NCBI RefSeq assembly: GCF_026151205.1
Contig: NC_087074.1
Span: forward strand, 8,225,726 to 8,289,725
Reading direction: 5' to 3'
Length of the DNA stretch: 64,000 bases
Origin: Bolinopsis microptera
Lineage: Eukaryota > Ctenophora > Tentaculata > Lobata > Bolinopsidae
Positions 1 through 64,000 of this stretch are shown here, piece by piece. Positions within the stretch are counted from its first letter, which is position 1. Each line of letters starts with the position of its first letter. The translations under genes were made by a program, and so were the position numbers. The notes beneath the pieces were generated by a model, which was given only the letters and a program-made list of their open reading frames with translations, did not search any database and had not been told where the DNA came from.

Positions 1-155
1 AAGTAATGCATAAGATATGAGAAGCTCAAAATCGCAGCACGACTGTGTATATTAGATTAAGATTTAATTGTCGGAGAGCTGTTAATTTTAAGATTTAAGT
101 ATCAAAAATAGCTGGAAATGGAAATTCCCAACCGTTTTATATGTTCAAAGATTCT

Positions 156-592
156 GTTATATAAGTAGTTCTATTTAAAAACCTGATAAACAAACTAAAT
201 GAGCTAAACGATTAAACGAAGTGCGGCGACAGTGCCATCGGGATCCAACTATTTAACAAATGCTATTATTTTCTATTGGCTGATCTGCGAGCCGGACGAT
301 ATTTGTCGAGCTATGATTGGCTGAACTGAAAAGGATTACGTAGTTCAGCACAGTCCAATGATTCATGAATTTAGTTGTAGGATTCACTATGTTTCTGGTC
401 GTTATATAAGTAGTTCTATTTAAAAACCTGATATACAAACTAAATGAGCTAAACGAAGTGCCGCGACAGTGCCATCGGGATCCAACTATTTAACAAATGC
501 TATTATTTTCAATTGGCTGATCTGCGAGCCGGACGATATTTGTCGAACTATGATTAGCTGAACTGAAAAGGATTACGTAGTTCAGCACAGTC
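156..592. repeat. direct duplication of a ~195-bp block
   Basis: The block at 156-354 is repeated almost unchanged at 401-592. Both copies begin GTTATATAAGTAGTTC and end GTTCAGCACAGTC; the second lacks an 8-bp piece (ATTAAACG region) and has a few substitutions. The 46-bp spacer ends with a sequence (AGGATTCACT) that also follows the second copy, so the true unit is about 245 bp. No coding signal is seen; short minus-strand reading frames inside are chance. Confidence 0.85.
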
Positions 593-1811
593 ATTGATGA
601 TGATGAAGGGAGCTCAGAATTCAGGACAATTCAATTAATTGGGTCCTAGGATTCACTGTATCTTCGGCCATTTAGCGATTTAAATTTTCAGTGCTTTCTG
701 TCATGAAAAAAATGGTCCCCTTGTTCAGCTCCTTAGCATTTAAGATCCACGTCTTCAAAATTATTATTTCATGAGAGACGAGAGTTACTTAATTTGGCTT
801 ACTTGATTGTGCTTCACAATCAATTTTTTCTTTAGTCTTAACCTTTAAAGTTTCCTAACGTTTCCTAAATTTATATTTTCTGACAATATTCCATTTTCGC
901 TGATGAATTACCGAGGGAACATGTGTAAGGTGATATGAATGGGTCCCAATCCTCATCGACCGTCTACAATCTACATTCTTACATTGTAAAGGCTTCATTA
1001 TAATACATAATAACCGCAGTATCTTTATTGACTACAAGCATTAAAGAAAATACTACAGAATCCAGAAAACATGGGAGGAACGTGTAAGAAACTTTGATGC
1101 TCTGGATAGTGATTAAATAATCCCTGATGAGATCTGAAAGAGGGCAAACCGTATGTGTTGGTTGTGTCATGTGATAAGAATGACTCATTCCAGACTCATC
1201 GCGTATACTCTTGATTGAACCCCATAGGAAAAGATCAAAGGAAACACTTACAACTACCTTTTACCTCGAGCTTGAGTGGCAAGATATGAAACAGTAGTGT
1301 GAGTTTCCAATCCCAATATTTATCCATCCCCTCGGCCACCTTCCATGTACGTCATGTCCCTGGTGCTAATTTGCAAATAGTTGGTAACGTGTGCTCCATA
1401 CCCCCAAATGTTAGCCAGGTATTACTTAATTAATATAATATGAGGATCCATCAAGTAACCAGTTCCTATAAAAAGCCGGGAGTTTTTTAATGGATTGATA
1501 GTGCGAGTCAAAAAAAGGGGGACCGCAAAAACGGTAAAATTAAGATCAAAATACCGAATACCGATGTGCTGAAACATACTAATATAATTTATGGGCTCAA
1601 GTTGAAAGCTTTTTTCCATCATAAATTCTATATTTTCTCAAATACCAAAATGGAACAGGTTTATCATAGGATGAAGGATCCAATATTATCCATTGCGAAT
1701 ATTTTCTGATCCTTTTTAATTAAACCGCTAGACCGTGAAATCATTACTATGTATGTTTACACGAGAAAGATGTCGTTATTTGGAATTCTATAAACGATTT
1801 CTCCCTTTCAG
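593..1811. other. no supported gene; upstream intron or intergenic
   Basis: AT-rich sequence without an exon I can support. It probably belongs to an intron of the PITPNM-like gene, because the exon starting at 1812 begins with the third base of a split codon and therefore needs an upstream partner. Confidence 0.5.
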
Positions 1812-4800
1812 GATAGAGATAAAGTTAGTTCAATGCCCACAAGTATGTGCCGATGTGGTCGCTTCTCTGGTTGGTTCACTGCCTTCTGTTGGACCAGGTC
1901 AGAAATCACACTCGGATTACGAGACATGTTTTACATTTTTGGTTTCTAAGTGAGCATTTACGTCATCTTGATTATATAACTTTCACTGGAGTAAATTTGT
2001 TCAATGCATGTCTATCCTATTATATTAGGGACGATAGTGTTCGTGAGAGGATGGGGACTTGTCCCATTGTGATAAACAATTTAATTTGTTGAGTTATTCT
2101 TTCTGGCCGTTGGAGCATACAAAACTTTGAGGTTAACATTGGTCATTAGAACCACCCGGGTACCGTCTCGGTTTACAATCAATCATATACAATCAACTAT
2201 TGGCCCAATAGTATTGGGTTCCTTAGATCGTTGGTGGGGTTCCCATGTTTTATGCAATGGCATAAAATGGCATAATAATTGGAGAATAAATCTCCATTTT
2301 TTCCATTTTCTCAATAGAAAAAGTCTCCATTTTATGCCATTTTATCCCATATAAAAAGTTTAAAATTAAAAAAACCCAATTTTTTACAAAATTTTGACCC
2401 TAAATTTCAACAAAAGACCAAATACCAAAGACTATTTGACCAGAAAATGTTAATCGTTTAAATAGGCGAGAATAATCTACAATGTAAATAACCCAAAGGT
2501 AGACGATCAACCTCCCCATATTAAACGTCTTAAACAGTTAAAGTTTTAAAATAGCACTTCTCAGATCGGTGGCAGAACGAATGTCTGGATCATGGTTACG
2601 GACTGAGCGGGGAGGTGGAGATACCCTTCGAGCTGATACCGGTGCTAACATGCCAGACCGCTAAATACCAGGAGGGACTCAAGACAGTGTGCAGGGAAGC
2701 TAACTCCGTGTTTAACGCTTATCGTGAGGAGGACAGTAGTTTCACTCATAACCAGGTGCCTAGTATAGTAGTATGGTTGTAAGATCTGGCATTTATCAAA
2801 CTTACTTAGCTTACTTTCTTGATATTTACTATATCTTCTGCTGGTTAACGAATGAGTCGACAGCCTTGACGGCTGTAGTATGCTCCAATACCGTGGCGAA
2901 TTCCTGTTAGGGCAAGTGGAATTTAGTAATTTTGACTGGAAACCAAATCTTGAACTGAACAGTGTACTGGAAAATGAGGGGGAATTGGGCAAGAACAGAC
3001 GTGGCCAAATAACTGCAACTGAATGGTAGTGAAGTAGTGAGGGAGACTAGTTTAGCTGGGAGCTGTGAATTGTGAAGGCTAAGAAATTCTGCTCTAATTG
3101 CATGTCTAGAAGGCTGGATCGTTTAAATTAGTCTAATTTATAATATTATATTCTATTACAGATCTCATGGATCTTTCATAAGAACAATGTCTATACTCTA
3201 TAGTGCTGTCAGTAGGAATATTTATGAAACATACGAATGACGAGCATGGTCAAGTTATACCATGAATGAAATACTATATCAGTATGCAGCTAAGTATGCA
3301 GATGTTTTTACAAACATTCATTGGAATGTAGGTATTCGCCACCCTGGTCGCACTGAGAGAGGAACTGGCGACTGGCGCCCAATTTCTCAGTGTATAGTTA
3401 ATTCTGGCCCGGCCTGTATTGTAATTAAACCATATCAATGTCGATATCTATTGTACTGGTTGGTAACTATAAGTGACTTGTCTCCAACATCGTGGGACTA
3501 CGCAATAGGACTGGAGTCTGGAATGTTGCAAGCCAGACTACCTGCCACCTGGTTATTATCTATTCTCATTTAATATAAGCTAATTTAGCTCCCAGTCTAC
3601 ATGGCTCCAAGGTACCTGGTATGATGGTAAGTAGTCTTTATATAATATAACTTCTACAAAATGAAACGACCGGTTGAGTCAGACAAATGTTTCAATCATG
3701 ATACAAAACCATGATATCATCAGTGACAATAATAATATAGTCTAGAAAGTTCCTAACACACTTCTCCTAGGTAACAGTGATAGGGGATGTAGTAGGCTCT
3801 ATCTTAGCCTACGATATCCTGTGTCATAGTGACGAGGAACTAGACCCAGGGTAAGTGACTTTTTAACGTGTCACGTGACTTTTCAGCTTTTCACGTGACT
3901 CTTTAATGTGTCACGTGACTTTTCAGCTTTTCGCGTGACTTTTAACGTGTCGCGTAACTTTTCAATTTTTCACGTAACTTTATTCAAAACTTGACAGAGC
4001 AACCTTTATTAATTGTTTTGTGGGATTGTTTTGTGAATTATTTTCATTTTTATTAAAAATTTTAACATTTTAACTTATTTGTCAGTGATTATATCGGGAA
4101 TCTGGTCCCAACGGTATACCATATAAAGCGTCTTCCTCAACCCATTCTTATGTTAAATGTTAATCTTGAATAAGTAACGTGGAATTTAGTCAGCATGTTT
4201 TATTTGTAAAGTTTTTTAGGTTCAGTAAAGTTTAACTGTGATAATTTTTATGTCTCTTCTATGCCATATCTCTATTACTAGGAAAAGTAAGCCAGATAAT
4301 GTGTGTCAAAGCCCGGGGGGTCGGTATGTCCTGTGATACCTCTGATTACTAATTGTATCCCAATCTTGTCTATAATGAAAAAATAATCACTTCTATTTTT
4401 GGTTCGAACGAATCTTTTTGTTTACCCGTTTTAAAGGATTGGTATCTTACTGGGTTAATTGTAAAATGATGAATTCCTGATAATAATAATTAGCATACCT
4501 GATATTTGAATGAATTCCTATAAATTGTCAATGGCTGAGATTGAAGCTGGCTAATCTCTCGGGCAAATTAAAAGGGCAAAATACTAGTTTCCCATTTTAG
4601 GTCGTTTAAATACTAAATTTTTGTCATCTCATCGAATGAAACCTGCAGAAACAACTGAACTAAAAACATTGATTTTTGCCCCAGCTATTTGCAACGAGAG
4701 CTCGTAGATGACAAGTTTTAAATTGCTTAAATTTTTCCGGTATATCCCTTGGGTGCATGATTCACTCATAATATGAAGTTTGATGACGACATTGTCTCAT

Positions 4801-7800
4801 TATAATAACTCATTTTTCTGCATTTTTTACGTTCCGGGGTAACTACTTATCTACTCGTTATCATTAAAATAACTTGCAATATTTCAGGTTTGACTTCCTA
4901 GTGGACAAGTTTTTCTCCTTCGGTTCTCCAATCGGGAACCTAGTCTTACATCGAGCACTCCAGAACAAGCCAGGTTGGAAACAAGCCAAGTTTTCTTAAA
5001 TAACTATCCAATAATTCCCAAAGTTGATTTTTCGTGTTATAGTTAAACCCTTCAGTGTTGTTCGTTCATAAAAACATTCTCAGTGCACCCAAAGAAGCTG
5101 GTGACCCAGTTCTACAACCTGTTCTACGCTTCCTCGCCGGGTGCTGTTAGAATTGAACCTGTTCTGGACGGACACTTCGCTTCATTTCCGCCCATCTGTA
5201 TCCCCCGCTTCAACAAGTACGTTCTTATCTTTATAGTTGATATCTTCATTGGCAAGGTGACTGATTGACCTCATTTAAATCACGAGAAAAAATATTACCC
5301 TTTCCTTAAGATGTTTATTTGCATAACAGAACGTTAGCAAATCTAGGACAGGACGTCGCTAACCCTAAATGTCAATGACACTACAATTAATCCTTCAGGT
5401 CTCCGTACGGAGCCGGAACAAAGTACAATATAAACTCTTTTCTAGAGCGGAACCACACGTTCTTACAGGACCCTATACACCCTATAAACCCTAGCATTGC
5501 TACACATGATCCAACTAGCACCTCTGCTAGTTTAGTTCGACCCATTACAACCTCTTCGTTAGGTAAACCTCGCTACAGAATTTTTCAATGCCGAATCTGC
5601 TCATTATATTGGCAAAAGCTCCGATTATAATATAAAGCCGCCATATTAACATCATAGCTAGTGTTAGAGAGTCTACCCTATTTTGATTTGTCGTTTTCAA
5701 TGTCGTTGTGCCATGACTCACGGAGTTGCAACCTTTACTACCTTTACCACCTTTACTACCTTTACCACCTTTACCATCCCAGGAATGTCAGGGGTATCAG
5801 AATGGTGGGGAACTAAACGTATAGACTACGCTCTCTACTACCCTGAAGCTCTGCGCTCTTTTCCTTCTCTCATCCTGCCAGCTCTTCTACACAGCAGTTA
5901 TTGGGAGAATTACGATGTGGCTGCGTTTGTTGTCCAGCAAGTAAGTTTAAAGTTATGGTTGTTAAATTTCCTTGAACTTCTATGTCCTATGATCTTGCTA
6001 AAGGCGTAGATATAGCGCGCATACGCCTACCGTATGATCAGCTGTTTGTCGAGACCGCAAAAAGAAATAACAGTCAACCAAATCTGACTGAGAAAAACTC
6101 GACTATATAGAGCAAGGGTGGAGTCTAATTGGTGCGCGTTGGTAGTAATGAAGTTTTGACACATGTTCCTAAAGCGATTTCATTTAATGAAGTTTTGATC
6201 GAAAGCAAGTCGACCACAAAGAATTACCCAACTCAGGCATGAAGCAATTCGTAACTCAAACTGAGAAATATACCCGCACGTGCCACGTTTGTATACTGAC
6301 CAGTCCACCACAAATGAACACATCAAGGGTGATCTGAAATTGAAACTAGTTTAATTTGCAATCTCTCGGTTCAACAGAAATGACGGTCACGTGATATAAA
6401 TTGTTCCGTGCAAAGCACAATTGAACTGCTTCCCGAATCCAACTATAATGAAGTATTTAATCTTGGTCCGTAGTCTTCGTGGAATTTGGACAGATCTTTA
6501 TAATTCAATTCGTGGTGGTCCCGTGACCTGTCAAAATGTGCAGCGTACTGCAACTTCCGATACCACTTATTTGCGTAGCAAAGTGCCAAGCGGTAGTGGG
6601 TGGTCGACAGGTTCCACTTAGTATCACCTCCTGTGATTAGATCTTTAGATGGTAAAATATGAATTTAATCGGAAATATCGAATTCTGTAGCTTTCAGAAA
6701 ACAATAAACTAAATATTAATCACCTACAAATACTTAAGGGTACTTAAGGGTAAGCACAGAGCGCGTTTAAGGGTACTTAACTGTTACCAGGTGCTAGGAC
6801 TGGACGAAGCCCTGCCCTCTACTCCCCACATAACACCCCGAAACACTGAGACGGATCTCCTTGCTGCTGCTCAGTCCGCCAGCTCCGCTAACAACACGGA
6901 GAAGTGGCTCAGACGGCGTACTAAGTTGAAGGTTAACAATTTGAACCCTAACCACCGCTGCTTCGATACGATCTATTTGGAGGGGCAAGAGCAGGAGATA
7001 TTTGCTAAGTTTTTCTACGGACCATTGGATGCGCTCAGCTTGGTCGGAGAAAAGGTGGGACAATTTTGAATTAATAATCATTTATTACAGAAAAGTACAT
7101 TTGACCAGCTTAAATCAGAATTTTTTCATTTCAGCATTTGTTTTTACTGCCTCCCGTGGAATGTACTTCTAATTTCAGGTGGATATTAGTATAATGGACC
7201 CACACCCCGGAGGAGAGTACAACTTTCTGGGGACCCAAGTAACCAGTCAAGGAGGCAGGATTAACTTCAAGATCCCGGAGAACTACAAATTTGGGACGGG
7301 GTTGTACCCGGTGAAATGTACGGTTCGAGGAGATAAATCCACTGCTGAGGGTTTTATGGCGGTGGTTCCTCCGGGGACGGAATGTGTTGTCTTCTCTATT
7401 GACGGTAGTTTCACTCTTAACATGTCGCTCATGGGAAGGGATGCTAAAATACGACCTGGTGCCGTCGAGGTTTGATGTGCTCAATTTTCACATTTCATTG
7501 CTTATGTGCAATAACGTTTGTAAAAGTAAAACTCGCCACAAGAAGGTCTCCCAATTCTCTTTTTTTAAATCTGTGAACAGTTTTTACATACTAATAAAGC
7601 TATCTCATACACACTTAATAATTAAATATCCTCTCCAGGTTGTTCGGTTGTGGCAGGAGCTGGGTTTCGTCATAATCTACATCACAGCCCGACCAGATCT
7701 CCAGAAGGAGAGCGTGTTGGAGTGGCTGGGTACCCACAATTTCCCGCACGGCATTGTGGCATTCAGTGATGGAATCAGTCCCACTGATCTCCTCAAGGAC

Positions 7801-8596
7801 AAGATGGAGTACTTGATTCGACTAAAAAACGAGGTAAATCATAGCCAGGACTTAAATCAGAATTCAGTTTTAGTAAATAAAGAAATCATGGCGGTATTTT
7901 TCGAACAAATTATAATATTTCATTTCGTTGGAGATGAGACTACATGATTCTACTGTTATTGATTTTATTTGTCTTTAATCCTCCGTCCATTTCAGTGCAA
8001 GTTGAACATTTACGCTGCATATGGAAGCTCCAAGGACATTAATGTATATCAATCAGCTGGAATTCCACTAAGTAAAATGTACATTGTAAAACCGAAGAAT
8101 CCAAAGCGAAAACATCAGGTTCGTTCACTCTTTCAATCAGCCGAATTAAGCCGTTTTGTTTTGTGTTTCGATGTTTCACGATTTATCGAGTGTTTCAATA
8201 ATTCATATTTCGCTGTAATTGTAAACTCTTCATTCCGATTTGATGTTACTGTTAGGGATGTAAGCACTGATTCTGATAATTTTTGTTCAAAAATCCGAAT
8301 CTACGATATCAGACGGAATATATATATTTCACCACCATTATAATGTTTCTGTTCACCTTGTGTCTTAGCTTGATGACGTTTTCACGATTGACTACGAAAC
8401 ATACGGCTCTCACTTGACAATGCTGAGACAACTTATGAAACGGCGAGCCAGCTCGACCCTCAAAGTCCCGCACCTCACATTTAAGGAACAAAAAGAGACA
8501 TCCCCAATCCTAGTGACTTCAAGGAGAATTTCTAAAGATAGGAGAGATTCTACTAGTCAGATCGGGGGTTCACGCAACGTCATATCTGAACAATAA
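1812..8596 (+). CDS. PITPNM/RdgB-type membrane-associated phosphatidylinositol transfer protein, C-terminal half (DDHD + LNS2)
   Basis: Thirteen phase-compatible exons: 1812-1897, 2565-2735, 3589-3611, 3771-3850, 4888-4973, 5084-5216, 5399-5562, 5783-5940, 6791-7054, 7179-7469, 7639-7833, 7996-8118, 8369-8596, giving about 666 residues ending in TAA. Family members carry PI and phosphatidic acid between ER and plasma membrane. Seen: a lipase-like segment VTVIGDVVGSILAYD (3771-3850); FDFLVDKFFSFGSP (4888 exon); the DDHD region with WWGTKRIDY and LLHSSYWENYD (5783 exon); the LNS2 domain with GLYPVKCTVRGD, VFSIDGSF (7179 exon), YITARPD and HNFPHG (7639 exon) and the AAYGSSKDINVY segment (7996 exon). 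The N-terminal PITP domain and FFAT motif (about 570 residues by family length) are not visible and should lie upstream of the window. A polyadenylation signal AATAAA is at about 8806. Very sure of family; individual first and last exons less so. Confidence 0.93.
3589..3611 (+). CDS. 23-nt microexon of the PITPNM-like gene
   Basis: The exon ending at 2735 leaves one base of a codon, but the next clear exon (3771) starts at a codon boundary, so a bridging exon is required. The only good candidate I found is 3589-3611, between a TTTAG acceptor and a GTACCT donor. It restores phase exactly and supplies a LHGSK stretch directly before VTVIGD, where family members have a short FNGK/FxGQ-like linker. 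Confidence 0.65.
3851..3990. repeat. intronic minisatellite with CACGTGAC boxes
   Basis: About six units of ~20 bp within the intron after 3850, alternating TTTTCACGTGAC and GTGTCACGTGAC forms and decaying to CGCGTGAC/CGCGTAAC toward the 3' end. Each intact unit holds the CACGTG E-box. Confidence 0.75.
5731..5778 (+). repeat. 9-bp microsatellite (CTTTACYAC)n in a polypyrimidine tract
   Basis: About five CTTTACCAC/CTTTACTAC units directly precede the acceptor at 5782 of the DDHD exon. The repeat reads as a pyrimidine-rich splice tract; the Phe-Thr-Thr string it could encode lies in the intron. Confidence 0.75.
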
Positions 8597-10305
8597 TAAC
8601 ATGTGAGATGCTCCACGTGATTTGCATATCACACGCGCACGTGCACGTGGCGCGCACCCCGTGCCGCTTAATTCATATATTATTCGCTTTGTAGAGTGAG
8701 ACATGGTGATGTTATTATATCTCATGAATACTTGTTGGCAAAGCAGCACTTTTTACTGAAATTTGGAATCAACTCCTGTGATTTGTCTTTTAAATGTTTC
8801 TTCTTAATAAACTCTGTATAGTCTTTACCACTACCAATAACCAAAGCTACTAAGTACATACTCAACGTCCGAAAAAATGAACTAGTACTACTGAATATAA
8901 CTTTTGTTTACACATTACATTTGAATGAGCAATTTAATCATGAAATCTAGCTAGGACTCAATAACGTTCGAGCAAATTAATAGTCATTTGGTTACGAAAA
9001 ACCGGCCACAATGCGATCGCTCTACTAATTTTGCGGACGTTAGGTATTCCAGTTGGACGTATATTTCTCTGGCAGGTATTCAGACTTGGTGTTAAATCTT
9101 CATATATTTATTCTTTATTCGTCATTAAAAATGATTTCTCCTTTATTTGTCACGAAAAGATAGTTGATACACAAGGCTTTCATATAAATGATGTTGCTTT
9201 GTATGCCCTTCATCCCAATTTCGTATTCATAGCTATATCTATGACAATTCCTGAATTCCTAGTTCATATGAATTGTGATCAATGTTATCGTAACGAATAC
9301 TTGCCTGAAAAATACCGTCCAGCTAATATTATCTCAATCTTATGTAAAATTGTGGTTGTGAATTCTTTAATTGTTATTTGTTGTGCCTATTGGAGCCCTT
9401 TTGGGGCGTACAATAGTCCGACAGTACTGCGACAGAACTGCGACAGTACTGCATCCACAAGTAGAGAGCTAGGCAAAAGCAAGGGACTCCGTGGTTCTTT
9501 GTCCACTTCTATCAAGTACAGCAGCTCTCTCAGCATGTGTCCAGGTCCCCTTTATCGTAGTGTAGAAATGTCGCATTTTAGTCTCTGTCACGTCAATATG
9601 CTGCCCGTGAAGCTGTAAAGTTCTCCGCAAAATAACTGAGAATAAGAATTAAGATCCTTCTGAAGCACACTGTTTAAGCTGCAGTTCTGTCACAGTACTG
9701 TAAGTTGTAACTGTAACCTAGTACTGTCGCACTAGTGTCACAATAATTTCGCAGTACTGTCGTCGACGAACTATTGTACGACCTCCTTTTGTCTTAGCCC
9801 AATTAGTCGCTCCAAAATATCAGATTATCAGCTTATATATATCTATGTGTGACTTCTAGTGAAAACAGATACAATTGATGTTTTATATATTTCTTTCTTT
9901 AAATCAATACAAAATGTACTATCAACGGCCCCTGTCAATAATTCAGGCAATGGGTTGATATACTGATCGACTATAGAAAAAAGCATGGAATTGAAATTTA
10001 CAGATTCGTAATAGCCTTAATTCTTATCATCTTTATAGCCACAGCTAGATATTATGTAAATTATAAATTCATGAATATGTTGGAGTAGAAGTACTTAACG
10101 AATAGCAGCAATGATTTTGCTATGAAATGTGATCAGCTGTTATTAAATTTTGCAGCTTTGCATTAATTTTAAACTTTGCATACAACTTTGCATAAACACT
10201 TTTCATATAATCTTACATAAAACTTTGCATAAAACTTTGCATAGAATTCATTGCAATGTTTTCGATTCAGTTCACAGTTTTATTTAATAGTGCTTTGTCT
10301 CTCAG
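8597..10305. other. 3' UTR and intergenic or intron sequence
   Basis: Apart from the MITE at 9417-9780 I see no gene. Just after the stop at 8596 there is a GC-rich patch (8615-8665) with CACGTG boxes and an ATTTGCAT octamer; a comparable GC-rich, CACGTG-containing patch follows the second candidate stop at 10536. The open frame at 9031-9618 overlaps the MITE and has no recognisable motif. Confidence 0.5.
9417..9780. mobile_element. short TIR element (MITE), 364 bp
   Basis: The left end CGTACAATAGTCCG and right end CGAACTATTGTACG are inverted repeats. They continue inward with several AGTACTGCGACAG-type subterminal repeats in both orientations. No transposase is present. Family not assigned; a target duplication is not clear. 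Confidence 0.7.
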
Positions 10306-10536
10306 GTAAACTGGATCAACAACAACCACTTCACGGATCATTACCAGTACCTGAAAGGCTTGGCACCTAAATCCTCATCCTGGACTCGAGTCCCAATCAG
10401 TGTTGACGTCTTCAAATTCCCCTCCGAAAAGAGGGTTTCTCGTTGTGGCACGATAAAGAGACAATTCTCCGCTACAAGGAGTCGGACAGATCTGTTACAA
10501 TTGCCCTCCACCTCAGAGTTGAGGGAGGACACGTGA
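10306..10536 (+). CDS. candidate alternative terminal exon of the PITPNM-like gene
   Basis: A good acceptor (TTTGTCTCTCAG) opens a 76-codon frame starting VNWINNNHF and ending in TGA at 10536. It begins in phase 0, the same phase in which the exon at 7996-8118 ends and in which the exon at 8369 begins. Its start resembles the family's final segment (typically V-[QN]-[FW]-[LI] then a DGY-AHL-QL type motif). Its basic serine-rich tail is also typical of PITPNM C-termini. It could instead be the last exon of an unrecognised gene, but no other exon nearby supports that. Confidence 0.5.
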   Translation, partial: VNWINNNHFTDHYQYLKGLAPKSSSWTRVPISVDVFKFPSEKRVSRCGTIKRQFSATRSRTDLLQLPSTSELREDT

Positions 10537-10765
10537 CAGGGCGCGCGTCACCGGGCGCACGTGCAACAGGGCCCCGGAGCTAGACTTTAATTTGTTTATA
10601 CTCGTCCAGATTTACATGTGCTATCAGATGTTTAGTTTTATGTTAGGAGACACTCTTGAGATGATATATGTTGAACCATATAATACATTTGGTGAAATCT
10701 GCTGATCTGCTGGGCTGTGCTGATCAGGTGATATCACATCGTTCTGATAAAACCAATGTTCGGGT

Positions 10766-10868
10766 TAACCTGTTAACCTGTTAACCTGTTAACCTGTTAA
10801 CCTGTTAACCTGTTAACTTGTTAACCTGTTAACCTGTTAACCTGTTAACCTGTTAACCTGTAACCTGC
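10766..10868. repeat. 8-bp tandem repeat (GTTAACCT)n
   Basis: About twelve near-perfect copies of TTAACCTG with one TTAACTTG variant. Each unit holds the palindrome GTTAAC. No gene overlaps it. Confidence 0.9.
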
Positions 10869-11443
10869 TATTCTCGAGTATTAAAGGCTAGGGTATTAGA
10901 TTAAAATAAATTTATATACTGTCTGATAAAAGGGCAATGAGGCGTGCAGTTTATACCTTTGATTTCCTGCCTAGAACAGAAAATGTAGAAGTAGAAAATG
11001 TTTGTGTCACTCTCATTTTGATTTATTGAATATCAACATGCATATAATCTGTGTAATCTAACAATATTTGAGGGGGCATGCTGACGATTATTTTAATTTT
11101 TCGATGCAGCAAGCTTAATTTTTGATTAAGTTGTATTGTATGCCAGCTGTATTTAATATTTAATCTTTAACTGAAAACATAGTATTTAATAGTTGATTGA
11201 TTTCCCGTAACTAATTTAAAGTCCCACTCATTGAAAATTATTATTTTTGACCAAAAATATTATTTAAAAAAAGCTGGAATTATAATTGAATATTTAATTT
11301 TTCGATTGGTCGAAATTGTTGTCACTCCGATTAATTTGAATAATTTAATGAAGATGTACGTTTTGTTGAGTTAAATATCTTATTAGTACCGTAGTTTACC
11401 CGATTTATTGTAATTAGGTGTGTGATTTGCAGCTTGATTTTGT

Positions 11444-12296
11444 ATTACCTTATCGGACCTTATTTGGACGGACATTACATGAACGGACATAATTATGAAC
11501 GGACATTAATATGAACGCTCGAAGGCATTCAAAACCATCAAAAATTCGAATTTTTTTCAATTTTTTTGACGTTTTTTTAATTTCAGCAAATGATTTTTGA
11601 ATCCATTTTTTATACAGTAAGTAAGAAAAGCAGTCATTAAGCAGTAAAATGATAAAATATGTGTACATGATCAGTTTTTAATATCACATATCATCTTCAT
11701 CAAATGGGTTTTCGTGCATGAAATATTCCATGCTTAAAGCATCAGTGATTTCTAGCTTTATGGAAACCTTTTTTATCAAACTACCCCGCGGTCCTGCATT
11801 TCAGTGTTAACTTTTACAAGCCATTCGGCGTGAAGTGGTTTTATCTTAGACAACTTAAGGTTAACCTTAACATCACGTGGAGCTTTCCTAGCACTGTTTC
11901 ATTACCGCCCCTGAGTAATATGAGCTATAACAACGTCGGACAATGTCCTTTGCAACACGATTTACCGTAATATCTAGAGGCTGGAACAAGTTTGTCATGT
12001 TGGCGGGGACTAGTTCATGAACTATGTTGTTGAGTGCCATAATTAGAGTTTTCTGTGCCTCCGGCAGACCAAGGAGAACCTTTCCGTCGTTAACTTACGG
12101 CACAATAAAGTTCTCAAATATGTTGTCATATTCTGGACAAAAAGTTCGAAATGGAAAAATTTTTGAAAAAATTTCAACTGACTTTAACTTGGACGGACAT
12201 TAATTGAACGGACTTTATTTGAACGGACATTAAGATGAACGCTAGGGCCTCCAGCGTTCAAGTAATGTCCGTCCAAATAAGGTCCGATAAGGTAAT
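11444..12296. mobile_element. non-autonomous DNA transposon with perfect 35-bp TIRs
   Basis: Positions 11444-11478 and 12262-12296 are perfect inverted repeats beginning ATTACCTTATCGGACC. Inside each end is a cluster of subterminal GAACGGACATTA repeats. The 853-bp interior has no transposase motif; the small minus-strand frame at 11450-11668 reads through the TIR and is not convincing. The superfamily is not recognised. Confidence 0.85.
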
Positions 12297-12438
12297 CCTT
12301 GTATTATTTTGTTTTTTTTTGATATTCCGTGTTTCTGTTTTGTCTCTGTTTACGGTGTAACTGAATGATTGAAAATGCAAATGACGATAGCTACTGACAA
12401 TGATCTACATTGATACTAAAAATGAATGATTATAACTG

Positions 12439-12615
12439 CGAATAAAAGATGAAACTACGAATAAAATATCGCTACTCGGAATATAATTAAAAGATTTTGC
12501 CGGTTAAGTCACTTAACCGTGCGAACTGCATAACACAGATTTTATTCTCAGTTCAGATCTTTTATTTATATTCCGAATAGCAATATTTTACTCGCAGTTT
12601 CTCTTTTGTCGCAAC
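12439..12615. mobile_element. imperfect palindrome, probable MITE or foldback
   Basis: The left arm (about 12439-12496, with CGAATAAAATATCGCTACTC) and right arm (about 12553-12615, with GAATAGCAATATTTTACTCG) are ~85% inverted copies around a 55-bp loop. Non-coding. Confidence 0.65.
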
Positions 12616-12845
12616 TTAATAAATTTCAAACAATTGTCATTGCAACATGAGACTTATAATGTATAAATAATGCTCCGATCCGGATACGTAAGTTAACTAT
12701 TTAACTGTAAATAAAAGCCGTTTCCCCTTTGTCACAACAATATAGATACAAGATATTTCGAACTGTTATCAACAACATGTCAAATTTCAATGAAAAATAG
12801 AGTAAATATATAATACAATTGAGGCAATATATTAAGTCAGGTAGT

Positions 12846-12921
12846 TACTAGTTACTAATACTAGTTACTAATACTAGTTACTAATACTAGTTACTAATAC
12901 TAGTTACTAGTACTAGTTACA
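12846..12921. repeat. 13-bp tandem repeat (TACTAGTTACTAA)n
   Basis: About six copies of CTAGTTACTAATA, the last ones degenerate. Each contains the palindrome ACTAGT. Confidence 0.85.
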
Positions 12922-13212
12922 GTACATATACACATTGAATCTGCGCTCTATAATAATAACAACACTTTTTGTTTACATAACGAGAGTTTACACTCAGGTG
13001 CTTTGGAAGAATGTGTTTATTTCACTTGCTACAACTGACTCCTGCTGCTGTTGTACATTTGGACTGTTACGCCTTTTAGAGATCTCAGATCATGTGATCA
13101 ACTTCGCCTTTCAGTTCGGTAAGTACGTACATATTATGTTGTAGTGAGAAGATGACCTCCTGATTTTCCATTGGTTAAAAACTAAAATTGCGAGTTTAAT
13201 AATATTATCACA

Positions 13213-13297
13213 CTTTCGAGCCAAATTTGGCAGGAAAGCAGAATTGATATTACATGCCCCGATGGGGAGCACTGGCTCTCACCCGGGGGCATGAAAT
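13213..13297. repeat. repeat fragment plus short palindrome
   Basis: 13213-13250 carries ATCACACTTTCGAGCC and AAATTTGGC..GGAAAGCAGAATT, which recur inverted at 15333-15383. It runs into a palindrome (13247-13297) with arms GATATTACATGCCCC and GGGGCATGAAATATC. This looks like one end of a dispersed family, also represented by the 15.4-kb element. Confidence 0.55.
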
Positions 13298-15389
13298 ATC
13301 AATCAGTTGCTCAGAGAGAGTCCCGATAATCCCATAGAACAAGGAGCCCACTCTCAACAACTGTTCTACTACTGTGAGGTACTGATTTAAATAAAGATTT
13401 AAATCAACAACCTGAAGTAGTCTATGACCGTAAATGCAGTGATCAGATAAACTTTCCAGATTCAGGAAAAATATATATTTATACCTTGTTTTAAAAACAT
13501 TTCCTTGCGTTTGAGATGTGTTAAGCAAAATACAATTTTTTGTTGTAAAACTTTTTCAAGCTGTTGCTTTTTTACTGCACTTCATAGTTCAAAACTTAAT
13601 TAGGCTTCGGATGATGAAACAAAGTAAAAACTCCCTGGTCTGTACGAGTTTCAAGCGACTTAAGGTTACTGAAAACGAGATCAAAGTTTACAAGCAGACT
13701 TGAAAGTTGCACAAAGTTTTGGTACTTGTCAGCGATACAATCAATCAGGCTCATTAATTTCCTTAATCGCTTACTTGAAATTAAAAAGGAAGTATCATAA
13801 CAAACTACAGTCACCCTCACAAAAAGTAGTAAACACAGAAACGATGTTTGATCTATTCGAAGGAAGAAAACACACAAAACAATAATCTTGGTGTCAAGTA
13901 GTTATATTTGAAAGAAAATTATTGTCAAGAATTGATAAAGGGCTGGTCAGCAAATCGTAACGTAATAAATTGTGATACATTACGATATGGGATCATTCGC
14001 ATATTAATTTAGCCACATTTTAGCCATTTCAGACCTCACTTTTAACCCCCTCTGATCCCTTCTGTGAGCCATATTCCATATAGAAATTGTGCAGAAATTA
14101 TACTAGGCTTTTCCAAACCGGCTTCCCCTAGAATGGCTTGCGGAATTCGTGGCTGATATATAAAGAGACTTATAAATTCTGTACAATAAAGAGCGAAAAT
14201 TCTATCCCTGCACCAGTTTTAACTGAAGTTTAGTTAGTGCAATAAAAACATTCTATAAAATTTATTATGTATATAAAGATATCAAGGGACGAATGGCGTA
14301 ACTTAATCCGCTATAATCCGGTTATAAATTGGTCTGGTCGCTGGGGCAAATTTAGGTCCGATGATTGATATGCTGCCATTCTTTAGACCAATTCAATATT
14401 GCTAACAGTACGGGTGAACTGCCTGGCAATGACCAGGGTGGTTATAAAAGGCTGGTGAAGTGCGTTCTAAAATGGTATTACCAGGCCGATTATCGGGCTA
14501 TTAAGTCAAGAGTTACTTTCATAAACAATACTAAAGAGTACGGATGTCTGATATTAAAACAATCTAGAGTTGTATTGAAGAGATACATTATATTACGGCT
14601 GTTCTGATAATTTCTAGTGAAGCAAATAATGGCAAGATGAATATAAGCAGACTATTATAATACTCGATAAAATTCAATAAAAGTCAATGATTACAAGTTC
14701 CAGTGATAAATCATTCTGAAATAACAGACAATCAAGACGGGCGATAATATTGTTGATATATGAATTAGGGCGTGTAGTACAAGTACAACATGAACAGTTG
14801 AAAATTTGGACTTATGAATAGACAATCATGGCGCCACAGCCCAATTCAAATATAACAACCAGGAAATACTATCACCTTATCGCAGATTAGTATTACATGA
14901 TAAGGACTAGGATGTAATCAACACTAAAACAGATGTTCTATACATTATACATCTTCAGTTTTAATGACTCAAAATATATCTAATAGAAATAAAGTATAAG
15001 AATCACCCTCACATCGATTGATATGCAGGAAATAATTTATGATTAAAATACGCGCTCGTGGTGGAATATTCTAGAATGCAATAAGTACAAGACCCATAGG
15101 CGTGAATATATTGATATTCGATGCACTACGTATCAATAAAAAGCAAATTGGGCGCGGCATACAGCATTCACTGTGTCATAAATGTGGGAACGTGAGATCC
15201 TAATTTTACGTATTGTATCTTCGATATCTGAAATACTAACTTATCGAGAGCTATATATAGCTTGGACATTATGAACATAAATAAGTTCAACATGTCTAGT
15301 TTTGCTTTGGTGAGATTTATAACTAACGTTTGATCAAATTCTGCTTTCCCGGCCAAATTTGGCTCCAAAGAAAGTGTGATAAAACATTA

Positions 15390-15554
15390 ATCACATGCCT
15401 TCTCATGCGATATCAACATTTTCAAAACTCGGCAAGCCTCGTGATTGAAAATGTCGATATAACCCTCGGCAATCCTCGGGAAATATCGAAACTTTCGCTA
15501 ACTCGGCAAGCCTCGTGGGCGAAAGTTTTGATATCGCATGAGAAGGCATGTGAT
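15390..15554. mobile_element. 165-bp palindromic MITE
   Basis: The ends are perfect 27-bp inverted repeats beginning ATCACATGCCTTCTCATGCG. Inside lie further inverted and direct copies of AACTCGGCAAGCCTCGTG, so a single strand can fold almost end to end. Overlapping short frames on both strands come from this symmetry. Confidence 0.8.
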
Positions 15555-16144
15555 AAATGTATAATATCCAATTGCGATGATACAAGAAAAGATAATTTTA
15601 TAACCATTAACTTGATTGATCTATATGACGTATGATAGCAATAAAATCACAAAATTGGTTTAAGGAGTTTTTGAATGCTAGCATAATAAACTAATTTTAC
15701 TCACGACTTTAACTTAAAGGTTCAAATAAATGATAAAGTTCTGAAATCGTCGTGCTTGCTATGACGAAATGGGGTTCAAAGAAATGTGTCCGATACCACA
15801 CTTCAGCCAAACTTTATCATGGGATTATATTAATAGGTGATTAAGTATGGCCTCTAAACGGCCATTATACGGCTTCTACACTGTATTATCACAGTGCTGG
15901 CAAGCACGACCGTTAGTTGCAGGTTTATTTGCCCCTTTTAGTACTGTCAGTTATGCACATAAATCTGCACGAAGTGAGGTATAACTATAAATAACTCAAT
16001 TTCACTCGGAGACAACGTTCGCGTTTTTAGCTTGAGCAAATTATCCTACAGAAAGCTTTAAATTTGAGTGACCAAATCGCGATCGATGCGTACTTAAATG
16101 TGTCTAACTCGGCTTATGATTCATCATTGATTGATCAATTGAGG

Positions 16145-16410
16145 TTAATGATCCCGTCAAAATGACCATTAAGATCACATTGATAGGGGCGAATAAAGAT
16201 TTTATTATTAAGGTCCCAAACCCTTCAATTTTCGATTTATAAACCAAAAAATGTGTCGCTAAGCCAAAAATCAGAATTAGGTAACTTTGCATACTAAGGG
16301 TTTTAGAATATCAGGAAACCCATCAAAATGACCGGAATGAGCTGTACTGGAGTACATTAATGTAGGCGAATGAAGATTTCGAGGTCTCAAACCCTTTGGT
16401 CTTAGACTTT
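16145..16410. repeat. diverged direct repeat, ~85-bp unit
   Basis: The segment around 16150-16225 (CGTCAAAATGACC .. GGCGAATAAAGATT .. AAGGTCCCAAACCCTT) recurs in diverged form at 16318-16400 (CATCAAAATGACC .. GGCGAATGAAGATT .. GAGGTCTCAAACCCTT). A third piece (CGAAAATCAAAGGATTTGGG) lies inverted at about 16810. It is a dispersed repeat of unknown class. Confidence 0.55.
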
Positions 16411-16510
16411 TCTAGAATTACACCCAGAAGTTCTGATACCGATTTGTAATCTTACACAAATGCAAATTATATTCTAACACATTGTGCATTTGTGGGTACA
16501 AGCTTAAATT

Positions 16511-16562
16511 GTTGCCAACTACAATATGTTGCCAACTACAATATGTTGCCAACTACAATATC
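16511..16562. repeat. 17-bp tandem repeat, three copies
   Basis: Three perfect copies of GTTGCCAACTACAATAT. Confidence 0.9.
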
Positions 16563-17351
16563 TGATTGTGATGTGCTTAGAGCTAAAGTGACTCAATTTT
16601 AGTCTGTTGGGAGTACGCGGTCAACATGAGTTCTTCATCTGCAGTCACGTTTTACCCTCTCTTGTTGTATTCATTTGCCGCATTATCAGCTCACCACACG
16701 ATACTATCGATGATGAACTTTAGCTAGGTATCTATAGCATATAAGAAAATTATTCTACGTGTGTTTTTCCTCCTTTTTGACTCAACTTCTTCTTTTTATA
16801 AAGCTTATAACTCGAAAATCAAAGGATTTGGGACCTTAAACTTAACAAACTTGCTTAGTTATCTATTGTGTTTACTGTTTAGTGTTTACGTTGCAACGTT
16901 TTCTCAAGCGGCTGTCTTACTCCTAGTTTGCTCCAACAGTCTTATTCTTAGTCAGATCGTTTCGAAAACACTGGACCAGAAAGTTTGAACTTTCTACGAC
17001 AAGATGAGTAACCGAAACTCAAAAAAGAATAGCCGAATGGTTTCTACTCGACGCTTTGATCCACTAGGTGATTTTAATTCTATATTTGCATACCTCATTA
17101 TTCACCCGGCTGTCGTTATAAATCCTAGTTTGCCGATGTGATCTCCTTTTAAAACGTAGTATTTACTATTTAGTAAACATTTAAAAGCAGATAACGATCA
17201 ACTGAGTAGTGAGTAGAACCTCTGCAAAAATCAAGTATCTAATATCTACAGTATCCTGTTTAGTGTTTCAAATTTAATTTGTGATAATAATGTTATTCTG
17301 GCACTCTCAAGTTATTGTGCCATCAAAAAACGAATCCAACTCATATTCCAG

Positions 17352-17506
17352 ACTCAACAGACTCAACAGACTCGGACACTACTGAGTACTCCCGGACCTA
17401 CGGCTACTCTGAGTCAGAACCGGACCCACAGTTTGAGTACCTGGCTGCAATCACCGCACCCATAGCTCAGATTCCTTTCACCATTCTCCGGAGGAACGTG
17501 GAACAG
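17352..17506 (+). CDS. isolated coding exon, acidic Ser/Thr-rich, unknown gene (possible 5' exon of the TRPM2-like gene)
   Basis: Bounded by an acceptor (CATATTCCAG) and a donor (CAGGTTAGC), this 155-bp exon reads in one frame: a S/T/D-rich start (STDSTDSDTTEYS), then FEYLAAITAPIAQIPF and RRNVEQ. It begins with two bases of a split codon, so an upstream exon is expected, and it ends in phase 0. The composition is coding-like and GC-richer than its surroundings. Its last third is duplicated at 19.05 kb. I recognise no domain. The acidic head resembles that of the exon at 26596, and its phase would allow splicing to the TRPM2-like exon at 27532, but that is inference. Confidence 0.5.
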
Positions 17507-19041
17507 GTTAGCTCGAACATATTTATTATATAAGGTATAGAGGAGTATTTTTACACGAACATTAGCTTTTAGTTTTATTTAAATGGGTGATACCCGTTTA
17601 AGTTAAATATTTACGTGGAATGTGATCTAATTCTGCGGTGATGAGGTTTATAACCTAAAATTTTATTGCTTATAGTTAATTAAACCTACGCAATATTAGT
17701 TTAGATAGCACACTGCTAGACTCTTGCATTGTTAACTATGAAAATTTAATCCGTGCAAACGGATTATAAAAAGTAAAAACACCCAATTATCATAGATATT
17801 GACAAATGTATCCTCTTCTAATTAGATGTACATTGTACAAGCTGCTTGCAGTTGCAGGCACACTGCAAGCGATGGGTACGGACGTATGGTGATGTTAAAT
17901 TGGATGATAATTAGTCGATTAAAAGTGTATCGCTACCCTTCGCACTGTGGAAGGCATTATTCGGAAATACATCTTTAAACGTGCCATATTGCTAGCTATC
18001 GTGGACTCTTTACCATTCAATTTTGTTGACCGGCGATCATTTTACAGTGATTAAATCTAATCGACATGCGAAGTATTACATGTTTGATAGTGTTAACTTA
18101 AAGTAAAACTATGCGTTTTTCGTCGCTTATACTACATACCCTAAATAGAGCTGATCGGGTTGTGAGCACATGACAACTTGGCAACCGGCTAGTTTATAAT
18201 TGTATTTCATACCGTCTTCCTGGTTCTAAGACAAAGACGAGATTGTTTGTACTAACTAACAAAATGTATACCTAGTAAGCTAGTATACTGTACAGGCAAC
18301 TTACTAGCTGCGCCTACTTGCTTCTAGTGCAATTAGTGATTTGTAGATTTTAAATTCCTTTTTTAGTGATAACTAACGTATTTATATCATGTATAGAATC
18401 TTTGAGGTAGCGATGCAAACCTTTTTTATTGTATTCGTTTGTGGGAGAATATTTTATCGTTAAGCCTGCCACAGGGTGTTTCATATACACCATGTATTCC
18501 AACACAGATAGCCGCCGCCACTTATTTGATAAGGCCATAGCAACTGCACTTGGCCTTGAGCCCGCTCGTGGTGCTTGATTTTGAATACGGCTAGTTTGAT
18601 ATTTTGATAACGATATCAGAGGGAAAATACCAATTTCAGACTTTCAGGTTGTGATTAGAAATATTAGCTTGTTTGAGGTATAAAATGGTTAAAATGTTGT
18701 TAGAGTTAGAGATAATTGAGGTTATGTATTAGGGTGTGGGTGAATGATTGGATCGGAAGAGGTGACCAAGTAATAGTGTCCTGGCTAGTGAATAAATTAA
18801 TGCCCCTCCCTCGTTCCTAATTACTTTTACACCATCTTTAATTATTGCTTAAACATTAGTATAATAAGCCTTCATCTATCTAATTGGTCCCATAATTGCT
18901 TCACACCTTGTCTCGAGTAGCCCTGAGGGGATGTTTGATGAGGTTCTTGAATCACGTGACTTTATCCGAGTTTCACATGATTTTCAGATTACACGATAGT
19001 CCTTAGTACTACCGCAGTTGTTCCCCAGTTGTTCCTCAGTT

Positions 19042-19095
19042 ATGTCGCAGTATTGTCAGATTCCTTTCACCGTTCTCCGGAGAAACTTGGAACAG
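19042..19095 (+). pseudogene. partial duplicate of the 17.4-kb exon, with its own ATG
   Basis: 19055-19110 repeats the 3' end of the exon at 17352-17506 together with its donor and the start of its intron: QIPFTVLRRNLEQ against QIPFTILRRNVEQ, followed by GTTAGC. An ATG at 19042 is in frame and the copy ends in phase 0, so an 18-codon first exon is possible. The rest of the exon is missing. The intron part of the copy is interrupted by the mariner-type element at 19111. Confidence 0.55.
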
Positions 19096-19110
19096 GTTAG
19101 CGGGAATATA

Positions 19111-19877
19111 CAGGGTGGGCCAAAAGTCAGTGTGCAAACGTTGGGTCTTATACCTCCGCCGTGTTTTATATTTGAGAGCTGTTGCTTTGCAAATGGCATA
19201 CTGTACTTACTGGTTCGAGGATTCCGTCGTCAAAATTTGAAAATTCGAATATTTTAGACCACGCCCATTCAATATTAAAACACCTATATTGTTTTCTCTG
19301 AACATGCTGAACGCCTAATTTTTTCAGAGACGGTAGATTATCAAATGTTGCATATGATCTGAAAACATGAGGCAAAACGGATTAGAAATGACGAAGTTAT
19401 CAAGAATTTTGTGTATCTCGTTAACAAAATTGACTGGGTGATTATGTGACACCGTGACACGACACCTTAATTGGGCACCCTTAACAATTCCCATAATGTT
19501 CAACGGGGTAGTTAACGGGGTCACCTTATCACGTGATTAGGTAAACCAATCACCTGATCACACGTAATGAATAAACTCGTTATGCTTCATATCTCGGTCA
19601 TCTGAGAAGCTACAGTTCTAATTCTTTCAGGACAAACGTAATTCGAATGGCCAAACACAATTCAATAACATTTAGCTTGAACCGACTATCCAAACTATCA
19701 AATAAATGTGAAAATGAACCTCCATTTGAAAAAAATGAACGCGAATATTTTTTGAGTTGACAAATTCCTCGAACCAGTGGTGGTACTAAGTCATACCAGA
19801 AGGAAGTATTTCAATTGGGCACTCATTGACTGAGCTATTAAGGCCAATGTTTGCACACTGACTTTTGGCCCACCCTG
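19111..19877. mobile_element. mariner/Tc1-type MITE with TA target duplication
   Basis: The ends are 29-bp inverted repeats beginning CAGGGTGGGCCAAAAGTC, flanked on both sides by TA (19109-19110 and 19878-19879). The CAGGG start and TA target site are typical of Tc1/mariner elements. The 767-bp interior has no DD(D/E) transposase. The host sequence resumes after the right TA with ATATAGAGGAATATTTTTAC, matching the duplicated intron at 17535, so the insertion is younger than the duplication. Confidence 0.85.
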
Positions 19878-20642
19878 TAATATAGAGGAATATTTTTACA
19901 CGAACTAGTACTACGGCTTAGATTTTATTCTTTATAATTGTATTTAAGGCATTTGAGGATTCCCACGATTCCACATTATTGTGCGTATCATTATTTCATT
20001 GTTCAAATCACCGCATAGTAAGTTAAGTCGAGATCATGCTGGATCGATTTAGGTGTAATAGTCCACCAGAGGTTTTAGTTTAAAGCTTGTTACGTCAGCA
20101 GTGGGTATGGTAATCAGTCACGAGATTTTACGACGTCCAACTCAACCAAAATGGTCTGATTACAATTTAATTGATAGTATACTATTCCACAAAAACATGT
20201 TTTCCACTAGTCAGAGACCAGAGTTTGGTGTTGAGCGCGTGCCACAACCGTATTGTTTTGTGTTTTAATTCTCTTGTCCATAATAGTCACCGTGAATTAT
20301 CATACCACCATTATCGTCAAATTAGTTGAACACGTTTCTGTGAGTTGAACTTAGCCACAAACCTCACTGTACTGTAAATCTCCCGAGCACCGTGCGCCTA
20401 ACTTCTTGAACATAGATGTTCTACGTTCAACATTTCCTCTGTGAATTCTGCCCCCATAGGTTTCTTTAATATGAAATACGAAGTGTAGGTAGAAGTAGGT
20501 ATGAAGTAGAAAACATTTTTTAGATTACAGATTTGGATTTGAAACTGTTGTCTGTGAACATTAATTACATAATTTTATATAGCATGCCGAGAGCTGCACC
20601 TATCTTGAGTCATATCCGTGTGACTCTTAATGTTTATACTGA

Positions 20643-21040
20643 GTAGTTAGGATAGTTTAATATGTTAGGATAGTTTAATATGTTAGGATAGTAGTCAGTG
20701 GCGTAATGTTGCCTGTTGGCGCCCCCCGCCGAAAATGCGCCTCCCTATTGGCGACCCCTCCCTTTTTGGCGCCCCTCGCTAAAATTGAACAAATTAGGCG
20801 ATTTTAGAGGATACGCCGGTAAAATCTTTTAAAAAGTGTGTTTCTAGAGCAAAACGCTTAGTCTTGCTAGTACCTCAGTTAAGTTTTTCAAAATTGTCCC
20901 ACATTTAAACGACGATTTTGCGCCCCCCCCCCCCCCCCCTAAGATGCCCTTCGTTACGCCACTGATAGTAGTTAGGATAGTTAGGATAGTTTAATATGTT
21001 AGGATAGTTAGGATTGTAGTGATAGTTTAATATGTTAACT
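20643..21040. repeat. ~18-bp tandem repeat split by a MITE
   Basis: Units of TTAGGATAGTTTAATATG lie at 20648-20695 and resume at about 20973-21035, on both sides of the hAT-type element. Confidence 0.8.
20696..20964. mobile_element. hAT-type MITE with 8-bp target duplication
   Basis: The 269-bp element starts CAGTGGCGTAA and ends TTACGCCACTG. It is flanked by the perfect 8-bp repeat ATAGTAGT (20688-20695 and 20965-20972). The CAGTGGCG-type TIR and 8-bp duplication indicate the hAT superfamily. The interior is rich in GGCGCCCC blocks and a long C run; no transposase. Confidence 0.9.
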
Positions 21041-22103
21041 GTATCAAGCCGTCAAACTGTTTCGTCTGACCTTATCCTATTTGTCATTTGATGTTCAAAG
21101 ACAATCTCGATGAAAACGGTAGGAAGAGCGGTTCAAATTCTCGATCTGCTCATCTTGAAACTTGATTGGTATCCAGTTTCGGCCTAATTGGGTGTTTAGA
21201 TCCATATGCAAAGATATTACCATACATCAGACTGTGAAGACTGAATTTTGAGGATCATCTAGTGCCGAAACTAGAAACTAAATACTGATTTTTGCATACA
21301 ATCAGAACATTTCAGAACAACTTCTCGTGTGTCCTGCCTAATGCCTATATTTGGTAGTGTACAACTCTTCCAATCAGGCGGTACAATACACTTTTACCCG
21401 ATGGAGAATGTTCATGAAGCGACATTGTTATCTATAATACACAGCAGTGTACAGGAATTGTGATCGCAATTGTTACTTCTTGAGATTTAGTTTACAATAT
21501 TCATGATCGGTGCAGCTATTGTTGCTGCTCGAGATCCTACGTCTCTACGTAGACGTGATCTACTCGCGAGGAGCAAGTATGTATTTGAAAGTAGACGCTT
21601 CTAGTTATAATTGTTGGTATTTCTCTTTAAGGCACATACATCATATAGTATACATGTCGACCAAGGCATCAATTAGAGCCCTGTCGTGTATATTGTATGA
21701 ATGTATAATGTACAATGTATACTGTATATTTGGCCCACATCAGATCTTTCGGTGTGATCTGATATTGTGCTCCTTTGGGAAAGTTTTTATGATTGTGTTC
21801 CTAATAGGGCGGTAGCTTTTACAATTGACATATTTTTTTGGTGACATTTGAAGATAAGGACTAATGTTTATTCATATCTTGTTTGATCCACATTCACTCT
21901 GATGGTTGAGCCTGCTCTAGTTTTGCTCAAATATTCTTTTCATGATTAGCAATGTCTTAGCCTTACAGGTGAGACAGTTCAACTTAATGCGAGGTAACGT
22001 TATCTAACTACACCTTCCACACCCAGAACCATGGTTAATAATAATGAATAAGATGTTACAAATTACCCTGTGGCCATCCCAACACCTCTGATACTGTGTT
22101 CCA

Positions 22104-22286
22104 ATGTCTACTAACGATAACGTGACGAGTAACCGTGACGTGTGTTACAATGATAACGATATGACTGTGTGTGTGGAGGACGGTATGCATCTGGGAAGCA
22201 GTGTTATGCCCATTGCTTCAACTTTGAGGAGATTCCGGGTTCTGATGGGGAGTCATGAGACTGGGGACCATTTTCTTAGACATCCG
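22104..22286 (+). CDS. candidate first coding exon, unknown protein (possible alternative 5' exon of the TRPM2-like gene)
   Basis: An ATG at 22104, preceded in frame by TGA (22095-22097 region), opens 61 codons that end at a consensus donor (CATCCG then GTGAGT) in phase 0. The sequence starts MSTNDNVTSNRD and contains a MTVCVEDGMHLG stretch and a RRFRVLMGSHETG tail. No domain recognised. The next plus-strand exons in compatible phase belong to the TRPM2-like gene, 3.6-5.3 kb downstream across a piggyBac insertion. It could also be the start of an undetected gene. Confidence 0.4.
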
Positions 22287-22708
22287 GTGAGTTTGAAGGT
22301 TATATCCTAGCCTGGTCATCATCCGGTGAAGGTTATCTTTTAGCCTGGTCCAATTCCAAGTATAATATAATAGTATGTATATAATGGTTTCGTTTAAAAT
22401 TATGAATCCTCACTTTGATATAACCTGATATGATTAGGATAAACCTATGTCATTTTGCAATTTTAATGACGAAATCATCCTTGTCGGTAGTTTCGGGATT
22501 ACTGTTACTTGCCGTTATATGTCCTATGACTCATGCATAGTGCAAACTCATTATTTTTATTGGCCCTGCTTGCTAGGTTTGAACTAAACTTATTCCATAC
22601 AGCACCCTCCTGTCCCGTCAAGAAAATAATAATGTATAGTGTATATTTGTTAATTGTTCGACCACATCGAACATTTCGATGTGATCTGATGTTATGTTAC
22701 GGTTCACT

Positions 22709-25383
22709 TTAACCCATTAGGGACGATAGGGTCGTTTACGACCCACCTTTTCTAGAGGCTATAGAGGACAAACCAAAATACTAAATGCCACGAATCTTTC
22801 GCACATATGCTCAAAATTTATTGGGCTACATTATTGACTTTCCAGTCGAGACCCAATTAATCACTAACAACTAAATAATTAGGCTAATTAGTCGCCATAA
22901 TTGGAAAATATTTCACTTAACTTCTTGCCTTGATTGGGACATTTAAACTTTATGTAGGCTTATTTTGTTGAGGACAAAATAGTTGCGGGCAACGATTCCC
23001 TTGAGACATATGAAAAGCCCGTGATAATCAGATGTTCACAAACAGAGCTAGACGCTGTTTACTAACTGCGGTCGCATACGACCCACTCGTCCGGGTCGCA
23101 AACGACCCATCACGGTTTTTCGGCTTTAACTTCTGAAACAAAGACGTTAGGATAAAATAAAAACTGTAGCATAAGTTTAAAAAATATGGTCAATACTGTG
23201 TGACTCTAACTTTTAAAAAATAACGAATTTGGGTCATTAACGACCCACTCGGCTCACTTGCTTATTACTACATATGTCCATGTTACTTCTTGAATTCAGC
23301 TTAAAACATGACATCATAAGTGCAAAATCGCCTCTCAGCAAGTGATAATCATCATAAACTACGAAAAATCGGTAAAATGGGTCATTAGCGACCCACTAGG
23401 ACCACAAAATTTATTAATTAAATATAATGTTGTCAAACTTTTACAAATATTAGTATAAAAACATGTTATATCTTGGTCATTACTCCTGTACGTTGATTTA
23501 ACTTTTAAAATCGATCAACTGGGTCAATATCGACCCACTTGGAAGTTGAACCACGTCATCAATTATCAGTATCATGCTGCTCCACCATCAAGAAAGACAC
23601 ACGTTGGTCTTAATTCCACGCAAACCACGGTGGCTGACAACTAGCCCTTCTGATATCCAGGGCCAACTGAAGGGCCGTCATCACTCATCAAAGAGCTGCG
23701 AGAATAACACTACTGCATATGCCTGGAGTTGCGTCCTGACTATGGTGCGTGGAAATCTGTACCGAAAGGACCGTGGCCGTGCCGCAAAAGAAAAGGAAAT
23801 CGGCCCTCGTTCCTAACTTGCTAGGTTAGCCATGCTGTTGTTGTTGCTTATTAGATTCTGTTACCTTTTTCGTCAATTTCGAATCTTGGTAAACGACCTG
23901 CTACAACCCACCGCTTGAGACCCAGGGTCCCACGGTGATCAGATCATGTCACTCAAGAAAAATCCCCTGAACGAAGTATACGAGATATGCTGTAACCTTG
24001 GGTAAATACTGAAAGACGAGTGGTTAAATTTCATAATCTAATCCAACATGCCAAACTGTTTGAGGTTCCTAGAAAGAACGAGAATAACTAAACAACTGAT
24101 GCATTCAGATTGCTACATCTACTCTGTAAAGGACAGGGAAAAAGCCCCCCCCCCCCCCCCATCTGGCTGGCGGTGCTGCAACCTGCAATCTCTCAGACCT
24201 CGTTGTGGGTAACAAACCCCGCAACAACGAAGCAGCTTTTAAAAAACGAAAAGAAGTATTACGTAATCGGCCGAGAGGGAAGGGGTCAAGGGGGGTTTCC
24301 ATATGATTACGCTTGTGTAATTTTGACATAATAGCTATGTGGTGGGGGGGGGGGGGCGTAAAAATTGTCCAATAAGTGATTACGCAATATATGAACGGCC
24401 CCTAAGAAGTAAAGAAAGGAAGCTGCGAAGAGAGTAGATGCAGCCATCTGAAATCTGAATCCAGCAGTTGTATAGTTCTTCTTGGACGTTCTAGGGATCG
24501 GGAAAAGATAGGCATGTTGTTTGCTGTCTCGCGACATTACGGTCGTGTTCTAACAGCTAATTAACTCGCCTACCTATCAATCCAATTCTGCCCATTATTA
24601 TATTTGTCAGTGATTAGGTGACGTGATCTGCAGATCACCGTGAGACTCCAAATCTCAGGAGGGCTAGTGGTCAACCACCCGTGGTTTGCGTGGAATTAAG
24701 ACCGACGAGTGTCTTTCTTGATGGTGGAATAGCATGATACTAATAATTAATAACGTGGTTTAACTTCCGAGTGGGTCGTTATTGACCCAGTTGATCGATT
24801 TTAAAAGTTAAATCAACGTACGGGAGTAATGACCAAGATATAACATTTTTTAACATATAACATACTAATATTTGTAAAAGTTTGACAACATTATATTTAA
24901 TTAATAAATTTTGTGGTCCTAGTGGGTCGCTAATGACCCATTTTACCGATTTTTCGTAGTTTATGATGATTATCACTTGCTGAGAGGCGATTTTGCACTT
25001 ATGATGTCATGTTTTAAGCTGAATTCAAGAAGTAACATGGACATATGTAGTAATAAGCAAGTGAGCCGAGTGGGTCGTTAATGACCCAAATTCTTTATTT
25101 TTAAAAAGTTGGAGTCACACAGTATTGACCATATTTTTTTAACTTATGCTACAGTTTTTATTTTATCCTAACGTCTTTGTTTCAGAAGTTAAAGCAAAAA
25201 AACCGTGATGGGTCGTTTGCGACCCGGACGAGTGGGTCGTATGCGACCATAGCTGTATCTTTTAAAGTAAACGAGATACAGATTAGCTTTTTTGGATATC
25301 TCATTTTTGCTGTAATGTGACCTAGTGTGTTAAACGGCATCAAAATCGGCAAACTTTAAAACTCGTCGTCCCTAATGGGTTAA
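22709..25383. mobile_element. piggyBac-type element with TTAA target sites and long inverted arms
   Basis: TTAA at 22709-22712 and 25380-25383 flank inverted ends CCCATTAGGGACGA, the piggyBac hallmark (TTAA duplication, TIR starting CCC). From about 23050 to 23665 the left arm is repeated inverted at 24663-25235 with high identity, leaving a ~1-kb unique centre. Both arms carry palindromic sites of the form GGGTCnnnnnCGACCCA at roughly 145-bp spacing (near 23088, 23230, 23384, 23523 and mirrored near 24773, 24923, 25072, 25208). The centre holds C-runs and a second repeat (GATTACGCAATATATGAACGGCCCC, near 24380). I see no DDD transposase, so it is probably non-autonomous. Confidence 0.85.
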
Positions 25384-25931
25384 ACTTCTTGATAATTGTT
25401 TTGCCTCTTTTAGGCGAGAACTTCCGACTGGCTAACTGTTGGTGTGGTTTGCAATAACTATTGTTATTATGTACGTATTTCCAATATAAACTACGAATAG
25501 TTCGCCTCTGGGAGCTGTCTTAGCCAAATTGTTAAATTCATGAACATACACATTTACTTTGTAATGGAATTTACAGCGTTGGCTTAATGAATTCGAAGGT
25601 AATTTAACGATTAACCCACCCTGCCTACTGCCTAGTTGATCTATAATGTAATCACCGTCTATTTCTCCCCGTATCATAATGTGAGCAGCTTTAATCTTGA
25701 GTATGGATACTTACAGACTATACCATAACTACAGACTTACTATAACTACAACAGTGCTGCTGGCGCAACCTAGCAAATAACCAACATAGTAAGTTTACAC
25801 CTGTGTCGAATATAAGAACGTGAATCTGAGACAGCATACCACCTGACCTATTAAATTGGATGATCAAGGTTCAATCCAGCTGGCCATCATTTTCTGAATT
25901 CACTTTTATTCGGTTACAGCTCCAGTGATCT

Positions 25932-25988
25932 ATGTACCTAATGAACAGCGACGACTCGGCCATTGTCATATTCAATCCTACCCTGCAG
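25932..25988 (+). CDS. candidate short first exon (possible alternative 5' exon of the TRPM2-like gene)
   Basis: An ATG at 25932 (or in-frame at 25941) is preceded by an in-frame TGA and leads through MNSDDSAIVIFNPTLQ to a strong donor GTAAGA in phase 0. The spacing is 600 bp upstream of the main start at 26596. The same stretch also has an acceptor-like TTACAG at about 25919, so an internal exon in another frame cannot be excluded. Too short for domain evidence. Confidence 0.35.
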
Positions 25989-26595
25989 GTAAGATGATCC
26001 TTTATCACAGCAACCTGAATTCTGTCTGAACCTTATCTAACTGCGTAATCGTGAGATCAGGGTCCGAAATTATCAGTTATATAATACGTTTTCAAAGTTT
26101 GTGGGATGCATGAGCAGAAAAAATGTGTGGTTTGAGTAGGAATGTGGTACCACTTATTCAGCGGAAAATAGCAAATAATAGAGTGTTATTTTACCGATAT
26201 TTGTATGCCTGCAAGGTCGTAGTAAAAAAAGTTGTATATCTTAATCTCAATCTTAATATTTCGGTTTATGCAACAGCGGTACGGTACAATGAAACCTGCT
26301 AATTAAAGGAGCCGAGGTATAATTAAAATTGTTTGCAAACTACGAAATGAATAGCTCAATAGTAACACTGCACTGTTCGTTGTTTATTACATCGGAGTTC
26401 TAAGATTCTAGTTCCTACTTTTAGTCCCTCTTTGTTTGTTCTGTAACCGTTAGTACTTTTTCTTATTCCTATCTCGAATTTCCTTGTTATTTGAAACTGT
26501 AGTCCTCTAGCGAGATCCCCCGATCTAGTGATCCAGAAGTTTGGTAGTCACTGTAGCAGCTCACAGCTGTTGTTGTTGGTATTGTTGTTGTCAAG

Positions 26596-29500
26596 ATGAA
26601 CGGCTGCGAGGAATTCCCTTACGACAGCGACGAAACCACGTCTTGCCAGGGTAACTCTGACTCGGAGTTGACTGTTGATGAGATAGAGTATAACGACACT
26701 ATAGTTAGAGGTGTTAAATGGAAAGCTGCACTGAAATACATGAAGGGGGACGAAGAGTTGGGTTTATTAAAACAGGTAATTTTCTAGATCAAGTTGGGTC
26801 GGCATATTATATTGACTTATTGTGATATTTTCTTGGGACAATTCGTTTAGAATACGGAATGACGGCCCCAGGCAGATCTCTTCGGGCATAAGTGTGATAC
26901 GAATGAGAAGTTGTTATCTGGACTTCTGTGAGGCCTTGGCAAGAATGTTGCGTACCTCAGTGCATTTCAGCTGGTCAGATACATAGATCAGATTACAACC
27001 ACCTGTACTTTGTATTAACAAATTTACCGTAATATTGTACGTTCAACACTGAAACTGGTTTCGTTTGTTTTATATTCTAGTTTGCTTAATAGTTAATTGA
27101 TTGTGAGGTTTTATTCTTTTATTTGCACGAATGTTCTCATGGTTCAATTCAGACCGCTTAACGTTAACGCTGGTGGGCGGTATTATATACTGATTTCGGT
27201 AAGGATCAGTTTTACAATCAGATTGATTATGCAAGCAAAAGTAGAATCGCTACTGTACTCATTTATCTTGTCTGACTGTATTTGCGATCGTATATGTTTC
27301 GTAAGGTCATCTCGCAAAAATTGTTATCCTCTAGATTTGGGTCTCAGTTCAATCTTCGATATTTCGTGCTTCCAATATTTTGTGCATCGCCACGAGCACG
27401 ATGTATCAGGTGCACTTTAGTTCAAATACCCATGCTGATGGAACCATGATGATGTTGATCAGAATACAAGAATCAATATTCATTATTATGATTATGATAA
27501 ACATCTAAATTCTGTAACATATTATTTTCAGGACGTAAAGGAATATTGGATCACGAAACATTTCAAGGGCGTGACCTGCAATAGATTTATAAAGGATCCA
27601 ACTGATTACAAAGACTCAACCTTGTAAGCAGTTCTTAGACAATGAGCAGATAAATTATGATCACCGATGAAGCTTAAACAGTACAACGAATTGCATGTTA
27701 TTCTAAACGTGGACCTATAATCGCTAATGAAAGCTCCATTTTCAGATGTAAGTGTGGACGTTACGACAAGGATCATGAGAAAACCAGGTTCCCCTGCACC
27801 ACGGAGACAGACTCCACCATAGCGTGGACTACTGAGACGTGCACTGCCTCCTTCACTACTAACGCTTTCGGGCACATAAACTTTACTAAAGTGGAAGCTG
27901 ATGTATTGCCAAAGGTAACTTCATGTCAGAGTAACACGTTTTGAAACCTTGTATTGTATTTCATTACTTTGGCTTGATGTTGACTTTCAAGAGTTTGTCT
28001 CAGATGTTGGAAATTCTTTGTTTAAATACGTCATCAAAATGTTCATTACTACACTATCAATGCCATAACGGCAGTGGGTTGTGATAAACTTTGATATATG
28101 ATAATCGTTCAGTACCTACGGTTCCAACATGACACGGATATAAAACTTATCAGAGAACTTATCAAAGACAAGTGGAACCTTCCAAAGACTTATCTTATCA
28201 TGGTCGTCATCGGAGGTAGAGTTGTTTGATATTGCTTTAATCTTATGAGAAGTTTAATTGGTTTTATTGTTCCTTCATTCAATTTTATTAACGAGGTTTG
28301 ATCGTAATCTTCTTACAGCGTTCGATGTCTAGGTAGAGGGTCCGCAGTAGTCCCATCACCTTAGTACTTTAGTATTGCTGTACAACTACTACATTCAATT
28401 TTATTCTTCAAAACACCATAAATGTTGATTTTCCCCCAAAATATTGGTTTCTTCATTTTAACATTCTGTTATAAAATCTTTATCGTAATAATCGTATCAA
28501 AGGTCTGAATTGCAAGGATAAAGAAAGCAATGTACACAAATCAAATCAGTGTAGGTTTTGTGCTATAACATCACTGCTAAGTGAATGTGATCATATGATA
28601 AATTACTTTGACGAAGAAGATTTGAAAATCATTGCTAAACTAATTCAATGAACCAGAGATACAAGGATACTGGTAGACAAGTGAACCATATTTGTTTTGA
28701 CACGTGACAGTGATTAATGCTTTTATTCGTTGATACTCAAAGCTGGTTGATTTATCAATAATCGCTGTTACGTGCCAGAAAATATGGTTCACCTCTTTAC
28801 CAATATCCAGATCTAGTGTTTTCAGTATGGATGACTTATCTTTTCTGTGTACTGTCACGAGATGATTTATTTGGTTTCCTCCTCTGCTTGAACTTTGCAA
28901 GTCGTCTTTCTTATTCTGCAACTTTGCCAACTTTGAGACAACTTCATAATTCTATCAGCATTTATTCTTTGTTATAAGCATTCTCGAAGCGTCGCTTTTG
29001 AATCACCCCAACTATATTTGATCTTATCTTCCCTCTAGGTCTTGGTGGATTAATCGTTGAGACTGATGCCGTAAACGATGCTCACGGTAAGTTCAATTAT
29101 TCATTCTTTGCAATGAACTCCGTGAACCATTTGCCAGCTAAATTTCTCTCATTAACATACTGATACATATTCTATATATAATTATAAAATGTTCAGGCAA
29201 CGGATTTAGGAGATATAGCCACAAAAAGCGTGAGCTGATTGAGAAGATAAAAGATGGATTAGTAGAGGCAGCTCTCTCTACTCAGGCCTGGATCATCACA
29301 AGCGGTGTTGATAGCGTAAGTTACCAGGGAAGCCAATAGAATTACACTAAAAGCTTGTAATTAAGAGGCCAGTTTTTCGTGGTGGTGGTATAAAGTCAGA
29401 TGTTTTCAACATCGTTTTTCAGAATATTTCATGTGTCTTCACCTAATATCTCAGGGTGTTTCCAAGTTGGTTGGTGAGGCGGTGGGAACACGCAGAACAT

Positions 29501-32500
29501 TTACTCAAACCATCCCAACTTTAGGAGTGGCTGCTTGGGGCACCATCAGGGATAGGAACCAACTTGAGTACGACAGTTGCGAGGTGAATAGGCTATAGAA
29601 CAGACCATAGAACAGACCATAGAACAGACCATAGAACAGACCATAGAACAGACCATAGAACAGACCATAGAACAGACCATAGAACAGACCATAGAACAGA
29701 CCATAGAACAGACCATAGAACAGACCATAGAACAGACCATAGAACAGACCATAGAACAGACCATAGAACAGACCATAGAACAGACTTTTAACAGACCATA
29801 GAACAGACTTTTACCAGACCATAGAACAGACTTTAACAGACCATAGAACAGACCATAGAACAGACCATAGAACAGACTTTTAACAGACCATAGAACAGAC
29901 TTTTACCAGACCATAGAACAGACCATAGAACAGACTTTAACAGACCATAGAACAGACCATAGAACAGACCATAGAACAGACCATAGAACAGACTTTTAAC
30001 ACACCATAGAACAGACTTTTACCAGACCATAGAACAGACCATAGAACAGACTTTAACAGACCATAGAACAGACTTTTAACAGACCATAGAACAGACCATA
30101 GAACAGACCACTGGTGATGTTAACTTATGAAGCTTGACACAACCAGTCTGACCTGTCTGATTATTGCCACTTTAAACTGATTTATTACAGGGTTTGTTCC
30201 CGGCTAACTACACCGTAACCGAAGGTTCCAGAATGTCTGGACAGATCGCTCTAGATCATAACCACACCGCTTTTCTTCTGCCTGACTTTGGTACACACCG
30301 AAGCTATCATGTTAACAAGGTAATTTATCCTATATTTCCAGTAGTTTTCCATAGTTTTCATTCGGATCATTTTAAATATCGTGGCTCGTCAGTATGCAAG
30401 TGTAAGTAGTGGTACAGCTGCCCAAAGTTTGGTTTTGTTCATGATTATTAGATTTTAGTAGATATTTGCAATATGTACATTTCAGATGTGTGATTTTAAG
30501 ATAAACCTTGAAAAAGAGCTCAAGGAAGCAACCAAGTCCAACCTCATTACCATTTTGATAGAGGGTTAGTTAGTAGTTAATACAAATTGAGTAGTAATCG
30601 AGATTAAAATTTACATTGTATTAATAAAAAAAGTTTTAATAACCATGCTTAACTTGCAATATTAATGTATAGTTCTTTGATAGTTTTAAGAATTATTAAT
30701 TTATAATTAATGACCAATGAATGAGAAACCCCTTCCCCTGCAGGAGGACTGTCCTCTCTGATTGAAGCGGGAGAAAGAGTGAAAAATAAGATCCCGATAG
30801 TGGTAATGAACGGGACTGGCAGAGCAGCAGATCTTATTGGGAACGCTAGACAGCTTTTACAACGACATAATGGGGTCGACGATCCAGAGTAAGTTTGAAC
30901 GCTTATCTCAAGTCGAGAAAGTATAATATTGTGAATCCTATTTCCAAAATGGCTCTCAACACCTTAATGTTATTCGAATATTCTTTTTAAAATTACAATC
31001 CCATGGCAAATGTTCTTCCCAGGTTTTTAGAAGAGCTGGAAAGGGAGTTTGATACTCACTTTACGAAATCTAGAGATCGGATTGGCAACTTAACACAAGC
31101 ATTTGATGCGATAAAGATAATATTAAAAAGTAAACATTTGGTAACAATATGGGACCCCTCCGTATCAGATGCTGGTAAGATAGACAAGGCAATACTGTTG
31201 GGTCTGATAAACTCGTTAGCAGAACCAGACTCCACGCAACTCTCCTCTGACCAGACTTCAGACGGTTCTGCTTCACAAGGTGACCGCAATTTTTAAAGCT
31301 TATAATGTTTTCTCTTCATCAGAAACTATCCCGCGATTTTTTTCAACCCAAACCTCCGTGTTCATATCTTACTCTTCACCAAGTGAACAATGAGATAAGA
31401 ATAAAAACTAAGAATTGAGAATAACACTATCTCCTATTTTAGAGGACACGGACACCTGTACTTCACGTCACGTGAGAGAGTTCAACCAGCTCGAACTAGC
31501 CATCAGATGGAACAGACTGGATCTGGCGGAGGAGCATCTCTTCAAGGGTAAAGACTTCAGTATGGAACAGCTCAACGAGCTGCTCTGGATTGCTCTCGAG
31601 CACAAAAATATTAACTTTGCTTCCTCTATTCTGACAAAAGGAGCTAATTTAAAGAGATACCTTACGGAGAAGAGGTTCTGGGATTACCTTAACTCAAAAA
31701 AACACCTTGCCAAGAGCCCACTAAAGAAGCTCATGAAAATGCATGTTTCAGTAAGTAGTCAGAAATAGTACCAGTACACAGTAGATATGTTTAATCTAAT
31801 GTATGTTTAATCTAATGTTTCAAATCCCTGTTTTCGAAGCCAGCTTTTTTTGGCATTTCATTTCGTATTTAAGCTGCAAACTAAATGACATCCATTATTA
31901 ATTTCAGCATAACATAAAGGAATTTAACGATAGCTTTATTTATGAGCATTTCTTCAAAGTCATCTATACGATCAGTCAGGGAGTTTACAAATGTCCTAAG
32001 AAAATGACCCCGTAAGTACAAGATTCCTACCTATTTAGACTCACTTTTTCGATTCCAAGAGGACCATTTTATTTTGTAATACTTGGAGAAAATCGTAAAA
32101 ATTTCAAATATACTGATTACGATACGTTTTAACTTAATGAGCTTATTCCTAACTTAATGATCAGTAATAAAATGTTATAACTCATAGTCCATCTATATAC
32201 TTGATTTCAGTTCAGAGACTTGCAATGCTGTTGTCTCCAAGAAAGGAATGTTGATGAAGGATATACTAAGCTGTGGGTTGGGATACAACCACATCAAGAA
32301 AGTAAACATGTCTAACTACTGCAAACGTACACTTGGGGACCTACCACCGGGCGTTTCTCCGCTACCTGACTTTGAGGTTTTTAACTGTAAAAAATTGAAA
32401 TACTCAATGAAATAAACAATAAAAGACGCAAAAAATGCTATAAAGTTAGTGATGAATAGCGGTTTTGTTTTGAGAAAATGATGGTAGTTGGAACCTTATA

Positions 32501-35500
32501 AAGCTGTAACGTAATTGTGACCAGCTGGTCATATAGAGAAAACACGGCGACTTAAAAGCATGGTGTCTTAAAAGCATGGTGTCTTAAAAGCACGGCGACT
32601 TAAAAGCATGGTGTCTTAAAAGCATGGTGTCTTAAAAGCATGGTGTCTTAAAAGCATGGTGTCTTAACATCTCATATCTTAATCTCTCCTGTACAGGATC
32701 CAGAGAATCTGCTGGTATTGTACTTTGTTCTGATCTACGAACACGATGTTGCTAAGTGTTTATGGAGGTACTCCAGAACTCCGCTCATGCTCAGCTTGGT
32801 AAGTGACATAATCATAAAGTTGGCAAGATCTTCGAATAATACCCTCGCTAGAAAATATTGGCTCAACTCCGACTAGTAAATGGTCTATGACTAGTGTTGA
32901 TAGCTGATAGTCGATATGAAATTCATATATTCGACATCTGTTATCTATTAGGCAGGCTTCCAGACGATTTTAATTTAACTCAGCAGCCAGTCTCGACACA
33001 ATTATTTGGTCATTAATCGGCTAGCGCGATTTTAAAAAATGGGATAATTAGAAATCTAAAAGCCCATGTTTTACAGATATGCGCTCATGTATGTGGTTGG
33101 CTAGCTGACCAAGAGAAACGACGAAAAGAAATCACCGGAGAAGACAAAGTCCAATTGAGAAAATGGAAATGGTAAGGCTACACTGATATATCACTATAGC
33201 TATACTACACTGATATATCACTATACTAATCTATACTCTATTTTGAAGTTGACGAAACCTCCCTGGCAACGACATAAAAACTAGGGAATACTTTGAACTT
33301 TATTTTTATCGTCGATAACTTATCGATAAATAAAAGTTTACATGTACATTGTACATGGTAAAAACTAATAGAAGTTGTTGAAAAGAAGTAAAATTCTACA
33401 TTTTTACATTTTGTAAGTGGGTTGATAGTTTGTTATAAATTGTGCGACTTTGCGTACACTGTTCATGTTGTTTTATCTAACATGCCCGATGATTGTTTTA
33501 TGGTCGCTAATTTCAATCGTTATTAAGTATTAACAACTAACAAGCTCCTACATGGAAAGTAAAACAACAATTAATGAGTCAACGTTTTTTTAAAAGTCAA
33601 TAATCAAATAACAAAACCAAATAATTTTACATAGTCATACATCAAATAAAAAAATCGTTTAGCTGTAAAAAAATCTATAGACAAAAAGATATTTTCAAAT
33701 AGAAATTTAGGGTAAAAAGTTCTTTAAAATTATTTCATAAAATCTTTCGACTTCATAAATTCAATCTTGCATCCTGTGCAATAAACTGAAATGAAAATCT
33801 CGAACGTAGTCAATATTATTCTTTAAATATAATGTAAAACTAAATAAAATGTTCAGATTATTCCAACTTGGCGTCTGCAAAGTTAGTGCTTAAATTCACT
33901 GTGTCAGTTTCTGGAAGGTTTGGAAAGTTTATTCGGTATCAAGGAAGGGAGGATCACCTTGAAGGGGACATCCTGAGTTATAGACAGCTTCCTGGAACTC
34001 TCGTTTAGACCCACATCCAATCTGCTGGAGAAAGTTCCTCGGGACTTTAAATCCAGCAACCTGACAGTGTTGCGCTATAGAGTTAGCGTAGGCACAGAGA
34101 GCTGATCCCTCATATCGCTCCACCTTAGCAGCACATCCATCCACTATGCAGGAGTCCCTGTAGAACTTAGTGCCGATAAGAGTTTCACATTCCGAGAAAG
34201 CTTCTGACTGTAGATATTATCGCAAGTCTCCTCCACCTCAGCTTGGTTGTCGCAGGTAACCTCTCCGACAGGTTCCTCTACTCTACACCAGTTGTATCTG
34301 TAGCCCCAGCTTGTTCCAAACTTGTTGGTATCGTCTCCTGTGAGTCCGAACCGTCCCTGGTACAAGTCATCTCCAGCCTCTCCGTTGTTGTTACCGCACA
34401 GTCCCATGGTGGCTACTCCAGGGCTGGCGATGATTTGAACTCCCCAGAACCCGTCAAACTGAAGTTTTATCCCGTGAACCATGCTGCTCAGCTCTATCGT
34501 TAATCCGGTGTAGCTCACGATCAGGTCGTCTATATCAACTGGCTTGTTCTTCTTGAGACGGAACTTCTCTCCGTTCTGTGCGACTATCCAGCCTCTGGTG
34601 ATTATCAGGGGTGCCTTGCTTCTGTCGTGGTGAATTGTGATCTGCTCCAAACAGGTTACTCCGTTTCCACATGGCATAAATCGACCTGAAATAAGTTGCT
34701 GTTAGTAAAGTGTACATCCTGAGATATATGGGAACTAATTTTACAATTTTGGTATGTCTGTTTGATATTGAGAATAAACATAGGGGTTCCGAAAGAATAA
34801 AATTATGATTTTAGAAGTTATAGGAAATCAGGCTTTGTATTTCAAACTTACCAACAATCATCCACGAGTGTGCAGTGGCATCCATTGCTAAGACGTAGTC
34901 GCACGCTCCCATGAAATCATAGGTCCTTCCATCAAATGTCTGCACATGGGGATCTCCGAAAACTTTGCAGACTTTTTCCGTAGGTTTAACAACGGAGTTA
35001 TCTTCTTCTTTGGGAAGTATGACTACTTCGACATCCTTGGAGATGACCTTGTTGTTGCATTGCATAGCAATTACCTTGTAGACTCCAGCGTCTTTCTCCG
35101 TTACTTCTTGTACAACGTGTTCGCTGTCTTCAGTCACCATCTTCTGTTTTCCGTTCTGCCTCATCTTGACCCATTTAAGAGATGTAGGTTTGGGACTACC
35201 AGTGTGGGAAACAGTTAAAGACAGGCTCTCTCCCTCGAACAGCTCAATCCTGGTGGCAGGTACAGTTAGTTCTAGTTCGTCGATCCTGCATTCTCCTTCG
35301 CTAACAAATGCCAGGGGGATGTTGTTCTCACAACTGTGAGTCTTCATGTGGCAGGTGTTGAAGTAGGTCTGACAGTCAGAAGCGCAGAGTGGTTTGTAGG
35401 TTGAATCTTCACAAGGTTTGCACCTGCATTCAGTGGTAAGAGTCTCGTAGTTGGCAGAACAGAACTTCCTTTTAGGGCACCTCACTCCCTTACACGGGTC

Positions 35501-38500
35501 CTCCTTAACGTCCAAGTAAGCTCTGCTGAAGGTAACTCCGTGTTGGTTGGATACGATGCAGACATACCATCCGGCATCAGTTCGGGCCACATTCTTGAGA
35601 GTCCTCTCGACGCTCACTTTGCTTTCCAGAGACCTAAAACCTGCTCCACCAACGTTGAACATGTTGAAGTCAGATATAGTGTCCTCTTTCACGATCATAA
35701 CGTTAGGAGTGGGGTTACCTTCTCCCTTGCAGAGGAAATTAGCAGTTTCTCCGACTCCTCTCGTCAAGTTGGCTGGTCCTTCCAGTATAACAGGCATGAG
35801 ATCCTCCAGAGCAGATGCTCCAACAAATAAACAGGCAATAACAAGCAACATGTTAAACAGTACGGTTAAAACTTTGTAGTAAATACTATCGAGAGAAGTA
35901 AACTAGATTGATGTTCAGCTCAGTGGAGCTCCCGCTATATATACTAGCTGCAGAATATCCGCCCTAAGATACGGATAATGTCGTGAGAGCTGGCTCCTCC
36001 TAGTTTGACGAGGTCGGGCTTCTATCACGTCGTCAGAATCCAACACTCCTAGAATTTAACACGTCCTTCAGTGTGACGTCTAGGGGAACTGCTTAGCCCA
36101 AATAAGGAAACGCTGTAGTCATAATCTTGTAGTTATTATGATCACGACGTAATGTCAGATATATCATATTATTCATTACATCATCCTAATACACTATGTA
36201 GTATGTATTAGCTTATTAGGATATGATAAGCTAACTTCTATTATTATCACAATTATGTTAATCAGGCAATTGATAGGCAATTACCTTAAATTTAATTAGT
36301 TAGTTAATTAATTACCTCTGTTTTGTTCAGTGAGTGGGAAGGTTTAGCGATAAAGATAGTTGACACAACTAACGAGAACTATGATGCTAACTGGGTACAG
36401 GATCTCATCAAGCACCGGTTCTATTCGTGGGGAGGCCGCTCTTCCATCGAGGTAATGTAACTGTGCGCAACGAGGGGAGCGTTGCTGTACTTTACTATGT
36501 CAATGACACGTGGCAAATACATAGTTATAATACATGGCTTATACAAATTCTGAAGGAAATGTTTCGCGTTCTTATTCGCAAATTGCCTCAAAATGGTCTT
36601 CATAATATAACTATCAAATCTAGAATATTTTATTTATTTATTTTTTCCAACCTCAACTCATCATGCACTATTTCAGATAGCTGCGTTCATGAACTCGCAC
36701 CTGTTTCTGGGGCACCCTGGAGTACACAAGTACGTTACAGATAGCTGGATGGGATCCTTGGATCCTGACACCAGCTACTCAAACATTCTGGTTGGGATTC
36801 TGTGTACCCCTATATTCATTGATATCAGGAGATTCAAGAAAATCATTCAACCTGCTATCTCAGAGGAGGAAATCGTTAGTTTGTGATCCGATTTTAAAAT
36901 GCTTTTGTAGTCTCTACTGTCTTCTTAAGATCGATACTTGATACAAAATCCCCTAACCGTTATTTTAAATTAAGATTTCTAAATTCCTGGCCGTATTGTT
37001 ATTTAACACTTATTTAACACTTATTTCAGAAAGAAAAACAGAAGAACGAGTTCATAAGCCAAAAGAAAAAGCTCACTAAAGGAGACACGGAGTTGGGTCT
37101 CAGAAAGAAGCGGTCATGGTCTCTAATGAGAAGCATTCATTACGCTTGTCTCAAGTTCATCTGGTTTCATCGGGCACCTGTTACCAAGTATTTCGTCAAT
37201 TTGGTAAGAAAATTAATACATTTTTATAATTTATCTAGCAAAGCTACACGCTATTTAGCTAATAATACACCATACAACCTCAACTCCTCTCCTCTGATCC
37301 TCTATAATGCTGTACTTTTATTTTTAGTTAAATTAGCTTGTGTTTGTGATAAGTCAAAGGGTTATGGTTGGGGTTAAATGCGCCTCATTATGATTACTGT
37401 AGAAGCTGAAATCTTATCATTACTCTGGGATTTGATTTTAACTTATTGCTTTGCTGTAAAACTTTCAAACACACATTTCAGCTGATATACCTCTCATTCC
37501 TGATGGTGTTCTTTTGCGCACTCGTTCTCAACGACAGCAATCAAAAATATCTCCTCGGATCCCGCTTTAAAGACTTCAGCATTCTAGAGTTGACAGTCAT
37601 TCTGTACATGGTATCGACGATTCCTCTTGAGATGCGGCAGGTAATACATCTCAATATCATATGATAATTGTTTTAGATATAGGAATGAATATTATACTCA
37701 CTCTCAGTGTCCATTCGTCCTATATCAAGTTTTAATCAATTCTCCATGAAGCTGTAGCATTTTTTCCAGTCTTAATCAAAGAAATACGTCGTAAGAAAAC
37801 ATTTTATATTAACCGTCTACCAGGTTTATCATAGCATGCCCTCGACGATAAAAGCAAAGCTCTTCTCTTACTGGTCCAATACGTATAACAAATACGACGT
37901 TTTCAGTCTCATCACTCTGCTTCTTAGTGTTATGACCAAGTTAGTTTTATTTCGCTATGCAACAAAAATATCGCATAATATAAATATTAAATATGAAGAT
38001 TTTAGAAGAATCCATAGCCAAATTTATCTTGCTATTAGCGCCAATGAATCTAAATCAATGGCGCCAATAATTGTCGTTTCCACATTGTTGCATATCTATT
38101 TGTTCCTCCCTCTCAGTGATTAATAATTTTTCAGGCAAGGGTATTTTACGCTTGGTAAAGGCGACAAATATCAGATGTACGATATGGTGGCATATAAATC
38201 ACTCATGGGCCTGACCTTCTCTCTTACTACTACAAGACTTCTTCAATTCCTTCAAATCAACTCGAAAATGGGACCCAAAGTAAGTAGAAAGTACAACTGT
38301 ACTTTCATGACCCAAATGTTGTCTCAATTGTCATACTTACTCGTCCTTTTCAAATCTCATAATGTCACCAAGACGTTTCTACTTTCTAATCTAAATATTT
38401 ATGTATTTTATTAGTGATACAAGTCTATTCCAGGTATCAACGATAACTCGAATGTTCATCGATTTACTCTTCTTCATTTTTATCATCGCCATCTTCATTG

Positions 38501-41339
38501 TCGCTTATGGCGTTGCTACTGAAGCGATCATCTTCCCCATCGGAAAGGAAGATGGTATTACCAACCTTTGGAACATTATCTGGAGACCGTACGTGCATTT
38601 GTTTGGAGAACTAGCGTTAGACACTCTTGATGATCAGTTGAATATTGGTTACTGCAAACTGAAAATCAAAGTACAGAACGGTGAAACAGCTGATGAAATA
38701 GACTATTCGTCCTGTTTGGGAGACGACAGTTTGTTCTCCTGTGACGAAGACAAGCCTTGTCAGTACGCTAGGATAGTTGTTCAAGTCTTCCTTGCCATAT
38801 ACATGATGTTAGCCGCTGTGCTCATGTTAAACCTGCTTATTGCTGTCTTCAGTAAGACCTATGAGACAATGACGGTGGAGAATCGGGACAATTTGCTGTG
38901 GAAATGGCAGAGGTATGATCTGATGATGGAGTTCAAGCAACGCTCGGCGGTTCCATTTCCGCTCAGTCTTATAGCGTATGTTCTGCGGTTGGTAAGGTGG
39001 TTGTGGAGGCGGTGTTGCTCGTGCGGTAGTGCACAATTTTTCGAACGGAGAGAGGCTCAGAAGAAGAACGACGAGTACAAGAAAGCTCAGATGTCACTGC
39101 TGGAGCGGGAGTGTCTGAGGAATATCATTAAGAAGATTGAGGTTGACGCCCAGAAAGAGCGTGGTAGTGATCCAGAGTGAGTATTTACGTTTTTATTCGG
39201 ATATTCTTAACTCGCTTGTGACCAGAATGGTATGTACATTTCCTTTTCTATCTTCTCCATGTCAGATAACATATTTTGATATTAGCAGTTTTCGCTAGAA
39301 TTTTCCTTTTCAGGACCGAGAAACATCGCAGGAACGACAGATCAGTTTCTCCTCTGAAGAGAGAAATTCCAAAACCGTTAGGATACGAGGAGGAACTAGA
39401 TGAGAATGAGATAGACGGCTTAATCGCTATAGCAGAGGATATCCAGATAACATTTACCTCCCCTACCACTCCCCCACCTTCCGGACGATTCAATCCTATG
39501 GAAAAATGTAGGCAACCAAATGTTTTATCAATGATGTATTGCTTTATTTCATCGGCTAAAAGTAAGACTGCGAATAATTATAATTAACTATCGATCATAA
39601 TTGTATCGTGAATCTTGAAAATGTTAGAACTAATTAGTAGTATTCCTTCCAATCATTTTCTCGCACAGATTTGGACGATATTCTTGAGAACACATGTTAT
39701 CCTCGAAGTGACAGTGTACGATTTCATTTGAACTCCGAGAAAAGAGACTGGAACATGAGTCTCCCTAACTACAAGCCGACCATTCTTAACCTCGACGTTA
39801 AAGGTTAACTTCTTAGTTTTTTTTTGTAATTTAACTTTTTATTTTATGATTCATACAGTTTAGTATGTGAATTAGAAATTAACAGTAACACAAACAGTAA
39901 CACAAACAGTAACACAAACAGTAACACAAACAGTAACACAAACAGTAACACAAACAGTAACACAAACAGTAACACAAACAGTAACACAAACAGTAACACA
40001 AACAGTTACACAAACAGTTACACAAACAGTTACACAAACAGTTACACAAACAGTTACACAAACAGTTACACAAACAGTTACACAAACAGTAACACAAACA
40101 GTAACACAAACCTCACACAGAGGAATTGGAAACCGACTGGAATGTGTCCGGAAAGAATGCAAGCTATGATGGTCACTACGCTGTCGAGAAGTCCTATCCT
40201 CGAAATCCACTAGGAAGAACTGGGATATTCGGGAGAGGTCATCTGCCCAGATACGGGCCCAACTTTAAATCTATTCCTATCCTGACAAGGTTTGACACAT
40301 TTTACATAAGAGATAAACTGGGAGAAGTCGATAAATGTGTATATTTGATTGATCCTTTGTAGCCATGATCCTCAAAAAAAATATCAATGTTTATTTTCTT
40401 TTTATATCGGATTTATTATTTAGAAACAAAAACACTATTCGTCTCAATATCCCGCAGGTTCAAGGTCCCCGAAGAAGCCCCTAAGTTGGACACGCCCTTA
40501 GAAGTGCTGGTTGAGTTTCCCGACCCCGCCAACAAGCGATATTATGATCTTCCTGAGGTACTGACTTTTGAATTAATACAGCTAGCAGCAACTATTATAG
40601 GATTAATGTAATCTGTCAGCGACGAATAACTTCTACCAGTCAAATATTGTGTTTAGTTTGCTGTTTACAGCGAGAAAAAACGTTAAGGGTCGAAATCATA
40701 ATTCTAGTTTAAACTTAAAGGCCGTTATCTTTATCATATTTTCTTATTTTTAGTTAGATTCGAAAGCTGATGAACCTCTGACAAGTGGATTTATCAAAGA
40801 GTTGTTCTCACATATCTCAAGCACAAATGCCTCAGCCAGAATTCAACTCAAGAAAATATTAAGAAGGTTTGAATTTTTGTTGATTAACACGGCATTGGTC
40901 TTGAGTCTTGACAGTAAGAATTTGTGGACGATTTTAACCTTGATTTTAAATTTATTCGTAATATAATCAGGGGTATATTGATCAAAAGAGGAGCTGTAGA
41001 TTCAGACTTAAACACGGATAATGCGTGGGTCGAGGTTTTCATAGCCAGTTACCATGACGACGAGGAACTGGCGCTCAGAGGGGTTCAGTTCCAGGTTAGA
41101 CTTTCTTTCTACTTTTATTGTCTTTTCTAAATTTAACAATCTGCCTACAAGTTACAAGTAAATCTTTATTTTAGTCTCACTTCTTAACACTGAATCTCCC
41201 TTTTCAGGCTGACAGCAAATACGGTTGGGTGACAGTGACAAAGGAGATGTTCCAAGATAAGATTCATGCACGTTACTTCGAGAGGGTCGTCTACAATCGC
41301 CGTGTATCGCAGTACGTTGGACACGACGTCAATATTTAA
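26596..41339 (+). CDS. TRPM2-type cation channel with NUDT9-homology domain
   Basis: Thirty phase-consistent exons give 1,615 residues (human TRPM2: 1,503): 26596-26775, 27532-27623, 27746-27914, 28113-28215, 29039-29086, 29197-29315, 29455-29583, 30191-30319, 30486-30564, 30744-30888, 31023-31279, 31443-31750, 31908-32011, 32211-32376, 32697-32798, 33077-33171, 36331-36451, 36677-36874, 37030-37203, 37482-37640, 37824-37939, 38135-38279, 38434-39176, 39314-39507, 39669-39803, 40121-40289, 40458-40557, 40754-40866, 40971-41094, 41208-41339. Seen: the TRPM N-terminal homology region ([19 protein letters not shown]); six membrane segments; the S2 ExxQ (EMRQ) and S3 NxxD (NKYD) Ca2+ ligands of TRPM2; a filter FGELALD; S6 [15 protein letters not shown] helix [12 protein letters not shown]; then a NUDT9-H domain ([16 protein letters not shown]-like [14 protein letters not shown]). 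The Nudix box is degenerate. AATAAA is at about 41368. Calcium-permeable, ADP-ribose/Ca2+-gated by family. Confidence 0.95.
29592..30112. repeat. 12-bp minisatellite (CATAGAACAGAC)n in a TRPM2 intron
   Basis: About 43 units fill the intron between 29583 and 30191. The first ~16 are nearly perfect; later ones alternate with CTTTTAACAGAC and CTTTACCAGAC variants in a partly regular order. Long Met-Val-Cys-Ser strings on the minus strand are repeat artefacts. Confidence 0.95.
32540..32670. repeat. 16-bp tandem repeat (CTTAAAAGCATGGTGT)n in a TRPM2 intron
   Basis: About eight units, two with the CACGGCGA variant. Lies between the exons ending 32376 and starting 32697. Confidence 0.9.
33929..35851 (-). 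CDS. secreted Ig-Kazal-Ig-VWD-C8 protein, nested in a TRPM2 intron; frameshift near 3' end
   Basis: Exon 1 (35851 to 34852) encodes a signal peptide ([14 protein letters not shown]), an Ig domain (about residues 18-115; WYVCIVSN), a follistatin/Kazal module rich in Cys (about 118-190; [14 protein letters not shown]), a second Ig-like domain (about 195-280) and the start of a VWD domain ([18 protein letters not shown]). Exon 2 (34685 to 33929) completes VWD ([12 protein letters not shown]) and holds C8 cysteines. At about 34195-34201 the frame breaks: the VWD frame hits TAG at 34144-34146, while the C8 continuation ([14 protein letters not shown] onward, to TAA at 33929) is in another frame. 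Both sides look homologous to VWD-C8 proteins, so a single indel (mutation or assembly error) is likely. Presumably extracellular matrix or mucus; exact role unknown. Confidence 0.85.
35935..35944 (-). promoter_or_regulatory. TATA box of the nested VWD gene
   Basis: On the minus strand TATATATAG lies 84-93 bp upstream of the ATG at 35851, which leaves room for a transcription start about 30 bp downstream and a short 5' UTR. No intron need be assumed between promoter and start. Confidence 0.6.
39878..40112. repeat. 12-bp minisatellite (ACACAAACAGTA)n in a TRPM2 intron
   Basis: About 19 units between the exons ending 39803 and starting 40121. A block of GTTAC variants lies in the middle, bounded by GTAAC variants on both sides. 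The array runs to within 10 bp of the acceptor. Confidence 0.95.
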
Positions 41340-41934
41340 ACAAATGAAATATTACTTTGGACTTAATGAATAAACTTTTAAAAAATGTGTTACCAAGATT
41401 TATTATATATCCGGCTTTTACTGCGATTTTTGATTTTGTATCATTTATATTGATTATGCATAATCATTGCGTTGTCTGCTGCAATTATGATGTATGGTCG
41501 TGCGCATTTTGAGAGTTTTTAAAATTTAAGACAGTTTCCTCGTATTGGTAAAATTGTGTTTATTTTTGATATATTTGGGTATTTATTTTTAATTTGTAGT
41601 ATTATAATGTATTATTGATGCAATTGTGATACAATCAAAATGACTTCTTAATTCGATTAAATACTTATAATACTATGCGAAATTTGTCTACAATTACGAA
41701 TTATATTTATACCGTCATCCTTTTATTTGCCCCCCTACGCGTTAACTTTTTTCCGCACTTAATTCATAATTGCAATTAGACTCTCATCTGAAGATTTTTA
41801 ATTTTTTTAAACAAAAGAGCCCTAGTAAGTAGCATGTTCATGTATAAGTTTACCATGCATAATTAAACGGCAAATCTAACCTAGTTTGTTAGCTTATTGC
41901 TGATCGCTACTTTTATCTTTACTAATATAGTAAT
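41340..41934. other. 3' UTR and AT-rich intergenic sequence
   Basis: Follows the TRPM2 stop; a poly(A) signal is at about 41368. No further coding signal. Confidence 0.5.
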
Positions 41935-42576
41935 ACTGGGCGGCGCTCAGCCTGTGATCATTCCGACGAATCTCGCGTCAAATTCAAAATTACGAATTTC
42001 GCCAAATTACGCGACTTTTACACCTACTTTTGCTCCAAAATATATATGAACATAATTGATAATATAATAGCCTGGGGTCCCCAGGTAAAGCTATGTGATC
42101 TGAGCTTAATAATAATATAATTACTAACAGACTTACAAAAACTGGAAAAACTTGGTGGATATCCAAACATCAAAAATTATGTCACGTTGACGGATGTTAC
42201 TCGTCTAAATTTCTTCGAAGTAGAGCGCGCCGCTTTTTACAAGTGCTACGAAGTAGCGCGCGCCGGGCCAAACCATTAACAATGGTCAAGTATTACGTCG
42301 TGATTTACTGGGCCGCGCTCAGCCTGTCATTCCGCCAAATCTTTATTATGTTAATGAACATAATAGCCTGGGGTCCTCAGGTAAGTCGTGATTAGCTAAA
42401 TGAGGGGTTATCGTTTGTACGATACAAGCGGGTCATACAACGTATGACAACTCAAAACAACAACTTTTAATTTTGCTCTATTTTCATTACTATTTTTGCT
42501 CTATCCAGAGCCCTTGCGCTTGCAGTAGCGCGCGCGCCCGCCTCACGGCGGTAAAAAGGGCTCTAGCCATGAACCC

Positions 42577-42613
42577 ACCCAACGATTTTGGCACCACTCT
42601 ACAGTGGTGCCAA
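42577..42613. repeat. short perfect hairpin
   Basis: TTTTGGCACCACT and AGTGGTGCCAAAA pair around a 4-base loop inside the GC-rich element. Confidence 0.75.
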
Positions 42614-42912
42614 AATTACCCGCGCTTTTGTCCTCACTCCTCATATACGACGTGTGTAGCCTTTCAGACATTGATTGCGTAAACGAGGTGTCGTACGTCA
42701 TCTCAAGATCGGGTGACAGGGGGCTGACCATGCCCGAACCTAATTGATCATTGATTGGGTCTGAGGTCACGTGATTATGAGCCTATGAGGTCACGTGACT
42801 ATGACGTCACCAGACCTTGTCCTCCGTTTCCCGCTCATTGGACCAGGTGAGCTTGCATGCTTGTGAATGTAGGTGTAAGTACAGCTGTACTGTAGATTAT
42901 ACCTAATTAACT

Positions 42913-43118
42913 TGTAGCGCGATGCACTACTGGGTCGCGCGCGCGCATCCAATAATGCTTCTCGCAACCACGTATGCAGATCGGCGAGATGTTGATTCAC
43001 GATGTCAATCCTTCGCAGCTCGGTGAGGCAGTGGTGCATCTCGCCGATCTACCGAAGTGTGGTTGCGAGAAGCATTATTTGATGCGCGCGCGACCCAGTA
43101 GTGCATCGCGCTACAAGG
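42913..43118. mobile_element. 206-bp hairpin MITE nested in the GC-rich element
   Basis: Arms of ~75 bp beginning CTTGTAGCGCGATGCACTAC are near-perfect inverted copies, including GCTTCTCGCAACCAC and GATCGGCGAGATG. A diverged single arm of the same kind occurs at 43921-43995. Confidence 0.8.
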
Positions 43119-44150
43119 CGAGATGCGAAGGCCGGATTGACATCGTGAATCAACTAATTAACCCCTATACACTGTCACTATGTACTATAGAAACCTGAAA
43201 AGTGGTTACTGCATACTGAAGGGAGAAGTGCCAAGACTACCTGCGATACATAGACGCTGTTGTCAGCACTGCGCACGAACCTTCCCATCGGGGTTCGTGG
43301 ATAGGTGCTTTTCTTGACTTGTGAAACAAGCGCAAGCGCGCCCGAAGTGGCGCGAAAGCACATGATTAGGTGAATTACTATTTCAACTCCGATATCAACC
43401 AAGTTTTTAAGTCCGATAAGAAGGTTTTTAAAAATTATACTATATCGTAGAAACTCTTGTATCACGTGGTGACCCCCACGGTCGCTTCACTATTCGACGC
43501 TACAGGGGGAGCCGCGCACTTCGTGCGCGGCGGGTCAAACAACGTATGACAAAGAAACTCTACAGTGAAACGACGCGACGATGGGGGTCACGACGTGATA
43601 CTAGTGTAAAGGCTAACACTCTTTTAGAAAACAATAATACAAAATTTTTTGCTCTAACCAGAGCCCTCTCGCTTGCAGTAGCGCGCGACCGCCGAAGGCG
43701 TCACGCAGTACGCGTATACACATTATGTGAACAAAACTTTTAAAAATCCGAGAAATCGATTTTTATCGAGCAATTCCTAATTATGTTATATAATATATAT
43801 TTATAGCTTGAATTAGCTGCTTTTGCGGCTACAAAACACGAAAGCCGCGCGCGCATCATTGAATAAGTCACTTACAAGACGAAACTCATCAATCAATCCA
43901 AAAAAGTGTTGCAAATTTGTTGTAGCGCGATGCGTTACTGTGCTGCGCCGCGCACTCAATAATGATTCTCCTGGCCTCGCTAGATCGGCAAGATGCGTTA
44001 CCTGGGGACCCAGGCTATTATGTTCTAAATAGAGCTAGAGATTCGGCGGAATGACAGGCTGAGCGCCGCCCAGTAACGAAATGCGCTACTGTGCCTCATC
44101 GAGCTGCGATGAATTGCGACATCGTCAATTAACCAAAATCTCTTCATGCA

Positions 44151-44322
44151 CTGTCTTTGAATGTGTTCAGCAGTATCTGTTATTAAATAATTTTACAAGA
44201 GCTGGCTCCAGAAGACCACTCCAGAAGACCACTACATAACATAAACCCTTTCTTTCCATTGTGTTACTTGTTCCTTAATATTTAACGGTCCTTGAATTTC
44301 ATTCATTTCCTGTGTTATCTGA
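44151..44322 (-). pseudogene. broken copy of exon 1 of the phytanoyl dioxygenase-like gene
   Basis: 44151-44322 matches 46102-46272 of the intact gene, including the region of the ATG (44304-44306), KEQVT-equivalent codons and the AGAGCTGGCTCCAGAAGACC block. It carries indels, a doubled CCAGAAGACCACT and sequence replaced around 44180-44200, so no reading frame survives. It lies ~0.5 kb downstream of the intact gene's stop, on the same strand. Confidence 0.75.
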
Positions 44323-44816
44323 ATCATGCATTATTCAGATTGCATTGATGAAACAGTTGCGTCTTTTTCCTGTTTGTTATATTATCATGGTTTCCTTAAT
44401 GATCCATTTTGTGACCATGAAATAACATGCACATCATGATCAATTTACTTCATGAAAAGTCATGACAAGTTTGTTCAAAATTTATTCCAATATTGCTACT
44501 GTATAGTATAATCCTCCAAAAGAAAATTTTTTAAATCAGAAAGAATGTTTAAAACTAGTGATGATGTTTATGTCATTATTCTTAATCTAATCTAATCTAA
44601 TCTATACAATCAAAATAAAATTAATAGATATTTCAGAATTATCAGTATCAGGAAAGATTGAAATAATATAAGTCATAGTTTTTAGAGTTCATTTATACTA
44701 ATGTCAATCAATTTAAGTAATCGTCAATGATCTTCAATTCACGTTCTCTGTATATAAATCATCAAACAACCTTTGTCATGAAAAATCAAAACTTTGAAGA
44801 TTTAATCCAAAAATAT

Positions 44817-46241
44817 CTAAAGTTTGAGAGCCTGCATGTAAGGTCTTATATCAAGTCCGGGATACCTTGCACCAAACCATTTGATGTTATCTTCGTTCCA
44901 GTACTCATGACCAGGTTTTGGAATGCCAAGCAGTGCTCTCTGTTTTGGTGACAACTTCATGAGCACACTTTCTACCTTACCATAATAATTCCATTTTGAC
45001 CAAGCAGGGTTCCAGGTTAAGTGCCAAAAACTGTCTCTCTTCTTCCATGCTATATTGATAACACTGCGTTTGTGTCCTACATTAACAGGTGTTCCTCGGT
45101 GCCAGACGTCGTATCTGTATAGCAAAACATCTCCAGGCTTATAAATTGGTATTACCTTGTAGGAAGAAGCTTTTATAAGTTTTGATATAATTAATTACAC
45201 ATTGTCAATTAGATCTACACCGTTACCAAAAGGTTGTTAATTCTGTCAACTTACCTCCCTGTCATAAATCTTTTTCCTGAATTGTGCAATTTGTGGGTGT
45301 TTTTCTTCAAAGTATCTTTCTGTATGACTCCGATCATTGTAAAACTCCCAGTGTCCACCGATTCCTGGCATGTTAATGTAGGGGGGTTTGTACAGTTCAT
45401 CATCTTCACCTTCTCTAAAACATACTGCAGTTCCTCCGCCAGTTATCTCTAATGGGATATTAATTAACTGTGAAACAGTGTACTATATGGCATCATTATT
45501 GATCGAAAGTCTGTATGATGCTACATATAATAAGGGGTGCCCATATTTAAAGCAAAGTTTGTGTTTAATGATAAGATGTCATAAAACTGTTGGGAAAGGG
45601 AAAATGTACCAGTATCTGCAAGGTAAGCAATAGCCGCCACATTTTCAGGCTGGTTCCAAGGTGTTGGATGTAGGAAAGTGTTATTGCCATAGTCCATGTG
45701 GAACCTCTGATCATTGTTCTGCTGTGCGCCAAAATCACTGTGTCCCGCTTTACACCACCCATCACTAAAATATATAGTTATAATTATGGAAATATTATAT
45801 GGCATGCTTGCTTTTGAACACATTTATTCAGTTTGTGCCAAATGCCAACAAATTTGTCAACAATTGCTCAGCCTTTCAAATATCTCAAGGCGAAAGGGAG
45901 GAACGGTTACTAATTATTAAATATGATTACTGGAATGATCATATTAGAAGATTTATTGAATACCTTTGTGCAAGGAGAATATCAGGAGTTCCCAGCAACT
46001 GTGATACAGCATCAATCAACTTTTCGTGAGTGGTGACATCATCCAGGTCATTACTAGTTGGAAATTCACATTTCCCATCCGATCCAAAATCTCTGCTGAC
46101 ACTGTCCTTGAATGTGTCCAGCATTATCTGTTTACATGATTCTACAAGAGCTGGCTCCAGAAGACCAGAGACGACTACATATCCCCTTTCTTGCCATTGA
46201 GTTACTTGTTCCTTACTTAACGGTCCTTGAATTTTATTCAT
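44817..46241 (-). CDS. phytanoyl-CoA dioxygenase (PhyH) family Fe(II)/2-oxoglutarate oxygenase
   Basis: Four phase-consistent exons (46241-45964, 45764-45610, 45448-45255, 45155-44817) encode 321 residues, a full-length PhyH domain. Family enzymes hydroxylate small or acyl substrates using Fe(II), O2 and 2-oxoglutarate. Seen: an N-terminal GYVVVSGLL strand typical of PhyH; the iron-binding HxD in RFHMDYGN (exon 2); a TEITGGGTAV turn (exons 2-3); the distal His in DVWHRGTPVN with HKRSVIN supplying the likely 2-oxoglutarate Arg (exon 4). No signal or targeting peptide is evident. The substrate cannot be told from sequence; the C-terminal region past the core (WNPAWSKW onward) resembles the uncharacterised PhyH group rather than human PHYH. 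Confidence 0.88.
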
Positions 46242-46616
46242 ATATCCTGGTATTTAATTCATGTGTTATTTGCGTGCTAAAGAGCTAGTATTTAAATATA
46301 AACCAATGTTTCTTTCAAATGGAGCGAATTTTACTACAATCAATAGAGGGTGAATCTTGGCAAATGAAAAAGTCCCTCAGGAAAACACAATTTTTTAGGA
46401 AATCACAATTTTTTAGGAAAACACAATTTTATTATTCATCACCAATTTAACACAAAGAGTTGAAATATGTTCAAAAACATATGAATTGCAAGCCTAACAA
46501 CAACATGAACAGTTTTCAAATTTGTCCCCATTTGGTTCCAAATTTATGGATTTATTTACTGGAACTGAGACGCCGCGCTGTTAACACAATTTAGCGAAAT
46601 TTAAACCGGTATATTA

Positions 46617-46967
46617 AATTTCATAATTGTATTACCGTATCAGGGAAGAAAAATAGCACTTAATTGTTTAATTCAATTTTTTTTCAATAATATTATGGCG
46701 GTTTTAAAAAACTGGTAATCAGCTATGGGGTTGTTCACATATTATTACGTAATCAATATTTTAGCAATTTTTTTACCCCCCCTCCCCATCCATAATTTCA
46801 TAATTGTATTACCGTATCAGGGAAGAAAAATAGCACTTAATTGTTTAATTCAATTTTTTTTCAATAATATTATGGCGGTTTTAAAAAACTGGTAATCAGT
46901 TATGGGGTTGTTCACATATTATTACGTAATCAATATTTTAGCAATTTTTACCCCCCCTCCCCCATCC
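46617..46967. repeat. tandem duplication of a 177-bp block
   Basis: 46617-46793 is repeated at 46794-46967 with only a few changes (for example CAGCTATGG and CAGTTATGG). The unit ends with a C-rich CCCCCCTCCCC tract. A related TTACGTAATC..CCCCCCCACCCCC piece follows at 47210. Non-coding. Confidence 0.9.
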
Positions 46968-47446
46968 ATAATCAACTGTTATCAGTTGACTTTTTTCCCT
47001 AGAAAACACCTTTCTCGATACGTTTCATGCTACCCTGATCATGCTATCATGATGAGCCGAAATCATTGTTATGATATCCGGCCAAGCACCTTCTAAAGTC
47101 TAAACTACTTACTATTATAGCCGGATATTCGATCAATTTCTAAATTTTATCAGAGTGAAATTGAGTGGAATTTGAATTAAAATATTGGGTAAAAATGAAA
47201 ATGTTGATTACGTAATCCAAACCCCCCCACCCCCGTAATCAACTGTAAGGATTTGGAAACCCCTCCCCCTCGGCTAATTTTGCCAGGCCCCAATGCCTTG
47301 AGTGGAATTCTTCGGTTGCTGGAAATTGCATTCCTGTATAATCATACTTTGTATTATATTCTCGTATCTCCATTGTGCCTAAAGGCTCCTTGTGTAATAC
47401 TGTTTCTTCAAAATGTGAAATTAATATAACAACAATATTAAGCAGA

Positions 47447-50400
47447 ATGAGATTTCCACCACCAGCACTTCAAGCGTCAAAGATTCTGTCTAGAGGACTC
47501 CTGACATCAACCAGAAAATCCTTCCCCCCTCAAAATGCCCTACTTCACAAGTTCCTTCTTCCCTTTATGTCAGATAACGCTGAAAGAACTGCCATCGTAA
47601 GTAATTGAGTACGTGTTACAACTACTGAGACCTCGTATCTTTAGGTAGACTCATAGTACTAATTAAATTACAATTGAAAAAAGCAAGAACAGTTCTATGA
47701 TTTATATGCATATTCTCCATAACCCAGTTCACTCCCTAAATCCTTATGGTGATCATTCCAGATAGACTACGAGACCAAAGCCGAGCTTACCCACGGTGAA
47801 ATAGCAGAAAATGTGGGTAAAATAGCTCGCAGGATGATAGATTGGGGTGTAAAACCTGGTGATCACGTGGGACTGAGTTCGTTTAACCACTTGTACTACT
47901 TCCCCTTACAACTGGGCATCATGGCTGCTGGGGGTCGGGTGGCTCTGTGTAATCCTGGCTATACAGGTTAGAACAGTTTGTAGTGTCAACCTCTCATAGA
48001 ATCCAAAACGGACAGGACAGGACATGACATAGGCGGACATTGGCGGACGTGTCACTGTCACCCCCCCCCCCCCTTCTATTGCTCGACAAGTAAATTATGT
48101 GATACACTCTCCAATTCTCTCGATTTTGCCAGGTAGAGAAGTGGACCAACTGTTCCAGACTGCTGATGTCACCAGAGCTATTGGACATCCTAAAAATGCA
48201 GATGCAATAAAAGATACTTCTAAACGACAGGGTCTTCCAGAACCCCTAGGTATTTGTAGATTTTATTTATTGCTTATAACATCACAGAAGATCTGTAGCT
48301 GAGGAATCGTACATCTGAATGAATGACCTGAGATCCCAGTTATCGTGAATTTTCTATGACATCGAAATAAAAAATCACAACCTAATTGACCACACTTCCG
48401 CAGACATATCAAACATCATCGAAGAGAGCAAGCATTACTCCTCTGAACTACCCGACGTGGAGATGGGTATACACGATACCTGTGCCCTGTTTTACAGCAG
48501 TGGAACTACTGGCTTCCCCAAAGCGGTGGAGATTACCCATGATAACTTCGTGAGCCAGTGCATGTTGCTGGATGATCCGGGGTGCTTCAACTTTAGTATT
48601 GATACTGTTAATGTGAGTAGATTGTTCCTGGTTCGGTTATTGGTGTTGATAATCTTACCTAGGGTGTATTATTATATAATACAATAATATTACGTTTCGA
48701 AAATTTTTCAATGAATGTTATACGCTGATATTAATTGCTCACACTATTTGTCTACAGGTAGGCAATGAGTTTATTATCTATAAATCAAAACACAATTTAC
48801 CTGAACGAAATTATAATTTCCTAGTTTTTCCTTGTCATTTTACTTGAAAATATGTGCATGCATATTAAGGACTTTTGTTCAGAACGGATTTCTGCCCTCG
48901 TTTCACGTATTTGGAAGTGTTGTTGGTGCACATGTACTTCACAAAGGAGCAGCCTCTGTAATGCTCGATGGGTTTAATCCCCTGACCTTCCTTGGTGCTA
49001 CCCAGGATTACAAGGTATTGTCTGGAGATATTGTTTAAATTATATCTAATACATATCACACAGCATGGGTTTCTCCCTTCATTCCACCTGTGGGGCAATG
49101 CTGTTTTCATGCATCTTTTAATGAAGAGCGGACTCTCCGTTCAAATGGAATCTTTTCAACCGGAAGTGTTCCTTGAAGCAACACAACACTATAAGGTTAT
49201 AATAATTATCCGATATAAAGATATAATTTTATTTTTGCAGAATAAATACAGACCACAGATTCGGCTGTTTTTGCACTCATAATGAAGCTCCTCTACGCTA
49301 TCAGATTCTTAACACGTGGTATTTTCAATTACTCCTGCAAACATTAACCAATGTTTCATATCACTCTGAATGACAACTACTCTCTCTCTCGCCAGGTCTC
49401 CTTCGCAACGGTAGTACCCCCAATAATGGTATTCCTTGCCAAACACCCCCTGGTGGACAACTACGAGCTGTCCAGCCTGCGGGACCTGGTCTGTGCTGCT
49501 GCGCCGCTCTCTGAACAATTGGAGAATGAAGTTAGAACCAGGTTAAACAACGATAAGCTCAACTTCCGTCAAGGTATACTTCACTTTCAGATTCATTTTC
49601 TTTGCCTTATCAGCTATGTACTCAAAGACGGATTTTAAGATCTCAACATTTTTATCACGTGGACAGTTTGGAGGTACAGACTGAGACTAAGTAAATAAAG
49701 TAACGTAAACTACTAGCTATTAAAACTTTAGGTTACGGTCTCTCGGAAACTACAGCTGTATCCCACCACGTTAATAGAGACACGGGGAAGGCTGGTTGTA
49801 TAGGGGGCACTGCTAAAAACACTGTTTCCAAGGTCATTACCCAATACCCACTACCCAGACTATCATAGAATAATAATACAGACCTTGCTGGCATGGTGCT
49901 GTTCCCTTCTTTGTCTTTTAAAATATAAATTACACACATTCTTATGTGGAAATACTTGTTCAGTGTCTCATATTATATATTATTGAGTGGGCAAATAGGT
50001 ACAATACCGACCGGCTATAAACCAGTACAGCTGTTAGAGGGCTATTAGAGGGCTATTAGCCGGTTAATAGCTGGTCGGCATTGTAACTATTTGCCTATTG
50101 AGTGTATCATGCAATAATAATATTTGAGTGCTTGTGATCTTCAATTCTCAATTATGTGATCAAATGCCAAACGGCAAACTGTGAGATTAGGATAGGACCC
50201 TTTGTCATATTATGGCCATATTATAATTCTTTGGGTCATAATTTTCCAGAATAGCCATAAAACGAGCGCTTCGTCCCCTTAGAAATCTAAAATGGTTTAA
50301 AACTGCATGTCAATTTCGATCCAATCTAAATTAATTATTCATAGAAAACTGATCAAGCAACACTAAGATATAACAAATAATTTGAGCCTATTATTATGCA

Positions 50401-53400
50401 ATGAGGGCGACAAGCTTGAAGCTGGCTGGAGGTGGTTCGTAGTCCCCAGCATAGCAAACATGGGCTTCATTTGTTAGTGTTCTAGTAAGAAATCTTATAA
50501 CAGTTAATACAAATCGCTGCATGGTCGATTGTTTGACGATCAATTTTGAAGTTCATGCCATGCATATTATTCAGACTCAGAAATTTCGAATCTTAATAAT
50601 GCAGGGGGACTTGGGATTCAGTGGGCTGGAGATTTGGAAACTTAGGAAGAACTTTAGCCCATGGGAATCGGGAGAGGAAAAAACTTCAGGGTCTGCCGGG
50701 TTCAGGGTTGCATCCCCGAGGAAGCTATGCTTTCATAACCAATATCTGCTAAAAGATTGCTAGATTAAAAGTCTCGCATTCTGACAAGTTCGCTATTTTC
50801 TCAATAATATATTATCTCGGTTGTAACAAGATGTCACGTGCAGGTTATGGCCTAGGTGAGACAACGGCCATATCCCATTACATGACCCGAGGGCTGGATA
50901 AACCAGGATCCATTGGTGGTATTTGTAACAATTCTGAGACCCAGGTTACCGGTGTTATAATGCATGGGGTTGTCATGGCGTTGTCATGGAGCTGTCATGG
51001 GCCTGATTTTATATTACACGTGGTAAAATGGTCACAGCTCAGCAAGCCGCTGTCCCTGAAATAATGCAATGCATGATATCCTGAATTATCTGTACCAACT
51101 AGTGGGTGTAACATAAAAACCTATAATTTTTTAGCTTTTTTTGTGGCAGAATGTATCATGAAATATTATGTAGAAACCAAATGAAATGAAATTAAATGAA
51201 ATCAGTCGCATAGTTGAACTGTTTTCTTGGGTAATTTTCTATCGATCCCGTTTGATGAGACAAGGAAAAGGCTCTTATCAGGACCGGAATTATTCAACGT
51301 TTCAATGTGACAACATCGTATTCATGATGAATGGAGTTATGGATATTAGTATAACCGCAGTATTTAGTAATTAGTATAACCGCAGTAGGACTAACCCCCC
51401 TACAGCTAGTATAGTGCCTCGGCACAGAGTGGCTTAGGGTTACCGAAAAGGAGATACTGATAAGCACCTCAGGCCATTCCAACTTGTATCTTGTTGTTGT
51501 ATAACCGCAGTAAGTTGATAGTAGTAATTAGTAATTAGTATAATTAGTAAGTTGATATAATGAAGTAACAATACGTGCCCAGGGTACGGCCTGAGCGAGA
51601 CTACAGCAGCGTCACATTACTTAACTGCTGGCACAGTTAAAGCAGGAACTATTGGTTCTATAGGCAACAATTCTCTAACCAAGGTTACCCGTGAGGCTTC
51701 CTGATCGAGAGTGGTTAAGTTCATGAAATATTACGTCTTAGAACCTCTTTTCTGGCCACACTTAATTTAAATCATAAAATAAAATCATTCTTTAAATCTT
51801 TTCTTTCAGTTTGCCGGATTATACGATTACATGAAATAAATTCATATAGATTGGAGCATCTTTTTTTGTTGAGTACTTTTATAGTGTGTTTTGTGGTAAT
51901 CGACAGGGGGAGGGGGATGGTCTGAAAATCTGCGATTTTGGCGGACGTCCTAAGTAGATGGCCCCTTAAACTTTATATTTGGATGAAGTCTCTAGGATGT
52001 AAAGCTAGTCTGAATCGAAGATATTTGACTTACGACCAATTTGTTGGCTAAAAGCTATTTTATATGCCATATGGACCATACGCCATATATGGGCATTGTG
52101 TAGTTCCTCATAACACTGTAATCTCTTATAATCTAAACTCAGTGAAGGGGGTTTGTTACCCGTCAAGCCCTATCCTGTTGGTGAAGGTTGACCATTAGCC
52201 ACCACTAATGCTGATGTAAGAGAGGTGTACTCCAGCAATCTTGTACATCAGGCTATGCCAAATGTTAGGTTTAGCACTAACTCAAACTTCTTTACATAGT
52301 CGAACTAAGTTATAAATCAATTTAACCGAACTGAATTATACAAATTGAGTTTAGTAATTAATATAACCGTAGTAATTAGTAATTCTAGTATAATTAGTAA
52401 GTTGATATAATGAAGTAACAATACGTGCCCAGGGTACGGCCTGAGCGAGACTACAGCAGCGTCACATTACATAACTGCTGGCACAGTTAAAGCAGGATCT
52501 ATTGGTTCTATAGGCAACAATTCTCTAACCAAGGTTACCCGTGAGCTGCCTGCCAAATTACGTCTTAGAACCTCTTTTCTGGCCACACTTAATTTAAATC
52601 ATAAAATAAAATCATTCTTAAAATCTTTTCTTTCAGTTTGCCGGATTATACGATTACATTAAATAAATTCATATAGATTGGAGCATCTTTTTTTGTTGAG
52701 TACTTTTATAGGATGTTTTGTGTTAATTAAGAAATAAGCTTATTTTAGCCACACTTTGACATTCGATGAAGCATAATATGGAATGAAATGAGCTTTGAAA
52801 ATCATTATAAGGCCAGATATGTATCAAACGTTTCCCTATAAACCTAAAACTTTAAGCAAATGTTTTGAAAAGTACAGTTGTGTTAAATTAGGCAAATTAA
52901 GATATTGGCGGTTATTTATTGTATAGTAATTTAACCTGTCATTGCCTTGTTAGTGTATAGTAACTATCGCTGATACTTATAATATAATTTAAGGGAAATG
53001 TTCTACAATAATGCTGAATAAGTAAATAGCTGAATAACCTGTTAACCTGTATCCAGTCTAAGTAAGTTAAGTTCGTATAGTTATCCAAGTTGACATATTG
53101 TGCTCTGTGCAGGGTACGGCTTGACTGAGACAGGAGCAGCCTCACACATGCTGGTCCGTAAAGTTAAACCAGGATCTATTGGTTCATTATGCAGCAATTC
53201 TATCAGCAAGGTTATCCGTTTGCTGTCTAATGGAGAGCGGCCAAGTCCATGATTTGTTTTTAAATGAAAAACATATCTCATAGCTTCTTTTGTTTCCATG
53301 ATTTATTGAAATCATAAAAATATATAGCTTAAAACAGTTTCATTGCCGAGGTCACTTGTGGCTATCGAAAAAAATAAGCTTATTTCGACCGCATTACATT

Positions 53401-56159
53401 TTACACTAAAAAGGAATCAATGCAAGAGTGCTGTTAAAGTGCTGTTAAATCGATTGTTAATCAATCTTTTAATCACTGTTGGTTAATCAAAAAGAGATGT
53501 TTTTATCGGAAAATCGTAGTGTTTTTATTTCTAAGTGTTATTGCTTTTCTTTAACTTTATTGTCTGTTTCATGAACATTGATTACTGAATAGCATAAAAA
53601 ATTGCATGAAAAAAATGCATGACAAAATTGCTGCATTGTATATTGTACATGGCGTGGGTAATTACAGTAGACAGTACATTGTAAATATTACAATATTTTG
53701 ATTTTATAAGCTAACCTCTGCCTGCTTCACAATAGTAATTACAAGGCGAGCTAACTGATTTGCTGGGTCAGGTGGTAGATCCGGAGACAGGTAGAGAGTG
53801 CGGTGTAAACGAGCCTGGAGAGATCTACATCAAGGGACCCTGCGTTATGAAGGGCTACTACAAAAATCCTAAAGCTAATGCTGGTAAAACGCTTTTACAG
53901 TTTATTTTAACAGATGTCACGTGCCATGTTGTCACTGTTACGTTCAGAATTCATCAATCATCACGTGTCATTCTGAAATGCCCTATACTCAACGACGATT
54001 CACGTTTAAAAGCTCTTCAAACAGCTATATTACCGAGTCTTAGTTGCGTGTTATTTATAATTATATTAAATGTACTAAGTTTGACATAAATTTCCCAGAA
54101 ACTTTTACGGATGATGGTTTCCTAATAACTGGAGATATTGGGTACTACGACGAAGACGGCGATTTCTTTATCGTTGATAGGCTGAAAGAGCTTATTAAAG
54201 TTAAAGGCTTTCAGGTAAGTTAACTGAACGTATTTCTATCGTATTTTCATCGTATCCAAACTAAGTACTAACACTTACAAATTTATTGAGCTTATATCTA
54301 CTGGCCAATTATTAATTTGTAACATGATTAACAAGAAAGAAGTATGGGACCAATACTTGTTGCAGACTCTCTATTACAAGATTTTACAAACTATGATCTT
54401 ATCATTTATGTGTTTCAAGAACTCCCTCAGCTCCATACCATTTATTATCATACCAATCTGGAATCTGGGCTGTCTCCACTAGCAGCTCTATTGATTCGGT
54501 TCAGGGAAATTTTACATTTCTTGTTGAATCATTAGCCGACAGAAAATGTCCGGAAATGTGAGAGGCTACTTTATTTGTCATTAAACTCGTCGGGCCAGTG
54601 CCTACATTACACACTGATAGTGTTAATGTAATTATTCAAACTATGCTATGATAACATCCCATGAGAGCTTACGAACGAGGAATATTTCCAGGCGAGTGTA
54701 TGGAGTAGAATGTTCAGTGGTCACTACATATTATCCATAATATTTATGTGTGCCGTTCAGTAACAGTTCACACAAGAATTAAAATAACTTGAAATTCTAA
54801 TCTGCTCAACTGGATTTACTTGAATGCTAAGCCTCCCCATCCTTTTAAAATGATATACCACTGTATTATATTCACACAAAACAGGTATTTACTTCTGCCC
54901 CCTCATTTTAACAACCCCTCACCAACAGGTATTTACTTCTGCCCCCTCATTTTAACAACCCCTCACCCACACAGGTCGCACCGGCTGAACTAGAAGCACT
55001 TCTCCTAGAGCATCCCCTGATCGCTGATGCTGCAGTGATAGGCATACCCGACGAAAGAGCCGGAGAGAGACCTAAAGCTTTTGTAGTGAAACAACCGGGG
55101 GCTGATCTGGGGGAGGAAGGGGTGAAGAGTTTTATTGGGGAACACGCCTCGGATTACAAGATACCTGCCGAGGTTGGGAATACTTGATCAGCTGGTTTTA
55201 GTTTTCTGGTTTTATAAAATATGCCGTGGAGTAAAACGTGCTTATTGACCTTGGAAATTGTTATACTTATCATGATACCCATAATGAAATAATAGACGAA
55301 GTTACCTAAAATCAGGATTATATTACATGTTACCTAAAATCAGCATTATAAATCAAGAGGCTTGCATATAATGAACATATTGACATGGGTGCAGAGTTGA
55401 GTCTGTACGGAACCTAGTAGTTATATCATATTATGGAACAAGGCAATTTTAATTCACAAGGAAAACAAATCTTATAAGAAGATAAAAAACAGTTTAAAAA
55501 CGAAAAGTTTTACTTACAAAAAATCTGGAAGCAAATGTTTACCGGAAATAAAATTTCGCAAAGTCACGCACTTCACCGTGTCGTTATCAGTTATCAGGCA
55601 TCTTGAGATTCTACAGTTGTCTAATATTAGGCGGCATGAACAGATTGAACATGGGAAAAACGCGGAAATTTATAAAATTATGGAATGCATAATTACATTT
55701 GCAAAAAATGCAATGGGTCGAGACACTTAATGAACCGCAGGAAACGTACCGTAACAGTATATCGAGTTGGGGACCCCTACTCGCGGTGTCCTTAATCAGA
55801 TTACACAACTTTTTATTATCAGCTGGTGTAGGTTTCCAGATTATTGCATATTTTAATTTGGTGTCTACAAGGAACGTTGGACGTGCAACTGATTTGAATT
55901 AGAATTACATTGTTTTAACATTCAAATTTAGATACATATAGATCTCAAAATCATGTTAGATATTAATCCACAATCCACATAATATTTCAGTCTTGAATGA
56001 TTGGTTTTAGTTTAAAATGGGTTTGGTAAAGCTGTAGTTTAAAAACTCAAATTTCCCAAGGTGGAGTTTATTGACATGATCCCGAAGCTACCAAGCGGTA
56101 AAATACAGAGGAAAGTGTTGCGTGCAAGTGAACAAGCGAAACGGGACGCAAAGCAATAA
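47447..56159 (+). CDS. acyl-CoA synthetase of the ANL (AMP-forming) superfamily with alternative A4 and A5 exons
   Basis: Constant exons: 47447-47596, 47762-47966, 48133-48249, 48404-48612, 49396-49573, 53772-53883, 54099-54214, 54975-55172, 56061-56159. With one A4 exon (two versions) and one A5 exon (five versions) the protein is 538 residues (537 with the shortest cassette), normal for the family. These enzymes activate a carboxylate as acyl-AMP and then form the CoA thioester. Seen: A3 [17 protein letters not shown]4 GFLPSFH; a CAAAPLS turn before the cassettes (family GGAPL); A5 YGLSE; A7 TGD; A8 [13 protein letters not shown]10 [11 protein letters not shown] with the catalytic Lys. The first ~27 residues ([17 protein letters not shown]) are basic without acidic residues, suggesting mitochondrial import; the C-terminus is not a peroxisomal SKL. 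Closest in style to 4CL/medium-chain/luciferase-like members. Confidence 0.93.
48883..49014 (+). CDS. alternative exon 5a of the acyl-CoA synthetase (A4 segment)
   Basis: 132 bp, phase 0 to 0, between a TTGTTCAG acceptor and a GTATTG donor. Encodes [17 protein letters not shown] through ATQDYK, the A4 segment that lines the acyl pocket in ANL enzymes. It is 23/44 identical to exon 5b. Confidence 0.85.
49064..49195 (+). CDS. alternative exon 5b of the acyl-CoA synthetase (A4 segment)
   Basis: 132 bp, same length and phase as 5a, 49 bp downstream of it. Encodes [17 protein letters not shown] through ATQHYK. Differences from 5a (VF/LW, VGAHV/FMHLL) fall in the pocket-lining half, while the catalytic GFLPSFH is kept. 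Acceptor CACACAG, donor GTTATA. Confidence 0.85.
49732..49832 (+). CDS. alternative exon 7a (A5 segment)
   Basis: 101 bp, entering with two bases of a split Gly codon and leaving in phase 0. Encodes [16 protein letters not shown] and then [13 protein letters not shown]. Acceptor AACTTTAG, donor GTCATT. Confidence 0.85.
49985..50099. repeat. inverted repeat (hairpin) in the intron between exons 7a and 7b
   Basis: GGGCAAATAGGTACAATACC (from 49987) pairs with a GGCATTGTAACTATTTGCC arm ending at about 50095; inner arms GACCGGCTAT and ATAGCTGGTC also pair. About 115 bp, near-palindromic. It could be a small MITE or an RNA structure. Confidence 0.7.
50844..50944 (+). CDS. alternative exon 7b (A5 segment)
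   Basis: 101 bp, same phases as 7a. Encodes [16 protein letters not shown] and [14 protein letters not shown]; the A5 Ser/Thr before Glu is replaced by Gly. Acceptor CACGTGCAG, donor GTTACC. Confidence 0.85.
51583..51683 (+). CDS. alternative exon 7c (A5 segment)
   Basis: 101 bp. Encodes [16 protein letters not shown] and [14 protein letters not shown]. Acceptor GTGCCCAG, donor GTTACC. Nearly identical to 7d, flanks included. Confidence 0.85.
52433..52533 (+). CDS. alternative exon 7d (A5 segment)
   Basis: 101 bp. Differs from 7c by two codons (Leu to Ile, Thr to Ser). Same acceptor and donor as 7c. Confidence 0.85.
53113..53210 (+). CDS. alternative exon 7e (A5 segment)
   Basis: 98 bp, one codon shorter than the others, same phases. 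Encodes [16 protein letters not shown] and [14 protein letters not shown]; its A5 motif YGLTE is the family consensus. Acceptor CTGTGCAG, donor GTTATC. Confidence 0.85.
54886..54974. repeat. tandem 44-bp duplication at an acceptor
   Basis: ACAGGTATTTACTTCTGCC..CCCTCACC is present twice, directly before the acceptor at 54974. The duplication includes ACAGG, so it also creates upstream acceptor look-alikes; only the last one opens the [10 protein letters not shown] frame. Confidence 0.85.
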
Positions 56160-57592
56160 TATGGAACTTTCACAATTAAGATTTCTTTATCCCAAATCTA
56201 TCGGGATATTAAGATGGACTAATGTTATGAAACTAAATTATTGTTCAATTTTAAAAATATTTTCTGGAATGTGCATGTATGGGGTATCCTTTCATTCAAT
56301 TTAATGAGCAAGATAAAGGTAAGTAAGAGATCTATAATTCCTTACTTGAAAGCTTTATAACCTAAAACTAATTTTACGATGCCTTGTAAGGAAATGTTAA
56401 GTTTTTCAGATGGCGTGACAGTAATCACTCTCCGGGGCCATATAAACAAATTGCTTAACCCATCATCCTTACCTTATATAACATGGCACCGACTAAAGTT
56501 TTAAAATGTACACTTCAGTTTTAAATCAGACGTTTTTATTGCATTACTAGTGTAACCCGTGCCTTCGGCCGGGACATTACTGTCACAGTTGCAATGTAAA
56601 AGTATACAACCGCATTATATATTTGATATCACGCATAACGCTGTCTTATGAAAGTATGAAATCTCCCTGCAGTTGAAACAAAGCGGCCGCAAGAGTGAGC
56701 TCTAAGCTTATAGTATTACGTGGGGCTAAACTAATTACGGTACATGTTATCCTCCTCGTTCTCTCTCCCATCCATTTATGTCACATTTCTGGAACAAAAT
56801 CATCAATTAAACCACTTACCACCGGCCGATTTTTATAAAATTTGCTTATGGGCTTCGTCAGAGTTTTGTCAGCACTATACCGAAAAAACCAGTCCCGTAA
56901 CTATTACCGTTTTTTTTGTATAACCGTTCGGAAATTACACACAGACACACAGACACACAGACACACAGACACACACACATTCTGGTGTTATTAAGTTGAT
57001 AACATGGTTTTTACATAAGGATTTTATTAATTTGGCTTCATTAATGTAATGTATTTTAGTGTGTTTAACCTTTTAAACATATGACTCAAATTCCGGAATT
57101 GATAGACACTGACTAATAAAGTTTGCGTTAATCTTAATCTAATTTAATCATGACTAATTATATTTTACGACGTTAGTATTTAACGAGTTAAATAGAGTGA
57201 ATATCAAATATGTCATTCAAAATGAAAAAAATCTGATTTTTTTAATAACCCGTGGATTTGAGCCAAGGAGTTGATGTTGTCAATTAATAATCATGTGTTG
57301 TATAGAGAATGAAGAATGTTTTTCTGTCTTGAAATGTGTATCGTTAGCTCTAACTCAAGAATCCGGTGTTATGGCTTATCTCTTGAATAAACTTCATCAT
57401 AAATGTAAAGTAGACAACGTGTTGAACCTTGTAAGATATGGTCCCAATAAATAAACATAATAAATGTTATCAGCATGTTTATACGGTACGGGAGTTGCAA
57501 TTGTGATTAACGTATCTAGGGCGTGAGTAACTTTAACAGAAACTGAAATTGAAACAGAAACAGAAACAGAAACAGAAACTAAAAGCGAACAT
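56160..57592. other. intergenic
   Basis: Downstream of the synthetase; apart from the possible retroelement remnant nothing is recognised. Confidence 0.45.
56530..57000. mobile_element. possible non-LTR retroelement or SINE remnant
   Basis: A moderately GC-richer stretch beginning TAACCCGTGCCTTCGGCCGGG and ending in a simple ACACACAGACAC repeat (56935-56980) after GTTCGGAAATTACAC, an arrangement seen at 3' ends of some LINE/SINE families. No coding part is visible. Weak call. Confidence 0.35.
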
Positions 57593-58120
57593 ATGTTTTC
57601 GAGCAAGGCCAACTTTTCTTGTGGTAAGTTTCACGATATATAACATTACTAACCCTATTAATTAATTGCCAATGTAGTGTGGTTGAATGTACAATGTACA
57701 TACATTTGCTCCAGTTGACATAGTTATCTGATAGAAAATACTTCTTTCCCCGTTTATTTATATCACTTACCCTACTAATTGAAATTTAGTAAGACCTTGA
57801 TGTAAAACCCCAAAAAATGTCATATTATCAATTAAAATTATTCCACATTAAAAGATCATATTATTAAGATCTCTGTACAAGAAATAAAAGCCACCTCCAT
57901 CTAAACCACTACAACTGTGGCAGGTATACCAGGATGCAGCTACAAGTTCAAATCAGGGGTAGACCACATTGAGCACCTGACTGCCCACCACGGCTTCTCC
58001 TCCTCCCCCTTACCTCTCCTCCCCTCTACCTCTCCTGCTCGGCCTGCTCCTTCAACTCCTTCTGCTCCTTCCGCTCCTCCTGCTGAAGCTAGCTCTAGCT
58101 GTCCTACTGTTATTTTCCAG
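57593..58120 (+). CDS. small C2H2 zinc-finger gene, two exons seen, incomplete
   Basis: Exon 1 57593-57623 (MFSSKANFSC, donor GTAAGT) joins in phase to exon 2 57924-58120 (acceptor GGCAG). The join completes one classical C2H2 finger, F-x-C-x4-C-x3-F-x5-H-x2-H-x3-H (SCGIPGCSYKF then HIEHLTAHH). A low-complexity Pro/Ser/Ala tail follows (about residues 40-70). The exon can end at the GTGGGT donor (58120) or run to TAA at 58141-58143. No further fingers seen. The promoter side has a (CAGAAA)n microsatellite at 57552-57580. Role unknown; DNA or RNA binding by family. Confidence 0.5.
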
Positions 58121-59460
58121 GTGGGTGGCGATTATAAGTAAGATGTCGTATTATAGAACTATTGAGGAGTCCTAACTCTCCTCACGTCCGTAAATGGAGT
58201 TTTCTTTGTATCATATTATATGGTATATCAAATGATGGAGTAGTTCGCTGTTTATTATTCTCATGTGTATGATCAGTATTATATGGTATAGTCGGAGTCG
58301 GGGAATGTTGAATACACCAGTTTATTTTTCTAAAATAAGATCGTTTTGATGGCATGGCGCCAAGTCGTACTGTTTGGGTTTACGTTAAAAGTGTACAGAA
58401 TTAATTAGATCTTGTGTTAATTTTTAAAAAGGTTAATCTTATTTGCCGAAAAATCGAACGTTATGGAAAATCAAAAAGATCCACAGCATGAGTCTCAGTT
58501 GAATAATATCGATGAATTGAAGTTTAAGTTTAGGGGAGCATGTTTTAGTGCTTTTGCTTTATCGAAAGTGCTGAAATTTCAAAAAAACGTTTAAAAGTTT
58601 CAATGAACCTGGTTAATTCTCCCCGTAAAAACCGCTTTCAATCGTTCTATTAGATCTCTAAGGGAACCAATTACCAAAGTACAAACAGTTACCATGACGC
58701 TAACAGTTACCATAGTACTAACAAATGGCCAGGGGGCCTAGGCGTGCTGCCACAAGACCTGAATCTAACTGATCTTTGGTTAATCATGTTAATAACTCCT
58801 GGCGATTTTTAAATCGAAAAATTTAATATCTGAACTTTGCTCTTTCTTTGGCTATGTGCGTTTTAACTTTTAGTAAATTTTTTTAGTCATATTTTATTCA
58901 ATATCTCTGTCGCATACAAGCGGGGTAGTAAGTACTGTGTTTCCTTTCCTTTCCTTCCTAACCATTTTCCAGCTTATTTGGTTTATCCCAGTTTTTGATG
59001 CTTACAAATCTGTTACAAAGTTATTTTAAAGTTTGTGAAGTGATGGGCTGTGGTACCAGCAAAGGAGAAATTTTTGCGACAATGGATCCTCCAGCAACGA
59101 GTTGTCACTGTAAGCAAAAGAGAGTGAGATTACTCGCGATAATATATTGTGTTTAAAGTCGGTCTGTTCAGTTATTTGCCTCCATAAAATAGCCGCAACA
59201 AATCTAATATTATTGTGATCGAGTTCTGATTATTTATTTTGAAGTAATTTGTTATTTCTTGCTCCCTGACGTCCACTAGGACCAATACACAGATAACGCT
59301 GATCAGATGGAATTGTTTTTATATGCTGAAGCTAGCTCTAGCTGTCCTACTATTATTTTCCAGGTGGGTAGCGATCATAGACATAAGTAAGATGTCGTAT
59401 TATAGTTATTGAGGAGTCCACAGATAACGCTGATCAGATGGAATTGTTTTTATTATATGC
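58081..59460. repeat. duplicated exon 3' end and flanking blocks
   Basis: 58082-58172 (the end of the zinc-finger exon, donor and early intron) recurs at 59327-59418 with few changes. A second block, CACAGATAACGCTGATCAGA and following bases, occurs at 59288 and again at 59418, bracketing the copy. The copied exon piece retains GAAGCTAGCTCTAGC and the TTTTCCAGGTGGGT donor. Confidence 0.8.
59043..59109 (+). CDS. first exon of an MGCGTSK-type acylated protein, unknown
   Basis: ATG at 59043 starts MGCGTSKGEIFATMDPPATS and reaches a donor (TGTAAGC) after 22 codons and one base. MGCxxSK at the N-terminus is the classical dual N-myristoylation and palmitoylation signal of membrane-anchored proteins. 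No second exon was found before the minisatellite at 59.7 kb, so the rest may lie beyond the window. Could be chance. Confidence 0.4.
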
Positions 59461-59714
59461 AGTTGTTAAAAGAATGTCTTAAGTCTGATGATAGTACCCA
59501 AATGTAAGGTTTTTTTTTTACATATTTGATAGATTTACAGATCTGGCTTGACAAAAATTTTCAGAAAAAATCATGTTCGCAGGAAGCAAAAATCCGATGA
59601 GTTTTTTAGGGGGGAGGGGTAGGGGGTTGAGGGGGGTTGGGAAGGGTTGTCACATGACGAGAAATTTTTCGCAAAAATTAAACAATCTTTATTTGTTGAT
59701 ATTATTCACCCCTG

Positions 59715-62300
59715 TTGCCTAGAGTGGTGGGTCTGCACTTGAGAAGAGTGGGTCTGGTCGCTAGAATGGTGGGTCTGCAATCTAGAAGTGGGTCTGGCAA
59801 CCAGAATGATGGGTCTGTACCCTTAAAGAGTGGTCTGACGACCAGAGTGGTGGGTGTGCACTTGAGAAGAGTGGGTCTGGCAGCTAGAATGGTGGGTATG
59901 CAATCTAGAAGTGGGTCTGTTAACCAGAATTGTGTGTCTACACCCTTGAAGAGTGGGTCTGACAACCAGAATGGTGGGTCTGCACTTGAGAAGAGTGGTT
60001 CTTGCGGCTGGAATGGTGGGTCTGCAATCTAGAAGTTGGTCTAGCAACCAGAATTGTGGATCTGCATTCGAGAATAATGAGTCTTCACTCTAGAAGAGTG
60101 GGTCTGACAACCAGAATGGTGGGTCTGCACTTGAGAAGAGTGGGTCTGGCGGCTGGAATGGTGGGTCTGCAATCTAGAAGTTGGTCTAGCAACAGAATTG
60201 TGGATCTGCATTCGAGAATAATGAGTCTTCACTCTAGAAGAGTGGGTCCGGCAACCAGAGTGGTGGGTCTGCACTTGAGAAGCGTGGGTCTGGCCGCTAA
60301 ATGGTGAGTCTGCACCCTTTAAGAGTGGGTCTGACAACCAGAATGGTGGGTCTGGACTTGAGAAGAGTGGGTCTGGCAGCTGGAATGGTGGGTCTGCAAT
60401 CTATAAGTGGTCTGGCAACCAGAATGGTGGGTGTACGTACACCCTTGAAGAGTGGGTCTGACAACCCGAGTGGTGGGTCTGAACTTGAGAAGAGTGGGTC
60501 TGGCAGCTGGAATGGTGGGTCTGCAATCTAGAAGTGGGTCCGGCAACCAGAATGGTGGGTGTACGTACACCCTTGAAGAGTGGGTCTGACAACCAGAGTG
60601 GTGGGTCTGCACCCTTGAAGAGTGGGTCTGACAACCAGTGTGGTGGGTCTGCACTTGAGAAGAGTGGGTCTGGCAGCTAGAATGTTGGGTCTGCAATCTA
60701 GAAGTGGGTCTGGCAGTTAGAATGGTGGGTCTGCAATCTAGACGTGGGTCTGGCAACATGAATGGTGGGTCTGCACCCTTCAGGCTTAAAGAGTGGGTCT
60801 GACAACCAGAGTGGTAGATCTGCACTTGAGAAGTGTGGGTCTGGCAGCTGGAATGGTGGGTCTGCAATCTAGAAGTTGGTCTGGCAACCAGAATGGTGGG
60901 TCTGCACCCTTCAGGCTTCAAGATCAAGAGTGGGTCTGACAACCAGAGTGGTGGGTCTGCACTTGAGAAGAGTGGGTCTGGCAGCTAGAATGTTGGGTCT
61001 GCAATCTATAAGTGGGTCTGGCAACCAGAACGGTCGGTCTGCAGTCTGCACCCTTAAAGAGTGGGTCTGACAACCAGAGTGGTAGATATGCACTTGAGAA
61101 GAGTGGGTCTGGCAGCTGGAATGGTGGGTCTGCAATCTAGAAGTTGGTCTGGCAACCAGAATGGTGGGTGTACGTACACCCTTGAAGAGTGGGTCTGACA
61201 ACCCGAGTGGTGGGTCTGGACTTGAGAAGAGTGGGTCTGGCAGCTGGAATGGTGGGTCTGCAATCTAGAAGTTGGTCTGGCAACCAGAATGGTGGGTTTA
61301 CGTACACCCTTGAAGAATGGGTCTGACAACCAGAGTAGTGGGTCTGGACTTGAGAAGAGAGGGTCTGGCAGCTGGAATGGTGGGTCTGCAATCTAGAAGT
61401 TGGTCTGGCAACCAGAATGGTGGGTGTACGTACACCCTTGAAGAGTGAGTCTGACAACCCGAATGGTGGGTCTTCACTCTAGAATAATAGGTCTGGTGGG
61501 TCTACACTTTAGAAGAGTGGGTCTGGCAACTAGATTGGTGTGTCTGCAATCTATAAGAGTGGGTCTGGCAACCAGAATAGTGGGTCTGCAATCAAGGGAA
61601 TCAAGATGAGTGAGTCTGGCAATCAGAATGGTGGGGCTGCACCTTAGGGTAGTGGGTCTGGAAACAAGAATGGTGGGTCAGAATTCTTGAATTGTGGGTC
61701 TTCACTCTAGCTAAGAGTGGGTCTGGCAACAAGAATGGTGGGTAAGAATTCTAGAATAGTGGTTCTTCACTCTAGAAGAGTGGGTCTGGCAACCAGAATG
61801 GTAAGTCTACACTCTGTCAAGTGTCAACCAGAATTGGGGGTCTAAACTAGAATATAGGATATATGGCAACCAGAATTGTGCGTCTGGAGTCTAGAGTCTA
61901 GAATAGTGGGTCCGGCAACCCGAAAGGTGGGTGTTCACTCAAGAATAGTGGGTCTGGCAATCGGAATGGTGCGTCTACACTCTAGAAGAGTGGGGCTGGC
62001 AACCAGAATGGTAGGTCTTCGCCTTAGAAGAGTGGGTCTGGCAACCAGAATGGTGGGTCTGCATTTTAGAATAGTGGGTCTTGACTCTGTACCTACTAGA
62101 AGAGTGGGTCTCCTCTCTAGAAGAGTGAATCTGGCAACCAGAATGGTAATTCTTCACTCTGTCAACCAGAATTGGGGGTCTATGAACTAGAATATAGGAG
62201 ATATGACAACCAGAATTGTGGGTCTGGACTCTAGAATAGTGGGTCTGGCAACCAAAATGTTGAGTCTGCACTCTAATAGAGTGGGTCTGGCAACTAGAAT
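59715..62300. repeat. 42-bp minisatellite with higher-order structure
   Basis: About 60 units built from GTGGGTCTGGCAACCAGAAT and GGTGGGTCTGCAATCTAGAAG. From about 60300 to 61460 three monomer types alternate as a ~126-bp higher-order unit, one type marked by GTACGTACACCCTTGAAG. Units past 61500 are more irregular. Because 42 is a multiple of three, long frames stay open on both strands; they are not genes. Confidence 0.93.
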
Positions 62301-62303
62301 GCA

Positions 62304-63694
62304 GACACGTAGCCAAGGGGAAGACCCCCGGAAAAAAATTGAACCCCAAAAAAAATAAGCCCCCTAGTCCCCATGGTCGCCTGGTAAGTGGGCTGTGTTT
62401 ATGACTGTTTGATTAAACGACACGACAGGCAATCGACTTTAGCATTTCGTAAATTATTCCCAAATCCCACTATACAATATGTACTTATTCCATTCAATGT
62501 GACAAGTACTGAGTTCCCCCCTAGCCCCCAACTTTGTATTATTGTGATGTCTGAAATTACAAATTTCTAATGCCAAATGTCGTCTGAAACACCCTATTTC
62601 TCAAAAATTTTCCGGGTGCTGCACCCCCAACTTTGTATTATCGCCGTCCTACAAATTTCTTTAATGCCTAATGTCGTCTAAAACAAATAATTTCTAAAAA
62701 TTTTCTTGGGGGCTGCGCCCCCCCCCCCCCCAGTCCCCCAACTTTATATTATTGTGATGTCTGATTATTACTGCGCCCCCACAGCCCACTAATCTTGTAT
62801 TATTGTAATGTCTGATTATTGCTGTCTCACAAATGTCGTCTGGAACACCCTATTTCTCAAAAATTTTCCGGGTGCTGCACCCCCAACTTTGTATTATCGC
62901 CGTCCTACAAATTTCTTTAATGCCTAATGTCGTCTAAAACAAATAATTTTTTAAAAATTTTCTTGGGGGCTGCGCCCCCCCCCCCCCAGTCCCCCAACTT
63001 TATATTATTGTGATGTCTGATTATTACTGCGCCCCCCAGCCCACCAACCTTGTATTATTGTAATGTCTGATTATTGCTGTCCCACAAATGTCGTCTGGAA
63101 CACCCTATTTCTCAACAATTTTCCGAAGGCCAGGGCTGCGCCTGCCTAGCCCTCCAACTTTGTATTATTGTGATGTCTGATTATAATTACTGTCCTACAA
63201 ATTTCTTTAATGTCAAATGTCGTCTAAAACACATAATTTCTCAAAAATTTTCTGATTGGCTGCGCCCCCCCCCCCCTCCCTAGCCAACCAACTTTATATT
63301 ATTGTGATGTCTCAGGATTATTACTGCCCTACTAATTTCTTTAATGCCAAATGTCGTCTAAAACACATTATTTCTCAAAAATTTTCTGGGGGGCTGCGCC
63401 CCCCCCCCCCCGGCCCCCCAACTTTATATTATTGTGATGTCTGATTATTACTATCCCCAAATTTCTTTAATGCCAAATGCCGTTTTAATCACCCTATTTC
63501 TCAAAAATTTTCCTGGGGGTTCGCTCCCCTAGCCCACCAACTTTATATTATTCTGATGTATGATTATTGCTCTCCTACAAATTTCTTTAATGCCAAATGT
63601 CGTCTAAAACACATAATTTCTCAAAAATTTTCTGGGGGGCTGCGCCTTCCCCCCTCCCTAGCCAACCAAAGGAGCTTCGCCCCGGCTACGTGTC
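62304..63694. mobile_element. TIR-flanked satellite block, 1.39 kb
   Basis: Perfect 11-bp inverted ends GACACGTAGCC (62304 and 63684-63694) enclose about nine units of 120-160 bp, each with CCAACTTTATATTATTGTGA, ACAAATTTCTTTAATGCC, AATGTCGTCTAAAACAC and TCTCAAAAATTTTC, closing with a GGGGCTGCGCCCCC run. One ~250-bp pair of units (62525-62770 and 62840-63000) is duplicated almost exactly. No transposase. Confidence 0.8.
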
Positions 63695-64000
63695 GTGTCG
63701 GGCTACGTGCCGAGAATCGAAAAAACTTAATCTTTAAATGAATAACGGAACCTTCATTATGAAGTTACGAGATGATAATATAATTGGGAGGCAAAGTGGG
63801 TATCGGGCTTGGGGCTCATAATGCGCAAAATTTGGCCGCTGTCGAGTGGGTCTGCCTAAAATTCACAGATCTAGCTATGGGTCTGAGACATTTGTAAAAA
63901 AAAAACCTTACCCAAATGATAGCAAAAAAAATAAATCGACTAAATTGAGCCAATGAATGTATAGTTACAACTGTCTCTGCGGATATTGTGCCATATACAT
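63695..64000. other. no feature seen
   Basis: Includes one stray minisatellite-like GAGTGGGTCTGCC at 63844 and poly-A runs; no gene. Confidence 0.4.

Follow-up and report, generated by a model that had tools for sequence, protein, structure and literature searches.

A ctenophore acyl-CoA synthetase gene, found in a 64,000-nucleotide stretch of Bolinopsis microptera DNA (the window), carries two of its exons in tandem arrays: exon 5, which encodes the gate segment, is present twice, and exon 7, which encodes the A5 segment, five times (Table 1). It is likely, judging from the exon structure, that splicing picks one exon from each set, and a single ANL gene could then yield up to 2 x 5 = 10 enzymes. 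We propose that two already modular exons, those forming walls of the substrate pocket, were duplicated in tandem, and that the splicing machinery would most likely choose one exon per set. The resulting isoforms would share a constant catalytic framework and differ in their pockets, and their acyl or aryl substrate range would shift from one to another. The fuller version of this proposal is a combinatorial pocket code, in which independent gate (2) and A5-wall (5) clusters would specify up to ten substrate ranges, with splicing replacing gene duplication; we hold it tentatively, at slightly short of even.

The gene product is predicted to be a 4CL/luciferase-like acyl-CoA synthetase of the ANL superfamily, probably one for the activation of fatty or aromatic acids. 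The Pfam domains AMP-binding (5e-70, residues 44-394) and AMP-binding_C (1.6e-12, residues 445-505) together span most of the spliced protein, and the closest solved structures are tobacco 4CL2 and Drosophila CG6178. Two motifs of the spliced product, one of 10 residues and one that begins GYGLx and runs for 22 residues more, align to the solved 4CL and CG6178 chains. The spliced product has the ANL motifs A3, A5 and A7/A8 and the C-terminal catalytic lysine: the 10-residue motif in exon 4 is the A3 P-loop, exon 9 carries the TGD motif and a 12-residue hinge motif, and the PSGKI motif in exon 11 contains the catalytic lysine. Joining either copy of exon 5 with any of 7a-7e gives, in all ten cases, a single open frame that runs to a common stop and encodes 538 residues with 7a-7d and 537 with 7e. 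The N-terminus has basic residues and no acidic residue among its first 42, and, judged by eye, exon 1 could encode a mitochondrial presequence. U12 splicing was considered and rejected, the donors lacking, by eye, the look of U12 sites.

Table 1. Exons of the acyl-CoA synthetase gene, and the intron between 5a and 5b, in window positions
Feature	Positions	Strand	Remarks
Exon 1	47447..47596	+	ATG start
Exon 2	47762..47966	+	
Exon 3	48133..48249	+	
Exon 4	48404..48612	+	P-loop motif (10 residues)
Exon 5a	48883..49014	+	132 nt; gate/acyl-pocket segment
Intron 5a-5b	49015..49063	+	49 nt
Exon 5b	49064..49195	+	132 nt; alternative gate segment
Exon 6	49396..49573	+	phase 1 at end; upstream partner of exon 7 array
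Exon 7a	49732..49832	+	A5 segment, 34 residues
Exon 7b	50844..50944	+	A5 segment, 34 residues
Exon 7c	51583..51683	+	A5 segment, 34 residues
Exon 7d	52433..52533	+	A5 segment; recent copy of 7c, differs by 2 nt / 2 aa
Exon 7e	53113..53210	+	A5 segment, 98 nt; one residue shorter (33 residues)
Exon 8	53772..53883	+	downstream partner of exon 7 array
Exon 9	54099..54214	+	TGD motif and hinge motif (12 residues)
Exon 10	54975..55172	+	AMP-binding_C domain (C-terminal) begins here
Exon 11	56061..56159	+	PSGKI motif and stop codon; acceptor cccaag

The sequence-only reading had placed the five A5 exon starts, the end of exon 6 and the start of exon 8 correctly, and its description of the five as having intact frame, acceptor and donor with identical phases held as well: each is bounded by AG and GT, with phase 1 at its start and phase 0 at its end. 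The lengths of 7a-7e are 101, 101, 101, 101 and 98 nt, all 3n+2, and protein identity among them is 50-94%. Clusters of mutually exclusive tandem exons are recognized by exon length, by splice sites and reading frame, and by homology (PMC3228551, in part); the exon 7 copies have similar length, keep splice sites and frame without an in-frame stop, and are homologous to one another. The motif proposed for them, G-YGLxE..SH..PGsIG..NS, serves as a consensus from which 7a departs in reading AGCIG..NT and 7c and 7d in reading AGxIG. Exons 7c and 7d differ by two nucleotide changes, both altering an amino acid conservatively and neither synonymous, and their duplication is fairly recent (382 aligned columns at 90.6%). 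Because these two are nearly identical, exon 7 comes in nearer four than five really distinct versions. The suggestion that one locus could make five versions of the active-site wall is partly sustained, by five in-frame alternative A5 exons, a frame that takes one cassette and signs of purifying selection in most comparisons, with the count of distinct walls lowered. In 900-nt segments, 7b and 7c resemble each other over the exon and roughly 10 bases on either side. Past the exon edges, neither 7a nor 7b has flanks that match the other cassettes. Some downstream sequence is common to 7c, 7d and 7e.

A second duplicated exon in the same gene had been overlooked. Exons 5a and 5b, 132 nt each and 49 nt apart, are 52% identical in protein, and their segment, which carries FLPSFH, is the equivalent of the ACSL gate. 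Equal length, open frame with splice sites, and homology mark this pair as a candidate cluster too.

Skipping of exon 7 brings a premature stop at the eighth codon past exon 6, and all ten two-cassette joins, as well as two larger joins that were tried, stop at codon 368, the fourth codon of the second cassette; the frame structure tolerates only one exon 7 cassette at a time. Exclusion within the array may be enforced or policed by this frame shift together with nonsense-mediated decay. Dscam arrays rely on docking/selector RNA pairing. A scan for such pairing compared 6 segments of 40 nt in intron 6-7a and 27 segments in intron 7e-8 with the other introns; the controls were dinucleotide shuffles (30 and 16, respectively) and 170 random 40-mers of the window. 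None of the 30 shuffles equalled the best intron 6-7a segment (49654) when scored by the weakest partner, 3 of 30 equalled it on the sum, and 5 of the 170 random 40-mers matched it; the best intron 7e-8 segment (53211) was matched by 0 of 16 shuffles on both measures and by 2 of the 170. In the introns scanned, docking/selector pairing with a consistent layout was not found, the partner stretches varying in place relative to the cassettes. With exons 5a and 5b both of length 3n, exon 5 skipping or double inclusion stays in frame, and the short intron is the only argument against double use. Because that intron is 49 nt, any branch point in it lies less than 50 nt from the 5a donor. The steric threshold between donor and branch point is about 50 nt in the excerpts of PMC7969005 and PMC5740500, and steric hindrance, with the donor too near the branch point, may keep 5a and 5b apart.

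Searching the window with each exon gave no second copy of any exon besides 5 and 7. Paralogues on C9 and C2 show one copy each of exon 5 and exon 7, the latter with the same 101-nt boundaries. By tblastn and a YGxxE motif scan, the A5 exon is single at C9 (L001-L003), C2 (L004-L005) and C2:3.41 Mb (L007), and no A5 exon was found by the YGxxE motif at C7:14.16 Mb (L006); the check for cassettes in other genes covered these loci, and diverged cassettes could escape it. A genome search with 7d matched only the five places in this gene and did not return the paralogues' A5 exons, so it excludes just close copies elsewhere.

In the numbering of firefly luciferase, exon 7 spans residues 339-372. 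The excerpted text of PMC8268740 names eight pocket residues: His245, Phe247, Thr251, Ala313, Gly341, Thr343, Ala348 and Ile351. The first three fall in exon 5, Ala313 in exon 6 and the last four in exon 7, so that the two duplicated exons hold 7 of the 8 luciferin-pocket residues named there; 7 of the 12 active-site residues in the table available from PMC5495494 also map to exons 5 and 7. Three of the four named positions in exon 7 differ among the cassettes, reading, from 7a to 7e, S/G/S/S/T at 343, V/I/A/A/A at 348 and H/Y/Y/Y/M at 351; 339-342 and 344-345 are invariant, and so is the Gly-Tyr-Gly and Glu-Thr core. Since 20 of the 34 exon 7 columns vary, the pocket positions are not specially variable across the whole exon, and 16 of the 20 come after the named pocket positions, at 352 or further on. 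The earlier statement that differences concentrate after the YGLxE core is right in that most fall in the second half; positions 343, 346, 348 and 351, in the core and just past it, vary too. The exclusion of sinapate by tobacco 4CL2 is attributed to this same segment, where the enzyme has its Gly339-Leu342 region with Val341 (PMC13341628, excerpt).

Most of the exon comparisons carry signs of purifying selection. By the Nei-Gojobori method, pS was 0.81-0.92 and pN 0.28-0.41 for 7a against 7b, 7c and 7e, the values for 5a-5b were 0.87 and 0.34, and dN/dS was 0.20 for 7b-7c and 0.31 for 7b-7e. In Fisher tests of all 11 exon pairs, synonymous changes far exceeded amino-acid ones in 8 (p 0.006 to 3e-7), with no significant excess for 7c-7e (p 0.14) and 7d-7e (p 0.29); being pairwise, they show constraint for pairs, not for each single copy. 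In a neutral simulation that started from 7b and had no indels, an intact copy (open frame, AG/GT and eight invariant residues) was left in 0.0017 of 20,000 runs at 0.3 substitutions per site and in 0.0001 at 0.5. These data bear on the possibility that the copies are for the most part relics, with a single exon 7 and a single exon 5 in use and the others decaying or never spliced. The fairly recent 7c/7d duplication, with its two amino-acid changes and lack of synonymous ones, fits that idea, as does the absence of significant constraint between 7e and 7c/7d; because 7c-7e and 7d-7e lack the excess and both 7c-7d changes alter the protein, 7c and 7d could be redundant, or 7e under relaxed constraint. 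The fit to RAGT is also worse at donors of the duplicated exons than at the constitutive donors (1-2 vs 1-4 of 4 by hand count; Mann-Whitney p 0.011, with the copies non-independent), but weak donors are expected of regulated exons as well. Against decay, all seven duplicated exons keep an open frame, an acceptor, a donor and the correct phase; the synonymous excess in most pairs (8 of 11) and the rarity of intact copies under neutrality count against it too, and we consider relics unlikely.

The cassettes could instead be functional and tune stability, domain closure or catalytic rate rather than substrate choice. This is doubtful, if worth serious thought: the bulk of exon 7 variation beyond 352 would fit it, and in the part of PMC1543647 at hand the ACSL6 gate swap is proposed to define activity in general, whereas the duplicated exons carry nearly all of the pocket residues named in the excerpt of PMC8268740, and 343, 348 and 351 are substituted while 339-342, 344 and 345 are untouched. 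The early stops on skipping and in every double inclusion would also suit regulated poison exons, through which transcript decay would lower expression; protein-level constraint is not expected of such exons, and each cassette alone restores the frame, which makes this very improbable. Unresolved haplotypes, that is, an assembly artefact, are barely credible. The closeness of 7c and 7d makes that pair alone questionable; 7a, 7b, 7c and 7e, and likewise 5a and 5b, differ by 33-54% in DNA, a degree to which haplotypes do not diverge. The unlike flanks of 7a and 7b past the exon edges argue in the same direction.

The systems closest to the two-set arrangement favoured here include COQ-2, whose fold is unrelated to that of ANL enzymes, and the Drosophila gene pip, which is an enzyme gene. 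The sequence-only reading knew of no ANL enzyme with such a layout, but mutually exclusive acyl-pocket exons had already been described in human ACSL6 and ACSL1, where homologous exons swap a short fatty-acid-gate segment, D-x4-[FY]-LPLAH-x2-E (PMC1543647, excerpt). Like these, the gene here is that of an ANL acyl-CoA synthetase, and 5a/5b lie at the same gate segment (FLPSFH); unlike these members of the long-chain family, which have one two-exon cluster of 26 residues, it has a 44-residue pair and a five-exon A5 cluster. The exact ACSL gate motif does not occur across exon 4 and 5a or 5b, which read D-x5-F-LPSFH-x2-G, and assignment to the long-chain ACSL class was rejected with the motif absent and 4CL2 and CG6178 the closest solved relatives. 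In COQ-2 of helminths, annelids and molluscs, the equal-length mutually exclusive exons 6a/6e remodel this metabolic enzyme's substrate tunnel and switch its substrate, and the authors, in the portion of PMC7434440 available, describe such cases as rare, with CYP4F3 as a further example; COQ-2 has two exons with an effect shown by exon removal, whereas up to 2 x 5 are predicted here from DNA. OGDH exons 4a/4b exclude each other because the branch points, mapped by experiment, sit within about 50 nt of the upstream donor (PMC7969005, in part). OGDH is likewise a metabolic enzyme, with the same steric scheme as that proposed for 5a/5b; unlike the pocket exons here, its switch is one of calcium sensitivity. 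Mnemiopsis Mhc2, also a ctenophore gene with predicted exclusive exons, is a muscle myosin whose single pair likewise falls in a nucleotide-binding segment (after the P-loop, loop-1 and switch-1; PMC3912159, excerpt). Dscam1 and pip, the latter with eight clusters of terminal exons, each contain homologous alternative exons in arrays (PMC9013439, in part); those arrays encode receptor ectodomains or are terminal exons, whereas here they are internal active-site segments. Since two-exon switches (the ACSL1/6 gate exons and COQ-2) are already known, the gene here is a larger, two-cluster variant.

Enzyme families diversify mostly through gene copying; here, the two exons with most of the named pocket residues have been multiplied inside a single gene. 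If spliced as predicted, they would equip one ANL scaffold with modular, exchangeable pockets, and this in animals that branched off near the base of the animal tree. Nature would thereby offer a test of how much an adenylating enzyme is retuned when nothing but the A5 wall and the gate is exchanged, a question that 4CL and luciferase engineers tackle by mutation. It would also mean that multi-exon arrays serve metabolic active sites too.

The acyl-CoA synthetase gene of the window (C3:8225726-8289725) has 11 exon positions, two of which carry alternative copies, and its features are collected in the table with those of the surrounding DNA. Pfam recognises AMP-binding (5e-70) and AMP-binding_C (1.6e-12) domains in the spliced product, and the closest solved structures are tobacco 4-coumarate:CoA ligase 2 (4CL2; 327 bits) and the Drosophila fatty-acyl-CoA synthetase CG6178 (325 bits). 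Although 106 NCBIfam models were matched by the product, none of the 25 listed was matched at its own cut-off, so the substrate is not nameable from them.

Features of the acyl-CoA synthetase gene and its surroundings (window coordinates)
Feature	Position	Strand	Remark
Acyl-CoA synthetase gene	47447-56159	+	11 exon positions
Exon 5a	48883-49014	+	132 nt
Exon 5b	49064-49195	+	132 nt
PhyH (phytanoyl-CoA dioxygenase)-like gene	44820-46253	-	head to head with the synthetase gene
Part of first PhyH-like exon	46100-46160	-	
Apparent partial repeat of first PhyH-like exon	near 44140-44240		seen by eye
AT-rich sequence, two near-identical copies	46622 and 46799 onward		5' of the synthetase gene; 177 bases apart
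Tandem duplication in intron 9	54880-54967		upstream of the exon 10 acceptor
Imperfect-repeat region	59700-62400		

The sequence-only reading had proposed five alternative versions of exon 7, the A5 segment. All five cassettes, 7a-7e, which cover luciferase residues 339-372, were borne out: every start position is correct, and each cassette is flanked by an AG acceptor and a GT donor, is entered in phase 1 and is left in phase 0. Their lengths are 101, 101, 101, 101 and 98 nt, all of the form 3n+2. A genome search (264.65 Mb) with 7d as the query returned the five cassette sites only; because it missed the A5 exons of the paralogues, this rules out only close copies elsewhere. Overlooked in that reading were the two copies of exon 5, the gate/acyl-pocket segment, which share 52% protein identity and are separated by an intron of 49 nt, as against at least 154 nt for every other intron of the gene. 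With 5b as the query, the genome search found 5b, 5a and, weakly (E 0.78), the single exon of the paralogue on C9.

When one exon 5 was joined with one exon 7, all ten combinations were open to the common stop, giving 538 residues (537 with 7e). Skipping of exon 7 leads to a stop at the eighth codon past exon 6. Where two cassettes are joined, the frame ends at codon 368 (the fourth of the second cassette) in all ten pairings, and the two larger joins examined end there as well. The lengths of 5a and 5b are multiples of three, and skipping or double use keeps the frame; given the 49-nt intron, any branch point between them would lie below the steric threshold of about 50 nt (PMC7969005, PMC5740500). 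Among human mutually exclusive clusters, PMC5740500 counts 60% with exons whose length is no multiple of three and 9% with potential steric interference, so that non-3n exons and a short intron are both known marks of such clusters. The exon 7 and exon 5 copies are real and probably serve as mutually exclusive exons.

The paralogues on C9 and C2 each show a single exon 7, with the same 101-nt boundaries, and a single exon 5. Because one copy with these boundaries is present in the paralogues, the exon was probably already modular before it was multiplied. Among the genes checked, the arrays are found only in the synthetase gene of the window.

Selection on the copies was assessed by Nei-Gojobori counts and Fisher tests for all 11 exon pairs. 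A synonymous excess (p 0.006 to 3e-7) was found for 7a-7b, 7a-7c, 7a-7d, 7a-7e, 7b-7c, 7b-7d, 7b-7e and 5a-5b, the comparisons being pairwise, so that constraint is not assignable to single branches. The Fisher tests showed no such excess for 7c-7e (p 0.14), 7d-7e (p 0.29) or 7c-7d (p 1). Exons 7c and 7d are two bases apart, both differences changing the amino acid (Leu/Ile, Thr/Ser), and they sit inside a block of 382 aligned columns with 90.6% identity, which suggests a duplication of fairly recent date. In 900-nt windows, 7b and 7c are alike only within the exon itself and for some 10 bases to either side. In a simple neutral simulation of a copy of 7b, without indels, the fraction of 20,000 runs in which the copy still had an intact frame, its splice-site dinucleotides and the eight invariant residues was 0.0017 when 0.3 substitutions per site were applied and 0.0001 when 0.5 were.

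As to splicing control, a single docking site able to pair with every intron was sought. The weakest-partner score of the best windows was reached by 0/30 and 0/16 shuffles, but by 5/170 and 2/170 random 40-mers of the window, and partner placement was inconsistent. Within intron 9 there is a 44-bp perfect tandem duplication, repeating the sequence AACAGGTATTT.

The PhyH-like gene, its exons joined by eye, matches Pfam PhyH at 4.2e-5, its 24.4 bits lying above the cut-off of 22. Because PhyH enzymes act on acyl-CoA, the pairing of the two genes may be functional. The partial repeat of the first PhyH-like exon is possibly a decayed copy. The long imperfect-repeat region has frames of the VGLxxRxVGL type on one strand and of the SCQTHSSxVQTHHSGCQTHS type on the other. 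Elsewhere, a genome search for photoproteins (mnemiopsin/berovin-like) gave 55 matches on C1, C3, C5 and C13, 15 of them on C5 alone, a very large number of light-emitting protein genes. Query residues 9 to 184/185 are covered in a single frame by 51 of the 55, and many lie in tight tandem arrays spaced about 940-1030 bp. One single-frame photoprotein gene matches Berovin (408 bits), Mnemiopsin 1 (407 bits) and obelin (76 bits). The genome belongs to a ctenophore.

The further claim that no ANL enzyme is known with this layout holds in part. Among the open-access papers listed, no title or abstract opening tells of an ANL enzyme whose gene has an array of five alternative exons or a pair of such clusters, which does not prove that none exists, but human ACSL6 and ACSL1 are described as exchanging a pair of gate-domain exons (PMC1543647). 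In helminth COQ-2 two exons of the substrate tunnel are exchanged, to an effect that has been proven; the authors regard examples of this kind as rare and cite CYP4F3 as another (PMC7434440). For a ctenophore myosin, an exon pair is predicted (PMC3912159). Whereas these are exon pairs, the present gene combines a two-copy exon 5 with a five-copy exon 7.

To place the differences among cassettes, luciferase numbering was anchored on a PDB match, to which exon 7 aligns without gaps, 7e excepted. Of the eight luciferase pocket residues named in PMC8268740, His245, Phe247 and Thr251 fall in exon 5, Ala313 in exon 6, and Gly341, Thr343, Ala348 and Ile351 in exon 7. PMC5495494 tabulates 12 active-site residues, three of which belong to exon 5 and four to exon 7. 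From 7a to 7e, residue 343 is S/G/S/S/T, 348 is V/I/A/A/A and 351 is H/Y/Y/Y/M; 341 is always G, and 339, 340, 342, 344 and 345 are also invariant. In exon 5, aligned by hand, His245 is His and Thr251 is Val in both copies, and at Phe247 the two differ, 5a having Phe and 5b Trp. Since 20 of the 34 exon 7 columns vary, pocket positions are not specially enriched for variation; three of the four variable columns within 339-351 are pocket positions, a post-hoc remark. In tobacco 4CL2 the exclusion of sinapate is ascribed to the Gly339-Leu342 region with Val341 (PMC13341628), and in exon 7a the residues aligned with this region are TAVS. The change G334A abolishes activity in Peucedanum 4CL1 (PMC5239791); judged by its residue number, G334 probably corresponds to the latter glycine of Gly-Tyr-Gly. 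The predicted choice of exon would be likely to alter the enzyme's choice of substrate.
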